64,000 nucleotides of DNA from Thiohalobacter thiocyanaticus (GTDB taxonomy: Bacteria > Pseudomonadota > Gammaproteobacteria > Thiohalobacterales > Thiohalobacteraceae): assembly GCF_002356355.1 (NCBI RefSeq), contig NZ_AP018052.1, forward strand, positions 310,001 through 374,000. The letters are read 5' to 3'. Positions within the stretch are counted from its first letter, which is position 1. Each line of letters opens with the position of its first letter. The position numbers were made by a program, and so were the translations under genes. Shown one piece after another: positions 1 to 64,000 of this stretch. Below the pieces are notes generated by a model, which saw nothing but the letters and a program-made list of their open reading frames with translations, did no database searches and was not told where the DNA came from.

Positions 1-696
1 CGCCCCGTGTTCCGGCGCAGCAGCCAGCAGGTCACCCTGACCCCGGCCGGGGAACGCCTGCTGCGCCATGCCCAGGGCATCGTTCAGGCCTGGGAGCGGG
101 CCCAGCGCGCCGCCGGCGAGGACGAACGGACCCAGATCGTGGTGGCGGGCGTGGCCAGTTTCTGGGATATCTTCCTGCAGGATTGGCTCAACCGTGTGTA
201 TCGCGAACTCCCGGGCATCGCCCCCTGGGTTGAGGTCAGCACTGCTGCACGGGTGGCGGAGAAACTGATTCAGGGCGACGTGCATCTGGGGTTCCTCTAC
301 AGCCCGCCGCAGCATGCCGGTCTGGTGCTGCGTGAGGTCGAGCGCATGGAACTGGTACTGGTCTCGACCCGGCCGGGGCAGGCGCCCGAGGAGGCGCTGG
401 CGCGTGACTATGTGTTCGTCAACTGGGGTACGGCCTTCAGCAGCCAGCATGACCGCCAGTTCCCGCATCGGCCGCCGGGCGCGGCGCGCAGCAATTCCGG
501 GCGGGTAGCGCTCGGTCTGATTCAGGCCTGCGGGGGTGGGGCCTATCTGCCCCTGGCGCTGGTGCGCCGCGACCTGGATGCCGGCCGGCTGTACCGGTTG
601 GAGGATGCGCCGGTGTTCGAGTTGCACGCCTATGCGGCCTGGTCGGCCCGCGGCGAGCATGCCGAGCTGGTCGAGCGGATGCTGGGGTGTCTGTGA
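1..696 (+). CDS. LysR-family transcriptional regulator, 5' partial
   Basis: The frame is open from the first base, so the gene starts upstream of the window. The first visible residues (FRRSSQQVTLTPAGERLL) match the end of a LysR winged-helix domain: the wing, then the TPAG turn that leads into the linker helix. The remaining roughly 200 residues have the size and alpha/beta character of a LysR effector-binding domain. The regulated genes probably lie upstream, outside the window, so no effector can be named. The gene ends 190 bp before a convergent gene; the gap holds a REP-like repeat. Confidence 0.85.
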   Translation, partial: RPVFRRSSQQVTLTPAGERLLRHAQGIVQAWERAQRAAGEDERTQIVVAGVASFWDIFLQDWLNRVYRELPGIAPWVEVSTAARVAEKLIQGDVHLGFLYSPPQHAGLVLREVERMELVLVSTRPGQAPEEALARDYVFVNWGTAFSSQHDRQFPHRPPGAARSNSGRVALGLIQACGGGAYLPLALVRRDLDAGRLYRLEDAPVFELHAYAAWSARGEHAELVERMLGCL

Positions 697-735
697 GGGC
701 GGTTGCTGCAGGCAGGCGTAGATTCAATGCAACAG

Positions 736-820
736 GTAGGTCGGATTAGCCCGAAGGGCGTAATCCGACGCCCCGTGGCCATCCGTCCTTGTCGGGTTAC
801 GCTGCGCTAACCCGACCTAC
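736..820. repeat. REP-like inverted repeat, family A copy 1
   Basis: The element begins GTAGGTCGGATTAGC and ends GCTAACCCGACCTAC, so its outer ends are complementary, and each half is itself a small hairpin (TCGGATTA...TAATCCGA and GTCGGGTTA...TAACCCGAC). It lies between the convergent LysR and DUF971 genes. Related copies are at 24520-24645, 31729-31871, 33660-33733 and 48250-48327. A different short repeat (TTTGCGTCTCCGCGTCTCTG, 837-860) follows it and recurs near 24653 and 33793. Confidence 0.8.
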
Positions 821-886
821 GCAACTTTTGTTTTTCTTTGCGTCTCCGCGTCTCTGCGTTGAAATGAATCTCAGTCAACAGCAATC

Positions 887-1258
887 TCAGATGATTTGGC
901 TGGGGTCGCGGCGCTTGTGGCCGGCTTCGTCCAGCCGCTTCAGGTAATCCTGCCAGTAGGTGTCATAGTTCCTGCCCAGGTCGTACAGGGTGTCCCAGGA
1001 ATAGATGCCGGTGTTGTGGTTGTCGTCGAAATGCAGCTGCACGCCGTAGCTGCCTACCGGCGTGATGTTCTCGATGTTGACGTCTTCCTTGCCGACCTGC
1101 AGCACGCCCTGCCCCGGGCCGTGGCCCTGGACCTCGGCCGAGGGCGAATGCACCCGCAGGTATTCCGCCGGCAGGTTGAAGGTCTCGCCGGTGTCGAAGC
1201 TGATCTCCAGGGTGCGGGACTTCTGGTGCATGTTGATCTCGGTGGGGTGCGCGCTCAT
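887..1258 (-). CDS. DUF971 domain protein
   Basis: A 123-residue protein of the DUF971 family, a fold also found as the N-terminal domain of gamma-butyrobetaine hydroxylase. Family marks visible are the early SRTLEISFDTGE strand, LPAEYLRVHSPSAEVQGHG, and HFDDNHNTGIYSWDTLYDLG near the end. The start was set at the ATG (MSAHPTEI) preceded by GAGGAAG at good distance; the frame stays open further upstream but that part looks non-coding. It lies downstream of hslU in the same direction, an arrangement common in Gammaproteobacteria. The biochemical role is not established; a link to iron-sulfur or metal handling has been proposed for the family. Confidence 0.85.
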   Translation of the reverse strand: MSAHPTEINMHQKSRTLEISFDTGETFNLPAEYLRVHSPSAEVQGHGPGQGVLQVGKEDVNIENITPVGSYGVQLHFDDNHNTGIYSWDTLYDLGRNYDTYWQDYLKRLDEAGHKRRDPSQII

Positions 1259-1444
1259 GTCTGTCTTCCTCGGAAAAATCGGGTTGGTTCGCTGGTGCCA
1301 CCTTAGCCAAAGCCGTGTTGGCGGGCAAAATCCCCTGCAACTTGTGGGCGTCGGCAGCGAGTCACGCAAAGGCCGCAAGGGCAAAAAAGTGCAGGGATTT
1401 TTGAATCCAATCCAAATGCTGCCTTACTTGAGCCGAATCATGCT

Positions 1445-1530
1445 CGTCATTGCGAGGAACGAAGTGACGCGGCAATCCCCAACCGGTTGATTCTGCGGTA
1501 CGAGATTGCCACGCTGCGCTCGCAATGACG
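1445..1530. repeat. Dispersed stem-loop repeat between hslU and DUF971
   Basis: The 330 bp between the DUF971 start and the hslU stop hold no gene. They carry a long imperfect stem-loop whose outer arms are CGTCATTGCGAG (1445-1456) and CTCGCAATGACG (1519-1530), with inner GGCAATC / GATTGCC. Repeats of this type are widespread in bacterial intergenic regions. At 1364-1400 there is a purine-rich stretch (CACGCAAAGGCCGCAAGGGC) resembling the GCGTCTCCGCGTCT family on the opposite strand. Confidence 0.75.
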
Positions 1531-1588
1531 GCTAATTAAGTGCCATTCAAATCGACTACCCCTTTGCGCTTGAGTCGCTAAGGTATGA

Positions 1589-2947
<1,359 letters not shown>

Positions 2948-2950
2948 GGG

Positions 2951-3496
2951 TCAGCCTTCGTCCGTCAGGGTTTCGATGGTGAGGTTGCGGTTGGTGTAGA
3001 TGCAGATGTCGGCGGCGATGTGCAGGCCGCGTTCGACGATCTCACGCGCCTCCAGTTCGGTGTTCTCCAGCAGGGCGCGGGCCGCGGCCTGGGCGAAGGG
3101 GCCGCCGGAGCCGATGGCGATCAGGCCTTCCTCGGGTTCGACCACGTCGCCGTTGCCAGTGATGATCAGCGAGGCGGTCCTGTCCGCCACCGCCAGCAGC
3201 GCCTCCAGCCGGCGCAGGGCGCGGTCGGTGCGCCAGTCCTTGGCCAGCTCGACGGCGGCGCGGGTGAGATTGCCGCGGTGCTTCTCCAGCTTGGCCTCGA
3301 AGCGCTCGAACAGGGTAAAGGCGTCAGCGGTGCCGCCGGCGAAGCCGGCGATCACCTTGCCCTGATACAGGGTGCGCACCTTGCGCGCATTGCCCTTGAG
3401 CACGGTGTTGCCGAGCGTGACCTGGCCGTCGCCGCCGATTACCACCTGGTTGCCGCGGCGCACCGACAGGATCGTGGTGCCGTCGAATTGTTCCAC
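2951..3496 (-). CDS. hslV: HslV, peptidase subunit of the HslUV protease
   Basis: A 181-residue proteasome-type N-terminal nucleophile hydrolase. The catalytic threonine is expected in TTILSVRR after removal of a short leader (MEQFDG), seen in several family members but absent in E. coli. [12 protein letters not shown] and the Lys in KGNARKVR are conserved, as is the IGSGG turn. The start codon is GTG, supported by AGGAG about nine bases upstream. It is immediately upstream of hslU and downstream of xerC in the same direction, with a REP-like repeat in the 260 bp between xerC and hslV. Confidence 0.98.
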
Positions 3497-3671
3497 TGAC
3501 GCGCTCTCCTGTTGCGAGGGACTGGGGATTGTACCTGAAAGGGTGGCTCCGGGTCAGGCCGGGAGCCGGGAACGCAGAGGCTCGGAGGCGCAGAGGATGT
3601 GGGGTTGAATTGCCCGGCCGCTTCGCGGCGGGCAAATCAATTCGGTCGGAACCCGCCCCAGTTGTAAGAGC

Positions 3672-3755
3672 GTAGGATGGGTGGAGGCGCCACGCGCCGT
3701 AACCCATCGCCTGGCACAGGGAATGATGGGTTGCGCTGCGTTCCACCCATCCTAC
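3672..3755. repeat. REP-like inverted repeat, family B copy 1
   Basis: The element reads GTAGGATGGGTGGAGG ... GTAACCCATC, then GATGGGTTGCGCTGCG ... CACCCATCCTAC, two hairpins in mirror order. It ends two bases before the xerC stop codon. The 260 bp between xerC and hslV hold nothing else clear except a purine-rich AACGCAGAGGCTCGGAGGCGCAGAGG stretch at about 3570. Family B recurs around the RAYT gene at 11.4-13.4 kb. Confidence 0.8.
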
Positions 3756-3756
3756 G

Positions 3757-4680
3757 TTACTCCTCGCTCCTTACTCCTTTCCGCTTGCGCGCCCGCGGAT
3801 GGGCCTGGTCGTAGACCTCGGCCAGGTGCTGGAAGTCCAGATGGGTATAGATCTGGGTGGTGCTGATGTCGGCATGCCCAAGCAGTTCCTGCACCGCGCG
3901 CAGGTCGCCGCTGGATTCGAGCAGGTGGCTGGCGAAGGCATGGCGCAGCATGTGCGGATGCACGCGCCCCGGCAGGCCGCGGGCGCGGGCGCGGCGGTCC
4001 AGCCGCTGCTGGACGCTGCGCGGCGTGAGCCGGCTGCCGCGGCGGCTGACGAACAGGGCCGGTTCGTCCGGCGCGGCCAGTTCGGTGCGGACCTCCAGCC
4101 AGCGCGCCAGTGCCGTACGGGCCTGGCGTCCGACCGGCAGCACCCGGCTGCGATTGCCCTTGCCGGTGACGCTGACCAGGGCATCGCGCAGATCGAGATC
4201 GTTGCAGTCCAGTCCGACCAGCTCGGCCAGGCGCAGGCCGGAGGAGTAGATCAGTTCCAGCATGGCCTGGTCGCGGCGCTCCAGCGGATCCTCGCCGGCG
4301 GGCTGCAGCAGCTGGCTCATGCGGTCCACGTCCAGCACGGCCGGCAGCCGGCGCGGGCTCCTGGGGGCGCGGATGTCCCGGGCCGGGTTGTGCGTGAGCC
4401 GGCCCTGGCGGATCAGGAACTCGAACAGGCCGCGGGCGGCGGACAGGCGACGCTGGATGCTGCGCCCGCCCAGGCCGCGGCGATGCTCGCGCGCGGCGAA
4501 GGCGCGCAGTTCATGGGCGCTGAGCCGGTCCCAGTCGAGGCCATCCTGTTCCCGGAGATAATCGACCAGGGCACGGAGGTCGCGTCGGTAGTTGCTGAGG
4601 GTGTGCCCAGAGAGGCGGCGTTCATGGGCCAGGTGCTGCAGGTAGGCCTCGACGTCCGCCCATGCCGGTTCGGCGCTCAC
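3757..4680 (-). CDS. xerC: XerC tyrosine recombinase
   Basis: A 307-residue site-specific recombinase that, with XerD, resolves chromosome dimers at dif. The N-terminal SAM-like core-binding domain is followed by the catalytic domain with the Arg of SSGLRLAEL, the Lys of [17 protein letters not shown], the HADISTT histidine, and the nucleophilic Tyr of TQIYTHLD. The start is the GTG of [11 protein letters not shown], whose GTGA overlaps the DUF484 stop by 4 bp; a longer open frame upstream is unlike the family. The DapF-DUF484-XerC order is conserved in Gammaproteobacteria, and xerC followed by hslVU also occurs in other phyla. Confidence 0.95.
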
Positions 4681-5399
4681 GCCGGTTCCGGGGCCTCGAG
4701 GTAGGGGGCAAGGGCGCAGCCGATCAGGTCGCTCAGGTTGCGCAGGAAATGGGTGTCCATGCCCGGGTGGTAATAGTTCGCGTCCTCGTTGCCGATCGCA
4801 AGCATGCCGACGGCGGGGGTGCCGCCGAGCGGCAGCAGCGCGGCCGACTGCACCCGGGTGACGCGGTCGCCGAACAGGTAATCGAGTTGTTCCGGACGCA
4901 GGTGGCCGCACAGGCACTGGCCCTGCTGCAGGACGCGTTCGAACTGGCACAGCGCGGGCTCGCCGGCATGGATCAGGCGTACCTGTTCGCTGGCGACCGC
5001 GCGCGGCAGCCCCTGAATCGCCAGGGCCACGGCATCGGCGTTGAATTCGCCATAGAGGTGATCGAACAGGGTCTGCAGTGCGGCCTCCAGGCCGTGGGCC
5101 TGCATCAGGGCGACCGTCAGCCGGTGCAGGTTCTGGTGCAGGGCGTCGTTGTCGCGGCCGATCTGCACCAGTTCCATCAGCTTATGCTTGTACTGGCGGT
5201 TCTGCTCCCGCAGGCTCTCCACCTGGCGCTCGATCAGGGACACGGCCGCCCCGCTTGGATGTGAGAGTTCGAGTTGGGTCAGCAGCTGCGGCTGCTGCTC
5301 GAAGAAGTCCGGGTGCCGGCGCAGATAATCGGCGACCTGCCCGGCGTCGATCTCGCTGGCTGCCTCGCTGCGGGTGTCCAGATTGTTCTGTGTGTTCAT
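4677..5399 (-). CDS. DUF484 family protein (YigA-like)
   Basis: A 240-residue cytoplasmic protein of the DUF484 family, which has a GAF-like fold. The N-terminus carries the family signature [18 protein letters not shown], followed by a probable coiled coil ([20 protein letters not shown]) and a GAF-like body ending in the [14 protein letters not shown] segment. It overlaps dapF by 4 bp (ATGA) and xerC by 4 bp (GTGA), so all three are translationally coupled. No enzymatic role is known; its constant position between dapF and xerC is the main clue. Confidence 0.92.
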
Positions 5400-6226
5400 A
5401 GCTGGAGTGTCCCCTCAAACACGCTGACCGCCGGTCCGGTCATGAAAACGGATGCATCCTCGCCCGACCAGCTTATCACAAGATCGCCGCCGGGCAGGCT
5501 GACGCGCACACGCGCGTCGAGCCGGCCCTGCAGCCTTCCGGCCACTGCGGCGGCACAGGCGCCGGTGCCGCAGGCGCGGGTCTCGCCCACACCGCGTTCG
5601 AATACCCGCAGGTGAATATGGTCCGGTGCGTCAATCTGCATGAAGCCCACATTGACCCGGTTGGGAAATCGCGGGTGATGCTCGATGCGCGGCCCCAGGG
5701 TTGCCACCGGCGCCCGGTCGATGTCCTCGACCGTGAGCACGGCGTGCGGGTTGCCCATGGACAGGGCGCCGATCGTGTATTCCTGCCCCTCGACCTCGAG
5801 GCTGTACACAGGCGCGCGCGCCGGCGCCTGAAAGGGAATGGCGGCCGGCTCCAGCCGCGGCGGACCCATGTCCACCGTGACCTGGCCGTCGTCCTCCAGG
5901 CGCAGTGCGATCGGTCCCGCCAGGGTCTGCACGGTCAGCGCGCGTTTGGCAGTCAGGCCCTGGTCATGCACGAAGCGCATGAAGCAGCGCGCGCCATTGC
6001 CGCACTGCTCGACCTCGCCGCCATCGGCATTGTAGATGCGGTAGCGGAAGTCGGCCGCAGGGTCGGTCGCGGGTTCGACCAGCAGCAGCTGGTCGCAGCC
6101 GATGCCGCGATGGCGGTCGGCCAGGTGGCGCACCTGGTCGGGATTCAGGGCCACGCGCTGGTTGACCGCATCGATGACGACGAAGTCGTTGCCCAGGCCG
6201 TGCATCTTGGTGAAACGCAGGTTCAT
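5396..6226 (-). CDS. dapF: Diaminopimelate epimerase DapF
   Basis: A 276-residue cofactor-independent epimerase that converts LL- to meso-diaminopimelate for lysine and peptidoglycan synthesis. The two catalytic cysteines lie in [16 protein letters not shown] and in [11 protein letters not shown], and the start [19 protein letters not shown] is the family N-terminus. Length is normal. In many relatives dapF follows lysA directly; here a diaguanylate cyclase-type GGDEF gene and a small repeat separate them. The 3' end overlaps DUF484. Confidence 0.97.
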
Positions 6227-6268
6227 GCAGTCAATCGTCCGGAGTTGCGCAATAACTCACAAATCTGC

Positions 6269-6297
6269 CGTCATCCCGGCCTGCGCCGGGATGACGG
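6269..6297. repeat. Short palindromic repeat, family C copy 1
   Basis: CGTCATCCCGGC and GCCGGGATGACGG are inverted around a 4-base centre. It lies in the 171-bp gap upstream of dapF and downstream of the GGDEF gene. Related copies are at 33499-33630, 39329-39355 and 51654-51725, all between co-directional genes. Confidence 0.8.
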
Positions 6298-6397
6298 GCT
6301 AATAGTCGGCTGTGCATCCAAGGGCCATAATGCAGCGCCCACAAGACATTGTATTGTTTTTTGTTTCCCTGTGCTTGCGCGGCGATCCGCATTGGCC

Positions 6398-7468
6398 TCA
6401 TGCCGGTTCGGTGCTGACCACCCGGTTCTTGCCGCTGCGCTTGGCTGCATACAACCGGCGGTCGGCCTGGCGCAGCTGGTCGTCGAGACCGCCGCGGCTG
6501 TCGGCCTGATACACCCCGATGCTGATGGTGAAGCTGCGCTCCACGCCGTCGATGCGGATATGGCTGATCTGCTCGCGGATTTTTTCGGCGACCGCCTCGG
6601 CCTCGTGCAGGTCGGTCTCGGGCAGCAGCACCAGGAATTCCTCGCCTCCCCAGCGGGCGGAGAAGTCGCTGGCGCGCAGGCAGTGTCTGAGGATGCGGCC
6701 GGTCTCCTTGAGTACCGCATCGCCGACCTGGTGGCCGTGGCTGTCGTTGATCTGCTTGAAATCATCCAGGTCACACAGCAGCAGGCACCAGGGGTGACGC
6801 ATGCGGCGGGCGCGGGCCAGTTCCTGCTGCAGCTGTTCGTACATGGCGCGGCGGTTGGGCAGGCCGGTCAGGGTATCGGTGCGGGCCTCCCGTTCCATTG
6901 CCTGGCGCAGCGACTGCATGGCGAGATTGGCCTTGAAGCGGGAATACTCATGCACGTAGGACATGATGCTCACCGCCAGGAAGGAGGCGAGGAAGCGGGT
7001 GGTGAAATCCGACGCATATTCAGTCTGCAGCAGCGGATTGGCCGGGATCAGCAGCAGCGTTGCCATGACCAGGAAATAGGCGCCGAGCAGGCTCCCGCCC
7101 AGGCGCGGGCCGTACATGAACAGGATCAGGGGAATGGCGATATAGCTCCACAGCGGCCCGGTGCCGTTCACGCCGCCGGTGACCAGCAGGTACAGGCAGG
7201 TGACGGCCATGATGGTAATCACCACCCCGGCCGCGCTGCGGTAGTTGTGCAGCTGCCGGAACAGCAGGTAGTTGCTGATGCCGGCCAGGGCCGAGCAGAC
7301 CAGCAGCCCGCCGAGGATATAATCGCCGCGGGTCAGGGCGCTGAAGCCGAACATGAACAGGTAGGCCGAGCCCACGGTGGAGAACAGGGCGATGATGAAG
7401 GCCTGCCGGTTGCGGTCGACATTCAGCGCCTGGGCAGTGCCCGGGCTGGGACGTGTCGGGTTATTCAT
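6398..7468 (-). CDS. Membrane-anchored diguanylate cyclase (GGDEF)
   Basis: A 356-residue protein with about six hydrophobic helices in the first 175 residues and a C-terminal GGDEF domain. The catalytic motif is GGEEF, preceded at the correct five-residue distance by RASD, the RxxD inhibitory site that binds c-di-GMP. DTLTGLPNRR and LCDLDDFKQINDSHGH are typical substrate and metal segments. It should therefore be an active, product-inhibited cyclase responding to something sensed in the membrane. It interrupts the usual lysA-dapF pair and is flanked by gaps of 143 and 171 bp, so it may have been inserted and may have its own promoter. Confidence 0.93.
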   Translation of the reverse strand: MNNPTRPSPGTAQALNVDRNRQAFIIALFSTVGSAYLFMFGFSALTRGDYILGGLLVCSALAGISNYLLFRQLHNYRSAAGVVITIMAVTCLYLLVTGGVNGTGPLWSYIAIPLILFMYGPRLGGSLLGAYFLVMATLLLIPANPLLQTEYASDFTTRFLASFLAVSIMSYVHEYSRFKANLAMQSLRQAMEREARTDTLTGLPNRRAMYEQLQQELARARRMRHPWCLLLCDLDDFKQINDSHGHQVGDAVLKETGRILRHCLRASDFSARWGGEEFLVLLPETDLHEAEAVAEKIREQISHIRIDGVERSFTISIGVYQADSRGGLDDQLRQADRRLYAAKRSGKNRVVSTEPA

Positions 7469-7611
7469 TCACTGCTTCTGATTTGTTCATGCGGGCACCC
7501 CGCGGGCTGCACGAATGACCCCAGACAGAAGAATGTGAAGGGGCCGGGCAGTCCCGGGAGTTGTCCGCCAGCGCGACGTTGTTACCACTTATCCATACTG
7601 AAGCGGCGAGG

Positions 7612-8865
7612 TCAATCCTCCGGCAGCAGTGTCTCGCCCCGGTACAGATCCTCGATGGCCTCGCGCGGGCGGATGAGGTGGATCCGGTCGCCGTCGACCA
7701 TGATCTCGGGCGGCCGCGGTCGCGAGTTGTAGTTGGAGCTCATGGTGAAGCCGTAGGCCCCGGCCGAGCGCACCGCCAGCAGGTCGCCTGCCGTCAGCGC
7801 CAGTTCACGCGCCTTGCCCAGGAAGTCGCCGGTCTCGCACACCGGCCCGACGATGTCGTAGCAGCGGGATTCGGTGTCCTGGCGCGGCCGGACCGGGATG
7901 ATCTCCTGCCAGGCGCTGTAGAGCGAAGGCCGGATCAGATCGTTCATGCCGGCATCGACAATGGCGAAGTTGTGCGCCTCGGTCCGCTTGAGGTACTCGA
8001 CCCGGGTGACCAGGATGCCGGCGTTGCCCGCGATGGCCCGCCCCGGCTCGATCAGGATCTCCAGCGCGCGGTCGCCCAGTTCGGCCAGCAGCGGCGCGAC
8101 ATACTCGGCCGGCTCCGGCGGGGTCTCGTCGCGGTAGCGGATGCCCAGGCCGCCGCCGAGGTCCAGGTGCTCGAGTACGATGCCGTCCGCCGCCAGCCGG
8201 TCGACCAGCGCCAGCACCCGGCGCAGGGCATCGATGAAGGGCTCGGTGCGGGTGAGTTGGGAACCGATGTGGCAGTCGATGCCGATCACGCGCAGATGCC
8301 GGTGTCCGGCGATGTCGCGATAGATGGCCTCGGCCTCGCCGATGTCGATGCCGAACTTGTTCTCCTTCAGCCCGGTGGAGATGTAGGGGTGGGTGCCGGC
8401 GTCCACGTCCGGGTTGACCCGCAGCGAGACCGGCGCCGGGATATCCACATCGGCGGCCACCTCGGCCAGGCGCTCGAGCTCGCTCAGCGATTCCACATTG
8501 AAGCAGTGGATACCGGCCTCCAGGGCCTGGCGCATCTCCGCGGCGGTCTTGGCCACGCCGGAGAAGACCACCTTCGCCGGGTCGCCGCCGGCGGCCAGCA
8601 CCCGGGCCAGTTCGCCGCCGGAGACGATGTCGAAACCCGAGCCCAGCCGGGCCAGGCAATTCAGCAGCGCCAGGTTGGAATTGGCCTTGACGGCATAGCA
8701 GACCCGGTGCGGCCGGCCGGCCAGGGCGGCGTCGAAGGCGTGCCAGTGACGCTCCAGCGTGGCGCGGGAGTAGATGTAGCAGGGCGAGCCGTGGGTGTGC
8801 ACGATGTCGGCGACCGGCACGTCCTCGGCATACAGACTGCCGTTGCGATAGTCGAAGGCATCCAT
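7612..8865 (-). CDS. lysA: Diaminopimelate decarboxylase LysA
   Basis: A 417-residue PLP-dependent decarboxylase performing the last step of lysine synthesis. The PLP lysine is in CYAVKANSNLALL near residue 55; HIGSQ, the GGGLGIRY glycine loop and CETGDFLG are all present. The start MDAFDYRNGSLYAEDVPV fits the family, and lies 7 bp after the lptM stop. There is no clear Shine-Dalgarno sequence, which suits coupling to the preceding gene. Confidence 0.96.
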   Translation of the reverse strand: MDAFDYRNGSLYAEDVPVADIVHTHGSPCYIYSRATLERHWHAFDAALAGRPHRVCYAVKANSNLALLNCLARLGSGFDIVSGGELARVLAAGGDPAKVVFSGVAKTAAEMRQALEAGIHCFNVESLSELERLAEVAADVDIPAPVSLRVNPDVDAGTHPYISTGLKENKFGIDIGEAEAIYRDIAGHRHLRVIGIDCHIGSQLTRTEPFIDALRRVLALVDRLAADGIVLEHLDLGGGLGIRYRDETPPEPAEYVAPLLAELGDRALEILIEPGRAIAGNAGILVTRVEYLKRTEAHNFAIVDAGMNDLIRPSLYSAWQEIIPVRPRQDTESRCYDIVGPVCETGDFLGKARELALTAGDLLAVRSAGAYGFTMSSNYNSRPRPPEIMVDGDRIHLIRPREAIEDLYRGETLLPED

Positions 8866-8872
8866 GGGCGGT

Positions 8873-9007
8873 TTACTGCTGCTCGCTGGTGCCGGCATCG
8901 GGCAGGTACAGCGGTCCCTTCTGGCCGCAGCCGCCGAGCAGGCCCGCAAGCACGAGCACGAGCAGCAGGGCGGGCCGGTAGCACGGCTGTGTTAAGGTGA
9001 GACGCAT
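8873..9007 (-). CDS. lptM: LptM-type small lipoprotein (YifL / LppL-like)
   Basis: A 44-residue lipoprotein precursor. A hydrophobic signal (ALLLVLVLAGLLGGC) ends in a lipobox with Cys27, followed by GQKGPLYLPD, the hallmark of the family whose E. coli member assists maturation of the LptDE LPS translocon. It sits directly upstream of lysA, the arrangement seen in Pseudomonas (lppL-lysA-dapF). The ATG at 9007 is the only sensible start. Confidence 0.9.
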   Translation of the reverse strand: MRLTLTQPCYRPALLLVLVLAGLLGGCGQKGPLYLPDAGTSEQQ

Positions 9008-9079
9008 GATTGGATTCGGCTGGCGTGTGTCAGCCGGCAACATACCCCAAGCCCGAGTACCCATCAAGGTGACAAACGC

Positions 9080-9763
9080 GTGCCCGACTACGAACCTCCG
9101 CTGATTCTGGAGCCACCGGCCGGTACCGGGGTGCGCGCCAGCGTGATCTGGCTGCACGGCCTGGGGGCCAGCGGGCATGACTTCGAGCCGCTGATTCCCG
9201 AACTGGGACTGCTGGAGCGCGGCGTGCGCTTCGTGCTGCCGCATGCGCCGGAGCAGCCGGTCACCATCAACGGTGGTGCGGTGATGCCCGCCTGGTACGA
9301 CATCCGTGAACCGGACATCAATGCCGTCCCCGATGCGGACGGCATCCGGCGCTCGGTGGATTACCTGCAGCGGCTGGTGGCCGCGGAGATCGCACAGGGG
9401 CTGCCCTCCGGGGCCGTACTGGTGGCGGGCTTCTCCCAGGGCGGCGTCATCGCCCTGCACGCCGGCCTGACCCACCCGGCGCCGCTGGGCGGGGTACTGG
9501 CCCTGTCGACCTATCTCGCCCTGCCCGAGGCGCTCAGCCGCGAGATGCCGCCGGCCAACCGGGCCGTGCCGGTGTTCCTGGCGCACGGCACGGCCGATCC
9601 GGTGGTGCCCTTCGCCCTGGCCGGGGCCGCCCGTGACCGGCTGACCGGGTTGGGTTGCGCGGTGGATTTCCATGCCTATCCTGTGCCCCATACCGTGTCG
9701 CTGGACGAGGTCGCCGATATCCGCGCCTGGCTCGCGGCCCGGCTGGCACCATGGCTGGACTGA
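9080..9763 (+). CDS. Carboxylesterase / phospholipase, alpha/beta hydrolase
   Basis: A 227-residue cytoplasmic serine esterase of the family that includes Pseudomonas carboxylesterase and acyl-protein thioesterase. The oxyanion segment IWLHGLGASGHDF comes first, the nucleophile is Ser119 in GFSQGG, the acid is the Asp of HGTADPVVP, and the histidine is in YPVPHTVS. The start codon is GTG, with AAGGTG eight bases upstream. It is transcribed divergently from lptM-lysA with only about 70 bp between start codons, so the promoters must overlap. The natural substrate cannot be told. Confidence 0.92.
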   Translation: MPDYEPPLILEPPAGTGVRASVIWLHGLGASGHDFEPLIPELGLLERGVRFVLPHAPEQPVTINGGAVMPAWYDIREPDINAVPDADGIRRSVDYLQRLVAAEIAQGLPSGAVLVAGFSQGGVIALHAGLTHPAPLGGVLALSTYLALPEALSREMPPANRAVPVFLAHGTADPVVPFALAGAARDRLTGLGCAVDFHAYPVPHTVSLDEVADIRAWLAARLAPWLD

Positions 9764-9853
9764 GCCGGCACCCTTGATGCACGTCAACGCATGCACAGCC
9801 GGCTCGCGTAGACTGGGTGCATCCGGAAACAAACTCATCTTCAAGTGATCGCG

Positions 9854-10903
9854 ATGACTGGTAAATGGCTGCAACTGTCGCTGCTCGCACTGGCCCTGAC
9901 GCTGGCCGGCCCGGCTGCGGCCGAACCCAATGGCACACGCCTGTATGCGCAGATGTGCGCGGTCTGTCACGGTGATGCCGGCGACGGCGGCGTGGGCGTG
10001 CCCCTGCGGCTGCCGGCGTTCCAGGACGGCGTCTCCGATGACTATCTGAAGCAGACCATCCGCCTGGGGCGGCCGGGTCGGGTGATGCCGGCCTTCGATC
10101 ACCTGAGCGAGGCCGAGGTCGAGGCCATTGTCGAGCATATCCGCGGCTGGCATGAGGGCGAGCGACCCGAGTTCAGTCAGGCGCGCATCGCCGGCGATGC
10201 GCAGCATGGCAAACAGCTGTACGCGCAGCACTGCGCCCAGTGCCACGGTGACCAGGGCCAGGGCGGCCAGGGCACCGGCGTGACCTTCTCGCGCCCGCGC
10301 GATCTGCCCATCATCGCCCCGGCGCTGAACAATCCCGGCTTTCTGGCCGCGGCCTCCGACGCCATGATCAAGGCCACCCTGATGCAGGGCCGTGAGGGCA
10401 CGCCCATGGTCTCCTTCCGCGACCAGGGTCTGAGCGAGCAGGAGATCGATGACCTGGTCGCCTATGTGCGCAGTTTCGAACAGCAGCACACCGAGCCGGC
10501 CGCCCGAGTGGAAGATATCGAACCGGTACTGGTCTATGACTCGCCCTACAGCCTGGAGGAGACAGTCGAGGCGGTTGAGCGGGCCGCGGTGGGCAGGAAT
10601 TTCCGTCTCATCCGGCGCCAGAAGCTGGAGGAAGGCCTGTTTCCGGAAGGCGAGGCCAGCGACAAGCAGGTCATGGTCTATTTCTGCAACTTCAATTTTC
10701 TCTATGACGCCCTGACCATCGACCCGCGCGTCGGCCTGTTCCTGCCCTGCCGGGTCACCGTGGTCGAGCGGGAGGGCCAGGTGCAGGTGATGAGCATCAA
10801 CCCCAAACGCCTGAGCGTGCTGTTCAACAACGAACGGCTGGACCGGGCCTGCGACGAGATGCACGACCTGTATACCGCGATCCTGGAGGAGGCCACGTTT
10901 TGA
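9854..10903 (+). CDS. Diheme cytochrome c fused to a DUF302 domain
   Basis: A 349-residue exported protein. Residues 1-23 are a Sec signal ending in AAA. Two class I cytochrome c domains follow, with haem sites CAVCH (35-39) and CAQCH (127-131) and candidate Met ligands in GRVMPAF and GTPMVSF. From about residue 225 to the end is a DUF302 domain, recognisable by NPRVG-like spacing (IDPRVGLFLPCRVTVVE) and MSINPKRLSVLFNN; it has cysteines in YFCNFN and LPCRV. The start is the ATG at 9854; a GTG 9 bp upstream is possible. It overlaps the next DUF302 gene by 4 bp. A periplasmic electron-transfer role is likely; the DUF302 function is unknown. Confidence 0.9.
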   Translation: MTGKWLQLSLLALALTLAGPAAAEPNGTRLYAQMCAVCHGDAGDGGVGVPLRLPAFQDGVSDDYLKQTIRLGRPGRVMPAFDHLSEAEVEAIVEHIRGWHEGERPEFSQARIAGDAQHGKQLYAQHCAQCHGDQGQGGQGTGVTFSRPRDLPIIAPALNNPGFLAAASDAMIKATLMQGREGTPMVSFRDQGLSEQEIDDLVAYVRSFEQQHTEPAARVEDIEPVLVYDSPYSLEETVEAVERAAVGRNFRLIRRQKLEEGLFPEGEASDKQVMVYFCNFNFLYDALTIDPRVGLFLPCRVTVVEREGQVQVMSINPKRLSVLFNNERLDRACDEMHDLYTAILEEATF

Positions 10904-11361
10904 GACGCCTGAGACTGCCGCTGCTGATCCTGCTGCTGGCCGGCCTGCTGCGCCCGGCCCTGGCGCAGGACCTGTTCATGGTGCGCTCGCGCGTGCCCTT
11001 CGCCGAGGCGATGCTGATGCTGCAGGAGGCGGTGCGCGAGCAGGGCTATACCCTGTCCAGGGTGCAGCGGGTCGACGTCGGCCTGACCAACATGGGCTAC
11101 AAGACCGACAAGTACCGGGTGGTGTTCTTCGGCAAGCCGGAACAGGTGCGACGCCTGACCCGGGAGCACCCCGAGCTGATCCCCTACCTGCCGCTCAAGA
11201 TCGCCATCTTCGCCGAGGAGACCGACACCCTGCTCATCGCCGCCAATCCGCGGCGGATGGCCGAGTTCTACGGCGATGATGAGTTGACCGCCGTGTTCGA
11301 CCAGTGGGCGGAGGATATCCAGGCCATGCTGGATCGGCTGCAGGCCGCAGAGGGGATGTAA
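10900..11361 (+). CDS. Secreted DUF302 protein
   Basis: A 153-residue protein with a cleavable signal (LLILLLAGLLRPALA) followed by a single DUF302 domain (FAEAMLMLQEAVREQGY, then LPLKIAIFAEETDTLLIAANP). The start is TTG, sharing TTGA with the stop of the cytochrome-DUF302 gene, and a strong GGAGGAGG lies seven bases upstream, so the unusual start is well supported. The pair is thus translationally coupled, and both products go to the periplasm. Unlike the fused copy it lacks cysteines in the mature part. The two DUF302 domains may pair, as DUF302 proteins tend to dimerise, but that is inference. Confidence 0.85.
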   Translation: MRRLRLPLLILLLAGLLRPALAQDLFMVRSRVPFAEAMLMLQEAVREQGYTLSRVQRVDVGLTNMGYKTDKYRVVFFGKPEQVRRLTREHPELIPYLPLKIAIFAEETDTLLIAANPRRMAEFYGDDELTAVFDQWAEDIQAMLDRLQAAEGM

Positions 11362-11375
11362 AGGCATGCGTCCGC

Positions 11376-11486
11376 GATGGGTTGCGCTGCGCTTCACCCA
11401 TCCTACACGGGGAGCATGGGATGGGTGAGGCAACGCGGAAATCATCGGAAGGATCGTAGGATGGGTGAAGCGCAGCGTAACCCATC
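11376..11486. repeat. REP-like repeats, family B copy 2, upstream of RAYT
   Basis: Three half-units are clustered: GATGGGTTGCGCTGCGCTTCACCCATCCTAC (written as positions 11376-11406), a degenerate CATGGGATGGGTGAGGCAACGCGG at 11415, and GTAGGATGGGTGAAGCGCAG...ACCCATC at 11456-11486. The first and last are inverted with respect to each other. They end 33 bp before the RAYT start codon, within its leader. Confidence 0.8.
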
Positions 11487-11518
11487 ATAGGATGATTCCG
11501 AAAATCAGGAGGTCAAGG

Positions 11519-12052
11519 ATGACCCAGTATCGACGCCATTATGTCGCCGGTGGCACCTATTTCTTCACCGTGACTCTCGCTGACCGCTCAAGTCGCCTGC
11601 TGACAGAGCAGATCGCATTGCTGCGGCGCGCCGTGAGAGAGACGCGTCTGGAGCATCCATTCAATATTGATGCGATCGTGATTCTGCCGGATCACCTTCA
11701 CGCCATCTGGACCCTACCGGTAGGTGATGCCGATTTCTCGGTGCGCTGGCGCAAGATCAAGGCGCGTTTTTCACGCCGGTTGCCAAAGCTCGCCGCCGTT
11801 TCCAGAAGTGGCCGCCAGAAAGGTGAGAGGGGTGTATGGCAGAGACGGTTCTGGGAGCATGCGATACGCAATCCGCTGGATCTGCGCAATCACATCGATT
11901 ACATCCATTACAATCCGGTCAAGCATGGCCATTGCCGCCGTGTAAGCGACTGGCCTTATTCCTCGTTTCATCGCTATTGTGCTTCAGGGGTATATCCCAG
12001 GGACTGGAGCGGCTGCGTGGCTGAAACGATAGCGGGTTCGTTTGGTGAATGA
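11519..12052 (+). CDS. REP-associated tyrosine transposase (RAYT / TnpREP)
   Basis: A 177-residue Y1-HUH single-strand transposase of the IS200/IS605-related type. The HUH pair is His59-Leu-His61 in LPDHLHAIW, and the candidate nucleophile is Tyr128 in NHIDYIHYNPVKHG; VWQRRFWEHAIRN is the usual preceding block. The ATG at 11519 has a perfect AGGAGG six bases upstream; the frame is open earlier only because it runs through the repeat. Family B repeats flank it on both sides, and its stop codon abuts the downstream repeat. RAYTs bind and cut REP hairpins and are usually single-copy domesticated genes. Confidence 0.93.
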   Translation: MTQYRRHYVAGGTYFFTVTLADRSSRLLTEQIALLRRAVRETRLEHPFNIDAIVILPDHLHAIWTLPVGDADFSVRWRKIKARFSRRLPKLAAVSRSGRQKGERGVWQRRFWEHAIRNPLDLRNHIDYIHYNPVKHGHCRRVSDWPYSSFHRYCASGVYPRDWSGCVAETIAGSFGE

Positions 12053-12077
12053 TGGGTTGCGCTTCGCTCCACCCATC
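12051..12077. repeat. REP-like repeat, family B copy 3, at the RAYT 3' end
   Basis: GATGGGTTGCGC...TCCACCCATC begins within the RAYT stop codon (TGA at 12050-12052) and forms a hairpin. It fills most of the 41 bp between RAYT and the convergent XRE gene. Confidence 0.75.
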
Positions 12078-12093
12078 GACCAAAATATGCAGG

Positions 12094-12339
12094 TTACTTC
12101 TGCTTGATTGCCTGCACGAATCTGGCCGCAAAATCCTCAAACCCCTCGCCGCAACAACGGCAGATTTCGTACACATCGACAAAATCAAGGTTGCGTTCAC
12201 CGGATTCTATCTTACTGACATAACTTTGCGGCCTGTAGAGATATTTTGCCAATTCCGCCTGGGTGAGGTCGTGGCGACAATGCATCTCGCGCATTAATTT
12301 GCGTAATATGATTCGTTGTTTCGCCCATGTGCCAGCCAT
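12094..12339 (-). CDS. Small XRE-family transcriptional regulator
   Basis: An 81-residue protein that is almost only a helix-turn-helix domain: LTQAELAKYLYRPQSYVSKI contains both helices, and ESGERNLDFVDVYEICRCCG completes the HTH_3 fold. It has three Cys residues, two adjacent. Base composition is less GC-rich than neighbouring core genes. It is transcribed away from the lipoprotein gene at 12493, and a near-palindrome lies just upstream of its start, so it probably represses itself and perhaps the lipoprotein. Small regulators of this type are common in mobile regions; no partner toxin is visible. Confidence 0.85.
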   Translation of the reverse strand: MAGTWAKQRIILRKLMREMHCRHDLTQAELAKYLYRPQSYVSKIESGERNLDFVDVYEICRCCGEGFEDFAARFVQAIKQK

Positions 12340-12350
12340 GGGGAAATCCT

Positions 12351-12369
12351 ATATCCCATTATGGGGTAT
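12351..12369. promoter_or_regulatory. Candidate operator of the XRE regulator
   Basis: ATATCCCATTATGGGGTAT matches its own reverse complement at 16 of 19 positions. A direct copy of the half site (TATCCCAT) overlaps its right end at 12367-12374, and CTGTATGGG follows near 12386. It lies 12 bp upstream of the XRE start codon in the divergent region, the position expected for autorepression. Confidence 0.45.
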
Positions 12370-12492
12370 CCCATTTCAGGATAGCCTGTATGGGAAGGTT
12401 AAGGATCTGTCTTCTGTCGGCGGGTCCGTGTGCTGCCCCGGATTTGTCAGGGGAGCAAAGAATAATATTCAGCTACAGAGGGAGTCCAAATA

Positions 12493-13260
12493 ATGATCAA
12501 AAGCAACATCGAAAACCTTTTTGCAACTATCAAAATCCTGGCGGCATCCGGTCTTATGGTACTTGGAGTTGCTGCATGTGGCGGTGGCGGAGGTGGCGAC
12601 GATAGTTCATCAACGACTACCGAATCTGCCAACGGCATATGGCGTGGTACGGTCACAAATACCACGACGGGTTATACCTCAAACGCCTACATCGGGCTTT
12701 TATTTGATGGGGAAGCGTATTTCTTTGATCCGAACAGCGGTGAAATGGATGTCGGTACCTACTCCATATCGGGCGATCAGTTCAGCGGGAATATCACAGC
12801 CTATCAGGACGGAGTTGCCGGGCCAATAGCGACTGGTACGGTCAGCGCTACTGTCCGGACAGAAGCCAGTATATCGGGTACCTTCAGTAACTCTCTGGGG
12901 CATTCCGGCAGTATAAGCCTGGCTTATGACAATCTGTACGACAGAAGCGTCACGCTGGCAGACAGTAATGATATATGGATGTATACGGATGGTTTCTACA
13001 CGCTCACGTTGAGCATTGGTGCTGATGGGGTTATCACGGGGTCAGATACGGATGCCTGCAACTATGCGGGTAATCTGAGTCTGGCCGATCCAGGCAAGAA
13101 TCTGTATTCAGCTCAGCTTTCTGTAACCAACTGCGGAGCGGAAAACGGAACCTATACAGGGTTTGGTGTGTTGGGAGACACTGCGACAACGAACGACACA
13201 TTTACCTTCGCGGTACAGAGTACAAGCTATATCATATACATAAGTTTTGATCGCCAATAA
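12493..13260 (+). CDS. Hypothetical lipoprotein with poly-Gly linker
   Basis: A 255-residue protein of unknown function. A lipoprotein signal ends at the lipobox GVAAC (Cys29), followed by six glycines and a Ser/Thr-rich tether (DDSSSTTTES). The mature part looks all-beta, rich in Gly, Ser, Thr and Tyr, with repeated short strands such as YSISGDQFSGNITAY and SATVRTEASISGTFSNS. Two cysteines (DACNYAG, TNCGAENG) could form a disulfide. Base composition is clearly lower in GC than the rest of the window. It sits between two family B repeat clusters, beside an XRE gene and the RAYT, and may have been acquired. A GGAG lies about nine bases before the ATG. Confidence 0.8.
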   Translation: MIKSNIENLFATIKILAASGLMVLGVAACGGGGGGDDSSSTTTESANGIWRGTVTNTTTGYTSNAYIGLLFDGEAYFFDPNSGEMDVGTYSISGDQFSGNITAYQDGVAGPIATGTVSATVRTEASISGTFSNSLGHSGSISLAYDNLYDRSVTLADSNDIWMYTDGFYTLTLSIGADGVITGSDTDACNYAGNLSLADPGKNLYSAQLSVTNCGAENGTYTGFGVLGDTATTNDTFTFAVQSTSYIIYISFDRQ

Positions 13261-13269
13261 GGTACGAAA

Positions 13270-13300
13270 GATGGGTTGCGCTGCGCTCCACCCATCCTAC
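13270..13300. repeat. REP-like repeat, family B copy 4
   Basis: A single hairpin unit, GATGGGTTGCGCTGCG then CTCCACCCATCCTAC, 9 bp after the lipoprotein stop codon. Confidence 0.75.
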
Positions 13301-13304
13301 GCCT

Positions 13305-13336
13305 CTGAATCGATAACGGGTTTGTTCGGTGAATGA
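13305..13336 (+). pseudogene. Remnant of a second RAYT gene end
   Basis: Bases 13305-13345 match the end of the RAYT gene and the start of its repeat (12021-12061) at 37 of 41 positions. Read in the matching frame it gives SESITGLFGE then stop, against AETIAGSFGE then stop in the intact gene. Both are followed directly by the family B repeat GATGGGTTGCG. Only this tail is present, with no upstream RAYT sequence. It could be a decayed second copy, or a piece carried along when the repeat was copied. Confidence 0.45.
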
Positions 13337-13405
13337 TGGGTTGCGCTGCGCTTCACCCATCCTGCGATGCTTGGGTAGGATGGGTGGAGCAACGCGTAAC
13401 CCATC
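13335..13405. repeat. REP-like inverted pair, family B copy 5
   Basis: GATGGGTTGCGCTGCGCTTCACCCATCC is followed, after a short spacer, by GTAGGATGGGTGGAGC...GTAACCCATC in opposite orientation. It lies in the convergent gap between the lipoprotein and cyaA, ending 11 bp before the cyaA stop. Confidence 0.8.
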
Positions 13406-13416
13406 TTGCAGAGGGG

Positions 13417-16278
13417 TTACAGCTTCGCCAGGGCGTCGTTCAGGCGCTGTTCGATGCGCTTCTTGTAGTTGAGGAAGTGGATGGTCTGCAGTTCCTGCGC
13501 GGTGTCCACGCCGAGCAGGTTGCGGGCCAGGTCGATGTCGGTGATGTAGATCGGATAGCTCTGGCCGCTGGCGCGCTTGCTCAGGATGTAGCGCGCCACC
13601 TCCTCGAACAGACGCTCGCCGTACTCCAGGGTGGAGAACTCCTGCTCGTTGCAGTACATGGTGAACACCGAGCGGTTGTTGTCCATCACATCCCCGATGA
13701 CCTGCACCCCGAAATAACTGCGCGACTGCTTGAACGGGCTGATGTTCTGCTTCTCCAGCCGCGGCTCGGCGCCGTGGCGATGGTGGATCTGGTAATAGTC
13801 GATGGCCGCCACGTTGAATTCGCCCTTGCCGGCTTCCTGCACCAGGAAGTTCATGCGTTCCTGGATCTTGTTGAGGAAGCGCTGGAACTGGGTGAGCAGG
13901 GTCAGGGCATCGTGGAAGGCCACCTCCTGATGGAACAGCGAGCCCTTCTCGTCCAGCACATAGACATGGGCATTGGGGCCGTCGACCTGATAGAACAGCT
14001 GCAGCCGCCCCGGTTTGTTGGCCTGGAACAGCGCCGGCAGCGGGGTGTCGCTCAGCGTCGACGGGTCGATGCCGAGCGGGCTGAAGCGCTCCTGCGGTGC
14101 GGCCAGTTCCTGCAGCAGGGCGGCGTAGGTCTTGAAATGGCGGTAGCGCGGCACGCCGTTCTCGGGCTGCAGCAGATAGTAGTCGTGGCTGACCTGCAGC
14201 AGATAGCGGGCATTACCGCGCTCGGCGCCGCGGTAGAACCAGGCGGTGACCTGGTCGAAGACGTCGCGAATGCGGTTGGCGATGGGCGCGCCACGGGTCG
14301 ATGAGAAACTGAAGGTGTTCACGCCCATCGGCGGCGGGCCGCCGGCATCGATCGGCGTCCAGGCCAGGTAGTCGCACAGGCAGTCGAGCAGGGCATGGTC
14401 GCCGCTGTAGTGGAAGGTCAGGATCTCCTGCCAGCTGGTCTGGATGATCAGCTCGAAGTTGATGGCGAGGTTCTCCCAGCGCCCGCCGTAGCTCAGCGCA
14501 TCGGTGCGGCTGCTGACCAGCTGCATCCCTTCGCGGGTGAGTTTGGCCATGGGGTCCACGCCCAGGTTGATGAACAGGGCGTTGCGGGCCACCCGGGCCG
14601 GCTCGGCCAGGGCGTCCAGGTCGGGCTCGGCCAGGCGGCCGCGCGGAAAGATGTCTTCCAGGCAGTCCATCACCGAGCGCTGTTCCCAGCTGCTGACGGT
14701 ACAGTCCTCGGGGTGCAGGCTGATCATGCTCAGGCTGGACTGGGTGATGTGGTTGAAGTGGCACCAGGCCAGGATCTCCACCAGGCTGTGGCCACGCTTG
14801 AGCGGGCGCTGGCCGCCGGTCTCGCCGCTGCGCACCAGGCCGCGGTAGAGCACCCAGCCGGACTGGCCGGGGTGGTTCAGCTGATGCAGTGACAGGCGGT
14901 CCTCGGACAGATCGTCGGAGATCCCGGGATTGACCAGATCGACCTTGCCGGCCTTGCGCTCGAAGGCCGCGTACAGGCGCCGCCCCAGCAGATTGAGCTC
15001 GGCCGGGTCGATGGTGTGGTCGTCGTCCTGGCCGCGGGCGAATTCCGACAGCGCCTGGTAGCTCTGGCGCAGGGCGTCGACCAGGATCTGGCGTTCCTCC
15101 AGCACTTGCTGGATCTTCCACTGCGGCCGGGTATCGAGCAGCTGCAGATGGCCGTCCGACCAGCCCCATTCCTGCACCAGCTCGCGCATCACCTCGCGGC
15201 GCCAGCTGATGTTGCCGCGCCGGTCGGGCCGGCTCATCTTCTCGTTGATCTTGAAATAGAAGCAGCGCCGGGCCAGTTCCAGGCGTTCCAGTTCGCCGTT
15301 CTCCAGCAGGTATTCCTCCACCCGCCGGCACATTTGCACATAGGGGTCGAGACCGTCCAGGTTGGTCTCGCCGCCGTAGACCGCCTCCTTGAACCGGTGG
15401 CTGAGCATGCGGATGTGGGGATACTCGTCGGAATAGGCCTCCATCAGCAGGATCTTGAGTACCGACTTGTAGGGCGAGGAGACCGCCTTGTAGAGCTGCC
15501 ACAGGGTGGCGCCGAAGAACTCGCCGGCCGGCATCTCGCCCAGGCCGCCGAAATCGACCACCTCCTTCGGGTTGACGAAGCGCTTGTGCAGCAGCTGGCT
15601 GACGTAGTCGTCGTAGACCACCTCGTACTGCGGCGGTACCAGCCACCAGATGGGGTAACGTCCGGCGATCAACAGGCCGGTGCGGTAGAACTCGTCCAGC
15701 AGCAGGTGATGCTGGGCGCTGCCGCTGCTCTCGCTCGACAGGCTGTCCATCTCGCCGGCGCGGAAGGCGACATCGTCCATCAGGAAGAAATGCACCTCCA
15801 GGCTCATGCTCGCGGCCCAGCTCTCGATGTTGGCCGCCTTCTGCGCCAGCATCTCGCGTGCATCCCGGTCCATGTCGTGGCGGATGCAGACCCAGATGTC
15901 GAAATCACTCTTGCGCGAATAGGCGATGGTGCCGGAGGAGCCCATCATGTACAGCGCCAGCACGTCGTGCTCACGCACGCTGCGCTGCTGGTAGGTGAAG
16001 CTCTTGGACAGCTTGCGCGCGGCGTCCAGGGTGCGTTTGTTCGGCTTGTAGTCCGACAGGCCGGCCGGTGCCTTGCTGGAGAGATAGCCCGGCAGCATGG
16101 GGTGGTTGATGTGGAACAGCAGCGGCAGCAGGTCGAGGAACAGGCGATGGCGGTCGCGCAGCCCGGCGTAGACCCGCTTGAGCCGGTCCTGGTTGATGAC
16201 CATGAACCGCCGCTGGACATGGCGCAGCTGCACGCCATCCATCTCGATCCTGGGTTTCATCTGCTCGACGACGGCCAT
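13417..16278 (-). CDS. cyaA: Class I adenylate cyclase CyaA
   Basis: A 953-residue cytoplasmic enzyme of the enterobacterial class I type, somewhat longer than the roughly 850 residues of E. coli. The nucleotidyltransferase core is near residue 110: MMGSSGTIAYSRKSDFDIWV contains the GS and DxD catalytic pattern. The N-terminal HINHPMLPGY segment and the C-terminal regulatory half (for example RYHFKTYAALLQEL-like DYYLLQPE) fit the family. In enteric bacteria cyaA is beside lptM-dapF; here it is about 4.4 kb away, separated by the esterase, DUF302 and RAYT block. It is followed upstream by the PAS protein at 16318, probably in one operon. Confidence 0.95.
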   Translation of the reverse strand: MAVVEQMKPRIEMDGVQLRHVQRRFMVINQDRLKRVYAGLRDRHRLFLDLLPLLFHINHPMLPGYLSSKAPAGLSDYKPNKRTLDAARKLSKSFTYQQRSVREHDVLALYMMGSSGTIAYSRKSDFDIWVCIRHDMDRDAREMLAQKAANIESWAASMSLEVHFFLMDDVAFRAGEMDSLSSESSGSAQHHLLLDEFYRTGLLIAGRYPIWWLVPPQYEVVYDDYVSQLLHKRFVNPKEVVDFGGLGEMPAGEFFGATLWQLYKAVSSPYKSVLKILLMEAYSDEYPHIRMLSHRFKEAVYGGETNLDGLDPYVQMCRRVEEYLLENGELERLELARRCFYFKINEKMSRPDRRGNISWRREVMRELVQEWGWSDGHLQLLDTRPQWKIQQVLEERQILVDALRQSYQALSEFARGQDDDHTIDPAELNLLGRRLYAAFERKAGKVDLVNPGISDDLSEDRLSLHQLNHPGQSGWVLYRGLVRSGETGGQRPLKRGHSLVEILAWCHFNHITQSSLSMISLHPEDCTVSSWEQRSVMDCLEDIFPRGRLAEPDLDALAEPARVARNALFINLGVDPMAKLTREGMQLVSSRTDALSYGGRWENLAINFELIIQTSWQEILTFHYSGDHALLDCLCDYLAWTPIDAGGPPPMGVNTFSFSSTRGAPIANRIRDVFDQVTAWFYRGAERGNARYLLQVSHDYYLLQPENGVPRYRHFKTYAALLQELAAPQERFSPLGIDPSTLSDTPLPALFQANKPGRLQLFYQVDGPNAHVYVLDEKGSLFHQEVAFHDALTLLTQFQRFLNKIQERMNFLVQEAGKGEFNVAAIDYYQIHHRHGAEPRLEKQNISPFKQSRSYFGVQVIGDVMDNNRSVFTMYCNEQEFSTLEYGERLFEEVARYILSKRASGQSYPIYITDIDLARNLLGVDTAQELQTIHFLNYKKRIEQRLNDALAKL

Positions 16279-16317
16279 GCTGCCGGTGGCGGCTCCCTGG
16301 TCAGGTGGGTGACAGGA

Positions 16318-17064
16318 TCAACCGGCGGCGGTGCTGGCGGCCGCCGGGGCGAGGGCGGCGGCGGCGCGATTGAGCAGCGTCTGGGTATTGTCCGCCTTGC
16401 GCCATTCCGCCACTCCGAACCCGGTGTCGACAAGCTCACTGGCGAACTCTGCCGCCAGCCGCTCGCGCAGTTTGGCGATCAGCTGTTCGGCATCCGCCTG
16501 GCGTGTCTCCGGCAGGGCCAGAATGAAGCGTTGATCCTCGTTGCACCCGATCATGTCGGCCCAGCGCAGCTGATCCTTGAGAATGCGGCTGACCCGGACC
16601 CGGGCCGGGTCGTCGACATCGCCGCGCAGTTCCAGCAGCACCAGCGACAGTGGACTGTCGTAGCGCCGGCAGCGCGAGACCTGGGGTTCCAGCGCCACGC
16701 TCAGACCGCGGCGGTTGAGCAGGCCGGTGACCGGGTCGGTGAGCGTTTGTTCGGACAGTTCCTGCTGCAGGCGTTGCTGCTCGGTGCAGTCCCGGAACCA
16801 GAGCGCCTGGCCGCCATCGGCCAGCGGCAGGCGCCGGACCTGCAGTTGCAGGCGGGCGCCGCCGGGGGCGGTGTGGCTGAGGCTGTCCGCAGCAGCGGCC
16901 AGCAGCGGGTGCTCCGGGTCGAGATCGTCAAGACCGGCGTCCAGCAGCCGCAGCAGCGCGGCGTTGGCGGCGGCCGGACGACCGTTGCGATCCAGTACCA
17001 GCAGGGCGTCGGAGGTGGTGTCGAGCAACTCGACGAGCTGCGAGGGGGTAAGCCTGTCCCACAT
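16318..17064 (-). CDS. PAS protein with degenerate GGDEF domain
   Basis: A 248-residue cytoplasmic protein. Residues 1-105 form a PAS domain (LVELLDTTSDALLVLDRNGR ... LWFRDCTEQQ), and the rest has the outline of a GGDEF domain (LTDPVTGLLNRRGLSVALEP), but the signature loop is GCNEDQRF, so it lacks GG(D/E)EF and should not make c-di-GMP. It may bind GTP or act through protein contact. The start was put at MWDRLTPSQ; a start 45 bp upstream (MSNFRHLT) is also open. It is 39 bp upstream of cyaA in the same direction, which suggests a role in adjusting cAMP synthesis. Confidence 0.8.
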   Translation of the reverse strand: MWDRLTPSQLVELLDTTSDALLVLDRNGRPAAANAALLRLLDAGLDDLDPEHPLLAAAADSLSHTAPGGARLQLQVRRLPLADGGQALWFRDCTEQQRLQQELSEQTLTDPVTGLLNRRGLSVALEPQVSRCRRYDSPLSLVLLELRGDVDDPARVRVSRILKDQLRWADMIGCNEDQRFILALPETRQADAEQLIAKLRERLAAEFASELVDTGFGVAEWRKADNTQTLLNRAAAALAPAAASTAAG

Positions 17065-17184
17065 GGCAAGAAGTCTCCCTGGGCGTGTCAGATGACGGAA
17101 ATTTGACATCCGTGTGTCCCGGAATGTCTTGGGATTTAGCGACCTAGGGACGTTTTGCTTTAGGAGTGAGGAGCGAGGAGCGGG

Positions 17185-17550
17185 TCAGTCATACTCGCTG
17201 GCGCGCCGGGCCAGGCCGCGCACCTTGTCCACCGGGAAACGTGCCTCGTTCATATCCATCTTGTCATGCGCTGCCTGCAGCAGATCGATGTCGAGCCGCT
17301 CACCCAGGCGCACGAGATAGATGAGGATGTCGGCCAGTTCCAGACGCACGGCCTCGCGCTTGTCCGGCGGCAGGGCCGCGCTCTCGGCCTGGCTCAGCCA
17401 CTGGAAATGCTCCACCAGTTCGGCCGCCTCGGCGATCAGGGCCATGGACAGGTTCTTGGGCGAGTGGAACGGCTCCCAGTCGCGCGCCCGGGCGAACTCC
17501 GCCAGGCGGCGGTTGAGCCGGTCCAGACTATCGGTGTCGGCCTTGGTCAT
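17185..17550 (-). CDS. MazG-like nucleotide pyrophosphohydrolase
   Basis: A 121-residue protein of the compact MazG-like (RS21-C6 / dCTPase type) group, which hydrolyses non-canonical or surplus NTPs to NMP and PPi. The metal-binding pattern is visible as EAAELVEHFQW and ELADILIYLVRL (ExxE ... ExxD). HSPKNLSMALI is the usual preceding block. It is separated by 120 bp from the PAS gene, and its start faces the cupredoxin-like gene 96 bp away. Confidence 0.9.
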   Translation of the reverse strand: MTKADTDSLDRLNRRLAEFARARDWEPFHSPKNLSMALIAEAAELVEHFQWLSQAESAALPPDKREAVRLELADILIYLVRLGERLDIDLLQAAHDKMDMNEARFPVDKVRGLARRASEYD

Positions 17551-17646
17551 GGATTGCGCTCCGCAGCCCCGTGGTCTCCGGCTTAAGCCGGGCAGCCGGG
17601 TGCCGTTACCTACAGAAGTAGACCATCACGTGCAGTCCGAATTTAC

Positions 17647-18375
17647 ATGAAACCAGGGATCGTGTCCGCAGGGAATCGTTGGCGTCGGCTGTTGCTGGCG
17701 CTGCTGGCCGTCATGCCGGCCGGGCTGTCGGCCGCTGAGGTGCGCGGGGTGGTCATGCTGCAGCACAGCGGCCTGTTCTCCGGCCGGGACGGCACGGACC
17801 AGGTCATCGGCCTGGCACTGTGGCCGGACAGCCCCGGCCTGAGCGCCGGGGCTGTGGTTGACGTGCGCCATGAACTGCGCGTCGATGCCGACCGGATCCG
17901 GCCCGATTTTCTCCAGGTGCGTCCCGGCGAGCCGATCCGGCTGGCCAGTCTCGATGCCGTCGAGCATCAGCTGTTCGCCCTGGTCCCCGGCAGCCACAGT
18001 GAGGTTGAGGTGCGGCTGCACCCGGGCAGTGGGGCGGACGAGCCGAGCATCAGTTTCCGCGAACCCGGTACCCGACACCTGTTCTGCCGTCTGCACCGGC
18101 GCAGCTATGCCCGCATCGATGTGGTCGATGCACCGCGGCTGGCCATTGTCGAGGCCGGTGAGCGGTTCGAGTTCCGCGACCTCGAGGCCGGCCGCTGGCG
18201 GCTGCGGGTGGCCGCTATCGGCGCCGAGACCCTGGAACAGGACACCATGGCCATGACGGCGCCGCCGCCGCTGGAGTTGCGTCTGCCGGTGAAGAGCGGA
18301 GTGCAGCCGGAGCACAACAGCGCGGCCGGGGTCGTGACCGTCGATCAGCTGTATCCGGCGCTGCCGGGAAGATGA
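17647..18375 (+). CDS. Exported cupredoxin-like protein
   Basis: A 242-residue protein with a signal peptide ending near AGLSAAEV. The centre resembles a plastocyanin/methylamine-utilisation-type cupredoxin: HELRVDADRIRPDFLQVRPGE, DAVEHQLFALVPGS, and REPGTRHLFCRLHRR. The candidate copper ligands His, Cys and His are present, but the usual axial Met after the last His is missing. A C-terminal carboxypeptidase-regulatory-like beta domain (FEFRDLEAGRWRLRVAAIGA) follows. The gene ends 7 bp before the large GGDEF-EAL receptor, so the two are likely co-expressed and may work as periplasmic sensor and membrane transducer. Confidence 0.7.
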   Translation: MKPGIVSAGNRWRRLLLALLAVMPAGLSAAEVRGVVMLQHSGLFSGRDGTDQVIGLALWPDSPGLSAGAVVDVRHELRVDADRIRPDFLQVRPGEPIRLASLDAVEHQLFALVPGSHSEVEVRLHPGSGADEPSISFREPGTRHLFCRLHRRSYARIDVVDAPRLAIVEAGERFEFRDLEAGRWRLRVAAIGAETLEQDTMAMTAPPPLELRLPVKSGVQPEHNSAAGVVTVDQLYPALPGR

Positions 18376-18382
18376 GGCAGGG

Positions 18383-21142
18383 ATGCGAATCGGGCAGAAA
18401 AACAGTCTCCTCGTCGTTGGCATGATGCTGCTGGTACTGGTCGGCATGACCAGTGCCGGCTATCTGCTGGTCACCGGCCACGTCAACCGCCAGATCAGCA
18501 GCGATATCCAGCATGCCCACGAGGTCTATGTGCAGGCCCAGCGCGAGGCCTTTGCCCAGCTGGTGAGCACGGCCCGCAACATCAGCCAGGAGCCGGGCCT
18601 GCTGGCAGCACTGCTCACGGCGCATGCGCCGACGGTACGCAGCACCCTGGAAGAGAGCTTTCCGCGGCCCGGCATCGATCTGCTGGCGCTGAGCCTGGAG
18701 AGCGGTCCCGGCCAGACCCTGGCCGAGGGCAGCAAGCCGCACCTGGTGTCGCCGCGGGTGCTGGCCTCGGATGCCATCCAGAGCCTGGTGCGGCAGGTCA
18801 CCCGGGGCGCCCGGGTAGCCTATGGCAACGCCATGATCTTCGAGACCTTCCTGCGCCTGGTCGCCATCCCGGTGGCCAACCCGGGCGGCGGTGTGATCGG
18901 GGTCATGGTGCTCGGGCAGGAGATCGACCAGGCGGCGATCGAGCGTTATCAGCCGCTGCTGCGTACCGAGGTGGCGCTGTTCGACGCCCAGGCGCTGGTT
19001 GGCAGCACCCTGCCCGGCCGGCTGGCGCAGCTGCAGGCGCTGGAGGCCGGCCGGGTCGAGTTCAGCCTGGACGGAACCGGCTATCTCGGACAGGTCTACC
19101 CGGTGCTGGCCGGCGACGGCCGGACACCGGTGGCGCGGCTGCTGCTGGCGCATGCCAGTGACAACTACTGGGCACCGTATCGCAGCTTTGCCCTGCAGGG
19201 CCTGCTGGTCTCCGGCGCCATCCTGGTGGTGGCGGCGGTGCTGGGCATGGTGATCAGTCGACGCACCCTGACCCGGCCGCTGAGCCTGCTGGCCGCGGCG
19301 ACCCGCAAGATCGCCGCCGGCGATCTCGCCTGGCGGGTGGAGCTGAAGCGGGAGGATGAACTCGGCGAACTGGCCGATTCCTTCAACCGCATGCTCGACG
19401 ACCTGCGCCAGTCCAACGAGGCGCTGGAACACAACCGCCGGCGCTTCCATGATTTCGCTGCCAGTTCCTCGGACTGGTTGTGGGAGACCGACGCCGGGGG
19501 TCGCATCACCTATCTGTCCCCCGGATTCAAGGCCTCGCTGGGCATGGACAGCCAGGAGTGCCTCGGCCGGACCTGGCAGGAAGTGTTCCCCGAGGACGAT
19601 CTGGAGGCGCTCACGGCGCGCCTGCAGCCGCAGCGGGATCGTGGCTTCCCGTTCAAGGAATTGAGCTTCCGCGTCTGCCTGCACGACGGCACCATCCGGG
19701 ACCTGCGCATCAGCGGCATACCGGTGCGGGAGCAGGACCGCTTCGCCGGTTTCCGCGGCACTGCCAGCGATATCTCCAAGCAGCGCATCAACGAGGAGCG
19801 GGTCGCGCTCCTGTCCAACCAGGACCAGCTCACCGGGCTTACCAACCGCCGCCGCTTCCTGGTCGACCTGGCGCACGAAATCCGCCGGGCCCAGGCACAT
19901 GACCGTCAGGGCGTGCTGATGCTGGTGGACCTGGACCATCTCAAGCTGCTCAATGATGCCGCGGGCTATGCCGTCGGCGACGAGATGATCGTGCAGGTCG
20001 CCGGGGTGCTGGAGCGGCTGTCGCGCGAGGAGGATATCCTCGGCCGCATCAGCGGCGACGAGTTCGCCCTGACCCTGCCGGATCTGGGGCTTGACGCTGC
20101 GCGCGCGCAGGCCGCGCGGATACTCGAGGCGATCACCCAGTGTCGGCCGGTCCGCACCAAGGCCGGTGTGCCCATCAATGTCTCAGCCAGTATCGGCCTG
20201 GTGGCCTTCCCCGATCAGGGCACCGATCCGGTGGAACTGATCGCCAAGGCCGACAGCGCCATGTACGCCGCCAAGGATGCCGGGCGCAACCGGTTCGAGG
20301 TCTTCGACGAGGCCAGCATGTCGCGCGAGCATATCGGCGGCCTGCTGGCCTCGCGCAACCGGGTGCTCAGGGGCCTGGAGGAGGATCGTTTCGAGCTGCA
20401 TTTCCAGCCCATCGCCAGCGTGCTCAACGGCGAGGTGCACCACTTCGAGACCCTGGTACGGATGCGCGATGACAGCGGCCAGGTGATACCGCCGGGCGCC
20501 TTCATCCCGGCCGCCGAGCAGTTCGGTCTGATCGGGAGAGTGGATAAGGAGATCGTGCGCAAGGCGATCTATCACATCGCCACCCTGCCCGATGCCCTGA
20601 GCCAGGTCGGGTTCTCCATCAACCTGTCCGGGTTGTCGGTGGGCGAAGACGAACTGCTGCGTCTGATCGAGAACTGTCTGGACGAGACCGGACTGGATCC
20701 GGCCCGCATCACCTTCGAACTGACCGAGACCGCGGCCTGCGAGAACATGTCGCTGGCGGCCGAGTTCCTCGGCCGCATCCGCCAGCTGGGCTGCCGCATC
20801 GCGCTGGACGACTTCGGCGTGGGCTTCTCCTCCTTCTCCTATCTGAAGCACCTGCATGTGGACATGCTCAAGATCGACGGCAGTTTCATCCGCGACATCG
20901 CCAGCAACCAGGAGGACCAGCTGTTCGTCAAGGCGCTGGTGGACGTGGCGCGCGGCATGGGCATCCGCACCATTGCCGAGTTCGTGGAAAGCGAGGCCGC
21001 CTTCCGGCTGCTGCAGCGCCTGGGCGTGGATTATGTGCAGGGCTACTACATCGGCCGGCCCGAGCCCGCCATCACCGGGGACGGATTGCATGGATTCGCC
21101 CGGCGGCTGAACCCGGGCGGCGGTCAGGTGGTCAACGGCTGA
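18383..21142 (+). CDS. Membrane GGDEF-EAL receptor with Cache-like sensor, HAMP and PAS
   Basis: A 919-residue protein. A first transmembrane helix (residues 10-30), a periplasmic sensor of about 250 residues, a second helix near 280, HAMP ([19 protein letters not shown]), PAS ([20 protein letters not shown]), GGDEF, and EAL follow in order. The GGDEF motif is SGDEF. The EAL domain has ETLVR in place of EALLR, but the other metal and catalytic residues are present ([36 protein letters not shown]), so phosphodiesterase activity is expected. Its 3' end overlaps convergent argH by 11 bp. Confidence 0.93.
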
Positions 21143-22526
21143 GCCGCTGGCGCGCCCGCTGTGCGGCGGCCCGCACCTGGGACGGCGCGGTGCCGCCGAT
21201 GTGATCGCGGCTGGCGATCGAACCCTCCAGGGTCAGCACCTCGAACACATCCTGCTCGATGATTCCGCTGAACTGCTGCAGCTGCTCCAGGCTGAGCTGG
21301 GACAGGTCGCGCCCCTGCTCCAGCCCCAGGCGCACCGCCTTGCCCACCACCTCGTGGGCATCGCGGAACGGCAGTCCCCTGCGCACCAGGTAGTCGGCCA
21401 GATCGGTGGCGGTGGAGAAGCCCTCCAGCGCTGCCGCGCGCAGCCGTTCGCGTTTCGGTTCGATGGCCGGGACCATGTCGGCGAACACCCGCAGGCAGCC
21501 CCGGACCGTGTCGACGGTGTCGAACAGCGGTTCCTTGTCTTCCTGGTTGTCCTTGTTGTAGGCCAGCGGCTGGCCCTTCATCAGGGTCAGCAGGCCGATC
21601 AGGTGGCCGTTGACGCGGCCGGTCTTGCCGCGTACCAGTTCGGGAACGTCGGGGTTCTTCTTCTGCGGCATGATGGAGGAGCCGGTGCAGAAGCGGTCGG
21701 GCAGGTCGATGAAGCCGAACTGGGCCGAGGTCCACAGGATCAGCTCTTCCGAAGCACGGGACAGATGCGTCAGCAGCAGCGCCGCCGCACTGGTGAATTC
21801 GATGGCGAAGTCGCGGTCGCTGACCGCGTCCAGCGAGTTCTCCGCCGGGGCGTCGAAGCCGAGCAGCTCGGCCGTATAGTGCCGGTCGATGGGATAGGTG
21901 GTGCCGGCCATGGCCGCCGCGCCCAGCGGCATCAGGTTGACCCGCCGCCGGCAGTCGGCCAGGCGCTGGCGGTCGCGCTCCAGCATCTCGAACCAGGCCA
22001 GCATGTGGTGGCCGAAGGTCACCGGCATGGCCACCTGCAGGTGGGTGAATCCCGGCATCAGGGTGTCGGCCTCGCGCTCGGCCAGATCGATCAGGCCGCC
22101 CTGCAGCCGTTCAAGCTCGGCCGTGATCAGGTCGATTTCCTCGCGCAGATACAGGCGCATGTCGGTGGCGACCTGGTCGTTGCGCGAGCGGCCGGTGTGC
22201 AGTTTCTTGCCGGTGGCGCCGATACGCTCGGTGAGGCGCGCCTCGATATTCATGTGCACGTCCTCGAGCCCGACCGACCAGTCGAAGTCGCCGGCCTCGA
22301 TCTCGCCGCGGATGTCCTCCAGGCCGGCGATGATCTCGTCGCATTCCGCCGCCGTCAGCACGCCGACCCGGGCCAGCATGCGGGCATGGGCGATGGAGCC
22401 GGCGATGTCCTGGCGGTACAGGCGCCGGTCGAAGCCCACCGAGGCGGTGAAGGCCTCGACGAAGGCGTCGGTGGATTCGGTGAAGCGGCCGCCCCAGGGT
22501 TTGCTCTTGCTGTCGCTGTCCGCCAT
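21132..22526 (-). CDS. argH: Argininosuccinate lyase ArgH
   Basis: A 464-residue enzyme for the last step of arginine synthesis, splitting argininosuccinate into arginine and fumarate. The fumarase/aspartase signature [12 protein letters not shown] and the catalytic serine loop are present; [18 protein letters not shown] is the typical N-terminus. Placed back to back with algZ as in Pseudomonas, with about 130 bp between the starts for both promoters. Confidence 0.97.
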
Positions 22527-22654
22527 GTCGGATTCCGTTCGGTTACAGTGGCGCGAGTATACCGCTGGCCGCGTCAGCGGGGCCAGGGATGCTGGTTCTG
22601 GCCGGGGCGTCGGGGGATAATCGCGCTCAGTGCGGGGAGGGAACAGCCGGGAAC

Positions 22655-23725
22655 ATGGAAACGCCAGCCAACAACGCCGCCGGGTTGCCGCAGGGTGATG
22701 CCGGCTTCCTGCCCGACTTCTGCGCCATTCGTGCGGTGTTCGCCGTGGTGGTCAGCGCCCAGATGCTGGCCTTTGTGCTCGCGCTGGCGGGCAGCCCGTT
22801 GGGCGCGCTGTGGTGGAGCGAACTGGGCCTGGTGTCGCTGTTTGTGCAATGGGTGGCGCTGTCATGCACCGCGGCCCTGTGCCTGGCCCGGCGCTGGCTG
22901 CTGCGCCTGCCGCCGCGCCGCGCCGGGGTGCTGGCCTACGGATTGATCCTGTTGATCGTGCTCGGCCTGAGTGAACTGGCCTTCCGGCTTCTGCCGGCAT
23001 ACGGCGCCATGGAAGCGAATGGCGACGGCCACATGGATTACCTGATCCGCAACCTGGCTATCGCCGCCATCGTCGCCGCGCTGCTCCTGCGCTACTTCTT
23101 TGTCCGGCATCAGTGGCAGATGCAGGTGGCCGCCGAGGCCCAGGCCCGGGTCGAGGCGCTGGCTGCACGCATCCGGCCGCACTTCCTGTTCAACAGCCTC
23201 AACACCATCGCCGCGCTCACCCGCAGCCGGCCGGCGCTGGCCGAGGAGGTGGTGCAGGATCTGGCCGAACTGTTCCGCGCCGGCATGAAGGAAGTGCAGG
23301 CGCGCATCCCGCTCAGCGAGGAACTGACCATTGCCCGCCGCTATCTGAACATCGAACGGCTGCGTCTTGGGGAGCGGCTGCAGGTGGAATGGACCGAGAA
23401 GAACCTGCCGCTGGACGAGGCAGTGCCGCCGCTGATCCTGCAGCCGCTGATCGAGAACGCCGTCTATCATGGTATTGAGCCGCGTGGCGAGGGCGGCTGC
23501 ATCCATATCCTGGCGACCTACAACAAGGGCAGGCTGCGCCTGGAAGTGCGCAATCCGCTGCCGCCGCAATCCGATCCGCCGCGCCGGGCGGGCAACCGCA
23601 TGGCGCTGGAGAACATCCGTCAGCGCCTGTTGCTGGTGTTCGGGGCGCAGGCGCGGCTGGAGACCGAGCAGCGCGACGGCCAGTACCGGGTGCGCATGCT
23701 GATTCCGCTGGAGCGTGCCGCATGA
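22655..23725 (+). CDS. algZ: AlgZ/FimS-type histidine kinase
   Basis: A 356-residue LytS/YehU-family sensor kinase. Four to five hydrophobic helices occupy the first 150 residues. The His_kinase segment [17 protein letters not shown] carries the phospho-acceptor, and [16 protein letters not shown] is the N box of the ATPase domain. The start is METPANN, with GGGAGGGAA upstream; the frame extends further but without support. It overlaps algR by 4 bp. In Pseudomonas this pair controls alginate, type IV pili and other envelope traits; the targets here are unknown. Confidence 0.9.
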
Positions 23726-24453
23726 AGGTGCTGGTGGTCGACGACGAGGCGCTGGCGCGGGAGCGGCTGATCTCCATGCTGGCCGGTGTGCCCGACATCG
23801 AGATCACCGGCGAGGCGGCCACCGGGCGCGAGGCCATCGAGCAGGTGGCGGCAAACCGTCCCGACGTGGTGCTGCTGGATATCCGCATGCCGGAGATGGA
23901 CGGACTGGAGGCAGCTAGGCACCTGGCCGGGCTGAGCGAGCCGCCGGCGGTGATCTTCACCACCGCCTATGGCGATCATGCCCTGGAGGCCTTCGAGGCC
24001 TGTGCCGTGGATTACCTGCTCAAGCCCATCCGCAATGAGCGCCTGATGGCGGCCCTGGCCAATGCCTGCCGGCTCAACAGGGCCCAGGCCGCACGCATCG
24101 GGGATCTGCCCGAGACCCGTCGGCGCAGTCACCTGTGCCTGCCGGTGCGCGGCGGCCTGCAGCTGGTGCCGGTGGCCGACATCCGCTATTTCCAGGCCGA
24201 CAACAAGTACGTCACCGTGCGTACCGGCGAGGGCGAGTTCCTGATCGAGGAAGCGCTCAAAGCGCTGGAAGAGGAGTTCGGCGGGGACTTCATCCGCATT
24301 CACCGCAACGCCCTGGTGGCGCGGCGTCATCTCAGTGCGCTGGAGCGTGACGCCGAGGGTCGGCTGTGCGCCGTGCTGCGCGGGGTGGATGCGCGCCTGG
24401 AGGTCAGCCGCCGGCAGCAGCCCGAAGTGCGGCGGTTGTTGAAGGGGGCGTGA
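23722..24453 (+). CDS. algR: AlgR-type LytTR response regulator
   Basis: A 243-residue regulator with an N-terminal receiver domain (acidic pocket Asp7-Asp8, phospho-acceptor Asp53 in LLDIRMPEMDG, and Lys in YLLKPI) and a C-terminal LytTR DNA-binding domain (DIRYFQADNKYVTVRT, FIRIHRNALVA). It starts inside the algZ stop (ATGA). Location between argH and the hem genes matches the Pseudomonas order, which supports orthology. Confidence 0.92.
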   Translation: MKVLVVDDEALARERLISMLAGVPDIEITGEAATGREAIEQVAANRPDVVLLDIRMPEMDGLEAARHLAGLSEPPAVIFTTAYGDHALEAFEACAVDYLLKPIRNERLMAALANACRLNRAQAARIGDLPETRRRSHLCLPVRGGLQLVPVADIRYFQADNKYVTVRTGEGEFLIEEALKALEEEFGGDFIRIHRNALVARRHLSALERDAEGRLCAVLRGVDARLEVSRRQQPEVRRLLKGA

Positions 24454-24519
24454 GGGAAAAGCTTTAAACCGCGAAGGCGCACAAGGCGCGCGAAGGAAGA
24501 TGCGAATCAGGGTTGGAAT

Positions 24520-24645
24520 TGTAGGCCGGAAAAAGGGCCGAATGGCCCGTTTCCGGCATTGGCCGGGCATGCCGGGAACGCTGCGCTTATCCCGGCCTAC
24601 GCTCTGGATCAGTACGTAGGTCGGGTTAGCGCAGCGTAATCCGAC
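24520..24645. repeat. REP-like repeats, family A copy 2
   Basis: Two elements lie side by side in the convergent gap after algR: a variant GTAGGCCGG ... CCGGCCTAC (24520-24600) containing AACGCTGCGCTTATCCC, then GTAGGTCGGGTTAGC...GTAATCCGAC (24616-24645). The 263-bp gap also has the GCGTCTCCGCGCCTTTGCGT stretch at about 24656 and a purine-rich counterpart at 24465-24495 (CCGCGAAGGCGCACAAGG); nothing coding is seen. Confidence 0.75.
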
Positions 24646-24716
24646 AACCCACTTTGCGTCTCCGCGCCTTTGCGTCCTCTGCGTTTGTGTCGTGAAAGGT
24701 TGGTGTCGGCAGCAGG

Positions 24717-25208
24717 TTACTGATCCAGCGCCGCGTTGGCCGTGTCGATGCCGCGGTCGATATAGCCGCCGTAGAAGTCCGGGGTCAGCAGTCCGACGAT
24801 GCGCTTGGCCAGTTCCTCGCCACCGGGGCCCAGAAACAGCAGGGTGGGGGTCATGTCGACGCCGTATTCGTCGGCGATGCGCCGCGCCGGGCGGATCTCA
24901 CCCTGCAGGTCCTCAACCATGACGCCGGCGTCGATATTGAGCTTGCGGATCAGTACCCGATCCTCGTAATCGCCGCTGATCAGCATCGGGACCAGGAAGT
25001 CCTGCTCGACCTGTTCGCAATAGGTGCAGTGATGGCTGCTGAAGGCCAGCAGCAGCGGCAGGCCGCGCTCGGCCGCTTCCCGGGTGGCCTGCTCCAGGCT
25101 CTGCACCTGCTGGACCTCCGGTCGGGTTCCGGCGCCGGCGGCGGCCTGGCCCAGCAGCCAGAGCAGCAGCAGCCCGCCCGTGATAAACTTGAAAGCCTGT
25201 TTCACCAC
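24717..25208 (-). CDS. Exported thioredoxin-fold protein (SoxW/TlpA-like)
   Basis: A 163-residue protein with an N-terminal signal or anchor ([19 protein letters not shown]) and a thioredoxin fold. The redox motif is HCTYC (CxxC) in [16 protein letters not shown], and the cis-proline loop is [13 protein letters not shown]. This resembles SoxW and related periplasmic thioredoxins that keep sulfur-oxidation or cytochrome-maturation proteins reduced, but the exact partner is not shown. The start is one of two adjacent GTG codons after GAGG. It lies between algR and hemC, with its start 75 bp from hemC and read divergently. Confidence 0.85.
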
Positions 25209-25283
25209 TCGTTATCCTCACTGCCTGCGCGCGGGCGGGACAACCGGTCCGCGCTGTCCAATCCCACTGTATCAAGAGAAATC

Positions 25284-26219
25284 ATGTCCCTGACCAAGCT
25301 CCGCATCGCCACCCGCAAGAGCGCGCTTGCCCTGTGGCAGGCCGAACACGTCAAGACCGGCCTGGAACTGCACCACCCCGGCCTGGAGGTCGAGCTGGTC
25401 ACCATGACCACCCAGGGCGACCGGGTGCTCGACAGTCCGCTGGCCAAGATCGGGGGCAAGGGGCTGTTCGTCAAGGAACTGGAGACCGCCCTGTTGGAGG
25501 GACGTGCCGATATCGCCGTCCATTCCATGAAGGATGTCCCGGTGGAACTGCCCGATGGCCTGGAACTGGCCCAGATCCTGGACCGCGAGGACCCGCGCGA
25601 TGCCTTCGTCTCCAATCAATATGCGGACTGGGAGGCGCTGCCACAAGGGGCAGTGGTGGGCACCTCCAGCCTGCGCCGCCAGAGTCAGCTGCGGGCCCTG
25701 CGCCCGGATCTGGAAATCCGCGACCTGCGCGGCAACGTCAACACCCGGCTGGAGAAGCTCGATCGCGGCGACTACGCCGCCATCATCCTGGCCTGTGCCG
25801 GCCTCAAGCGGCTGGGCTTCGCACAGCGCATCCGCAGCGAACTCGGGCCGCAGGTGATCCTGCCGGCCATCGGCCAGGGCGCGATCGGCATCGAATGCCG
25901 CTCCGGGGACCCCGAGGTGCAGGGCCTGATCGCGCCGCTGGGCCACAGCCACACCGCGCAGCGGGTCGCCGCCGAACGGGCCCTGAACGCCGCCCTGCAG
26001 GGCGGTTGCCAGGTGCCCATCGGGGGTTATGCCGAGATCGAGCACGGGGTGATCGTGCTGCGCGGCCTGGTCGGCCGCCCGGATGGCAGCGAGATCGTCC
26101 ACGGGGTGATCAGCGGCCGGCCCGAGGACGGCGAGGAACTCGGCCGGGTGCTGGCCGAGGACCTGCTCAGCCGCGGTGCCGACGCCATCCTCAAGGCGCT
26201 CTACGCCGAAGCGCAATAA
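25284..26219 (+). CDS. hemC: Hydroxymethylbilane synthase HemC
   Basis: A 311-residue enzyme that joins four porphobilinogen units to hydroxymethylbilane. The dipyrromethane cofactor cysteine is in [13 protein letters not shown], and [14 protein letters not shown] and [13 protein letters not shown] are classic family blocks. The ATG at 25284 ([13 protein letters not shown]) fits; an upstream open frame is only a shadow of the thioredoxin gene. It is the first gene of a four-gene haem operon. Confidence 0.97.
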
Positions 26220-27010
26220 TGGACACAGCCCCCGCCCTGGCAGGCTGGCGGGTCCTGGTCACCCGCCCCGAGGCCCAGGCCGGCCCGCTGTGCGAGCGGC
26301 TGGCCGCGGCGGGCGCGGAGCCGGTCCCGTTCCCGGTGATGGAAATCCGCTTTCTGAACGGCGTCCGCTGGCCGGCGCCGCTGGACAGCTTCGACTATGC
26401 CCTGTTCGTGAGCGTGAATGCCGTGACCGCCTTCCGTGCCCAGGCCGCGGGAGCGGGTTGGCCGGCGGGCGTGAAGACCCTGGCCATCGGCCGGCAGACC
26501 GCGGCGGCCATGACGGCGGCCGGCATCCCGGTCAGCCTGGCCGCGCCCTCCCCCTTCACCAGCGAGGCGCTGCTGGCGCTGCCGGACTTGCAGCGCCTGG
26601 CGGATTGTTCCATCGTGATACTCCGTGGCCGTGGCGGCCGGGAGCTGATCCGGGACACTCTGTGCCAGCGCGGGGCCCGGGTCGAGGCGCTCGAGCTCTA
26701 CGAGCGGAGGCTGCCCGAGGCGGATTCCGCTGCGTTGCTGCAGCGCTGGCATAGTGGCGGGATCGATGCCGTGTTGGTGACCAGTAACGCGATCCTGGAT
26801 AATCTGCTCGAACTGCTGGGCGAAGCCGGTCGCGAGTTGCTGCGGCGCACCCCGCTGATCGTTCCCAGCGAGCGCACCCGGGCCTATGCATCGCGCCAGG
26901 GCTGTGAACAGGTCAGGGTGGCGGACAATGCCACCGATGCGGCCATGGTTGCGGCGCTGGCGCGGCTCGCCGCTGACCGGGCCTCCGCCCACCACCCATC
27001 GGGAAGCTGA
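26219..27010 (+). CDS. hemD: Uroporphyrinogen-III synthase HemD
   Basis: A 263-residue enzyme that closes hydroxymethylbilane to uroporphyrinogen III. The bilobal pattern is visible: VLVTRPEAQAGPLCERL at the start, FVSVNAV, then ILRGRGGRELIRDTL and LVTSNAIL in the second half. It overlaps the hemC stop by one base (TAATG), so it is translationally coupled. Confidence 0.93.
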   Translation: MDTAPALAGWRVLVTRPEAQAGPLCERLAAAGAEPVPFPVMEIRFLNGVRWPAPLDSFDYALFVSVNAVTAFRAQAAGAGWPAGVKTLAIGRQTAAAMTAAGIPVSLAAPSPFTSEALLALPDLQRLADCSIVILRGRGGRELIRDTLCQRGARVEALELYERRLPEADSAALLQRWHSGGIDAVLVTSNAILDNLLELLGEAGRELLRRTPLIVPSERTRAYASRQGCEQVRVADNATDAAMVAALARLAADRASAHHPSGS

Positions 27011-27013
27011 AGC

Positions 27014-28258
27014 ATGAGTGAGAACAAGGATAAGCCCCAGCCTCAGGGCGCACCCGGATCCGGATCGGCCGCGAGCGAGGGCGGCGGCAAGCCACGCTCG
27101 CGCGGCGGCCGCCGGCGCAGCCCTTCCGCGCCCTCAACTGCTGCCGGCGGCGCCAGCCAGGCGCCGGCCCCGACCGGCGGGCGCTATGCCGGGCCGCTGG
27201 CCATCCTGGCCCTGCTGGTCGGCGTCGGTGCCCTGGTCGCCGGCTATTTCATCTGGCACGAGGTGCAGCGCCAGGCCGGCTGGCAGCAGGAGGTGCTGGC
27301 CCAGATCGATGCCCGCAACCAGGCCCTGGACAATCGCGTGACAGCGGCGGTGGACCGGATGGAAGCCACCCTGGACGAGGCCGTCGGCGCCCGCCGCGGC
27401 CTGCAGCAGGATCTGGCCGATCAGCAGCAGTCGATCGCGGCCCTGGAACGCGCCTTCGGCGTGCTGCGGGCCCAGGTCGGCCGCAGCCAGGAGGCCTGGG
27501 TGCTGGCCGAGGCCGAGTACCTGCTGCATGTGGCCAACCAGCGGCTGCAGCTGGCGCGCGACGTCGATACCGCCATCGCCGCGCTCACGAGCGCCGATCA
27601 GCGCCTGCAGGAATTGGCCAACGCGGCCTACCTGCCGGTGCGCGAACAGATCAGCCGCGAACTGGCCGGCCTGCGCGGCGTCGACGTGCCGGACATCGAC
27701 GGCATCGCCCTGCGCCTGCAGACCCTGGCAGACAGTGTCGATGACCTCAAGGTCGCCGGCGCCCAGTACCGGCCGACGCCGCGCGGTGCCGCCGCCGACG
27801 CCGGGGCCGAAGCCGACGCCGAAGCCGGCAGCTGGCGCGAGTTGCCCGCCGCCCTGTGGGGCGAACTGCGCCAACTGGTGGCGGTGCGGCGCAACGACGA
27901 GCCGGTCGCCCCGCTGCTGGCGCCGGACCAGCAGTTCTTTCTCTACGCCAATCTGCGCCTGCAACTCGATACCGCCCGGCTCGCCGCCCTGCGCGGCAAC
28001 CCCGAGTTGTACCGGGTGAGCCTGCGTACAGCGCGCGACTGGCTGGCGCAGGAATTCGACGCCGGGCAACCGGCGGTGCGCGAGGCCCGCGCCGAGCTCG
28101 ATGCCTTGCTCGCGGTGGAACTGCGCCCCGCCCTGCCCGACATCGCCGGTTCCCTGCGCCTGCTGCGCCAGGAACTGGCCCTGATCGAGGCCGGTCGGGC
28201 CGCGCCGGAAGCGGCTTCCGACGAAGCTGCTGCTGAAGGCGCGGGGAACGCACCATGA
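27014..28258 (+). CDS. hemX: HemX family membrane protein
   Basis: A 414-residue protein often labelled uroporphyrin-III C-methyltransferase, though the family lacks a methyltransferase fold. A Pro/Ser/Arg-rich cytoplasmic tail (residues 1-55) precedes one transmembrane helix (LAILALLVGVGALVAGYFIW), then a coiled-coil region and a long helical periplasmic part with EAWVLAEAEYLLHVANQRLQ, the family signature. It begins three bases after hemD and overlaps hemY by 4 bp. Confidence 0.9.
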   Translation: MSENKDKPQPQGAPGSGSAASEGGGKPRSRGGRRRSPSAPSTAAGGASQAPAPTGGRYAGPLAILALLVGVGALVAGYFIWHEVQRQAGWQQEVLAQIDARNQALDNRVTAAVDRMEATLDEAVGARRGLQQDLADQQQSIAALERAFGVLRAQVGRSQEAWVLAEAEYLLHVANQRLQLARDVDTAIAALTSADQRLQELANAAYLPVREQISRELAGLRGVDVPDIDGIALRLQTLADSVDDLKVAGAQYRPTPRGAAADAGAEADAEAGSWRELPAALWGELRQLVAVRRNDEPVAPLLAPDQQFFLYANLRLQLDTARLAALRGNPELYRVSLRTARDWLAQEFDAGQPAVREARAELDALLAVELRPALPDIAGSLRLLRQELALIEAGRAAPEAASDEAAAEGAGNAP

Positions 28259-29463
28259 AACCGCTGTTTCTGGCCCTGCTCACCCTGGCCCTGGGCGTGG
28301 TGCTCGGGTTGGTGTTTCTCAACGAACCCGGCTATGTGCTGATCGGCTACGGTCAGTGGAGCGTCGAGACCAGCCTGTCGCTGCTGCTGTTCGGCCTGCT
28401 GCTGGGGTTCATCGTCCTCTACGCCCTGCTGCGGCTGCTGGCCGGGGCGCGGCGCACCCCCCGGCGGCTGCGGGCCTGGCGCGGCCGGCGCCGGGCCCTG
28501 CGCGCCCGGCACTCGCTCAACCAGGGCCTGCTGGCCCTGTCCGAGGGCGACTGGCCGCGTGCCGAGCGGCTGCTGACCCAGCATGCCGATGACAGCGAGA
28601 GTCCGCTGCTCAACTATATCGCCGCGGCCCGGGCCGCCCAGTACCAGGGTGCGGATGCCCGGCGTGACCAGTATCTGCGCCTGGCTCACCAGGCGATGCC
28701 CAACTCCGACGTCGCCGTCGGCCTGACCCAGGCCGATCTGCAGTTCAGCCATCAGCAGATGGAACAGGCGCTGGCCACGCTGACCCATCTGCGCAGCATC
28801 GCGCCGCGTCATGCCTATGTACTGAAGATGCTCGCCCGTCTGTACCAGCGCCTGGGCGACTGGGAGCGCCTGCGCGAACTGCTGCCCGAACTGCGCAAGC
28901 GCCGGGCCCTGCCCGAGCCGGCGCTGGACGAACTGGAGGAGACGGTCTACCGCGCGCTGCTGGAGGGCAGCGTGCGTCAGCACGATGCCGCGGCGCTGCA
29001 GCAGCTGTGGGGCCAGCTGCCACGGCGGCTGCGCCAGGACAATGACCTGGTCCTGGTCTACGGCCGCGCCCTGCATCACCTGGAGCTGGATCCGGCGGCC
29101 GAGCCGGTGCTGCGCGAGGCCATCCGGCGTCAGCGTGACGAACGTCTGCTGGATCTCTATGGCCGGGTGCGGGGCGAGAATCTCGGCATGCAGCTCTCGC
29201 AGCTGGAGGAATGGCTCAAGGAGCAGCCGCGCAACCCGGTGCTGCTGCAGGCCGCCGGCCGGCTGGCGATCCTCAACCGGCTGTGGGGCAAGGCCCGCAG
29301 CTATCTCGAGGCGGCGCTGGAGATCCAGCCGACGGTGGAGGGCTACCAGCTGCTGGGGAGCCTGCTGGAGGAACTGGAAGAACCGGATGAGGCGGCGGTG
29401 TGTTTCCGCAAGGGCATGCAGCTGGCCACCGGCGAGACCGGCCGCCTCCCGGCTCCGGGGTGA
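28255..29463 (+). CDS. hemY: HemY, TPR membrane protein of the haem operon
   Basis: A 402-residue inner-membrane protein with two N-terminal helices (residues 4-25 and 40-62) and a TPR-rich domain beyond (LNQGLLALSEGDWPRAERLL; LEAALEIQPTVEGYQLLGSL). This is the gammaproteobacterial HemY, distinct from the protoporphyrinogen oxidase of the same name. It probably helps organise late haem synthesis at the membrane. Overlaps hemX by 4 bp and ends the operon. Confidence 0.92.
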   Translation: MKPLFLALLTLALGVVLGLVFLNEPGYVLIGYGQWSVETSLSLLLFGLLLGFIVLYALLRLLAGARRTPRRLRAWRGRRRALRARHSLNQGLLALSEGDWPRAERLLTQHADDSESPLLNYIAAARAAQYQGADARRDQYLRLAHQAMPNSDVAVGLTQADLQFSHQQMEQALATLTHLRSIAPRHAYVLKMLARLYQRLGDWERLRELLPELRKRRALPEPALDELEETVYRALLEGSVRQHDAAALQQLWGQLPRRLRQDNDLVLVYGRALHHLELDPAAEPVLREAIRRQRDERLLDLYGRVRGENLGMQLSQLEEWLKEQPRNPVLLQAAGRLAILNRLWGKARSYLEAALEIQPTVEGYQLLGSLLEELEEPDEAAVCFRKGMQLATGETGRLPAPG

Positions 29464-29480
29464 GGTTCATCAAAGATCAA

Positions 29481-29728
29481 GAGCGCCACGGAATACACGG
29501 AAAAATATAATTGCAGAAACCGCCCGGTCTCTGTTCCACTCAATGCTCGTTATTCCGGCACAAGGCGGAACTATTGCTTTACGGCGGGTTGCGGATTACT
29601 CGCTGCGCTCGCCCTGCGGGCCGCCCTTTGGGCGCTCAACGCGCTGCGCGCATGCGTCGGAATGACCGGGAATCGTTACAAATCCACCAGCCTAATATTC
29701 AGTCCTGTCCGTGTATTCCGTGGCGCTC
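29481..29728. repeat. Composite repeat region with inverted 20-bp ends
   Basis: The whole gap between convergent hemY and the reductase is repetitive. GAGCGCCACGGAATACACGG (29481-29500) is repeated exactly in inverse at 29709-29728, with a third copy at 40686-40705. Between them a block at 29592-29641 (GGATTACTCGCTGCGCTCGC...) is nearly identical, in inverse, to 33536-33585, and TTATTCCGGC / GTCGGAATGACCGG resemble family C ends. The layout looks like a nested or composite small element with no coding capacity. Confidence 0.7.
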
Positions 29729-29735
29729 CTGATCT

Positions 29736-30782
29736 TCACCCGCCGCCCTGGGCCGCCTTGTCGCGGGTGTCGGCGGCGAACTCGAAGGCGTCGGCGAACA
29801 TCTGCTCCATCGGCACGCCGCGGCCGAGGAAGCTCTGGCGGCCGGCCTCGACCATCGCCGGCGGGCCGCTCATGTAGATGTCGTAGCCGGCCGGTTCCGG
29901 ATAGTGCTCGAGCAGGGCGCCCAGCACCAGGCCGGTCTCCCCGTCCCAGTCATCCTCGGCCAGCGGTTCCGACAGGACCGGGGTGTAGTGGAAATTCGCG
30001 TGCTCGCGCGCCCAATGGCTGATCTGGTCGTGGGCATAGAGATCGCGCCGTGAACGCACCCCCCAGAACAGGTGGATCGGCCGGGTGATGCCGACATGGA
30101 AGGCGTGTTCCAGCATGCCCTTGAGCGGGGCGTAGCCGGTGCCGCCGGCCATCATCAGGATCGGTCGCGGGGATTCCTCGCGCAGGTAGAACTGCCCGAG
30201 GGGGCCCTCGATGCGCAGGATGGTCTTCGGCTGCATTTCATTGAAGACATACTGAGTGAACTCGCCGCCCTCGATCAGCCGGATGTGCAGGTCGATGTAT
30301 TCATCGTCATGCGGGGCGTTGGCGATGGAGAAGGCGCGCCGGCGGCCGTCCTTGAGCAGGATCTCGATATACTGGCCGGCGAAGAACTGCAGCCGCTCGG
30401 TGGTCGGCAGCTTCAGCCTCAGCAGGTAGACGTCGTGGCACAGCCGCTGCATCTCGGCCACCCGTACCGGCATGTTCTTGACCTCGATCTGGGCCGGCGT
30501 GTCCAGTTCCCGGATCTCGATGCTCAGATCCTCGCGCGGCATGGCCTGGCAGAACAGGGCCTGGCCGGCGGCGGCCTCGTCCGGCTCGAGCGCGGGCGGA
30601 AGCACGTCGTCGGGATAGTCCACCGAACCCCTGATTACCCGGCCCCGGCAGCTGCCGCAGCTGCCGCCGCGGCAGCCATAGGGCAGTTCGATGCCCTGGC
30701 GCAGGGCCGCTTCGAGCACGGACTCGCCGGCTTCCACAGAAAATGTGTGGCCGCTGGGTTCGATCTTGACCTGATATGCCAT
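29736..30782 (-). CDS. 2Fe-2S flavin reductase (AscD / CDP-glucoseen reductase-like)
   Basis: A 348-residue electron-transfer protein. The N-terminal plant-type ferredoxin domain has Cys37, Cys42, Cys45 (YGCRGGSCGSC) and Cys78; the FAD domain has RRAFSIANAPHD, and the NAD(P)H domain has MMAGGTGYAPLKGML and SGPPAMV. Relatives are annotated CDP-6-deoxy-delta-3,4-glucoseen reductase or aromatic-ring oxygenase reductase; that label should not be taken as function since no deoxysugar genes are near. In Pseudomonas a homologue also lies close to ubiD, as here. The start is the ATG of MAYQVKIEPSG. It diverges from the SDR gene with 65 bp between starts. Confidence 0.88.
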   Translation of the reverse strand: MAYQVKIEPSGHTFSVEAGESVLEAALRQGIELPYGCRGGSCGSCRGRVIRGSVDYPDDVLPPALEPDEAAAGQALFCQAMPREDLSIEIRELDTPAQIEVKNMPVRVAEMQRLCHDVYLLRLKLPTTERLQFFAGQYIEILLKDGRRRAFSIANAPHDDEYIDLHIRLIEGGEFTQYVFNEMQPKTILRIEGPLGQFYLREESPRPILMMAGGTGYAPLKGMLEHAFHVGITRPIHLFWGVRSRRDLYAHDQISHWAREHANFHYTPVLSEPLAEDDWDGETGLVLGALLEHYPEPAGYDIYMSGPPAMVEAGRQSFLGRGVPMEQMFADAFEFAADTRDKAAQGGG

Positions 30783-30847
30783 GTAATCTAGGACGCAACT
30801 TAAACAAAGGCGGCGATTGTCGCCCATTTCCTGCTGGAGATAAACCG

Positions 30848-31726
30848 ATGAACCCTGTGCTAATCGTGGGCTGCGGCTATGTCGGACAGCGCCTGGCCCG
30901 GCAGTTGCGGGCCGAGGGGGGGGCAGTCACGGGTCTGGTGCGCAGTGATGCCGGCGTGGCCGGCCTGCGCGAGGCGGACATCGCGCCGTTGCAACTGGAT
31001 CTGGACCAGCCGCTGCCGGCAGATGCCATCCCCGCGGCCGGCCGCGATTTGTACTACTTTGCTCCGCCGCCTCCGGAAGGCGATGGCGATCCGCGCCTGG
31101 CGCGGGTGCTGGAGCAGCTGCGCCCGGGAAATCTGCCCCGGCGCATCGTCTACATCAGTACCAGCGGGGTCTATGGCGACAGCGGCGGCGACTGGATCGA
31201 CGAGTCATTTCCGCCCAACCCCGGCACCCCGCGCGGGCGCCGGCGCCTGGCCGCCGAGCAGGCCCTGCAGGCCTGGTCGGAGCAGACCGGCATCGCGGTG
31301 GTGATCCTGCGCGTACCCGGCATCTACGGCCCCGGCAAGCTGCCGCTGGAACGCATCCGCCAGGGGCTGCCGATCCTGCGTGAAGAAGACTGTCCCTACA
31401 CCAACCGCATCCAGGTCGATGACCTGATTGCCGCCTGTCGCGCTGCCATGGAAAGGGGCGAACCGGGCGCTGCGTACAACGTCGCCGACGGCCACCCCAG
31501 CACCATGGCCGACTACTTTGCCCGCATCGCCAGGGCCGCCGGCCTGCCGCCGCCGCCCACTGTCACCCGTGAGGAGGCGCCAGAGAAACTGAGCCGGGGC
31601 ATGCAGGCCTTCATGAACGAGTCCAAGCGGCTGGACAACCGGCGGCTGCGGGAGGAGTTGGGGGTGGAATTGAAGTACCCCGAACTGGAGGCCGGGCTGG
31701 CCGCCTGTCTGCAGGAGATGCAGTGA
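30848..31726 (+). CDS. NAD(P)-dependent epimerase/dehydratase (YeeZ-like SDR)
   Basis: A 292-residue extended-type short-chain dehydrogenase. The Rossmann loop is GCGYVGQRLARQLRAEG, the first glycine motif being GxGYxG; YISTSGVYG carries the catalytic Ser and Tyr, and VRVPGIYGPGK-like RVPGIYGPGKLPLERI is typical. Atypically, the Tyr-xxx-Lys is not in the classic form, which is common in this subgroup. Start at MNPVLIVGCG with CTGGAG upstream. Substrate unknown. Confidence 0.85.
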   Translation: MNPVLIVGCGYVGQRLARQLRAEGGAVTGLVRSDAGVAGLREADIAPLQLDLDQPLPADAIPAAGRDLYYFAPPPPEGDGDPRLARVLEQLRPGNLPRRIVYISTSGVYGDSGGDWIDESFPPNPGTPRGRRRLAAEQALQAWSEQTGIAVVILRVPGIYGPGKLPLERIRQGLPILREEDCPYTNRIQVDDLIAACRAAMERGEPGAAYNVADGHPSTMADYFARIARAAGLPPPPTVTREEAPEKLSRGMQAFMNESKRLDNRRLREELGVELKYPELEAGLAACLQEMQ

Positions 31727-31728
31727 CG

Positions 31729-31871
31729 TTGGTCGGGTTACGCCTTCCAGGCTAACCCGACGTCTGCCGCCGCATGTCGGGTTACGCTGCGCTAACCCGA
31801 CCTACACACTGAAAGGCGTAACACGACGTCAGCCGCCGCATGTCGAATTACGCCGCGGCTGACACGACCTG
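31729..31871. repeat. REP-like repeats, family A copy 3, with a decayed duplicate
   Basis: TTGGTCGGGTTACGCC...TAACCCGACGTC and GTCGGGTTACGCTGCG...TAACCCGACCTAC (to 31805) form the usual mirror pair. Immediately after, 31815-31871 repeats the pattern with many substitutions (GGCGTAACACGACGTC ... TGTCGAATTACGCCGCGG ... CACGACCT), an older copy in tandem. It fills the convergent gap between the SDR and ubiD. Confidence 0.75.
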
Positions 31872-31885
31872 CATACTGTGGCGGT

Positions 31886-33358
31886 TCAGGATTCGAATAT
31901 ATCCAGCTCATCCCACAGGATGTCGATGCGCTGTTTCACTGCATCGTCCATCCGGATCGGCCGGCCCCATTCGCGGTCGGTCTCGCCCCGCCACTTGTTG
32001 GTGGCGTCCATGCCGACCTTGCCGCCCAGGCCGGAGACCGGTGAGGCGAAGTCGAGATAGTCGATCGGGGTGTTGTCGATCAGGGTGGTGTCGCGCACCG
32101 GGTCCATGCGTGTGGTCATGGCCCAGATCACGTCCTGCCAGTCGCGGATGTTCACGTCGTCGTCGGTGACGATGACGAACTTGGTGTACATGAACTGGCG
32201 CAGGAAGGACCAGACCCCGAACATCACCCGCTTGGCGTGGCCCGGGTACTGCTTCTTCATACTGACCACCGCCAGGCGGTAGGAGCAGCCCTCGGGCGGC
32301 AGGTAGAAGTCGGTGATCTCCGGGAACTGCTTCTGCAGCAGCGGCACGAACACCTCGTTCAGGGCCACGCCCAGGATGGCCGGCTCGTCCGGCGGCCGGC
32401 CGGTGTAGGTGCTGTGATAGATGGGGTCGCGGCGGTGGGTGATGCGCTCCAGCGTGAACACCGGGAAGCGCTCCACTTCGTTGTAGTAGCCGGTGTGGTC
32501 GCCGAACGGGCCCTCGTCGGCCTCGTCGCCCGGATGCAGAAACCCCTCCAGCACGATCTCGGCCGAGGCCGGCACCATCAGGTCGTGGGACAGGCACTTC
32601 ACCAGCCGGGTGCGGCTGCCGCGCAGCAGGCCGGCGAAGGCATATTCCGACAGCGTATCCGGCACCGGGGTGACCGCGCCCAGGATGGTGGCGGGGTCCG
32701 CGCCCAACGCGACAGCGACCGGGAAGGGTTCGCCCGGATGCTCGGCCTGCCAGTCGCGGTAGTCCAGCGCCCCGCCGCGGTGTGCCAGCCAGCGCATGAT
32801 GACCTTGTTTCTGTCGATGACCTGCTGGCGGTAGATGCCCAGGTTGGCGCGCGGCTTGTGCGGGCCCTGGGTGACGACCAGGGCCCAGGTGATCAGTGGC
32901 CCGGCATCGCCGGGCCAGCAGGTCTGGATGGGAAACCGCCCGAGATCGATGTCGTCCTTCTCGATCACCACCTCCTGGCAGGGTGCGTCGCGCACTGTCT
33001 TCGGCGCCATGTCCAGCACCTTCTTGAACATCGGCAGCTTGCTCCAGGCGTCCTTCATGCCGCGCGGCGGTTCGGGTTCCTTCAATGTGGCGAGCAGTTT
33101 GCCGACCTCGCGCAGCGCCAGGGTGGATTCCTCGCCCATGCCGAAGGCCACCCGTTCCGGCGTGCCGAACAGGTTGCCCAGCACCGGGATGGCGTGCCCC
33201 TTCGGATTCTCGAACAGCAGCGCCGGCCCGCCGCGGCGCAGGGTGCGGTCGCAGATCTCGGTTATCTCCAGATAGGGATCGACTTCCTGGCGGATGCGTT
33301 TGAGCTGGCCGCGCTGTTCGAGCTGATGGATGAAGTCGCGAAGGTCGTTGTATTTCAT
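31886..33358 (-). CDS. ubiD: UbiD, 3-octaprenyl-4-hydroxybenzoate decarboxylase
   Basis: A 490-residue prenylated-FMN-dependent decarboxylase of ubiquinone synthesis. The family N-terminus ([20 protein letters not shown]), [16 protein letters not shown], and the catalytic [23 protein letters not shown] block are present. It needs the prenyl-FMN synthase UbiX, not found in the window. Full length; ends next to a family A repeat. Confidence 0.96.
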
Positions 33359-33498
33359 TATTTGGAATCAGTTGGCCGGGTGGTGTGAGCGCGGAGGGCG
33401 TAGAGGCATTTATGCCCTATGGGTACAGAATCGCAAGGGTATAATAATTATGGATGGATTAAATAACGATCGCAGGTTGGCTACAAGCTGTAAGGTAC

Positions 33499-33733
33499 CG
33501 TCATTCCCGCGGATGCGGGACAAAAACGCGGAGCGTGTTGAACGCCCGCAGGGCGGCCCGGAGGGCGAGCGCAGCGAGTAATCCAGTGACCGCAGCGGTG
33601 CCTGGATCCCGGCCTTCGCCGGGATGACGGAATATGCGGTGATATTCATGTAGCCATTCGTAGGTCGGGTTGGCGCAGCGTAACCCGACAAATCGCGGCG
33701 GGTGTCGGGTTACGCTGCGCCAACCCGACCTAC
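33499..33733. repeat. Repeat cluster, families C and A (copy 4)
   Basis: The 516 bp between ubiD and prlC have no gene. From the left: CGTCATTCCCGCGGATGCGGG (family C-like, 33499), a block at 33536-33585 that recurs in inverse at 29592-29641, GGATCCCGGCCTTCGCCGGGATGACGG (family C, 33604-33630), and a complete family A mirror pair at 33660-33733 (GTAGGTCGGGTTGGCGCAGCG ... CCAACCCGACCTAC). An octamer tandem array follows at 33795. Outside these, 33359-33498 shows nothing recognisable. Confidence 0.8.
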
Positions 33734-33794
33734 ATTCCGCCAGATAGTTTTCGGGACCATCTGCGAAACAAGATTGTTGATTATTGCATTCTTT

Positions 33795-33842
33795 GCGTCT
33801 CCGCGTCTCCGCGTCTCCGCGTCTCCGCGTCTCCGCGCCTCC
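33795..33842. repeat. Tandem octamer array GCGTCTCC
   Basis: Five perfect and one imperfect (GCGCCTCC) copies of the 8-base unit GCGTCTCC lie head to tail, 32 bp beyond the prlC stop codon. The unit is the same as the core of the dispersed TTTGCGTCTCCGCGTCT repeat at 837-860, where it occurs only about twice, so slippage appears to have expanded it here. Confidence 0.85.
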
Positions 33843-33874
33843 ACGCCCTCTGCGTTGATGCCGCCTTCCTCACC

Positions 33875-35914
33875 TCACGCCGCCAACCCGCTGTGGCGCA
33901 GCAGTGCATCGATGGACGGCTCGCGGCCGCGGAACTCGATGAACAGCTCCATCGGCTCGCGCGAACCGCCCTGCTCCAGGATGCTGGTGAGGAAGCGTTT
34001 CCCGGTGTCGCGGTCGAAGATGCCGGACTCCTCGAAAGCGGAGAAGGCGTCGGCCGACAGCACCTCGGCCCACTTGTAGCTGTAGTAGCCCGCCGCGTAG
34101 CCGCCGGCGAAGATGTGCGAGAAGCTGTGCGGGAAGCGGTTGAAGGACGGCGGCTGGATGACCGCGACCTGGTCGCGCACCTGCTGCAGGATGTCATAGA
34201 CGCGCCCGCCCTGCGCCGGGTCGTATTCCCGGTGCAGGCGGAAATCAAAGATGGAGAACTCCAGCTGGCGTACCATCATCATGGCGGACTGGAAGTTCTT
34301 CGCCGCCAGCATGCGCTCGAACAGTTCGCCCGGCAATTTCTCTCCGGTTTCATAATGGCCGGCGATCAGATCCAGCGCCTCGCGTTCCCAGCACCAGTTC
34401 TCCATGAACTGGCTGGGCAGTTCCACCGCGTCCCAGGCCACGCCGCTGATCCCGGACACGCCGGCATAATCGACCTGGGTCAGCATGTGATGCAGGCCGT
34501 GGCCGAACTCGTGGAACAGGGTAATCACTTCGTCGTGGGTGAGCAGCGCGGGCTTGTCGCCCACCGGCGGGGTGAAGTTGCAGGTGAGGTAGGCCACCGG
34601 CGTCTGCAGGCCATCGCGGGTGATGCGCCGCGAGACGCACTCGTCCATCCAGGCGCCGCCGCGCTTGTGCGGACGGGCGTAGAGATCCAGATAGAACTGG
34701 CCGCGCAGCCTGCCGTCCGTGTCGCGGATCTCGTAGAAGCGCACGTCCTCGTGCCAGGCGTCCACGCCCTTCACTTCCCTGATGTCCAGGCCGTACAGCC
34801 GATTCACCACGGCAAACATGCCGGGGATCACGCGGGTGACGGGGAACCAGGGCTTCACCTCCTCCTGCGAGATGGCGTACTTGTGCTCGCGCAGCTTCTC
34901 CGAGTAGTAGGCCACATCCCAAGCCTCGATATCCGCCATGCCGTGCTGGTCGCGGGCGAAGGCGCGGATCTCGTCCAGCTCGGCGCGCGCCGCCGGCAGG
35001 GCGCGTTCGGCCAGGTCGTGGAGGAACTGCAGCACCTGGTCGGTGCTCTGCGCCATCTTGGTGGCGATGGACTTCTCGGCATAGTTGTCAAAGCCCAGCA
35101 GCTGCGCGGCCTCGTGGCGCAGGGCCAGAATCCGCTCCATCACCGGGCCGTTGTCCCACTGGCCGGCGTTCGGACCCTCGTCGGAGGCGCGGGTGACATA
35201 GGCGGTGTAGAGCTCGCGGCGCAGCTCGCGGTCATCGGCATAGGTCAGCACCGGGTAGTAGGAGGGGAACTCCAGGTTGAACAGCCAGCCCTCCAGGCCC
35301 TCGCGCTCGGCGGTCTGGCGGGCCAGATCGACGGCCGATTCGGGCAGCCCGGCCAGACGGCTCTCATCGGTGATGTTGAGCTTCCAGCCGTGGGTGGCGT
35401 CCAGCAGGTTCTCCTCGAACTTCGCCGTCAGTGAGGACAGCTCCTGCATGACGGCCCGGTAGCGTTCGCGCTGTTCGGGCGGCAGAGCCACGCCGGAGAG
35501 GCGGAAGTCGCGCAGGGCATTGTCGATGACCTTCTGCTGTGCAGTGTCGAGTTGCTTATAGTCATCGCTGTCGGCGATCTGGCGGAAGGCCTGGAACAGG
35601 CGCTCGTTCTGGCCCATCTCGGTGGCATAGTCGGACAGCTTGGGCAGACAGGCATTGTAGGCCTGGCGCAGGGCTTCGCTGTTGACCACCGAGTTCATGT
35701 GGCTGACCGGCGACCAGGCGCGGTCGAGTTTGTCCTCCACATCCTCGATCGGCTGCACCAGATTGTCCCAGCTGTAGACGCTGTTCTCCTCCAGCAGCCG
35801 GTGCATGCTGGCGCGACACTCGGCCAGCAGGGCGTCGACGGCCGGTTCCACGTGTTCGGGCTTGATGCAGCTGAAGGGCGGCAGGCCCTGCAGGTCGATG
35901 AGGGGATTGCTCAT
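33875..35914 (-). CDS. prlC: Oligopeptidase A (M3 metallopeptidase)
   Basis: A 679-residue cytoplasmic zinc peptidase that degrades short peptides and cleaved signal peptides. The zinc site HEFGHGLHHML begins at residue 468. The N-terminus MSNPLIDLQGLPPFSCIKPEHVEPAV and the tail CGG-like FAGGYAAGYYSYKWAEVLSAD are typical. Length is normal. The start gives way to the divergent gorA start 137 bp away. Confidence 0.96.
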   Translation of the reverse strand: MSNPLIDLQGLPPFSCIKPEHVEPAVDALLAECRASMHRLLEENSVYSWDNLVQPIEDVEDKLDRAWSPVSHMNSVVNSEALRQAYNACLPKLSDYATEMGQNERLFQAFRQIADSDDYKQLDTAQQKVIDNALRDFRLSGVALPPEQRERYRAVMQELSSLTAKFEENLLDATHGWKLNITDESRLAGLPESAVDLARQTAEREGLEGWLFNLEFPSYYPVLTYADDRELRRELYTAYVTRASDEGPNAGQWDNGPVMERILALRHEAAQLLGFDNYAEKSIATKMAQSTDQVLQFLHDLAERALPAARAELDEIRAFARDQHGMADIEAWDVAYYSEKLREHKYAISQEEVKPWFPVTRVIPGMFAVVNRLYGLDIREVKGVDAWHEDVRFYEIRDTDGRLRGQFYLDLYARPHKRGGAWMDECVSRRITRDGLQTPVAYLTCNFTPPVGDKPALLTHDEVITLFHEFGHGLHHMLTQVDYAGVSGISGVAWDAVELPSQFMENWCWEREALDLIAGHYETGEKLPGELFERMLAAKNFQSAMMMVRQLEFSIFDFRLHREYDPAQGGRVYDILQQVRDQVAVIQPPSFNRFPHSFSHIFAGGYAAGYYSYKWAEVLSADAFSAFEESGIFDRDTGKRFLTSILEQGGSREPMELFIEFRGREPSIDALLRHSGLAA

Positions 35915-36050
35915 GGCGTGTCCTGTGCGATTGCGTTATGGCATACCCGGATTGTAATGGCTGGCAGGGACGGCGCCTAGGCGGGGGAGGAAGCGGGACG
36001 GCAAAACCCTTACAATGCCTGCTCATTCGCAGCAGACGAGCCCGAGACAT

Positions 36051-37400
36051 ATGCCCCAGCACTTTGATCTCATCGCCATCGGCGCCGGCAGCGGCGGCCT
36101 CTCGGTGGCCGAACGCGCCGCCCGCTATGGGGCGAAATGCGCCGTGGTCGAGAGCGGCCCGCTGGGCGGGACCTGCGTGAACGTCGGTTGCGTGCCCAAG
36201 AAGGTCATGTGGTACGGGGCCACCCTGGCCCATGCCCTCGATGATGCCGCCGGCTACGGATTCGATCTCACCCGCAACGGCTTCGACTGGGGCCGGCTAA
36301 AGGCCGGGCGGGATGCCTATGTCAATGGCATCAACACCTGGTATCACACCTACCTGGCCGATTCGGACATCACCGAGATCCCGGGCCGGGCGCGCTTCGT
36401 CGATGCCCGCACCCTGGAGGTGAACGGCGAGCGTTACAGCGCCGATCACATCTGCATCGCCGTGGGCGGCTACCCCACCGTGCCGGATATTCCGGGCGCG
36501 GAACTGGGCATCACCTCGGACGGCTTCTTCGAGCTGGAGTCGCGGCCGCAGCGGGTGGCCATTGCCGGTTCCGGCTACATCGCTGTGGAACTGGCCGGCA
36601 TGCTCAATGCGCTCGGCAGCGAGGTCACGCTGGTACTGCGGCGCGAACACATCCTGCGCGAGTTCGACGCCATGCTGCGTGAGTGCCTGATGGAGGAGAT
36701 GATCAAGGATGGCATCAACATCATCTCCACCACCGAGTTGGACGAGGTGGCGCTACAGGACGACGGCAAACTGAGCCTGCGCGGCGGCAACGGCCAGCAC
36801 CTGGACGATTTCGATCAGCTGATCTGGGCCGTGGGCCGCACCCCGGCCACTGACGGTCTGAACCTGGAGGCCGCCGGTGTGGCTGTGGATGAAAACGGCT
36901 TCATCCCCAGCGATCAGTACGAGAACACCAATGTCGAAGGCGTCTATGCGCTCGGGGATGTCAACGGCAAGGCCGCGCTCACCCCGGTGGCCATTGCCGC
37001 CGGCCGGCGTCTGGCCGACCGGCTGTTCGGCGGCATGAGCGAACGCCACCTGCCCTACGAGAACATCCCCACCGTGGTGTTCACTCACCCGCCCATCGGC
37101 ACCGTGGGGCTGACCGAGGCCCGTGCCCGGGAGATCCACGGCGACGCGGTCAAGATCTACCAGACCCGTTTCACAGCCATGTATCACGCCCTGACCGAAC
37201 ACAAGCGCGAGACCGCCATGAAGCTGGTCTGCGTCGGGGCGCAGGAGAAGGTGGTGGGCTGTCACATCATCGGCATGGGCGCCGACGAGATGCTGCAGGG
37301 CTTCGCCGTGGCGGTGCGCATGGGTGCGCGCAAGGCCGATCTGGACGATACCGTCGCCCTGCATCCGACCAGTGCCGAGGAGTTGGTGACGATGCGGTGA
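36051..37400 (+). CDS. gorA: Glutathione-disulfide reductase
   Basis: A 449-residue flavoenzyme that reduces glutathione disulfide. The FAD loop [14 protein letters not shown], redox pair Cys42/Cys47 (GGTCVNVGC), NADPH loop [11 protein letters not shown] followed by arginines (LRREHILR), and C-terminal [12 protein letters not shown] with the catalytic His are all there. Start at the ATG of [11 protein letters not shown]; the frame is open 12 codons further up. Divergent from prlC. Confidence 0.95.
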
Positions 37401-37409
37401 GGTGTCGCC

Positions 37410-37518
37410 CCCTCACCCCCGGCCCCTCGCCCCACAGGGGAGAGGGGGGCGGATATCGCGGCAGCTGCAGGGTTTCAATCCCCTCTCCCCTGTGGGGCGA
37501 GGGGTAGGGGTGAGGGGG
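37410..37518. repeat. Long C/G-rich inverted repeat, family D
   Basis: Left arm CCCTCACCCCCGGCCCCTCG... (37410-37448) and right arm CCCCTCTCCCCTGTGGGGCG... (37480-37518) pair over about 38 bases around a 31-base loop. Elements of this CCTCACCCC/CCCTCTCCC type are common intergenic repeats in bacteria. The right arm lies within the 3' end of the DUF1289 gene. Confidence 0.85.
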
Positions 37519-37699
37519 AGCCTGCTGCACGTCGCTGTTCGGCTGCGGCCAGGATCTCGCGCCGGCGCGCGGGATCGGCACCGCCCCACTCCGTGATCTC
37601 GCCCAGGGTGCGGCCGCAGCCCAGGCACACGTCGTCGTCGTCGAGCGTGCATACCCGAATGCAGGGCGATGCCGGTTCATGCTGTATTATGGTCGCCAT
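37475..37699 (-). CDS. DUF1289 small protein
   Basis: A 74-residue protein with the DUF1289 cysteine pattern SPCIRVCTLDDDDVCLGCGR (four Cys) and LGEITEWGGADPARRREILAAAEQR, full length for the core domain. The last residues (SPSPLPLAPQGRGD) are encoded by the family D repeat and replace or extend the natural end. The ATG at 37699 overlaps by two bases with the rnd start on the other strand (CATG). AAGGTG lies nine bases upstream. The cysteines suggest metal binding; the function is unknown. Confidence 0.85.
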   Translation of the reverse strand: MATIIQHEPASPCIRVCTLDDDDVCLGCGRTLGEITEWGGADPARRREILAAAEQRRAAGSPSPLPLAPQGRGD

Positions 37700-38858
37700 G
37701 TCCGAATACACCTTTGTCGATCAGCCCGCGGCACTCGAGGCCGCCTGCCGGGAAATGCGTCGCCACGACTGGCTGGCGCTGGATACCGAGTTCATCCGGG
37801 AAAAGACCTTTTACCCGAAACTGTGCCTGATTCAAGTTGCCACCCCGGAATTGCGGTTGTTCTGCATCGATCCGCTGGCACTGGATATCGCGCCCCTGCT
37901 GGATCTGTTCTACGACCCCGGCATTACCAAGGTGCTGCACGCCGCCCGTCAGGATCTGGAGATCTTCCATCAGCTGCGCGGCAGCCTGCCCGGTCCGGTG
38001 TTCGACACCCAGCTGGCCGCCCCGCTGCTGGGGTTGCCCGAGCAGATGGGTTACGCCAATCTGGTGCGCGAGCGCCTGGGCGTGGATCTGCCCAAGGGCC
38101 ACAGCCGCACCGACTGGGCGCAGCGCCCGCTGTCTGAAGACCAGCTGCGCTATGCCGCCGATGACGTGAACTACCTGGCGCAGCTGTATCCGCCGCTGCA
38201 TGATGAGCTTGCCGCCAAGGGTCGGCTGGAATGGCTGGCACCGGATTTTCAGATCCTGCTGGAGCCCGAGACCTATATCGTCCATCCCGAAGCGGCCTGG
38301 CTGCGTATCAAGGAGGCCAATCGGCTCAAGGGCGCGAGTCTGTCCATTCTGCAGGACCTGGCCGCCTGGCGCGAGGAACGGGCCCGGCGCGAGGACAAAC
38401 CGCGCAAGTGGATCCTGCCTGACGATGCCCTGGCCACCCTGGCCCGGCTCAAGCCCAAACGCAAGGTGGAACTGGAGCGGGTGCGCGGGCTCAACCCCGG
38501 TCTGATCCGTCAGTTCGGCGACGCCCTGATCGAGCGCATCCAGGCCGCCCGCGGCCGCGAACCGCAGCCGCTGCCGGCCTTCACCCGACTGCCGCCGCTC
38601 ACCGCCGCCGAGGAGGCCGCGCTGGACCTGCTGCAGGGGACGCTGCGCCTGATCGCCGACACCAACGGCCTCAACCCCTCGGTGCTGGGAGGGCGCAAGG
38701 ACCTGGAGAAGCTGCTGCGCGGGCGCGACGACTGTGCCCTGCTGCAGGGCTGGCGGCGCAGGCTGGCGGGCGACACCCTGCAGGCGGTACTGGCCGGGGA
38801 TTACCGCGCCGGGATCAGTGCCGGCCGGCTGGAACTGGAGCCGCCGCTCAGCGGCTGA
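37698..38858 (+). CDS. rnd: Ribonuclease D
   Basis: A 386-residue 3'-to-5' exoribonuclease acting on tRNA precursors. The DEDD catalytic set is visible: [15 protein letters not shown] (first D and E), [13 protein letters not shown] (third D), and [14 protein letters not shown] (last D with Tyr). An HRDC domain follows ([17 protein letters not shown] and [18 protein letters not shown]). Start MSEYTFVDQ at 37698 is preferred; an ATG three codons upstream is possible, and neither has a good Shine-Dalgarno site. Its 3' end overlaps convergent dtd by 11 bp. Confidence 0.94.
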
Positions 38859-39297
38859 CCGGGACCTGCAGCCAGAAGGTCACCGGGCCGTCGTTGGTCA
38901 GGCTGACCTGCATGTCGGCGCCGAAGCGCCCGCAGGCGACGTCGGAATGCCGCCCCCGCGCCTGCCCCACCAGATAGTCGAACAGGTGCTTTCCCGCCTC
39001 CGGCGTGGCCGCCGGAGTGAAGCTCGGCCGCAGGCCTTTACGGGTGTCCGCGGCCAGGGTGAACTGCGGCACCAGCAGCAGCCCGCCGCCGGTGTCGGCC
39101 AGCGACAGGTTCATTTTCCCGTCAGCGTCCGGGAACACCCGGTAGCCCAGCAGCCGCTCCAGCAGCCGGTCGGCCTGGGCCTGAGTATCGCCCTGTTCCA
39201 CCCCGATCAGGACCAGCAGCCCGCGGCCGATGGCCCCGACCGTCTCGCCGGTGACCGTCACCCGTGCCTCGCTTACCCGCTGCAGCAGCCCGATCAT
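38848..39297 (-). CDS. dtd: D-aminoacyl-tRNA deacylase
   Basis: A 149-residue editing enzyme that removes D-amino acids from tRNA. The Gly-cisPro motif [11 protein letters not shown] is intact. The other active-site block reads [16 protein letters not shown], with Pro where the family usually has Ser (SQFTLAAD). Otherwise full length. It lies 141 bp downstream of prolyl iminopeptidase in the same direction, with a family C repeat between. Confidence 0.95.
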
Positions 39298-39328
39298 GTC
39301 AGCTTGAAGACCTGTCTGACAGCTTTTT

Positions 39329-39355
39329 CGTCATGCCGGCCTGCGCCGGCATGAC
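39329..39355. repeat. Short palindromic repeat, family C copy 3
   Basis: CGTCATGCCGGCCTGCGCCGGCATGAC is a perfect hairpin with a four-base loop, preceded by a T-run (GCTTTTT) on the + strand, between pip and dtd. Confidence 0.8.
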
Positions 39356-39438
39356 ATCGCAGGGGAATCTGGGTCAGACATTCATGCAGGCCTCAATGTT
39401 TGCTGTTCATCCGTGTGCTTCCGTGACCATCCTCCAAC

Positions 39439-40395
39439 TCAGAAGGCCCCCAGCTTGTCGGCGAAACTGTCGGTGGCGCCGACCAGTGCCTCGATGATGC
39501 CGGGTTCGCTGGCGGCATGGCCGGCATCGGGCACGATCTGCAGGTCGGCCTGCGGCCAGACCCGGTGCAGGGCGACGGCCTGTTCCACCGGGCAGACGCA
39601 GTCATAGCGGCCGTGGACGATCACCCCCGGGATGTCGCGCAGCCGGTCGGCCCGGTCGAGGATCTGGTCCGGTTCCAGGAAGCAGTCATTGACGAAATAG
39701 TGGGCCTCGATCCGGGCCAGGCTGAGCGCGGTATAAGGCGCCCCGAAGTGCTCGATCACCGCCTCCCGCGGCAGCAGGGTGGAGGCGCGCGCCTCCCACA
39801 GCGCCCAGGCCTTGGCCGCCTGCATCCGATGGACCTCGTCGTCGCTGGTCAGGCGGGCGTGGTAGGCCCGGACCATGTCGCTGCGCTCGGCCGGCGGGAT
39901 GAGTTCCAGGTATTCCTCCCAGGCCTCCGGGAACAGGCGTCCGGCACCGTCCTGATAGAACCAGGCGATGTCGCGTGGCCGGCACAGAAAGATGCCGCGC
40001 AGGATCATTGCCAGCACCCGCTCGGGATGGGTCTGGGCATAGACCAGGCCCAGGGTGGAGCCCCAGGAGCCGCCGAATACCACCCAGCGTTCGATGCCCA
40101 GATGGGCGCGGATGCGCTCCAGATCCGCGACCAGGGTATGGGTGGTGTTGCCTTCCAGTTCGGCGTGCGGGGCGGAGCGGCCGCAGCCGCGCTGGTCGAA
40201 CAGCACGATGCGGTAGCGTTCGGGGTCGAAGAAGCGCCGGTGATAGGGCTCGCAGCCTCCGCCCGGGCCGCCGTGCAGGAACACCACGGGCAGACCGGTG
40301 GGATTGCCGCACTCCTCCACATGCAGGACATGCGGGGGGTCGACGTCCAGCGTGTGCTGGACATAAGGCTTGATATCGGGATACAGGCCCGCCAC
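39439..40395 (-). CDS. pip: Prolyl iminopeptidase
   Basis: A 318-residue alpha/beta hydrolase (peptidase S33) removing N-terminal proline. HGGPGGGC forms the oxyanion hole, the nucleophile Ser is in FGGSWGSTLGL, the Asp in HGRYDCVCP and the His in PDAGHAASEPG. The start codon is GTG with a perfect GGGAGG six bases upstream. A GTAAGC-type palindrome lies just upstream. The pip-dtd order is common. Confidence 0.95.
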   Translation of the reverse strand: MAGLYPDIKPYVQHTLDVDPPHVLHVEECGNPTGLPVVFLHGGPGGGCEPYHRRFFDPERYRIVLFDQRGCGRSAPHAELEGNTTHTLVADLERIRAHLGIERWVVFGGSWGSTLGLVYAQTHPERVLAMILRGIFLCRPRDIAWFYQDGAGRLFPEAWEEYLELIPPAERSDMVRAYHARLTSDDEVHRMQAAKAWALWEARASTLLPREAVIEHFGAPYTALSLARIEAHYFVNDCFLEPDQILDRADRLRDIPGVIVHGRYDCVCPVEQAVALHRVWPQADLQIVPDAGHAASEPGIIEALVGATDSFADKLGAF

Positions 40396-40417
40396 GAATA
40401 CCTCCCTTCTGCACTTT

Positions 40418-40435
40418 TGTAAGCATAGGCTTACA
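40418..40435. promoter_or_regulatory. Candidate operator upstream of pip
   Basis: TGTAAGC and GCTTACA form a perfect inverted repeat with 7-base arms and a 4-base centre, 23 bp upstream of the pip start codon. It could be a repressor site or a small hairpin in the leader. No T-run follows on either strand. Confidence 0.4.
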
Positions 40436-40439
40436 GAGA

Positions 40440-40672
40440 AATCATCAATTACTGACTGTCCGGCGACTGTGTCGCCGTGAAATCATATCTTGCGGCCTCA
40501 AAGGTTCCGCAGGATGCGGAACCTGAGGTTAGGCTCGGCATGACTCGCGATGCGGAATCAATATCTGGGAGGGTATCCCCATCGCGGGTAACGTGTCGCC
40601 AATAAGCTTAATAACCATGCCTTCCAGCCTCTTTTGGCAACTCACCCGGTACCCACCGGGTTTTTTTTTGCC
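40440..40672 (+). ncRNA. Candidate small RNA with CsrA/RsmA-type hairpin
   Basis: Between pip and dsrE2, both on the minus strand, is a + strand intrinsic terminator with no + strand gene before it, so a non-coding transcript is the simplest reading. Hairpins visible are GGCGACtgtGTCGCC (about 40462-40476) and a 9-bp stem GGTTCCGCA/TGCGGAACC with loop GGA at 40503-40523, which contains CAGGATG (40510-40516), the sequence preferred by CsrA/RsmA. The GGA loop exists only in the + orientation. A GGGAGGGTATCCC hairpin follows at 40567. The 5' end and promoter could not be placed, so only the 3' end is firm. Confidence 0.4.
40644..40669 (+). terminator. Intrinsic terminator, + strand
   Basis: ACCCGGT-ACCC-ACCGGGT, a 7-bp GC-rich stem with four-base loop, is followed by nine T residues. 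On the minus strand the A-run precedes the stem, so it works only rightward. Confidence 0.85.
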
Positions 40673-40685
40673 TTCAATGATGCAA

Positions 40686-40705
40686 GAGCGCCACGGAATA
40701 CACGG
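40686..40705. repeat. 20-bp repeat GAGCGCCACGGAATACACGG
   Basis: Third exact copy of the short repeat found at 29481-29500 and, in inverse, at 29709-29728. A partial match (CCGTGTGCTTCCGTG) occurs near 39412. Confidence 0.7.
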
Positions 40706-40779
40706 AAAATACGGACAAGTACAAAGCATGTAACCAAGGGGCAAAAAGGACTTCGCGTCGTTGTGCGCTGGTGCTCCTG

Positions 40780-40810
40780 AAAAGGAAAGACCCGCGCAAG
40801 CGCGGGTCCT
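40780..40810 (-). terminator. Intrinsic terminator of dsrE2
   Basis: On the minus strand GACCCGCGC-TT-GCGCGGGTC forms a 9-bp stem, followed by TTTCCTTTTC. It lies about 30 bp beyond the dsrE2 stop. Confidence 0.8.
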
Positions 40811-40835
40811 TGTACTACCGGATCGGACCGCCGGC

Positions 40836-41432
40836 TCAGATGAACAGGCAGACGTCGGACTCGCGTGCCACCGGCATGAAATAGGTCGCGCCGACATAGT
40901 CCAGACCGTCGATGAACTCGCTGGAATCGAAGCCGAACACGTCCACCGTCATCTGGCAGGCGGACATCTTCACCTCAGCCTCGATGCACAGCTCGCGCAG
41001 TTCCTCGACCGTGGCCACGCCCTTGTTCTTGAAGGTCTTCTTCATCAGGGAGGTGGCGACCTTCTCGAAGCCCGGGATGCCGGCCATGATCAGGTTGGGC
41101 ATCGGCCAGGTGATGTTCTGGAACCACTTGGGACCGAAGGGCATCTTCATCGGCATGGCCGGGTTGCCCAGCGGGCTGACCTCGGAGGGGATCTCCTTCT
41201 TCAGCAGCAGCAGGCCGTAGAAGGTGAAGAAGATGTGGGTGTCCCAGCCCAGGGCCGCGGCCGTGGAGGCCAGGATGAAGGGCGGATAGGCCCAGTCCAG
41301 GGTGCCCTTGGTGGCGATGATCGCCATGCTCGGGGTCTTGCTCTGTTCGATGGCCTGCAGCTTCTGCGGCAGCAGTTCGTCGAGCTTCTCGCTCAGCCAC
41401 TGGTCCATCTGTTCGGGGGTTGTATCTGACAT
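40836..41432 (-). CDS. DsrE2-type sulfur-trafficking protein
   Basis: A 198-residue protein of the DsrE/DsrF-like superfamily, DsrE2 subgroup. TPSMAIIATKGTLDWAYPPF starts the fold, and the hydrophobic PPFILASTAAALGWD-to-FYGLLLLKK stretch is the membrane-seeking part of this subgroup. MSACQMTVDVFGF carries the conserved cysteine; a second Cys is near the end (SDVCLFI). In sulfur oxidisers DsrE2, rhodanese and TusA pass persulfide sulfur to oxidation enzymes. The rhodanese gene is 207 bp upstream on the same strand; tusA is not present. GAGGAGGAG lies upstream of the ATG, and a terminator follows the stop. Confidence 0.88.
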   Translation of the reverse strand: MSDTTPEQMDQWLSEKLDELLPQKLQAIEQSKTPSMAIIATKGTLDWAYPPFILASTAAALGWDTHIFFTFYGLLLLKKEIPSEVSPLGNPAMPMKMPFGPKWFQNITWPMPNLIMAGIPGFEKVATSLMKKTFKNKGVATVEELRELCIEAEVKMSACQMTVDVFGFDSSEFIDGLDYVGATYFMPVARESDVCLFI

Positions 41433-41639
41433 GCTGTGTACTCCTCCTCGCCGCACCGTGAGTGCATGGGAAATGGGTTGCTCCGGCGGCGCCGCATAGA
41501 ACTGTGTGTAATAATATTGGGTGCGGTGCGCCCGTTTTCTGCATTCCCGGGCGGCAGTCCGGCCGGCCCGATGCATGACAACGAATGACGGAATATATGC
41601 GGACCCCGGAGCCGAGTCAATCCGCCGGCGGCTGACGGT

Positions 41640-42068
41640 TCAGCACTGCTCCCAGGGCAGGCCGTGGAAGCGCCAGCCCCCCACCGAACTGCGGTGGTGA
41701 TGGTCGTCGATTTCCCCCTCGAAACCTTCATCCACGTGGTAAACATCCCCGATTCCGGCTGCCGTCAGGGCCCGGCCGGCCTCCAGCGAGCGCTTGCCGC
41801 TGCGACAGATCAGAATGATCGGGGCGCAGCCGGCCTCCGGCTCATGGCATACCCCGCCCAGCAATACCTGGCGCACCTGGGTGACGAAATGCGGATTGAT
41901 CACCCAGTCCGGCTCATCGATCCAGGGGACATGCACCGCCCCCACCGGATGGCCGACGAACAGGAATTCCATGTTTGAACGGACATCGATCAGCACCGCC
42001 CTGGGATTGCTGTCCAGCAGTTCGGCCGCGGCCTGGGGACTCAGCGCATGGACCTCGTTGTCACTCAT
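41640..42068 (-). CDS. Single-domain rhodanese
   Basis: A 142-residue rhodanese. The persulfide-forming cysteine is in ICRSGKRSLEAG (loop CRSGKR), and VLIDVRSNMEFLFVGHPVGAVHVPW is the domain start. Two further cysteines (GGVCHEPEAGC) lie in an extra loop. With dsrE2 downstream it probably takes part in cytoplasmic sulfur transfer from a persulfide donor. Its start faces the ttcA start about 97 bp away, so the promoter region is shared with another thiolation enzyme. Confidence 0.92.
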   Translation of the reverse strand: MSDNEVHALSPQAAAELLDSNPRAVLIDVRSNMEFLFVGHPVGAVHVPWIDEPDWVINPHFVTQVRQVLLGGVCHEPEAGCAPIILICRSGKRSLEAGRALTAAGIGDVYHVDEGFEGEIDDHHHRSSVGGWRFHGLPWEQC

Positions 42069-42164
42069 TTACCTCTCCCGCCCGCGACGGGCTGTTTGAC
42101 ACTGGCCTGAAGTATAGCGTCCATGTCACTTGCCAGCGGCGGGGCGGCCCGTTACCTTTCCGCC

Positions 42165-42944
42165 ATGTCACAGACCCGTCCTCCGAAATCCCTGCTGCGC
42201 CCGGTTGGCCGGGCCATTGCCGACTACGACATGATCCGCGACGGCGACCGTATCCTGCTCGGCCTGTCAGGCGGCAAGGACTCCCTGTCGCTGCTGCACA
42301 TCCTGCTGCATCTGCAGCGTCACGCGCCGGTACGCTTCGAACTGGGCGCCGTAACCGTGGATCCCGAAGTGGAGGGCTTCGAGCCGGCCCGGCTCAAGCC
42401 CTACCTGGCGGAACTGGGCGTGCCCTACCATTTCCGCGCCGAGCCCATCATGGAGCGGGCGCTGGGGCATATGACCAAGGATTCCTACTGCAGCTGGTGC
42501 GCCCGCATGAAGCGGGGGACGATGTACACCACGGCCCGGGAAGCCGGCTGCAACGTCCTGGCGCTCGGACAGCATCTGGACGACCTGGCCGAGAGCTTCC
42601 TGATGTCGGCCTTCCACGGCGGCCGGCTGCAGACCATGAAGGCCCATTACCGCAATGACGACGGCGACCTGCGCATCATTCGCCCGCTGGTCTATGTGCG
42701 TGAACGCCAGCTGGCCGATTTTGCCGCCAGCGCCGGCTTCCCGGTGATCAGGGACAACTGCCCGGCCTGTTTCCGCATGCCGACCCAGCGCGCTCACATG
42801 AAGGCCCTGCTGGCTGGGGAGGAAGCCCACAATAACCAGCTATTCAAGACACTTTTGAGTGCTATGCGCCCACTTATGGATGATGATTCGCATAAAAATA
42901 TTTACAACTTCCCATTTTCAGGCAGGAAAATGGGGAAATGCTGA
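42165..42944 (+). CDS. ttcA: TtcA, tRNA 2-thiocytidine synthetase
   Basis: A 259-residue iron-sulfur enzyme that thiolates cytidine 32 of certain tRNAs. The ATP pyrophosphatase loop SGGKDS is at residues 35-40, and the two CxxC motifs are CSWC and CPAC, which bind the cluster. The ATG at 42165 (MSQTRPPKS) fits the family; one at 42123 is also in frame. The last codons include a hairpin (CCCATTTTC / GAAAATGGG, 42911-42934). Needs persulfide sulfur, as may be delivered by the neighbouring rhodanese. Confidence 0.95.
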   Translation: MSQTRPPKSLLRPVGRAIADYDMIRDGDRILLGLSGGKDSLSLLHILLHLQRHAPVRFELGAVTVDPEVEGFEPARLKPYLAELGVPYHFRAEPIMERALGHMTKDSYCSWCARMKRGTMYTTAREAGCNVLALGQHLDDLAESFLMSAFHGGRLQTMKAHYRNDDGDLRIIRPLVYVRERQLADFAASAGFPVIRDNCPACFRMPTQRAHMKALLAGEEAHNNQLFKTLLSAMRPLMDDDSHKNIYNFPFSGRKMGKC

Positions 42945-43002
42945 CTTGTTTCCGCTTTTCTCTGAATCCCAAGGGAAAAGTGGGGATTGAAAACCATCTT
43001 CA

Positions 43003-43863
43003 ATGCGCTATCGATTGATTCAAGGGCTTCTCTGGCTGTCCGGCCGGCTGCCATTGCGGGTAAATCAGGCACTGGGGGGAGTTGTGGGTATTCTGTTGTA
43101 CTGGATACCCAATCCCCTGCGCCGGGTGGCCGGCGCCAATATCGCCCGCTGCCTGCCCGAGCTGAAGCCGGCCCGGCAGCGGCGGATTCTGCGCCGCTGC
43201 CTGATCGAGACCGGCAAGACGGCGCTGGAGGCCGGGTATCTGTGGCGTCTGACCCCGGCGTCGGCACAGCGCCTGCTGGTGGCCCTGGAGGGCCGCGCGG
43301 CGGTGGATGCCGCCGTGGCCGCCGGTCGGGGCGTGATCATCGCCGCCCCGCATCTGGGCAGCTGGGAGATGGCCGGTCAGATCGGCGGTCGGGAATGGGG
43401 GGTGTGGAACCTGTACCGACCGCCGCGAATTGCGCAGCTGGAGCCGCTGCTGCAGGCCGGGCGTACCCGTTTGGGCGGGCGGCTGGTGCGGGCCGATACC
43501 GCCGGGGTGCGGCAGCTGCTGCGGGTGCTGCGCCGGGGCGGGGTCGTGGGGATTCTGCCGGATCAGGATCCGGGGCCGGAGCACGGGGTGGTGGCGCCCT
43601 TTTTCGGTATCCCGGCCAATACCATGCGGCTGCTGCCGCGGCTGGCGCATGCCACCGGCGCCGCCGTGTTCATCGCCTGGTGTGAGCGGCTGCCGCGCGC
43701 GCGCGGCTATCACCTGCGCATTGCGCCGCTGCCGCCCGCCGTGGCCGATCCCGATCCGCTGGTCGCCGCCACCGCCCTCAACCGGGCCGTGGAACAGTGC
43801 GTAAGGGCCCTGCCCGGCCAGTATCAATGGAGCTACCGGCGCTTCAAGGACGTGCGCGCCTAG
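43003..43863 (+). CDS. Lysophospholipid/lipid A acyltransferase (LpxL/HtrB family)
   Basis: A 286-residue membrane-associated acyltransferase. An N-terminal hydrophobic segment (ALGGVVGILLYWI) precedes the HX4E motif HLGSWE, and ILPDQDPGPEHGVVAPFFG is the substrate block. It adds secondary acyl chains to lipid A in the best-known cases; whether it is lauroyl- or myristoyl-specific cannot be said. It follows ttcA by 58 bp with no clear Shine-Dalgarno site. Confidence 0.9.
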   Translation: MRYRLIQGLLWLSGRLPLRVNQALGGVVGILLYWIPNPLRRVAGANIARCLPELKPARQRRILRRCLIETGKTALEAGYLWRLTPASAQRLLVALEGRAAVDAAVAAGRGVIIAAPHLGSWEMAGQIGGREWGVWNLYRPPRIAQLEPLLQAGRTRLGGRLVRADTAGVRQLLRVLRRGGVVGILPDQDPGPEHGVVAPFFGIPANTMRLLPRLAHATGAAVFIAWCERLPRARGYHLRIAPLPPAVADPDPLVAATALNRAVEQCVRALPGQYQWSYRRFKDVRA

Positions 43864-43943
43864 TGCCCCATGCCGTGTTCGCATTGCGGGCGTCCTGATA
43901 TAACCTTGAACTGTGAACCAGGCTGACGCTGTGAGGGGGACGA

Positions 43944-44300
43944 ATGGCTGTCGCAGTCAAGCGCGCCTACGCACCGGTGCAGGCCGGGGATGGCTACCGG
44001 GTCCTGGTCGACCGGCTCTGGCCGCGGGGCGTGGCGCGGGATCAACTCGGAATCGATGAATGGCGGCGTGAGGCCGCACCCTCCGAGGGGCTGCGGCGGG
44101 CCTTTCACGCCGGCGCAATGACCTGGGGTGAATTCCGCCGCGCCTATCTGGCCGAGCTCAAGGCGCGGCGCGATGAGTTGCGGCGGCTGGCGGCCCGTGC
44201 CCGGCAGGGCCGGCTGACCCTGGTCTTCGCTGCGCGCGATGAAAGGCACAACAACGCCGTGGTCCTGATGCAGTATCTGAAGATGCTGGGGGCGGAGTGA
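43944..44300 (+). CDS. DUF488 (YeaO-like) protein
   Basis: A 118-residue cytoplasmic protein of the DUF488 family. VLVDRLWPRGVARDQLGIDEW and TLVFAARDERHNNAVVL are the diagnostic blocks. Role unknown. A GAGGGG lies before the ATG. It ends three bases from the convergent cytochrome gene. Confidence 0.92.
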   Translation: MAVAVKRAYAPVQAGDGYRVLVDRLWPRGVARDQLGIDEWRREAAPSEGLRRAFHAGAMTWGEFRRAYLAELKARRDELRRLAARARQGRLTLVFAARDERHNNAVVLMQYLKMLGAE

Positions 44301-44303
44301 GGC

Positions 44304-44798
44304 TCAGTGCTGATGCCCGTCGCTGCCGGGGCGGGCATAGCCGGGAAAGCGATGTTTTGCATACACGGCATGACAGCCCGCACAGCTGTCGAGCATGCGG
44401 CTGAAGTAGAACCGGACCAGTTCCCCGTCCCGGCGCTCGGCGGCCTGAGCGAGCTTGCCCGCATGCTGATGCAGCCGGCGGTCGAGATATTTGAAGCTGT
44501 CCGGCAGGGACTGTACCAGTGTCCCGCGTTCGTCCTCCGACAGGCGCCGCTTGAGAATATAGCTCTGCTCGATCCGGCGGCCGGTCTCGGCCAGCCGTTC
44601 CCAGTCGGCCTTGACGATGGCCTCGGGCAGCGCCCGCACCCCCTCGTTGATCGCGATCATTTCATCGACCAGCGCCTGCTGCAGCTTCGGCGGCAACTCC
44701 AGCAGGGGCTCGGCGGCGGCGGCGGGCGGGGCGACGGAGGCTCCGGCCAGCAGCAGGCTCAGACCCAGACAGGGTCCGGTCAGATCAGGGATTTGCAT
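44304..44798 (-). CDS. Cytochrome c'-like monohaem protein
   Basis: A 164-residue exported protein. A signal of about 27 residues (LLLAGASVAPPAAAAE) is followed by a four-helix-like helical domain and one haem motif CAGCH at residues 139-143, near the C-terminus as in cytochrome c' and c-556. The tail YAKHRFPGYARPGSDGHQH is His-rich. It may act in periplasmic electron transfer or NO binding. It is preceded 19 bp upstream by a small gene in the same direction. Confidence 0.85.
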   Translation of the reverse strand: MQIPDLTGPCLGLSLLLAGASVAPPAAAAEPLLELPPKLQQALVDEMIAINEGVRALPEAIVKADWERLAETGRRIEQSYILKRRLSEDERGTLVQSLPDSFKYLDRRLHQHAGKLAQAAERRDGELVRFYFSRMLDSCAGCHAVYAKHRFPGYARPGSDGHQH

Positions 44799-44817
44799 TG
44801 CGGGGCCCTCGCAGGCA

Positions 44818-45024
44818 TCAGGGAGAAGATCCGTGGCCGGTCGTGATGAGGGTGCTGAGATCCAGCTGCTGCACGGCGCCGATCGCCGCTTCCAGCGCGC
44901 CCTCGCTGCACAGCCCGCTGATGGCCGCCTCCTGATGGGCCTCGCGCAGGGCCCGGAGGCAGGCGGCGCGAACCGCCTCCGCCAGTTGCAGCGCAGCAGG
45001 ATCGGGTGGGCAATCGGTATTCAT
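44818..45024 (-). CDS. Small hypothetical protein
   Basis: A 68-residue cytoplasmic, helical, acidic protein with LRALREAHQEAAISGLCSEG and ALEAAIGAVQQLDL. Family not identified with certainty; short proteins with the AAISGLC pattern are widespread in Proteobacteria and are sometimes labelled acetyltransferase without basis. It reads into the cytochrome c' gene. The ATG at 45024 lacks a strong ribosome-binding site. Confidence 0.65.
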   Translation of the reverse strand: MNTDCPPDPAALQLAEAVRAACLRALREAHQEAAISGLCSEGALEAAIGAVQQLDLSTLITTGHGSSP

Positions 45025-45078
45025 GTGGGTGCATTACACCACAATCCCGGATCAGCGCCAAAGCGCCGGCCGCCGCCC

Positions 45079-46797
45079 TCAGTGCATCAGTTTGAGGCCG
45101 ACCCGGGTGATGGTCTCGCCCTCCATCTCGCGCACCACCAGTTCCAGATGGCCCAGCGGCAGGCGGTCGCCGACCACCGGCCGGCGCTTGAAGGCGCGGG
45201 CCAGTACCTCGGACAGGCTGGCGTCGCGCTTGTCCGTCGGCACCTCCACGCCATAGACGCCGGCGACGTCACCGAGGGTGGCACGGGCATCGAGGACGAA
45301 TTCGCCGAAGAAGCGTGACTCACGCAGGTGTTCGGGGACCTTCTCGGTGGTCAGCAGCCGGTCCAGTGTCTCGACGTCGTCGCTGCGGGCCAGCAGCAGC
45401 AGGTGGTCGCCCACGCTCAGCCGGACCGCTTCGCAACCGGCGGTGACCGCGTTGTCGCGGATCAGCCCCGCCACCCCCACCCCCGGCGGCAGCCGCAGGG
45501 TGGCCGGCGTCTCGCCCAGCGCCGGGCTGTCGCCGCTGAGGACGTAGACCACCATTTCGTAATCCAGCTGGCCCGGCAGATCCAATTCCAGCCGCCGGTG
45601 CCAGCCCGGTGTGGTCGGCACTTCCAGGCCCAGCCGGCGGGCCAGCGGCGCCAGGGTCCAGCCCTGCAGCACCAGCGAGACCAGCACCACGAAGAAGGCG
45701 ACATTGAAATAGCGCTGGGCATTGGGCAGATCGGCCAGCAGCGGGAACAGGGCCAGGATGATCGGCACCGCCCCGCGCAGCCCCACCCAACCGACGAACA
45801 CCTGTTCCCGCAGCGGGAAGCCGAACGGCAGCAGGCTGATGACCACGGCCAGGGGGCGGGCGAGAAAGATCAGGGCCAGGGCCACTGCCAGCGCCGGCAG
45901 GGCCACCGCCAGCAGGGCGCTGGGCGTGACCAGCAGGCCCAGCATCAGGAACATGCCGATCTGGGCCAGCCAGGCAATGCCGTCATGAAAGCGCTGGATG
46001 CCCAGATTGGCCTGCAGCGGCCGGTTGCCCAGCACCAGGCCGGCCACATACACGGCAAGAAAGCCGCTGCCGCCCAGGTTCAGCGTACCGGAGAAGATCA
46101 CCAGCGCCCCGGCCAGGGCCAGCAGCGGATACAGACTGGTGGCCAGCGGCAGCCGGTTGATGACATAGACCAGCAGCCGGCCGCCGCCATAGCCCAGTAC
46201 CAGACCCAGTCCCATCTGCTGCACCAGCAGCACCACGACTCCGGCATCCAGCCGGGTCGCGCCGGCCGCCAGCAGTTCCACCAGCGCCAGGGTGAGAAAG
46301 ATGGCCATGGGGTCGTTGGCGCCGGACTCGATCTCCAGCGTGGCGCTGACGCGTTCCTTGAGCCGCAGGCCCTGGGCATGCAGCAGGCCGAACACGGCCG
46401 CGGCATCGGTGGAGCCGACGATCGCGCCCACCAGCAGTCCCTGCAGCCAGTTCAGTTCGAACACCAGGCTCGCGACCAGCCCGGTGACGGCGGCGGTGAT
46501 GATCACGCCCAGCGTGGCCAGGCTGAGCGCCGGGCGCAGGCCGACGCGGAAGGTGGCGGCCCGCGTGCCCAGGCCGCCGTCGAACAGGATGATGGCCAGC
46601 GCCACCGAGCCGACCATGTAGGCGGCCTGGTAGTTGTGAAAGCGCAGTGCGCCCGGACCCTCCTCGCCGGCCAGCATGCCCAGCGCCAGGAACACCAGCA
46701 GCAGCGGCATCCCGACCCGGCGCGAGGGCACGCTGACCAGGATGCTGATCAGCAGCAGCGCGGCGGCGACGAGGATGAGCTGATTGACGATGTCCAT
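45079..46797 (-). CDS. K+/H+ antiporter of the CPA1 family (NhaP2/CvrA-like)
   Basis: A 572-residue transporter. About twelve membrane helices occupy residues 1-395, with the ion-binding core LEIESGANDPMAIFL and AIVGSTDAAAVFGLL. A cytoplasmic TrkA-C-type domain (LRLPPGVGVAGLIRDN) and a transporter-associated C-terminal domain follow, as in NhaP2. Probably regulates cell potassium and pH, alongside TrkAH in this window. Divergent from the AmpG-like gene by 50 bp. Confidence 0.9.
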   Translation of the reverse strand: MDIVNQLILVAAALLLISILVSVPSRRVGMPLLLVFLALGMLAGEEGPGALRFHNYQAAYMVGSVALAIILFDGGLGTRAATFRVGLRPALSLATLGVIITAAVTGLVASLVFELNWLQGLLVGAIVGSTDAAAVFGLLHAQGLRLKERVSATLEIESGANDPMAIFLTLALVELLAAGATRLDAGVVVLLVQQMGLGLVLGYGGGRLLVYVINRLPLATSLYPLLALAGALVIFSGTLNLGGSGFLAVYVAGLVLGNRPLQANLGIQRFHDGIAWLAQIGMFLMLGLLVTPSALLAVALPALAVALALIFLARPLAVVISLLPFGFPLREQVFVGWVGLRGAVPIILALFPLLADLPNAQRYFNVAFFVVLVSLVLQGWTLAPLARRLGLEVPTTPGWHRRLELDLPGQLDYEMVVYVLSGDSPALGETPATLRLPPGVGVAGLIRDNAVTAGCEAVRLSVGDHLLLLARSDDVETLDRLLTTEKVPEHLRESRFFGEFVLDARATLGDVAGVYGVEVPTDKRDASLSEVLARAFKRRPVVGDRLPLGHLELVVREMEGETITRVGLKLMH

Positions 46798-46847
46798 AGG
46801 GGAAGCTGCTCGGATGCGGGGCTGATCTGGTAAGCTTGCCGGTCATT

Positions 46848-48263
46848 ATGCCAGCACCCGGCCGGAGTACGCACAATTCCACCGCCACCGCCCGCGCCCG
46901 CAGCTGGCGCGAGGCGTTGCACGTCTACACCCGCCCGCAGGTGGTGGCGATGTGCTTTCTCGGGTTCTCCGCCGGCCTGCCCTTCCTGCTGGTGTTCTCC
47001 ACCCTGACCGCCTGGCTGGCGCAGGCCCAGGTCGAACGCGGCCTGATCGGTTTCTTCGCCTGGGTCGGCATCACCTACTCCATCAAGGTGATCTGGGCCC
47101 CGGTGGTGGACCGGCTGCGCCTTCCGCTGCTGTCGCGCCTGTTCGGTCAGCGCCGCGGCTGGATGCTCGCCGCCCAGTTCGGCATCGGCGGCGGCCTGGC
47201 AATGCTGGCGCTGACCGACCCGGCCGCGCAGTTGGCGATGTTCGCGGGCATCGCGCTGTTCATCGCCTTCTGCTCGGCCACGCAGGACATCACCATCGAC
47301 GCCTACCGCATCGAGGCGGCGGCCGATGTACAGCAGGGTGCGATGGCCGCGGCCTATGTGTTCGGCTATCGCGTCGCGACCCTGGCCTCGGGCGCCGGCG
47401 CGCTCTATCTGGCCAGCCGGCATTCCTGGATGCTGAGTTATCTGGTCATGGCCGGCCTGATGCTGGTGGGCGTGATCACCACCCTGCTGATCCGCGAGCC
47501 GGCGCATGTGCGCCACGCGCGGGTGAGCGAGATCGAGGCCGGTATCAGCCAGGCCCTGCACATCGACCGCATGCGCGCCGGGCCGGCGCGGCGCATCGCC
47601 GCCTGGTTCGCGCGCGCCGTGATCGGGCCGTTCGTGGAGTTCTTCACCCGCACCGGCTGGTACGGTGCCGCCATCCTGCTGTTGATCGCCATCTACCGCA
47701 TCAGCGACATCAGCATGGGGGCGATGGCCAATCCCTTCTATCTGGATCTGGGCTATACGCTCGACCAGATCGCCGCCGTCGCCAAGGTGTTCGGCTTCGC
47801 CATGACCCTGCTCGGCGCCCTGCTGGGCGGGCTCGCGGTGGCGCGCTTCGGGGTGTTGTGGCCGCTGTTCGCCGGCGCGATTCTGGTGGCGGCGACCAAC
47901 CTGCTGTTCGCGTTGTTGGCGGTGTCTGCACCCACGCTGAGCCTGCTGGCCGTGGTCATCAGTGCCGACAATCTGGGCGCGGGGTTCGCCACCTCGGCCT
48001 TCATCGCCTATCTCTCCAGCCTCACCCACCGGGCCTATACCGCGACCCAGTACGCGCTGTTCAGTTCGTTGATGACCCTGCCGGCCAAGATCATCAGCGG
48101 TTTCTCCGGGCTGGTGGTCGAGGCCCAGGGCTGGTTCTTCTTCTTCCTCTACACCACCGGCCTCGGGGTGCCGACCATTCTGCTCGCCCTGTTCGTGATT
48201 CATCATCGCGAACTGCTGGCGCGGCAGTTCAACCAGCGTTCTGCGGATCGTAGGTCGGGTTAG
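46848..48263 (+). CDS. ampG: AmpG-type MFS permease
   Basis: A 471-residue transporter with about twelve helices, matching AmpG, which imports anhydromuropeptides for cell-wall recycling. FLGFSAGLPFLLVFSTLTAW, YSIKVIWAPVVDR and SATQDITIDAYRIE are family blocks. The ATG at 46848 is preferred over an earlier TTG. The last residues (DRRSG) and the TAG stop are encoded by the first bases of the family A repeat that begins at 48250. Confidence 0.9.
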   Translation: MPAPGRSTHNSTATARARSWREALHVYTRPQVVAMCFLGFSAGLPFLLVFSTLTAWLAQAQVERGLIGFFAWVGITYSIKVIWAPVVDRLRLPLLSRLFGQRRGWMLAAQFGIGGGLAMLALTDPAAQLAMFAGIALFIAFCSATQDITIDAYRIEAAADVQQGAMAAAYVFGYRVATLASGAGALYLASRHSWMLSYLVMAGLMLVGVITTLLIREPAHVRHARVSEIEAGISQALHIDRMRAGPARRIAAWFARAVIGPFVEFFTRTGWYGAAILLLIAIYRISDISMGAMANPFYLDLGYTLDQIAAVAKVFGFAMTLLGALLGGLAVARFGVLWPLFAGAILVAATNLLFALLAVSAPTLSLLAVVISADNLGAGFATSAFIAYLSSLTHRAYTATQYALFSSLMTLPAKIISGFSGLVVEAQGWFFFFLYTTGLGVPTILLALFVIHHRELLARQFNQRSADRRSG

Positions 48264-48327
48264 CCCGCATGGCGTAACCCGACGCCTCTGCGGCGTTGTC
48301 GGGTTGCGCTACGCTAACCCGACCTAC
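48250..48327. repeat. REP-like inverted repeat, family A copy 5
   Basis: GTAGGTCGGGTTAGCCCGC...GTAACCCGAC and GTCGGGTTGCGCTACGC...TAACCCGACCTAC form the mirror pair. It overlaps the last 14 bases of the AmpG-like gene and ends 9 bp before the convergent TPR gene. Confidence 0.85.
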
Positions 48328-48335
48328 GATCTTAT

Positions 48336-48647
48336 TTATTTCTGCAGGCGCTTGAGAAACACCCGCATCTCCTTTGCAGCCTGCTTGTCGCCTTTGTTCT
48401 CCGCGGCCTCGATGCCTTTCTCGTAGGCGGCAATGGCTCCCTCGGCATCGCCGGTTTCGGCCAGCGCGCCGCCCAGCTGTTTCCAGGCGGCGGAATAGCC
48501 CGGGTCCTGTTCGACGGCATTGCGCAGATGCTCCACTGCCCGGGCGTGCTCCCCGGCCTTGCCGTATTCCAGACCCAGTGAGTAGCGCAGCAGCGGACTG
48601 TCCTGGCCGGCGGCCAGCATCCCTTCGAAATTGTCGATCATGCTCAT
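48336..48647 (-). CDS. TPR-repeat protein
   Basis: A 103-residue cytoplasmic protein made of two to three tetratricopeptide repeats (SLGLEYGKAGEHARAVEHLR, AAWKQLGGALAETGDAEGAI, KGDKQAAKEMRVFLKRL). It should act by protein binding; the partner is unknown. It is 78 bp beyond trkH in the same direction. Confidence 0.88.
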   Translation of the reverse strand: MSMIDNFEGMLAAGQDSPLLRYSLGLEYGKAGEHARAVEHLRNAVEQDPGYSAAWKQLGGALAETGDAEGAIAAYEKGIEAAENKGDKQAAKEMRVFLKRLQK

Positions 48648-48725
48648 GGACTGGCTCGGAACCTGTGGGTTGGCGCAATCTGCGGCGATCGGATTCCGGG
48701 TGTGAGGATCACTGATCGCTGCATT

Positions 48726-50177
48726 TCAGCGTCTCCAGAATACCGGGGAGAACAGCACCAGCAAAGAGAAGATTTCCAGCCGGCCGAGCAGCATGGCCGC
48801 GCACAGCACCCATTTGGCGGTATCGCTGATGTCGCCGTAGTGATAGCCGACATCGCCCAGGCCCGGACCGAGGTTGTTGATACAGGCCGCCACGGCGGAG
48901 AAGGCAGTGACCTGGTCCATGCCGGTGGCCATCAGGATCAGCATCATCACCGCGAACACGCCCACATAGGTCGCGAAGAATCCCCAGACCGAATTGATGA
49001 CAGCATCCGGCAGCGGCTTGCCGTTGATCTTGACCGGCACCTGGGCATTGGGATGCACCAGTTTGGTGATCTCGCGCACGCCCTGCTTGAGCAGCAGCAG
49101 AAAGCGGATCACCTTCATGCCGCCGCCGGTGGAGCCGGCGCAGGCGCCGATGAAGCTGACGAACAGCAGCAACACCGGCAGGAAACCGGGCCAGTTGTAG
49201 TACTCGGCGGTGGTGAAGCCGGTGGTGGTGCCGATCGAGACCACCTGGAACAGCCCGTGATGCAGTACCTCGCTCCAGCTGCCGAAGGTCTTCGTGACGT
49301 AGAGATAGGTGATGGTGATGAGCGCCGTGATCAGCAGGATGGTCAGGTAGGTGCGCACCTCGGAGTCGCGGACGTAGGGCATCGGGCTGAGCGAGCGCCA
49401 GACGGTGAAATGCAGTGCGAAGTTCACCCCCGAAAGCAGCATGAAGACCACGGCGATCATCTCGATCAGCTCGCTCTGGAAATAGCCCATGCTGAGGTCG
49501 TGGGTGGAGAAGCCGCCGATGGCCACGGTCGAGAAGCTGTGGGCGATGGCGTCGAAGCCGCTCATGCCGGCCAGCCAGTAGGCCAGGGCGCAGGCGATGG
49601 TGAGGCTGAGATAGATGTACCACAGCGCCTTGGCGGTCTCGGCGATGCGCGGGGTGAGCTTGTTGTCCTTCATCGGCCCGGGCGTCTCGGCGCGGTAGAG
49701 CTGCATGCCGCCGATGCCCAGCATGGGCAGCACAGCCACCGCCAGCACGATGATGCCCATGCCGCCCATCCATTGCAGCTGCTGGCGGTAGAACAGGATC
49801 GAATGGGGCAGGTAGTCGATGCCGGTGAGGACCGTGGCCCCGGTGGTGGTCAGGCCCGACATGGACTCGAACACGGAGTCGGTCAGGCCGATGGCCGGCT
49901 GGGGTGACAGGTACAGCGGCAGTGCCCCGACCAGGCCCAGCACGACCCAGAACAGCACCACGATCAGAAAGCCGTCGCGCAGGCGCAGTTCGCGCTTGTT
50001 CCGGCGTGCCGGCCACCAGATGAGCAGGCCGGCCAGCAGCACCAGCCCGAAGGCTTCCAGAAAGGGGGCGATGGCGCCGTCGCGGTAGATCAGCGCGACC
50101 CCCACCGGCGGCAGCAGGGTGGTACTGAAGACCATCAGCAACAGGCCGAGGATGCGCTGGATAGTGATCAGTTGCAT
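48726..50177 (-). CDS. trkH: TrkH potassium channel subunit
   Basis: A 483-residue membrane protein that forms the K+ pore. The four P-loop pieces include [25 protein letters not shown], and [12 protein letters not shown], with [14 protein letters not shown] between. It follows trkA by 22 bp and needs TrkA to open. Confidence 0.96.
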
Positions 50178-50199
50178 GGGCGAGGCGGCAACTCGGATT

Positions 50200-51573
50200 T
50201 CACAGGAAGATCACCCCGACCTGGAACAGGTGCTCGACCTCTGGGATGCGGCCCTTGTCCACCAGGAACAGGATGACGTGATCCCCGCTCTCGATGACGC
50301 TGTCGTGGTGGGCGATGATGACCTCGTCGCCGCGCACGATGGCGCCGATGGTGGTGCCGGCCGGCAGGTTGATCTCCTCCAGGCGCCGACCCACCACCTT
50401 GGAACTGGAGGCGTCGCCGTGGGCGACGGCCTCGATGGCCTCCGCTGCACCGCGGCGCAGGGAATGCACGGCCACCACGTCGCCGCGGCGTACATGGGTG
50501 AGCAGGCTGCCGATGGTGGCGTGCTGGGGCGAGAGCGCGATGTCGATCACGTCGCTGTGCACCAGGTCCACGTAGGCGGCGCGGTTGATCAGTGACATCA
50601 CCTTGCCCGCGCCCAGGCGCTTGGCGAGCATGGAGGAGAGGATGTTGGCCTCTTCATCGTTGGTCAGGGCGCAGTAGATGTCGGTGTTCTCGATGTTCTC
50701 CTCCAGCAGCAGTTCCTCGTCGGCCGCATCGCCCCACAGCACGATGGTCTTGTTGAGCTCCTCCGACAACTGGCGCGCCCGCTCCTGGCTGCGCTCGATG
50801 ATCTTGACCTGGTAACGGTGTTCCAGACCGGCGGCCAGGCGTTCGCCGATGTGGCCGCCGCCGGCGAGGATGATGCGCTTGACCGGCTTGTCCAGTTCGC
50901 GCAACTCGCTCATCACGGCGCGGATGTTCTTCGGTGCGGCGACGAAGAAGACCTCGTCGTCGGCCTCGATGACGGTATCGCCCTCGGGGATCAGCGGCTG
51001 GCCGCGGCGGAAGATGGCGGCCACCCGGGTGTCGATCCTGGGCATATGCTCGCGCAGTTCCCGCAGTTCGTGCCCGACCAGGGGGCCGCCCTGTACCGCG
51101 CGCACCGCGACCAGCTGCACCCGGCCGTCGGCGAAATCCAGCACCTGCAGCGCGCCCGGGTTCTGGATCAGGCGCTGTACATACTCGGTGACCAGCTGCT
51201 CGGGGCTGATCAGCACGTCGATGGGCAGCGCCTCCTGCGAGAACAGCCGCGGTTCGTTGAGAAAGGCCGCCGAGCGTACCCGCGCGATCTTGGTCGGGGT
51301 GTGGAACAGGGTGTAGGCCACCTGGCAGCCGACCATGTTGACCTCGTCGCTGTTGGTCACGGCGATGATCATGTCGGCGTCCTCGGCGCCGGCGCGGCGC
51401 AGCACGTCGGGATGGGCTCCATGGCCGGTCACGGTGCCGATGTCGAGCCGGTCGCGCAGTTCGCGCAGTCGATCGGCGTCCTGGTCGACCACGGTGATGT
51501 CGTTGTACTCGCTGGCCAGATTGTCGGCCACCGAGGCGCCGACCTGGCCGGCACCGAGGATGATGATCTTCAT
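50200..51573 (-). CDS. trkA: TrkA, regulatory NAD-binding subunit of potassium uptake
   Basis: A 457-residue peripheral protein with two RCK halves. The first dinucleotide loop is [16 protein letters not shown] and the second is [17 protein letters not shown], each followed by a TrkA-C domain. The start is MKIIILGAG; a longer frame is not supported. Co-transcribed with trkH. Confidence 0.96.
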
Positions 51574-51653
51574 GGTCGGGCTGCCGTCGGGTCGGGATCG
51601 TGAAGCAGAAAACAAGGCGCGCAGGATAGGCGCTTGCCACAGGTGCGAGTTGA

Positions 51654-51725
51654 CGTCATCCCGGAGCAGGCCGGGATCCAGGGGCCGCGGCGGTTACTGG
51701 ATTCCGGCCTGCACCGGAATGACGG
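51654..51725. repeat. Palindromic repeat, family C copy 4
   Basis: CGTCATCCCGGAGCAGGCCGGGATCC is followed by GGATTCCGGCCTGCACCGGAATGACGG, so each half is a hairpin and the ends pair. It lies between ntrX and trkA, both leftward. Confidence 0.8.
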
Positions 51726-51788
51726 TGATGCTGTGGGTTCCGTCATTTATACGATATCGGGTTAAGTAGGTGTAATTCAGCGCAGGTA

Positions 51789-53159
51789 TCAGTCACTGCC
51801 TTTCTTGACATCGATACCCAGCGCCTTGAGCTTGCGGTACAGATGGGTGCGTTCCATGCCGACCCGTGTGGCGAGTTTGCCCACGCTGCCGCCGGCCTCC
51901 TGCAGCTGGTGCTCCAGGTAGTTCTTTTCGAACTGCTCGCGCGCCTCGCGCAGCGGCAGTTCGAACAGGGTGCTGTCCTCCAGTGCGCTGTCGCGGTTCA
52001 TGAGCTGGGCCTGCAGGGCGGACTCGACCTCGTCCAGGGTGATTTCCTCGCCGCTGCCGAGGATGAGCAGGCGCTGGACCAGGTTCTTGAGCTCGCGCAC
52101 GTTGCCCGGCCAGCTGTAGTTGCGCAGCCGGTTCTGGGCGGCCAGCGCGAAATGCCGGTAGGGCAGGTGTTCGCGGTCGACGAAGAAGGTGACGTAATAG
52201 TTGAGCAGTTCGGGCACGTCCTCGCAGTGCTCGGCCAGGCGCGGGATCTGGATCGGCACCACATTGAGGTGATAGTAGAGGTCCTCGCGGAAGCGTCCGG
52301 CGGCCACGGCCTGATCGAGGTCATGCCGGGTGGCGGCGACGATGCGCACATCCAGACGCACCGGTTCGGTACCGCCGACCCGGGTGAAACTGCGGGTCTC
52401 CAGCGCGCTCAGCAGCCGCGCCTGGGTCTGTTCGTCCATGTCGCCGATGTCGTCGATGTAGAGGGTGCCGCGGTTGGCCTGCTCGAAGCGCCCGTAGTGG
52501 ACCCGTTCCTCGTCCTCGCTGCCGAACAGCTCCACGGCCGAGTTGCTCTGCGACAACGAGCCCACGCTGATCTCGACCAACGGGCCCTGGCGGCGCGGGC
52601 TGTTGTGGTGCAGGAAATGGGCGAAGGTCTTCTTGCCGCTGCCGGGTTCGCCCTTGAGCAGTACGCCGGTGTCGTGGGCGGCGACCTTGAGCACCTGCTC
52701 GCGCAGCCGCTGCAGGGTGTCACTGCGCCCGACCGGTTCCGGCACCACCGGCAGCTGCTGCTTGAGGTCGACCACCTCGCGGGCGAGCTTGTCGGCCTCC
52801 AGGGCGCGCTCGACCACCAGCAGCAGCCTGGCCAGCGAGATGGGCTTTTCGATGAAGTCGTAGGCGCCCAGGCGGGTGGCCTCGACCGCGGTCTCGACCG
52901 TACCGTGGCCGGAGATGATGATGACCGGGCAGGGCAGTTCGCCGCCTTCGGCCCATTCGCGCAGCAGCGAGATGCCGTCGATGTCCTCCATCCAGACATC
53001 GAGCAGGATCAGGTCGGGACGATGGGTGCGACGCTGGCGCCGGGCGGCGCCGCCGCTGTCGGCGACGCTGACTTCGTACCCTTCCTCTTCCAGAATCTCC
53101 TGGATCAGGGTGCGGATATCCGGTTCATCGTCGACGACCAGGATATGGGCTGAGGACAT
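51789..53159 (-). CDS. ntrX: NtrX-like response regulator with degenerate sigma-54 AAA domain
   Basis: A 456-residue regulator: receiver domain (Asp in ILLDVWMEDIDG, Lys in FIEKPI), AAA+ domain with Walker A GEPGSGKKT (170-178), and a Fis-type HTH (GKLATRVGMERTHLYRKL). The GAFTGA loop that contacts sigma-54 is absent: after VELFG comes SEDEERVHYGRFEQANR. Walker B is LYIDDIG with Asp for the usual Glu. It should bind DNA and possibly ATP but is unlikely to activate sigma-54, as noted for some NtrX proteins. Downstream of the kinase gene by 81 bp. Confidence 0.9.
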   Translation of the reverse strand: MSSAHILVVDDEPDIRTLIQEILEEEGYEVSVADSGGAARRQRRTHRPDLILLDVWMEDIDGISLLREWAEGGELPCPVIIISGHGTVETAVEATRLGAYDFIEKPISLARLLLVVERALEADKLAREVVDLKQQLPVVPEPVGRSDTLQRLREQVLKVAAHDTGVLLKGEPGSGKKTFAHFLHHNSPRRQGPLVEISVGSLSQSNSAVELFGSEDEERVHYGRFEQANRGTLYIDDIGDMDEQTQARLLSALETRSFTRVGGTEPVRLDVRIVAATRHDLDQAVAAGRFREDLYYHLNVVPIQIPRLAEHCEDVPELLNYYVTFFVDREHLPYRHFALAAQNRLRNYSWPGNVRELKNLVQRLLILGSGEEITLDEVESALQAQLMNRDSALEDSTLFELPLREAREQFEKNYLEHQLQEAGGSVGKLATRVGMERTHLYRKLKALGIDVKKGSD

Positions 53160-53240
53160 TGGCTTGGCTGCGCGCGGTTGTTATGGCCGGGCCGGTTCGG
53201 CTCCCGGTCCTAGAGTATAACCACTTGATACGGCCGCTGC

Positions 53241-55433
53241 CTATGCCGTGGCCTGCGGTCGGGGTACCTGGCGTAGCTGCACGCGCACATAGGCTCCGCC
53301 GTCGTCGCGGTTGCCGGCCTGCAGCTGGCCGCCGTGTTCCTCGACGATTTTCTTGACGATGGCCAGCCCCAGGCCGGTGCCCTTGGTCTTGGTGGTGACA
53401 TAGGGTTCGAATAGCTGTTCGCTGACCTCGGCGCGGAAGCCCGGGCCGTTGTCGCACACCCACAAATCGGCATAGGGCGTGTCATCCTCGACCCGGCAGC
53501 GGGTCTCGAGCCGGATCTGTCCGGGCTGCTCGGTGCCGATGGCCTCATGGGCGTTCTTGATCAGGTTGTGCAGCAGCTGACGCAGCCGGTTGGGATCGGC
53601 CTCGATCCAGGGGGCGTCGGGGTCCAGCGCCAGTTCCAGTTCCACATTCGGGTGCATGCCGCGGTACAGTTCGGCAATCTCGGCGACCAGTTCGTTGAGG
53701 GCCAGCGGCCGCAGTTCCAGCTGCGGGGCGCGGGCATAATCGGAGAAGGCATTGACCATCTCCTTCATGGATTCGACCTGGTGAATGATGGTGTGGGTGG
53801 CCCGGTCCAGCACCTCGCCCTCGGAGGCCTCCATGCCGGGCAGGTACTTGCGCCGCAGCCGCTCGGCCGAGAGCTGGATCGGGGTGAGCGGATTCTTGAT
53901 CTCGTGCGCCAGGCGCCGCGCCACCTCGCCCCAGGCGGCGTCGCGCTGGGCCTGGATCAGGGCGGTGACGTCATCAAGTACCAGCACCTGGCCGCCCGGG
54001 CGTACCCCGTCGCCGGGCAGACGGGCGCCGCGACAGATCAATACCTGGCGCCCGTTGGGGCCGAACAGGCTGAGTTGATCGGTCCAGTGCGGCCCGCCCG
54101 AGGCCTCGCGGTGGCGTTCGATGGCCTCCTGCAGCGGTTCCAGGAAGGGATGGGCGGTCACCAGTGCCTGCAGCGGTTCCCCCGCGCTGCGTTTGAGCGG
54201 GATGCCGAGGATGGTCTCGGCGGCCGTGTTGACGGTGCGGATGCGCTGGTCCGGCGAGAGGCTGATCACGCCCGATGACAGGCTGCCGAGCAGGGTCTCG
54301 AGATAGGTGCGCTGGCCCTCCACCTCGAGCTGGCTGCGCCGGGCATGGTCGCGGGCCATGGCCAGGCGCCGGGTCATCATGTTGAACGAGCGCACCAGAA
54401 AGCCCAGTTCGTCGTCGCTGGTCGAGGGCAGCCGCCGGCTGTAGTCGCCGTCGGCCACTGCCCGGGTGCCCTCGGCGATATTGCGGATGGGGGCGACCAG
54501 CTTGCGGGCGGCATAGAAGCCGGCCCACACTGCTGACAGCAGGCTGAGCACCAGTACCACCGACAGCGTCAGCGTATAACTGTATTTGAGCGGCTTGCGC
54601 AGGTAGGCCAGTTCGCGGTAGCGGGCATAGGCCGCCTGCACTTCGTCGGCCTGGGTGCTCAGACGTTCCGGGATGGGATACAGGGCCTGCAGGATGCGCT
54701 GCTCCGAGGTCGGCGTGGCCAGCGGAACCGGCACCACGGCGCGGATGTGCAGGCCGCCGTCGCCGCTGGGATCCAGGCCCACGTAGGAGGCGCCGCGACG
54801 CAGCTGCAGCAGCACTGCATCACCGGGCCGGTCGGGCACGATGCTGGTCGACTCCAGGCCGCTGGAGGCGATGATGCGGCCGTTGTGGCTGAGCAGGGTC
54901 AACTCCACTGCGCCGGAGCGCACCCGCAGGTCGAACAGGCTGAGCGGGGCCAGCGGCGAGGGCACCTCGGTGAGTTCCCCGGCCAGCTGTTCGGTGGTGC
55001 GCAGCCGGTCGCGCATGCGCACATCGAAGGCCGACTGGCTCAGTTCCAGCGCGCTTTCCAGCGAGTTCTCGATCTCGACATCGAACCAGGTGTCGATGCC
55101 GCGCTGCAGGAACTGCAGGGAGAAGTAATAGACCACGCTGACCGGCGCCACGGCCAGGATCACGAACATCCAGACCATGCGCGAGGTCAGCCGCGCGCCC
55201 GGGGCGCCGGCGCGGACCTGGCGGATCAGCCAGTACAGGTTGCGTCCGATCAGACCGAGCAGGATCAGCAGCCCGGCGGCATTGGTCAGCAGCAGCCAGG
55301 AGTACATGCGCCCGAAGCGCTCGGAGTTGTGGGTGGCATCGCTCATGAACGACAGCGACACCAGCAGCAGCGCGAACAGCAGCAGCATCGGCCACAGGCC
55401 GCGACCGAAGCGTTTCACGGCTGTAGCGGCCAT
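53241..55433 (-). CDS. ntrY: NtrY-like sensor histidine kinase
   Basis: A 730-residue membrane kinase. Three N-terminal helices, a periplasmic domain from about 115 to 290 with a following helix, HAMP (LVAPIRNIAEGTRAVADGDY), PAS (LGSLSSGVISLSPDQRIRTVN), HisKA with the phospho-His in RLAHEIKNPLTPIQL, and HATPase (GTGLGLAIVKKIVEEHGG). It partners the NtrX-like regulator. Its start lies inside the end of the DUF4390 gene (19-bp overlap). Confidence 0.93.
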   Translation of the reverse strand: MAATAVKRFGRGLWPMLLLFALLLVSLSFMSDATHNSERFGRMYSWLLLTNAAGLLILLGLIGRNLYWLIRQVRAGAPGARLTSRMVWMFVILAVAPVSVVYYFSLQFLQRGIDTWFDVEIENSLESALELSQSAFDVRMRDRLRTTEQLAGELTEVPSPLAPLSLFDLRVRSGAVELTLLSHNGRIIASSGLESTSIVPDRPGDAVLLQLRRGASYVGLDPSGDGGLHIRAVVPVPLATPTSEQRILQALYPIPERLSTQADEVQAAYARYRELAYLRKPLKYSYTLTLSVVLVLSLLSAVWAGFYAARKLVAPIRNIAEGTRAVADGDYSRRLPSTSDDELGFLVRSFNMMTRRLAMARDHARRSQLEVEGQRTYLETLLGSLSSGVISLSPDQRIRTVNTAAETILGIPLKRSAGEPLQALVTAHPFLEPLQEAIERHREASGGPHWTDQLSLFGPNGRQVLICRGARLPGDGVRPGGQVLVLDDVTALIQAQRDAAWGEVARRLAHEIKNPLTPIQLSAERLRRKYLPGMEASEGEVLDRATHTIIHQVESMKEMVNAFSDYARAPQLELRPLALNELVAEIAELYRGMHPNVELELALDPDAPWIEADPNRLRQLLHNLIKNAHEAIGTEQPGQIRLETRCRVEDDTPYADLWVCDNGPGFRAEVSEQLFEPYVTTKTKGTGLGLAIVKKIVEEHGGQLQAGNRDDGGAYVRVQLRQVPRPQATA

Positions 55434-55987
55434 GGGTGCCAGTCGCTGGAAAGGCGCCAGTCGGCGGAGACATAGGCCCAGACCCGCAGGGGCGTGGGCA
55501 GGGCCTCGGTATCCAGGCTGATCCGCAGCTGACCGTAGTACCGGTGTCCGGGCTGGAGCAGGCTGCGGTCGAGTACCGGCAGTCCCTCCAGTTGCTGCAG
55601 ACTGTAGAGCGCCCCTTCCAGCGAGGGGAAGCTGGAGCGTACGCCGGTGTTCAGTCGCTGCACGATGTAGCGTTCGCTCAGGGCGTGATAGCTCAGGCGG
55701 TAGCGCTGGCGCAGCCGCGCCACGACCCTGTCCCAGAGATAGTCGCGCGGCTCCAGCACTTCGATCTGCAGCAGCAGCACCAGCGGCACGCCGTTTTCCA
55801 GCGCGGTACGGGCTTCCTGCGTCAGGGTGAAGTCCAGCCGGGCGTCCAGGCGCAGCACGTCGCGGTCCCAGTGGGGGTGGATGGATTCGACGTCAAAGGC
55901 CTGCGCCGGTGTGGCGGTCAGGGCCAGCCAGCCCAGCAGCAGCCAGCCCGGGAGCCGGGTTCGCAGGGGATCCATCATCAGGGTCAT
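55415..55987 (-). CDS. DUF4390 protein
   Basis: A 190-residue exported protein of the DUF4390 family. A signal (LLLGWLALTATPAQAFD) precedes an all-beta domain (LRLDARLDFTLTQEARTALENG ... YVSADWRLSSDW). Always found between rsmB and the NtrY-like kinase in relatives, so it may assist sensing. Starts in the rsmB stop (ATGA); a second ATG is three codons downstream. Confidence 0.88.
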   Translation of the reverse strand: MTLMMDPLRTRLPGWLLLGWLALTATPAQAFDVESIHPHWDRDVLRLDARLDFTLTQEARTALENGVPLVLLLQIEVLEPRDYLWDRVVARLRQRYRLSYHALSERYIVQRLNTGVRSSFPSLEGALYSLQQLEGLPVLDRSLLQPGHRYYGQLRISLDTEALPTPLRVWAYVSADWRLSSDWHPWPLQP

Positions 55988-57318
55988 GCCGCTTCGTCCA
56001 TCGCCTTCTCCAGGCAGGCATAGTAAAAGCCATCCATGGGCGCTGCATCCACCCCGTTCACAATCGGCAGCAGCTGACGGCCGGCCCCGTCCGCCCGGCC
56101 CCAGTCGGCGGCGATGGGCGCAGGCCGGGCCGTGGCGCAGCGTTGGACAAAGGCATCGACCTGCAGGGCGTTCTCGGCCCGCAGCACCGAGCAGGTGACA
56201 TACAGCAGCCGGCCGCCCGGGCGCAGCAGCGGCCAGACAGCGTCCAGCAGCCCGGCCTGCAGCCGGGTGAGGCGGTCGATGTCGGCGGGCCGGCGATGCA
56301 GCTTGATGTCCGGGTGGCGGCGGATGACGCCGGTGGCCGAGCAGGGCGCGTCCAGCAGGATGCGGTCGAAGGGGGCGCCGTCCCACCAGTCCTGCGGCCG
56401 GCCCACGTCACCCTGCACCAGCCGCGCCTGCAGGCGCAGGCGGTCCAGGTTGTCGCGCACCCGCTGCAGGCGGTCAGATTCGAGTTCCACCGCCACCAGT
56501 TCCTGCAGTGCCGGTTCGGTCTCCAGGAGATGGGCGGTCTTGCCGCCGGGGGCGGCGCAGGCGTCCAGCACCCGCTGGCCCGGGGCGAGTCCCAGCAGGG
56601 GGGCGGCCAGCTGGGCGGCCCCGTCCTGGACCGAGAAGTCGCCTTCGGCGTAACCGGGCAGGCGGTCGATGGTTGCGGTCTGCTCCAGTCGGATGCCGTG
56701 ACTGGTATGCGCCAGCGGGGCGGCCTGGATGCCGGCCGCGGCCAGCCGCTCGAGATAGCCGGCGCGATCGCCGTGGCGGGCGTTGACCCGCAGGCTCAGC
56801 GGCGGCTGGCGGTTGTTGGCTTCGACGATGGCTTCCCAGTCGTGCGGCCAGTCCTGCTGCAGGCGCGCCAGCAGCCAGGCGGGGTGGCTGTAGCGGGCGG
56901 ACGGATCGCCTTGCAGCTGTGCTTCCAGTTCACTGGCGCGGCGCTGATAGTTGCGCAGTACCCCGTTGATCAGTTTTGCCGCCCAGGCCTTGCCCAGGGC
57001 GCGGGCGGCCTCGACCGTGGCATGTACCGCGGCATAGGGTTTGACCTCCAGCGCGCTCAGCTGATACAGGCCCAGCAGCAGCAGGCAGTGGATGTCGCGA
57101 TCACGCGGTTTGAGCGGCTGGCGCAGCAGGCCGGCCAGGATGGCCTCCAGGCGCTGGTACTGGCGCAGGCCGCCGTAGATGAGTTCGTGGGTAAAGCCGC
57201 GGTCCTGGGCGGTGAGACCCTCCAGCGCGGCGGGCAGGACACTGCTGAGCGAGGCGCCCTGGCTGACCGCGGCCAGGGCCCGGGCGGCCCGCTCCCGGCT
57301 GGAGGCGTCGGCGGTCAA
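55984..57318 (-). CDS. rsmB: RsmB, 16S rRNA (cytosine-967-C5)-methyltransferase
   Basis: A 444-residue enzyme. The N-terminal NusB-like domain (LINGVLRNYQRR) is followed by the methyltransferase with AdoMet loop VLDACAAPGGKTAHLLE, the general-acid DAPCSATGVIRRHPDIK cysteine and the nucleophile in YVTCSVLRAEN. The start is TTG sharing TTGA with the fmt stop, as no better codon is near. Confidence 0.95.
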   Translation of the reverse strand: MTADASSRERAARALAAVSQGASLSSVLPAALEGLTAQDRGFTHELIYGGLRQYQRLEAILAGLLRQPLKPRDRDIHCLLLLGLYQLSALEVKPYAAVHATVEAARALGKAWAAKLINGVLRNYQRRASELEAQLQGDPSARYSHPAWLLARLQQDWPHDWEAIVEANNRQPPLSLRVNARHGDRAGYLERLAAAGIQAAPLAHTSHGIRLEQTATIDRLPGYAEGDFSVQDGAAQLAAPLLGLAPGQRVLDACAAPGGKTAHLLETEPALQELVAVELESDRLQRVRDNLDRLRLQARLVQGDVGRPQDWWDGAPFDRILLDAPCSATGVIRRHPDIKLHRRPADIDRLTRLQAGLLDAVWPLLRPGGRLLYVTCSVLRAENALQVDAFVQRCATARPAPIAADWGRADGAGRQLLPIVNGVDAAPMDGFYYACLEKAMDEAA

Positions 57319-58259
57319 GTCCCTGCCGCCGGGCCGAGGCAGACGCCGTCCAGCGTCTGGGCGTGACCGAAGTCCCCGGCCGGAATGCGCCGCCCGCCGG
57401 GCAGCTGGACCTCGAGCAGGCGCAGCACGCCGGTCCCGCAGGCGACATCCACCCCCTCGCGGCCGGCCGCCAGCACAGAGCCCGGGCGGCCGTGATCGCC
57501 CGCGGCCGCCAGGCAGGCGGCGCGCCAGATGCGCAGGGTCCGGTCGCCGAATCCGGTTTGCGCCACCGGCCAGGGATTGAAGGCATTGACCTGGCGCAGC
57601 AGCCGCGGGGCTGGTCGGGTCCAGTCGATGTCGGCCTCGGATTTGTGCAGCTTGGCGGCATAGGTCGCCTGGGTCTCGTCCTGGGGCACGGGGGGGAGGC
57701 GGCCGGCCAGGATGGCCTCGAGCTGCTCGCCCAGCAGTCGGGCACCGAGTCCGGCCAGGCGGTCGTGCAGATCGGCGGCGGTGTCGCTGTCGGAGATCGG
57801 CGTCGAGGCCCTGGCCAGCATGGGGCCGGTGTCCAGGCCGGCGTCCATCTGCATCAGGGTGATGCCGGTCTCGCTGTCCCCGGCCTCGATGGCGCGCTGG
57901 ATCGGTGCCGCGCCGCGCCAGCGCGGCAGCAGCGAGGCATGGATGTTCACACAGCCATGCGTCGGGATCTCCAGCACCGCCGGCGGCAGCAGCAGGCCGT
58001 AGGCGACCACCACCATCAGGTCGGGGCGCCAGGCCCGGAGTCGCTCCAGGGTCTCGGCCGGCTTGAGACTGATCGGCTGTTCGACCGCCAGCGCGTGTTC
58101 CAGCGCCAGCGCCTTTACCGGGCCGGCCTGCAGCCTGCGCCCGCGCCCGGCGGGCCGGTCGGGCTGGGTGTAGACGGCGACCACCTCGTGATCGCTGTCG
58201 ATCAGGGTCTGCAGGGGCGGAACGGAGAATTCGGGCGTGCCGGCGAAGACGATTTTCAT
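57315..58259 (-). CDS. fmt: Methionyl-tRNA formyltransferase
   Basis: A 314-residue enzyme that formylates initiator Met-tRNA. The family N-terminus MKIVFAGTPEFSVPPLQ, the catalytic CVNIHASLLPRWRGAAPIQ with Asn and His, and GITLMQMDAGLDTG with Asp are all present. Follows def by 84 bp. Confidence 0.97.
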   Translation of the reverse strand: MKIVFAGTPEFSVPPLQTLIDSDHEVVAVYTQPDRPAGRGRRLQAGPVKALALEHALAVEQPISLKPAETLERLRAWRPDLMVVVAYGLLLPPAVLEIPTHGCVNIHASLLPRWRGAAPIQRAIEAGDSETGITLMQMDAGLDTGPMLARASTPISDSDTAADLHDRLAGLGARLLGEQLEAILAGRLPPVPQDETQATYAAKLHKSEADIDWTRPAPRLLRQVNAFNPWPVAQTGFGDRTLRIWRAACLAAAGDHGRPGSVLAAGREGVDVACGTGVLRLLEVQLPGGRRIPAGDFGHAQTLDGVCLGPAAGT

Positions 58260-58343
58260 TATGACTGTTACGGCTGTGAACGGGCAGCGGTCATTGTAAC
58301 CGCTCCGGACGCCGGGGAGGACCGCAGGCGGGCAGCCGCAGGG

Positions 58344-58883
58344 TCAGATGACCGGCTCGGCCTGCTTCACCGGGCTGCTGCTGCCTTCATGACGGCGCTC
58401 CTTCTCCAGCTTCTTGCGGATGCGCTGGCGCTTGAGGCCGGAGAGGTAATCCACGAACAGCTTGCCGTCCAGGTGGTCGATCTCGTGCTGGATGCATACC
58501 GCCAGCAGGCCCTCGGCCTCCAGTTCAAAGGACTGGCCGTCGCGGTCCAGGGCGCGTACCTTGACCCGGTCGGCGCGCTGGACGGTTTCGTAGATGCCGG
58601 GCACGGACAGGCAGCCCTCCTGCATCTCCTCGGTGCCGGAGGTCTCGAGGATTTCGGGGTTGATGAATACCCGGGGCTCATTGCCCTCCTCGCTGATGTC
58701 GATGACCAGCACCCGCCTGGCGACATTGACCTGGGTGGCGGCCAGACCGATGCCCGGGGCGGCATACATGGTCTCGAACATGTCGTCCACCAGACGGCGG
58801 ATTTCGTCGTCAACCACGGCCACCGGCTCGGCCCGGTTGCGCAGTCGGGGGTCGGGAAAATGCAGGATTTCGAGTCTGCTCAT
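58344..58883 (-). CDS. def: Peptide deformylase
   Basis: A 179-residue metalloenzyme removing the N-formyl group from new proteins. The three motifs are [16 protein letters not shown] and HEIDHLDG; Cys, His and His bind the metal. A lysine-rich tail after ISGLKRQR-like [20 protein letters not shown] is common. Confidence 0.97.
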
Positions 58884-59106
58884 GTGAGTCCTGTCACAAA
58901 TGCCTTTTAAGCACTTGGATATATTGCTAAAGTAAGTCGCTGCCTACGGCGATAATATAAGGAATCCTGCGCCGGTTTTCCACACCAGGCAAATCAGGGT
59001 TTTGCACGGCAGGCCGAACTGTGATGGACAGGGGGGCTGCTGCCGGGGAGGGGCCGGGCATGCTGCGCCGGATCCCCATGCCCCAGAACGAATAAAAGGG
59101 ACGCCT
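58884..59106. promoter_or_regulatory. Divergent promoter region def / lysM
   Basis: This 223-bp gap separates divergent operons and is the most AT-rich short stretch nearby (GGATATATTGCTAAAG, then GATAATATAAGG at 58951-58962). GATAAT at 58951 is a good match to a -10 element on the + strand, and TATATTATC on the minus strand overlaps it. No -35 element of good spacing could be chosen with confidence. Confidence 0.4.
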
Positions 59107-60126
59107 ATGTTCAAACGACTGCTCGGAATCCTGCTCGCCTCCACCACCCTGATGGCCGGTGCGGACGAGATCGCCCTCAACCCGCAGCACCCGGAGCGCT
59201 ATGTCGTGGTCAAGGGAGATACCCTGTGGGACATCTCTGAGACCTTTCTGCGCGACCCCTGGTTGTGGCCGGAGGTCTGGTACATCAATCCGCAGATCGA
59301 GAATCCGCACCTGATCTACCCCGGGGACGTGATCAGCCTGGTCTATATCGACGGCAAGCCGCAGTTGCGGGTCCAGCGCGGGCAGCGCACGGTCAAGCTC
59401 TCGCCCGAGGTGCGCGCCACCCCGCTGGATCAGGCCATCCCGACCATTCCGATCGACGCCATTCACCAGTTCCTGACCAAGCCGCTGGTGCTGGACGCGG
59501 ATGCGCTGGACAGCGCCGGCTACGTGCTGGATACGGCCGACGAGCACATCGTCACCGGCGCCGGCGACCGGATCTATGCCCGCGGTACCACGACGGAGTT
59601 TGAGCGTTACAATGTGTTCGAACCGCAGCAGGCCTACACCGATCCCGATACCGGCGAGTTGCTGGGCCACCGGGCCCTGTATGTCGGCGAGGCGGTGATC
59701 GAGCGCCACGGCGACCCGGCCACCCTGGAACTGGTCGAGACCACGCGCGAGGTCAGCCTGGGTGACCGGCTGCTGCCGGTGCGCGAGGAAGAGGTGCGCA
59801 CCCACTTCCTGCCCCGGGCCCCGGAAAACGAGATCGAGGGCAAGATCATCGCCGTGGTCGACGGCGTGACCCAGATCGGCCAGTACCAGGTGGTGGTGAT
59901 CAACCGCGGCCAGCGCGAAGGCCTCGAGGCCGGCGATGTGCTGAAGATCCAGCAGGCCGGCGCCCTGATCCGCGACCGTTTCGGCAAGGACAAGGAGCAG
60001 GTTCAGCTGCCGAACGAGGATGCCGGCATCCTGCTGGTGTTCCGCACCTTTGACAAGCTCAGCTACGGCCTGGTGATGGAGGCGACCCGCGCCATCCACC
60101 TGATGGACATCGTCACCAACCCCTGA
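59107..60126 (+). CDS. LysM-domain secreted protein
   Basis: A 339-residue exported protein with a short signal (LLASTTLMAGADE). A LysM domain follows at about residues 30-80 (YVVVKGDTLWDISETFLRDP ... IYPGDVISLVYI), which should bind peptidoglycan; the rest is a beta-rich domain without recognised motif. It is commonly encoded beside def and dprA in Gammaproteobacteria. A terminator follows. Confidence 0.92.
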   Translation: MFKRLLGILLASTTLMAGADEIALNPQHPERYVVVKGDTLWDISETFLRDPWLWPEVWYINPQIENPHLIYPGDVISLVYIDGKPQLRVQRGQRTVKLSPEVRATPLDQAIPTIPIDAIHQFLTKPLVLDADALDSAGYVLDTADEHIVTGAGDRIYARGTTTEFERYNVFEPQQAYTDPDTGELLGHRALYVGEAVIERHGDPATLELVETTREVSLGDRLLPVREEEVRTHFLPRAPENEIEGKIIAVVDGVTQIGQYQVVVINRGQREGLEAGDVLKIQQAGALIRDRFGKDKEQVQLPNEDAGILLVFRTFDKLSYGLVMEATRAIHLMDIVTNP

Positions 60127-60148
60127 GCCGTCCTGGCAGACCCCGACG

Positions 60149-60180
60149 CGGCCCGGCGCTTGTCGGGCCGTTTCCTTTTC
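60149..60180 (+). terminator. Intrinsic terminator after lysM
   Basis: CGGCCCG ... CGGGCCG forms a 7-bp stem, followed by TTTCCTTTTC, between the lysM and dprA genes. It is 16 bp before the dprA start, so read-through or an internal promoter must supply dprA. Confidence 0.65.
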
Positions 60181-60195
60181 AGGGAGGATGACTGC

Positions 60196-61311
60196 ATGGA
60201 TGCAGACCGTCTGCGCGACTGGCTGACGCTGTGGCACAGCCCCGGCCTTGGCGCGCACACCTTCAATCAGCTCATCGAGGCCACCGACGGCCGGCCCGAA
60301 CAGGCCCTGCGGGATCCGCCGGCATGGCTCGGGGCGGACCTGCGCGCGACCCTGCGCCGACCCGATCGGTCGGGTGTCGAACGGGATCTCGTCTGGCGCG
60401 AGTCCGACCCGGGCAACCATATCATTACCCGCGCGGATGCGGCCTATCCGCAGTTGCTGGCCGCTATCCCGGACCCGCCGCCGCTGCTGTATGTGCACGG
60501 CGACCCCGGGCGTCTCAATGACCCTCAGCTGGCCCTGGTCGGCAGCCGCAACCCCACCCGCCCCGGGCGGGACAACGCCTTCGAGTTCGCCCGCTACCTG
60601 GCCGCGGCCGGGCTGACCCTGACCAGCGGCCTGGCGCTGGGGGTGGACGCTGCCGGCCACCAGGGGGCGCTGAAGGCCGACGGCTATACCCTGGCCGTGA
60701 TGGGGACGGGACTGGACCGGGTCTATCCGGCCCGTCACCGCGACCTGGCCCATGCCATCGTGGCGGCGGGCGGGGCGCTGGTCTCGGAGCTGCCTGTCGG
60801 CAGCCCGCCGCGGGCCGAGCACTTTCCGCGCCGCAATCGCATCATCAGCGGGTTGAGCCTGGGTGTGCTGGTGGTCGAGGCCGCGCTGCGTTCGGGCTCG
60901 CTGATCACCGCCCGCGCGGCCCTGGAGCAGGGCCGCGAGGTGTTCGCCATCCCCGGTTCCATCCATAACCCGCTTGCCCGCGGTTGCCACGCCCTGATCC
61001 GCCAGGGCGCCAAACTGGTGGAGACCGGTGGCGATGTGCTCGAGGAACTGCATGCCCTGGCCAGCATTGCGTTGTCGCAGCCGGATCCCCCGGCGCCGGC
61101 CACGGCCGCCGCCGGTGCTGTCCGGCCGTCGCCGGAGCAGCGTAAGTTGCTGGAACAGATGGGTTATGAACCCGTCACAGTGGATCAACTGGTTACAGCC
61201 AGTGGATTGACGCCGGAGGCGGTTTCCTCCATGCTCCTGATCCTGGAATTGGAGGGGCGGGTGGCCAGCCAGGCCGGCGGCGCCTATCTCCGGCTCAATG
61301 ACGAGGTCTGA
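60196..61311 (+). CDS. dprA: DNA processing protein DprA
   Basis: A 371-residue protein that protects incoming single-stranded DNA and loads RecA during transformation. A SAM-like N-terminus (LTLWHSPGLGAHTFNQLI), then the Rossmann-like DprA core (LALVGSRNPTRPGRDNAFEF, GLALGVDAAGHQGAL, HFPRRNRIISGLS), then a C-terminal winged helix (MGYEPVTVDQLVTASGL). Start at MDADRLRDW, with GGGAGG upstream. Confidence 0.95.
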   Translation: MDADRLRDWLTLWHSPGLGAHTFNQLIEATDGRPEQALRDPPAWLGADLRATLRRPDRSGVERDLVWRESDPGNHIITRADAAYPQLLAAIPDPPPLLYVHGDPGRLNDPQLALVGSRNPTRPGRDNAFEFARYLAAAGLTLTSGLALGVDAAGHQGALKADGYTLAVMGTGLDRVYPARHRDLAHAIVAAGGALVSELPVGSPPRAEHFPRRNRIISGLSLGVLVVEAALRSGSLITARAALEQGREVFAIPGSIHNPLARGCHALIRQGAKLVETGGDVLEELHALASIALSQPDPPAPATAAAGAVRPSPEQRKLLEQMGYEPVTVDQLVTASGLTPEAVSSMLLILELEGRVASQAGGAYLRLNDEV

Positions 61312-61312
61312 A

Positions 61313-61792
61313 ATGAAGGAAAGCATGTTCGACGTGCTGATGTACCTGTTTGAAAACTATTACATGGACGACGATCCCGAATGGCATCCCGACCGTGAAT
61401 CGCTGCATGTCGAACTGATCGAGGCCGGTTTCACCCCCGGCGAGATCAACAAGGCCTTCGAGTGGCTGGACGGTCTGGCCCAGTACCGCGATGTCAGTCT
61501 GCCCAACCCGCAGCCCCGGCGGGCGCTGCGCGTGTACACCGATGCCGAGTGCCAGCGCCTGGATCTGGAGTGCCGCGGCTTCATCCTGTTTCTGGAGCAG
61601 ATGGACATCCTCACCCCCGCCAGCCGCGAACTGATCATCGACCGGGTGATGGCGCTGGATGCCGAGGAAGTGGATATCGACCAGCTCAAGTGGATCATCC
61701 TCATGGTGCTGTTCAACCAGCCGGGCGAAGAGGCCGCCTACGCCTGGATGGAAGACCTGGTGTTTGACGAATACGCCGGAAAGCTGCATTGA
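61313..61792 (+). CDS. smg: Smg (DUF494) family protein
   Basis: A 159-residue protein of the Smg family. FDVLMYLFENYYMDDD is the signature start and LDIDQLKWIILMVLFNQPG-like VDIDQLKWIILMVLFNQ closes the conserved part. Function is unknown; it is nearly always between dprA and topA. The ATG lies one base after the dprA stop; an earlier ATG inside dprA is possible. Confidence 0.93.
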   Translation: MKESMFDVLMYLFENYYMDDDPEWHPDRESLHVELIEAGFTPGEINKAFEWLDGLAQYRDVSLPNPQPRRALRVYTDAECQRLDLECRGFILFLEQMDILTPASRELIIDRVMALDAEEVDIDQLKWIILMVLFNQPGEEAAYAWMEDLVFDEYAGKLH

Positions 61793-61914
61793 TATAAACA
61801 GCGGTCCGGTCCCGCCCGCCATGCGACCCCTGTTCCGCGCCCGTCGGATACACTGACCGGGACCGGTACGGCACGTCGCCATCGAATCCATCACTACAGG
61901 TTCACGAACGTCGT

Positions 61915-64000
61915 ATGGGTAAGCATCTGGTGATCGTGGAATCGCCCGCCAAGGCGAAGACGATCAAGAAATATCTCGGTAAGGACTACGAAGTCATGGC
62001 CTCCTACGGTCATGTGCGCGATCTCGTGCCCAAGGGCGGTGCGGTCGATCCCGAGCACGACTTCGCCATGAAGTACGACATCATCGATCGCAATTCCAAG
62101 CACGTCGACGCCATCGCCAAGGCCATGAACAAGGCCGACGATCTGATCCTGGCCACTGACCCGGACCGCGAGGGCGAGGCCATCTCCTGGCATCTGTACG
62201 AACTGCTCAAGAACAAGAAGGCGGTCAAGGACAAGCCGGTGCACCGGGTCGTGTTTCACGAGATCACCAAGCGCGCCATCCAGGAGGCCATCGAGCATCC
62301 CCGCGGCCTGTCCATGGACCTGGTCAATGCCCAGCAGGCGCGCCGGGCGCTGGATTACCTGGTGGGCTTCAACCTCTCGCCGCTGCTGTGGAAGAAGGTG
62401 CGCCGGGGACTGTCGGCGGGCCGGGTGCAGAGTCCGGCCCTGCGGCTGATCGTCGAGCGCGAGGAGGAGATCGAGAAGTTCAGGCCGCGCGAATACTGGA
62501 CGGTGGAGGCCGACCTGGAAAAGGACGACCAGGCCTTCGTCGCCAAACTCAATGTGCTGCACGGCAAGAAGCTCGGCCAGTTCACGCTGAACAATGAGGA
62601 CAAGGCCCGCAAGGTCGAGCAGGAGTTGATCGAGGCCGCCGGCGGCGAACTGACCGTCGGCAAGGTCGAGAAGAAGCAGCGCAAACGCAATCCGGCCGCG
62701 CCCTTCATCACCTCCACCCTGCAGCAGGAGGCCTCGCGCAAGCTGGGCTTCACCGCCAGCCGTACCATGCGCGTGGCCCAGCAGCTGTATGAAGGCATCG
62801 ACATCGGCGAGGGCGCAGTCGGTCTCATCACCTACATGCGTACCGACTCCGTGACGCTGGCCAACGAAGCCCTCGACGAGATCCGCGAACTGATCAGTCA
62901 GCGCTACGGTGCGGACAACCTGCCCGATGCGCCGCGTACCTTCAAGACCAAAGCCAAGAACGCCCAGGAGGCGCACGAGGCCATCCGTCCGACCTCGGCC
63001 ATGCGGGTGCCGGAGGAGATCAAGTCGCATCTCAGCCAGGAGCAGTTCAGGCTCTACGACCTGATCTGGAAGCGCACCGTTGCCTGTCAGATGATTCATG
63101 CCACTATCGACACCGTCGGCGTGGACTTCCCCTGCGGCGAGGGCAACGTGCTGCGCGCCACCGGCTCGACCATCGCCATCCCCGGCTTCATCAGCGTCTA
63201 CCAGGAGAGTCAGGACGACGCCAAGGCCGAGTCCGACGAGAACATGCTGCCGCGGCTGGAGGAGGGCGACGTGGTCAGTCTGGTCAAGCTGCGCCCCGAG
63301 CAGCACTTCACCGAACCGCCGCCACGCTACACCGAGGCCAGTCTGGTCAAGACGCTGGAGGAACACGGCATCGGCCGGCCCTCGACCTATGCCTCCATCA
63401 TCTCCACCCTGCAGCAGCGCGAGTACGTCACCCTGGAGAAGAAGCGTTTCCAGCCCACCGACGTGGGCCGTGTGGTGAGCCGGTTCCTCACCCAGCATTT
63501 CGACCAGTACGTGGACTACGATTTCACCGCCAAGCTCGAGGACGACCTTGACGAGATCGCCCGCGGCGAGCGCGAGTGGGTCCCGCTGCTGCACCAGTTC
63601 TGGGATCCCTTCCAGCAGCGCATCAAGACCAAGGAAGAGGGGGTCTCGCGCAAGGAGGTCACCACCGAGGAGTTGGACGAGGAATGCCCCAAGTGCGGCC
63701 AGCCGCTGCAGATCAAGCTGGGCCGGCGCGGACGCTTCATCGGTTGCAGCGGTTACCCGGAGTGCGACTACACCCGCAATGTCGGCGAGGACAAGGAAGA
63801 CGCCGAGCCCGAATATATCGAGGGCCGCAGCTGTCCCGAGTGCGGCTCGCAGCTGCTGATCCGTACCGGCCGTTACGGCAAGTTCATCGGCTGCTCGAGC
63901 TACCCCGACTGCAAGTACATCGAGCCGTTGGAAAAGCCCGAGGACACCGGCGTGACCTGCCCGGAGTGCAAGCAGGGCAGCATGCTCAAGCGCAAGGCGC
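61915..64000 (+). CDS. topA: DNA topoisomerase I, 3' partial
   Basis: The gene runs off the window after 695 codons. HLVIVESPAKAKTIKKYLG is the Toprim start, ATDPDREGEAISWHL its acidic DxD core, and the nucleophile Tyr is in GLITYMRTDS. HGIGRPSTYASII belongs to the core domain. From about residue 600 there are zinc-finger repeats: CPKCGQPLQIKLGRRGRFIGC, then CPECGSQLLIRTGRYGKFIGC, and the start of a third (CPECKQGSML). It relaxes negative supercoils. Confidence 0.98.
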   Translation, partial: MGKHLVIVESPAKAKTIKKYLGKDYEVMASYGHVRDLVPKGGAVDPEHDFAMKYDIIDRNSKHVDAIAKAMNKADDLILATDPDREGEAISWHLYELLKNKKAVKDKPVHRVVFHEITKRAIQEAIEHPRGLSMDLVNAQQARRALDYLVGFNLSPLLWKKVRRGLSAGRVQSPALRLIVEREEEIEKFRPREYWTVEADLEKDDQAFVAKLNVLHGKKLGQFTLNNEDKARKVEQELIEAAGGELTVGKVEKKQRKRNPAAPFITSTLQQEASRKLGFTASRTMRVAQQLYEGIDIGEGAVGLITYMRTDSVTLANEALDEIRELISQRYGADNLPDAPRTFKTKAKNAQEAHEAIRPTSAMRVPEEIKSHLSQEQFRLYDLIWKRTVACQMIHATIDTVGVDFPCGEGNVLRATGSTIAIPGFISVYQESQDDAKAESDENMLPRLEEGDVVSLVKLRPEQHFTEPPPRYTEASLVKTLEEHGIGRPSTYASIISTLQQREYVTLEKKRFQPTDVGRVVSRFLTQHFDQYVDYDFTAKLEDDLDEIARGEREWVPLLHQFWDPFQQRIKTKEEGVSRKEVTTEELDEECPKCGQPLQIKLGRRGRFIGCSGYPECDYTRNVGEDKEDAEPEYIEGRSCPECGSQLLIRTGRYGKFIGCSSYPDCKYIEPLEKPEDTGVTCPECKQGSMLKRKA

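Follow-up and report, generated by a model that had tools for sequence, protein, structure and literature searches.

An obligately paired diheme cytochrome c-DUF302 fusion and second exported DUF302 protein in Thiohalobacter thiocyanaticus and other Gammaproteobacteria

Two overlapping genes were characterized in a stretch of 64,000 nucleotides from Thiohalobacter thiocyanaticus (the window). The first, FUS, encodes a diheme cytochrome c fused to a DUF302 domain, and the second, D2, encodes another exported DUF302 protein. Comparison across genomes shows that both genes are obligately adjacent, with a conserved overlap of stop and start codons and the DUF302 fold in both products, and the two-protein FUS/D2 module is genuine and deeply conserved. 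The patterns of residue conservation described below also give good support to a heterodimer of the two DUF302 parts whose interface would carry a composite site, and a substrate and a direction of electron flow are proposed. The features are displayed in Table 1.

Table 1. Features of the FUS/D2 locus, with positions in the window and conservation among relatives
Feature	Position	Strand	Remarks
FUS, diheme cytochrome c-DUF302 fusion	9854..10903	+	349 aa; putative signal peptide at about residues 1-23
Heme site 1, C35xxCH39	9956..9970	+	C35, C38 and H39 invariant (68/68)
Distal ligand M78 of heme site 1 (predicted)	10085-10087	+	invariant (68/68)
Heme site 2, C127xxCH131	10232..10246	+	kept in 67-68/68
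Distal ligand M185 of heme site 2 (predicted)	10406-10408	+	68/68
Fused DUF302 domain, Cys class (FCNF ... LPC)	10520..10900	+	PF03625; PDB 1q9u and 1j3m by sequence and fold
C278, first cysteine of the DUF302 site	10685-10687	+	66/68; G in the two rows without all three
C299, second cysteine (LPC motif)	10748-10750	+	65/68
C333, third cysteine	10850-10852	+	59/68; partner C58 instead in 7 pairs
Coupling junction	10884..10903	+	Shine-Dalgarno GGAGGAGG within the EEAT codons, upstream of the TTGA overlap of the FUS stop TGA (10901-10903) and the D2 start TTG (10900)
D2, second exported DUF302	10900..11361	+	153 aa; no Cys; PF03625; fold match 1q9u
D2 motif Q56-R57-V58-D59	11065..11076	+	V58 is Cys in 7 relatives

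Open reading frame calls and Pfam matches agreed with the first-pass annotation on the two reading frames, their coordinates and strand, the heme domains and the DUF302 domains. Residues 25-207 of FUS match Cytochrome_CBB3 (E = 8e-29) and Cytochrom_C (E = 6e-21), in two stretches each, and residues 271-317 match DUF302 (PF03625; E = 1.5e-10, 41.2 bits versus a cut-off of 23). D2 matches the same family over residues 62-117 (E = 1.1e-6, 28.9 bits versus 23) and presents FGKP ... LPL where the fused domain has FCNF ... LPC; the absence of cysteine from this copy had been correctly noted. Both N-termini resemble signal peptides. The D2 structure model (pLDDT 83) aligned with 1q9u from Geobacillus (VIA Z 16.0, rmsd 3.5, 126 aligned residues), and the rows under the DUF302 matches (Z of 9.1 or less; folds like KA1, PYR and Bet v 1) were attributed to widely shared arrangements. 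The FUS model has low confidence (pLDDT 62) and served solely to match the domain and to place secondary-structure elements; its C-terminal part also matched 1q9u (Foldseek E = 8e-6, from this low-confidence model). In a congeneric genome (L009/L019, G010:C1:1687113-1688154) the fusion gene is split over two frames near residue 60, which is either a sequencing error or a broken copy.

With two CXXCH motifs and His/Met ligation deduced from the sequence (H39/M78 and H131/M185), FUS can be classed as a class I diheme cytochrome c. Such ligation is a usual trait of electron-transfer hemes and speaks against an open catalytic heme, and the invariance of these ligands fits the electron-transfer role suggested by the first-pass annotation. 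Two class I heme domains in tandem are also found in CcoP, QcrC and Kuenenia Kustc0458 (6h5l_B), but the records of these proteins show no DUF302, and the family scores of FUS are far under the curated cut-offs. For CcoP, the cbb3 subunit III, TIGR00782 scored 63 bits where the cut-off is 180, and this assignment was rejected. TsdA and SoxA, periplasmic c-type cytochromes of sulfur oxidizers, were also considered; FUS is likewise a c-type cytochrome predicted to be periplasmic. These thiosulfate-oxidizing cytochromes have a catalytic heme with His/Cys ligation. FUS presents no distal cysteine ligand, with methionine at both positions in 68/68 sequences, and SoxA-TsdA_cyt-c (PF21342) reached 16.8 bits against a cut-off of 27, so it was not assigned to this group either.

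The overlap of the two genes through TTGA, preceded by a ribosome-binding site, had been read as coupled translation, and this is strongly supported by the comparison of 67 junctions. The exact four-base overlap (ATGA, GTGA or TTGA) is present in 60 of them, five overlap by one base and two do not overlap, and a Shine-Dalgarno-like motif was found in 64. Since this motif lies within the codons of the conserved C-terminal EEAT of FUS, part of the conservation of this C-terminus may serve translation instead of protein function. A promoter and terminator scan of positions 9600-11520 found none.

FUS was searched for in 369 Gammaproteobacteria sampled across families (threshold E <= 1e-45) and was present in 61 genomes of 33 families. 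The survey of genomes that the first-pass annotation had proposed showed D2 next to FUS in every locus scored, at or just after the FUS stop codon and on the same strand, down to 39% FUS identity. In the order of T. thiocyanaticus, the pair is present in 11 of 11 genomes, ten of them found by the search; in the eleventh, a contig end cuts FUS and its last 42 residues are readable just upstream of D2. A phylum-wide sample of 299 genomes added one further fusion, from the same class, and no relatives of the pair were found in the plasmid and viral collections. The gene maps showed that the pair is mostly a self-contained two-gene unit with variable neighbors. As it usually stands alone and is complete in every scored locus, FUS and D2 are each other's only constant partner. 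This adjacency, together with the 60 exact overlaps, indicates that the pairing is not due to chance. It could still be a conserved operon of two non-interacting proteins held together by vertical descent, as the order dapF-lysA-carboxylesterase-pair-cyaA of the window is kept in part of the families. However, elsewhere the pair is surrounded by unrelated housekeeping genes and stays together where all the surroundings change, and this explanation, which is also at odds with the four-base overlap and with the distance correlation and cysteine exchange described below, is very improbable.

Regarding the cysteines, the fused DUF302 domain had been described as having two, which is wrong; there are three (C278, C299 and C333). 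Their distribution was compared with that of the D2 motif in 68 pairs, in alignments that are gap-free around FUS 333 and D2 58. In 58 pairs, FUS has the three cysteines and D2 has V or I at position 58. Seven pairs keep C278 and C299, present A, W, F or S at FUS 333, and have the cysteine at D2 58 instead. Two pairs (L123 and L125) have lost all three FUS cysteines, and their D2 proteins carry Q56D, R57M and D59N. The remaining pair (L126) has C278 and C333, F at position 299, and extra cysteines at FUS 321 and D2 148. The seven pairs with D2-C58 form one clade (support 100/100) on a branch of about 1.2% of the total tree length, which indicates that the exchange happened once and has since been kept along long branches, instead of arising several times independently. 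This exchange was noticed post hoc, about a dozen other FUS positions also differ in the clade (mostly in the DUF302 part, some near the cysteines in sequence), and its order offers only three genomes to sample. According to the models, of which that of FUS has low confidence, D2-58 is located in strand 2 and FUS-333 in the last helix. These positions are not equivalent in the fold, and the exchange therefore points to a contact between the two chains, where the third cysteine and the D2 QRxD motif would meet C278 and C299 at the FUS-D2 interface.

Moreover, pairwise distances over the 68 genomes correlated better between both DUF302 parts (r = 0.825) than between each of them and the cytochrome part (0.697 and 0.689), as would be anticipated if the domains touch each other, although such values are also influenced by noise and saturation. 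The hetero-complex proposed by the first-pass annotation is thus indirectly supported by co-evolution, through this correlation and a cysteine moving between the proteins. Structural disulfides were rejected as the sole role of the cysteines because with an odd number not all can be in disulfides, and the same pair is present in a cytosolic-looking DUF302 of the same genome.

These data are consistent with the following mechanism. FUS and D2 would form one periplasmic complex through DUF302-DUF302 contact, with a composite interface site made up of FUS C278 and C299, the third cysteine (FUS C333 or D2 C58) and the D2 QR(V/C)D motif. This site could bind or oxidize a small ligand of the thiol or sulfane type in organisms that oxidize reduced sulfur, and the electrons would leave singly through the two hemes, with the cytochrome c pool and a terminal oxidase as acceptors. 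Such a heterodimer, with a cysteine site that acts on a reduced sulfur compound and delivers electrons to the hemes, is a plausible reading to which we give a little less than an even chance. The further proposal of a new class of periplasmic sulfur-compound dehydrogenase, where catalysis or carriage would take place at the DUF302 site with its three cysteines between the subunits and electrons would exit through the fused diheme, is rather doubtful.

The link with sulfur was evaluated by gene content. SoxB is present in 56 of the 61 FUS-positive genomes versus 94 of 308 FUS-negative ones (Fisher p = 8e-20; relatedness uncorrected, the 61 spanning 33 families), DsrA in 48/61 versus 69/308 (p = 1e-16, relatedness uncorrected) and RuBisCO in 56/61 versus 118/308 (p = 1e-15, likewise uncorrected), and 49 genomes with SoxB, DsrA and RuBisCO do not carry FUS. 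This co-occurrence is phylogenetically structured and reflects chemolithoautotrophy equally. Neither SoxB nor DsrA reached the threshold in four FUS genomes. SoxY and FccB are present in two of these and absent from the remaining two, which belong to one genus (g192) and are the genomes without the cysteines (G221 and G321, loci L123 and L125). This coincidence, from a single lineage, is no more than suggestive. Both FUS heme sites are kept in this genus.

On the other hand, sulfur genes rarely adjoin the pair: soxYZ genes lie upstream only in two families (f44 and f99), DsrE-like genes are found in a third (f122), and soxB and soxY of T. thiocyanaticus are about 0.88 Mb away, so its pair is not part of a sox cluster. 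A general description as a sulfur operon gene was rejected. The association with sulfur-oxidation genes expected by the first-pass annotation therefore exists as co-occurrence in genomes, and as neighborhood only by exception and not in the window.

A carboxylesterase gene adjoins the pair in the window, where the other neighbors are presumably a transposase-like gene and cyaA. The reading frame directly after the pair (11465-12052) had no Pfam match at 1e-3 and is flanked by a REP-like palindromic repeat, GGATGGGTGAAGCGCAGCG (11376-11486 and 12049-12077; also at 3734, 13279 and 13344); by its sequence it resembles a REP-associated tyrosine transposase. The statement that DUF302 is usually free-standing is fair for this genome, where none of the four further DUF302 copies has a heme domain attached. 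One of them (L002, G000:C1:1064502-1067681) is exported, carries a CN ... PC motif and lies just downstream of a metallo-beta-lactamase-fold gene, which presumably encodes a protein resembling persulfide dioxygenase. The cytosolic-looking copy mentioned above (L001, G000:C1:539143-542334) has neighbors of the copper-resistance type, whose sequences resemble those of a multicopper oxidase and of an outer-membrane protein like CopB.

In other genomes the surroundings are different. In one genus (g7), the pair is located inside an operon that also encodes a NapA/formate-dehydrogenase-like molybdoenzyme, a related diheme and proteins like NapG and NapH, a setting that suits electron transfer linked to quinol better than sulfur. 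In L119 and L121 (G278 and G011) it lies between the napG- and napH-like genes of an operon with its own related diheme. This operon, also found at L142 (G001) and L143 (G008), encodes a diheme cytochrome, an 897-aa molybdoenzyme, the napG- and napH-like proteins and a 205-aa membrane protein without NCBIfam match, and its family scores are far under the cut-offs. In two genomes of the family of T. thiocyanaticus the molybdoenzyme operon lacks the pair, whose genes are found at another place in the genome. The location inside such an operon shows that a periplasmic chain linked to quinol can take up the pair. FUS could be an ordinary diheme shuttle that carries electrons from quinol or bc1 donors to an oxidase or reductase, with a DUF302 heterodimer that only anchors it to a partner or senses redox state and cysteines of regulatory or structural function. 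The His/Met hemes, the likeness of the cytochrome part to CcoP, QcrC and Kuenenia 6h5l_B and the position at L119/L121 are in line with this, as is a Bradyrhizobium DUF302 gene that adjoins ccoG according to the passage on it in PMC6515984. We find it somewhat unlikely, given that docking alone accounts neither for the near-invariant three cysteines and the D2 QRxD motif nor for the fact that these were lost together in a lineage where both heme sites persist.

Three cysteines shared between subunits are also typical of a soft-metal site. The interface could bind Cu(I) or As(III), with the diheme serving a metal-dependent redox step or sensing periplasmic metal or redox state. In addition to this cysteine inventory, the L001 protein with the same cysteine pair is encoded next to the copper-resistance-type genes. 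The DUF302 passages of two papers describe genes in comparable contexts, in a heavy-metal island (PMC7760498) and, for a gene resembling one from the sqr operon of Synechocystis, in connection with arsenic (PMC5061849). Nevertheless, the DUF302 parts have no CXXC or His-rich motif, the gene maps reveal no constant metal-gene neighbor of the pair, and the co-occurrence figures cover sulfur and CO2-fixation genes; metal binding is considered an unlikely function.

Compared with the solved structures, FUS and D2 share the DUF302 fold with 1q9u, 1j3m (Thermus TT1751) and 7tj1 (Brucella), and the CN ... LPC cysteine pair of the fused domain is present in the first two. Unlike FUS and D2, the three are free DUF302 proteins without heme or encoded partner. 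The closest context in sulfur oxidation is a single 191-aa DUF302 protein whose gene separates soxA from soxB in Acidithiobacillia such as Thermithiobacillus, and for which the authors speculated on periplasmic trithionate oxidation in the passages concerned (PMC5037610). It shares the sulfur-oxidation context with the pair, but it is a single protein instead of a heme fusion with a second DUF302, and the pair is mostly outside sox operons. In the passages on DUF302 consulted in the literature, neither the heme fusion nor the FUS/D2 pair is described and no function is assigned to DUF302, though structures have been solved since 2004.

A heme-fused, partner-locked DUF302 with a near-invariant cysteine site offers a spectroscopic readout (heme reduction) and a defined partner, and the ligand or substrate of DUF302 thus becomes directly screenable. 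The cysteine site shared by FUS and D2 is a specific and testable prediction. If the dehydrogenase reading were true, it would be the first enzymatic role for DUF302 and would help to explain the unassigned DUF302 proteins of sox operons. Furthermore, FUS marks an electron-transfer component common to 33 families of mostly sulfur-oxidizing, CO2-fixing Gammaproteobacteria.

Follow-up and report, generated by a model that had tools for sequence, protein, structure and literature searches.

A probable GacA-activated Csr/Rsm-type non-coding RNA divergent from pip in Thiohalobacter

The closest described systems to the locus analysed here are the RsmX, RsmY and RsmZ RNAs of Pseudomonas and CsrB and CsrC of Escherichia coli. 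The consensus palindrome of their activator GacA/UvrY is given as TGTAAG-N6-CTTACA (PMC4682653; PMC4950607). CsrA dimers are described as bridging GGA sites 10–63 nt apart, and the SELEX ligands of CsrA, for which the consensus RUACARGGAUGU is quoted, mostly have stems of four pairs or fewer (PMC7652899). RgsA of Pseudomonas has a single GGA, is controlled indirectly by GacA and needs RpoS (PMC2375449). McaS and GadY of E. coli, each with two or more GGA, act by base-pairing and also bind CsrA (PMC7652899).

The window, a 64-kb stretch of a Thiohalobacter genome (3.23 Mb, single contig), had been suggested to encode a candidate small RNA with a CsrA-type hairpin beside pip (Table 1). Our analysis leads us to propose that positions 40494-40669 probably encode a GacA-activated Csr/Rsm-type non-coding RNA, the Thiohalobacter member of a group linked to pip or dtd.

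Table 1. Features of the locus (window coordinates)
Feature	Position	Strand	Description
dtd, D-aminoacyl-tRNA deacylase	38848-39297	-	TIGR00256, 185 bits; next to pip in the window
pip, prolyl aminopeptidase	39439-40395	-	TIGR01249, 422 bits; divergent neighbour marking the locus
GacA/UvrY box TGTAAGCATAGGCTTACA	40418-40435	none	Perfect 18-nt palindrome, 0 mismatches to TGTAAG-N6-CTTACA
Inverted repeat CGGCGAC-TGT-GTCGCCG	40461-40477	none	Between box and -10; presumed promoter DNA, not RNA
Predicted weak -10, CATATC	40484-40489	+	Putative; CATACT in T. thiocyanaticus; begins 57 nt past box centre
Small RNA	40494-40669	+	About 176 nt; predicted start; basis, conservation and fold
GGA-presenting hairpin	40503-40523	+	9 Watson-Crick pairs around GGA (40512-40514)
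Long hairpin	40531-40609	+	Apical loop GGGA presents second accessible GGA (40568-40570)
Conserved 3' module GCCTTCCAGCC...TGGCA	40619-40641	+	Includes small GCC/GGC hairpin
Intrinsic terminator	40644-40669	+	7-bp stem ACCCGGT-ACCC-ACCGGGT (40644-40661), T run to 40669
dsrE-like gene	about 40836-41432	leftward	PF13686, 160 bits

The locus, its promoter and the host network

The terminator is indeed an orphan on the plus strand, as first described: it lies between the leftward pip and dsrE-like genes, and no plausible plus-strand gene was found ahead of it. Three of its seven stem pairs show compensatory changes on both sides across seven sequences. Like the loci of Csr/Rsm-type RNAs, this one is non-coding and intergenic and has a terminator of its own. 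The pip product shares 92% identity with its counterpart in Thiohalobacter thiocyanaticus.

The strongest sign of a link to the Gac system is the GacA box, which the original prediction did not mention. It is perfect in all three Thiohalobacter genomes and is the single match in the window even at two mismatches (0.31 expected). Genome-wide, the 3.23 Mb hold three perfect boxes; at one mismatch or fewer there are six, against one for the reversed control. The predicted -10 element, with no -35 element at the same promoter, places the start of the RNA near 40494, and the centre of the box is then at about -68; the GacA site of rsmY in P. aeruginosa is at -75 (PMC4950607). The RNA had been thought to span from 40440. 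Its predicted 3' end near 40669 stands, whereas its start is probably near 40494, because the first of the hairpins said to surround the GGA hairpin (40461-40477, not perfect in T. thiocyanaticus) lies between the box and the -10 and would be promoter DNA; the long hairpin lies within the predicted RNA.

The box might instead serve pip, with no RNA gene at the locus and a terminator that is a chance hairpin. Only 22 nt separate the box from the start of pip, and because the box is palindromic it has no direction of its own. However, its distance to pip is variable, at positions 23–98 for loci with zero mismatches, whereas on the RNA side the distance from box to -10 is 53–57 in most loci and 75–78 in 3 of 16, and in two genomes (G190 and G035) the RNA stands beside dtd without pip. 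We regard the absence of an RNA gene as highly improbable and control of pip by the box as unlikely; production of a GacA-activated RNA at the locus seems very probable.

The host genome has the components expected of one that uses a CsrA-antagonist RNA: CsrA gave one match (119 bits), UvrY/GacA is encoded two genes from uvrC (294 bits against a cut-off of 280) and a GacS/BarA-like hybrid kinase carries an sCache_4 domain (28.5 bits against a cut-off of 22.1). This domain, which we take to be typical of BarA/GacS kinases, was found among 14 control genomes in E. coli only.

The other two perfect boxes of the genome (L002:1501-1518 and L003:1501-1518) lie upstream of a possible PEP-CTERM-type protein gene without a Pfam match and of a GGDEF gene, respectively; both have counterparts in G001, and the GGDEF locus also in G003 and G006. 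A one-mismatch box (L004:1501-1640, C1:1247118) precedes a C39-peptidase ABC transporter gene, whose leader has GGA motifs within a hairpin; this box is conserved in G001, and a related gene in G003 also has a box ahead of it. Another (L120:1501-1690, C1:2739020 onward), just past the valS terminator, is identical in G001 and decayed in T. thiocyanaticus. The leader that follows, with about nine GGA, lies ahead of a response regulator with an HD-GYP-like domain and is a possible second CsrA-binding RNA. When both sides of 15 of the 16 listed box sites were scanned for a second sponge in the same genome, only the site in the window had a terminator within 420 nt after the box.

Fold and GGA sites of the RNA

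The segment 40455-40669 has a folding z-score of -4.28, and none of 200 shuffles was as stable. The predicted consensus fold of the RNA consists of the GGA hairpin, the long hairpin with the GGGA loop, the small GCC/GGC hairpin and the terminator. The 9-bp stem with a GGA loop is as originally described, and a tenth pair (40502/40524) is possible. Among 3000 dinucleotide shuffles of the RNA, none placed GGA in the loop of a perfect stem with at least nine pairs, and eight did so on a stem with at least seven. The plus strand of the window holds two such sites with stems of at least nine pairs, the other being a 9-bp hairpin at 60915-60937.

A single GGA site had been named as an argument against a sponge. 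The RNA holds four GGA, close to the 2.5 expected from composition. Those at 40512 and 40568 are predicted to be unpaired (1.0 and 0.98, respectively) and the other two to be buried. None of the four is in an ANGGA context, and neither accessible GGA has A at -2. The two accessible sites are 53 nt apart, within the range of 10–63 nt, and a single CsrA dimer could in principle span them. The 9-bp stem of the main hairpin, set against the mostly four or fewer pairs of the SELEX ligands, counts against the Csr/Rsm reading.

Identity to the two congeners is 97% and 90% over the RNA body, compared with 80% and 79% past the terminator. The GGA hairpin is 95% and 81% identical, positions 40530-40595 are identical at 66/66 and 63/66 sites and the 3' module, the best conserved part in the family, at 33/33 (100%) and 32/33 (97%); both GGA loops are the same in all three species. 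Within the genus only one pair of the fold has substitutions at both of its positions, and in T. thiocyanaticus the GGA hairpin has lost two of its pairs, so that the case for structure in Thiohalobacter rests on stability and not on covariation.

A 42-codon frame that begins with GTG at 40477 is open in all three congeners, which might suggest a small protein. We find this scarcely credible and reject a coding potential for the frame: the GTG precedes the predicted start of the RNA, most substitutions relative to T. thiocyanaticus alter the amino acid, and conservation at the level of the RNA explains the open frame.

Relatives in the family and beyond

Within the family, pip was found in nine of 11 genomes, and in seven of these nine the RNA is kept, with an invariant GCCTTCCAGCC...TGGCA and a terminator. 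The TCCAGCC of the 3' module is invariant in 12 sequences. No RNA was seen at pip in G006. On the pip side in G004 (L140) there is a remnant of the RNA, adjoining an inverted repeat, about 110 bases long, that has been inserted there. The GacA boxes in the other genera of the family are degenerate. A possible second RNA, resembling RsmY, occurs at another family locus (L093, L094 and L109, from G005, G009 and G007), where a GacA box comes before a short stretch with GGA and a hairpin that looks like a terminator.

That the RNA locus beside pip can disappear, as G004 and G006 show, would suit a decaying sponge, an RNA still made in Thiohalobacter but functionless; so would a GGA number near chance and the missing ANGGA. 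Decay to this point is nevertheless very unlikely, given that the RNA body and the 3' module are conserved above the sequence past the terminator and that all three species have a perfect GacA box.

For the divergent side of pip, we surveyed the best 80 of 305 pip loci, some from bacteria outside the class, within 250 nt of pip using the pattern TGTARG-N6-CYTACA, which had been widened from the published TGTAAG-N6-CTTACA after four loci had been seen. A zero-mismatch box was present in six of these 80 loci, two of them from congeners of the window genome, compared with none of 80 for the reversed pattern and a mean of 0.017 in 60 shuffled sets. With up to two mismatches, 11 of the 80 had a box (shuffle mean 1.47, maximum 7) and 69 had none, while at three mismatches pattern and control did not differ (21/80 each). 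In the 200 nt past the promoter, the 11 boxed loci hold 72 GGA compared with 31 TCC; the 69 unboxed loci average 2.57 GGA and 3.03 TCC.

RNAs with 6–9 GGA and a terminator are found at L015, L048, L061, L070, L034 and L083. In a comparison of 17 RNAs, in which the ends of the relatives were set by hand at the nearest -10-like site and terminator and which omits L021, L049, L071, L023 and L187-L189, 10 of the 17 have 6–9 GGA, and ANGGA is missing altogether only in the three Thiohalobacter RNAs. Among the GGA-rich relatives, G010 has eight GGA and G003 seven.

Homologues beside pip, which the original prediction had suggested looking for, were found by a search that did not start from pip. A model of the conserved 3' end, built from twelve 3' ends (R2), was searched against 369 genomes of the class and, at its threshold of E up to 1e-6, was specific and matched eight. 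Four of these (G000, G003, G035 and G190) are training genomes, and G077, whose score of 56.0 bits equals that of the training locus L083, probably is the genome from which that locus comes. The three new matches (G278, G050 and G195) all adjoin a prolyl aminopeptidase gene, with one small gene between in G278 and G195. All three have GGA motifs and a box, which is perfect to the widened pattern in G050 and weaker in the others, and GTACAGGGATGT of G195 fits the SELEX consensus. Another model (R1) matched 174 of the 369 genomes, mostly at 20–34 bits; of seven loci read among these low-scoring matches five looked like ordinary terminators and were rejected, and two (G190 and G035) were relatives. 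In G035 (L181, C3:253900-256600) the RNA occurs as three tandem copies, each with a degenerate GacA-like box ahead of it, flanked by dtd and by a gene whose product resembles an exported substrate-binding protein; two of the three have one accessible GGA each, on a perfect hairpin.

At gathering scores, Rfam gave no match in the window and one tRNA only in 19 related loci; at E up to 10 nothing of the Csr/Rsm kind appeared, and the permissive matches, at 16.8 bits or less and mainly over the terminator end, were set aside as far below gathering scores. A literature search, in which subscription journals are mostly uncovered, returned no description of a pip- or dtd-linked Gac/Rsm RNA in these lineages, which is weak evidence that the locus is undescribed, and the papers retrieved for prolyl aminopeptidase or proline iminopeptidase with CsrB or rsmZ are, as far as their available text goes, on other subjects. 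The main text of a study that predicts RsmA-regulating RNAs (PMC5568370) contains no words beginning 'Thio', 'Chromat' or 'peptidase'.

Proposed role and comparison with known systems

By far the best interpretation of the locus is a Gac/Rsm RNA, because box, RNA and terminator recur at a fixed place, the homologues are GGA-rich and the host encodes CsrA and GacA. Points against it are the weak -10 with no -35, the lack of an Rfam match and the 69 of 80 pip loci that have no box at two mismatches or fewer. Phosphorylated GacA (UvrY), bound at the palindrome, would activate the promoter of an RNA of about 175 nt. This RNA would belong to a group of Csr/Rsm-type RNAs that several gammaproteobacterial lineages encode either divergently from pip or adjacent to dtd. 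Most members of the group, with their 6–9 GGA motifs, should antagonise CsrA, and sponging by RNAs of this family is likely. The Thiohalobacter copy is reduced to two GGA loops, a strongly conserved 3' module and the terminator, and would still relieve repression by CsrA. The box, its place, the conservation, the GGA-rich relatives and the CsrA, GacA and kinase genes are all read from the DNA itself; transcription, the start site, control by GacA, binding of CsrA and relief of its repression are inferences.

Of the original prediction, the small RNA and its Gac/Rsm link are strongly supported by the perfect box, the place at pip, the GGA-rich homologues and the CsrA, GacA and kinase of the host. 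The AlgZR and c-di-GMP genes of the window, cited in that prediction, play no part in the case made here. The sponge reading is only tentative for the window copy, with its two accessible GGA, no ANGGA and a GGA number near that given by composition. At the level of control this copy would be Csr/Rsm-like; we put its antagonism of CsrA at slightly better than even, and it may instead bind a single CsrA dimer or base-pair with mRNAs by way of the 3' module.

Taken further, the latter idea makes the Thiohalobacter RNA a GacA-controlled one that has passed beyond a sponge role, binds CsrA little and acts mainly by base-pairing through the conserved CUUCCAGCCUC, which is complementary to purine-rich, Shine-Dalgarno-like sequences. 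It would account for the near-complete conservation of the 3' module and for the loss of ANGGA in Thiohalobacter only among the 17 RNAs, and GacA-controlled RNAs with one GGA that are not sponges are described, as with RgsA (PMC2375449). We nevertheless think it unlikely: the three congeners do not differ in either GGA loop, and the GGA-rich relatives carry the same 3' module, which therefore need not replace sponging.

The Csr/Rsm reading can be extended, tentatively and with considerable doubt, to the whole group. The pip/dtd-linked RNAs would then form a family not described before. Its sponge would have worn down, independently in Thiohalobacter and in two of the three tandem copies of G035, to one or two perfect GGA hairpins per RNA. 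The 3' UCCAGCC-GGC module would have been retained to act in trans, so that a single GacA-controlled RNA couples CsrA titration to direct pairing with mRNAs. The locus anchors the Gac/Rsm network at a set genomic position in sulfur-oxidising and other gammaproteobacterial lineages. It also provides, at one place, a natural gradation of RNAs from rich to poor in GGA, in which the minimum number of GGA sites for antagonism of CsrA, as well as the role of the 3' module, can be tested.

With RsmX, RsmY and RsmZ and with CsrB and CsrC, the RNA shares an upstream GacA/UvrY palindrome, an intrinsic terminator of its own, GGA in hairpin loops and a host with GacS/GacA and CsrA, and its relatives hold 6–9 GGA. 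It differs from them in its genomic place beside pip or dtd, in having no Rfam match, in its conserved UCCAGCC-GGC 3' module and in its two accessible GGA without ANGGA. RgsA is likewise linked to GacA and poor in GGA; unlike RgsA, the window RNA has GGA-rich homologues and a perfect GacA box at its promoter, which argues for direct control. McaS and GadY, likened to it by features and not by sequence relation, share the small number of GGA and a conserved segment that is predicted possibly to pair with mRNA, whereas the window RNA is set apart by its apparent control by GacA.
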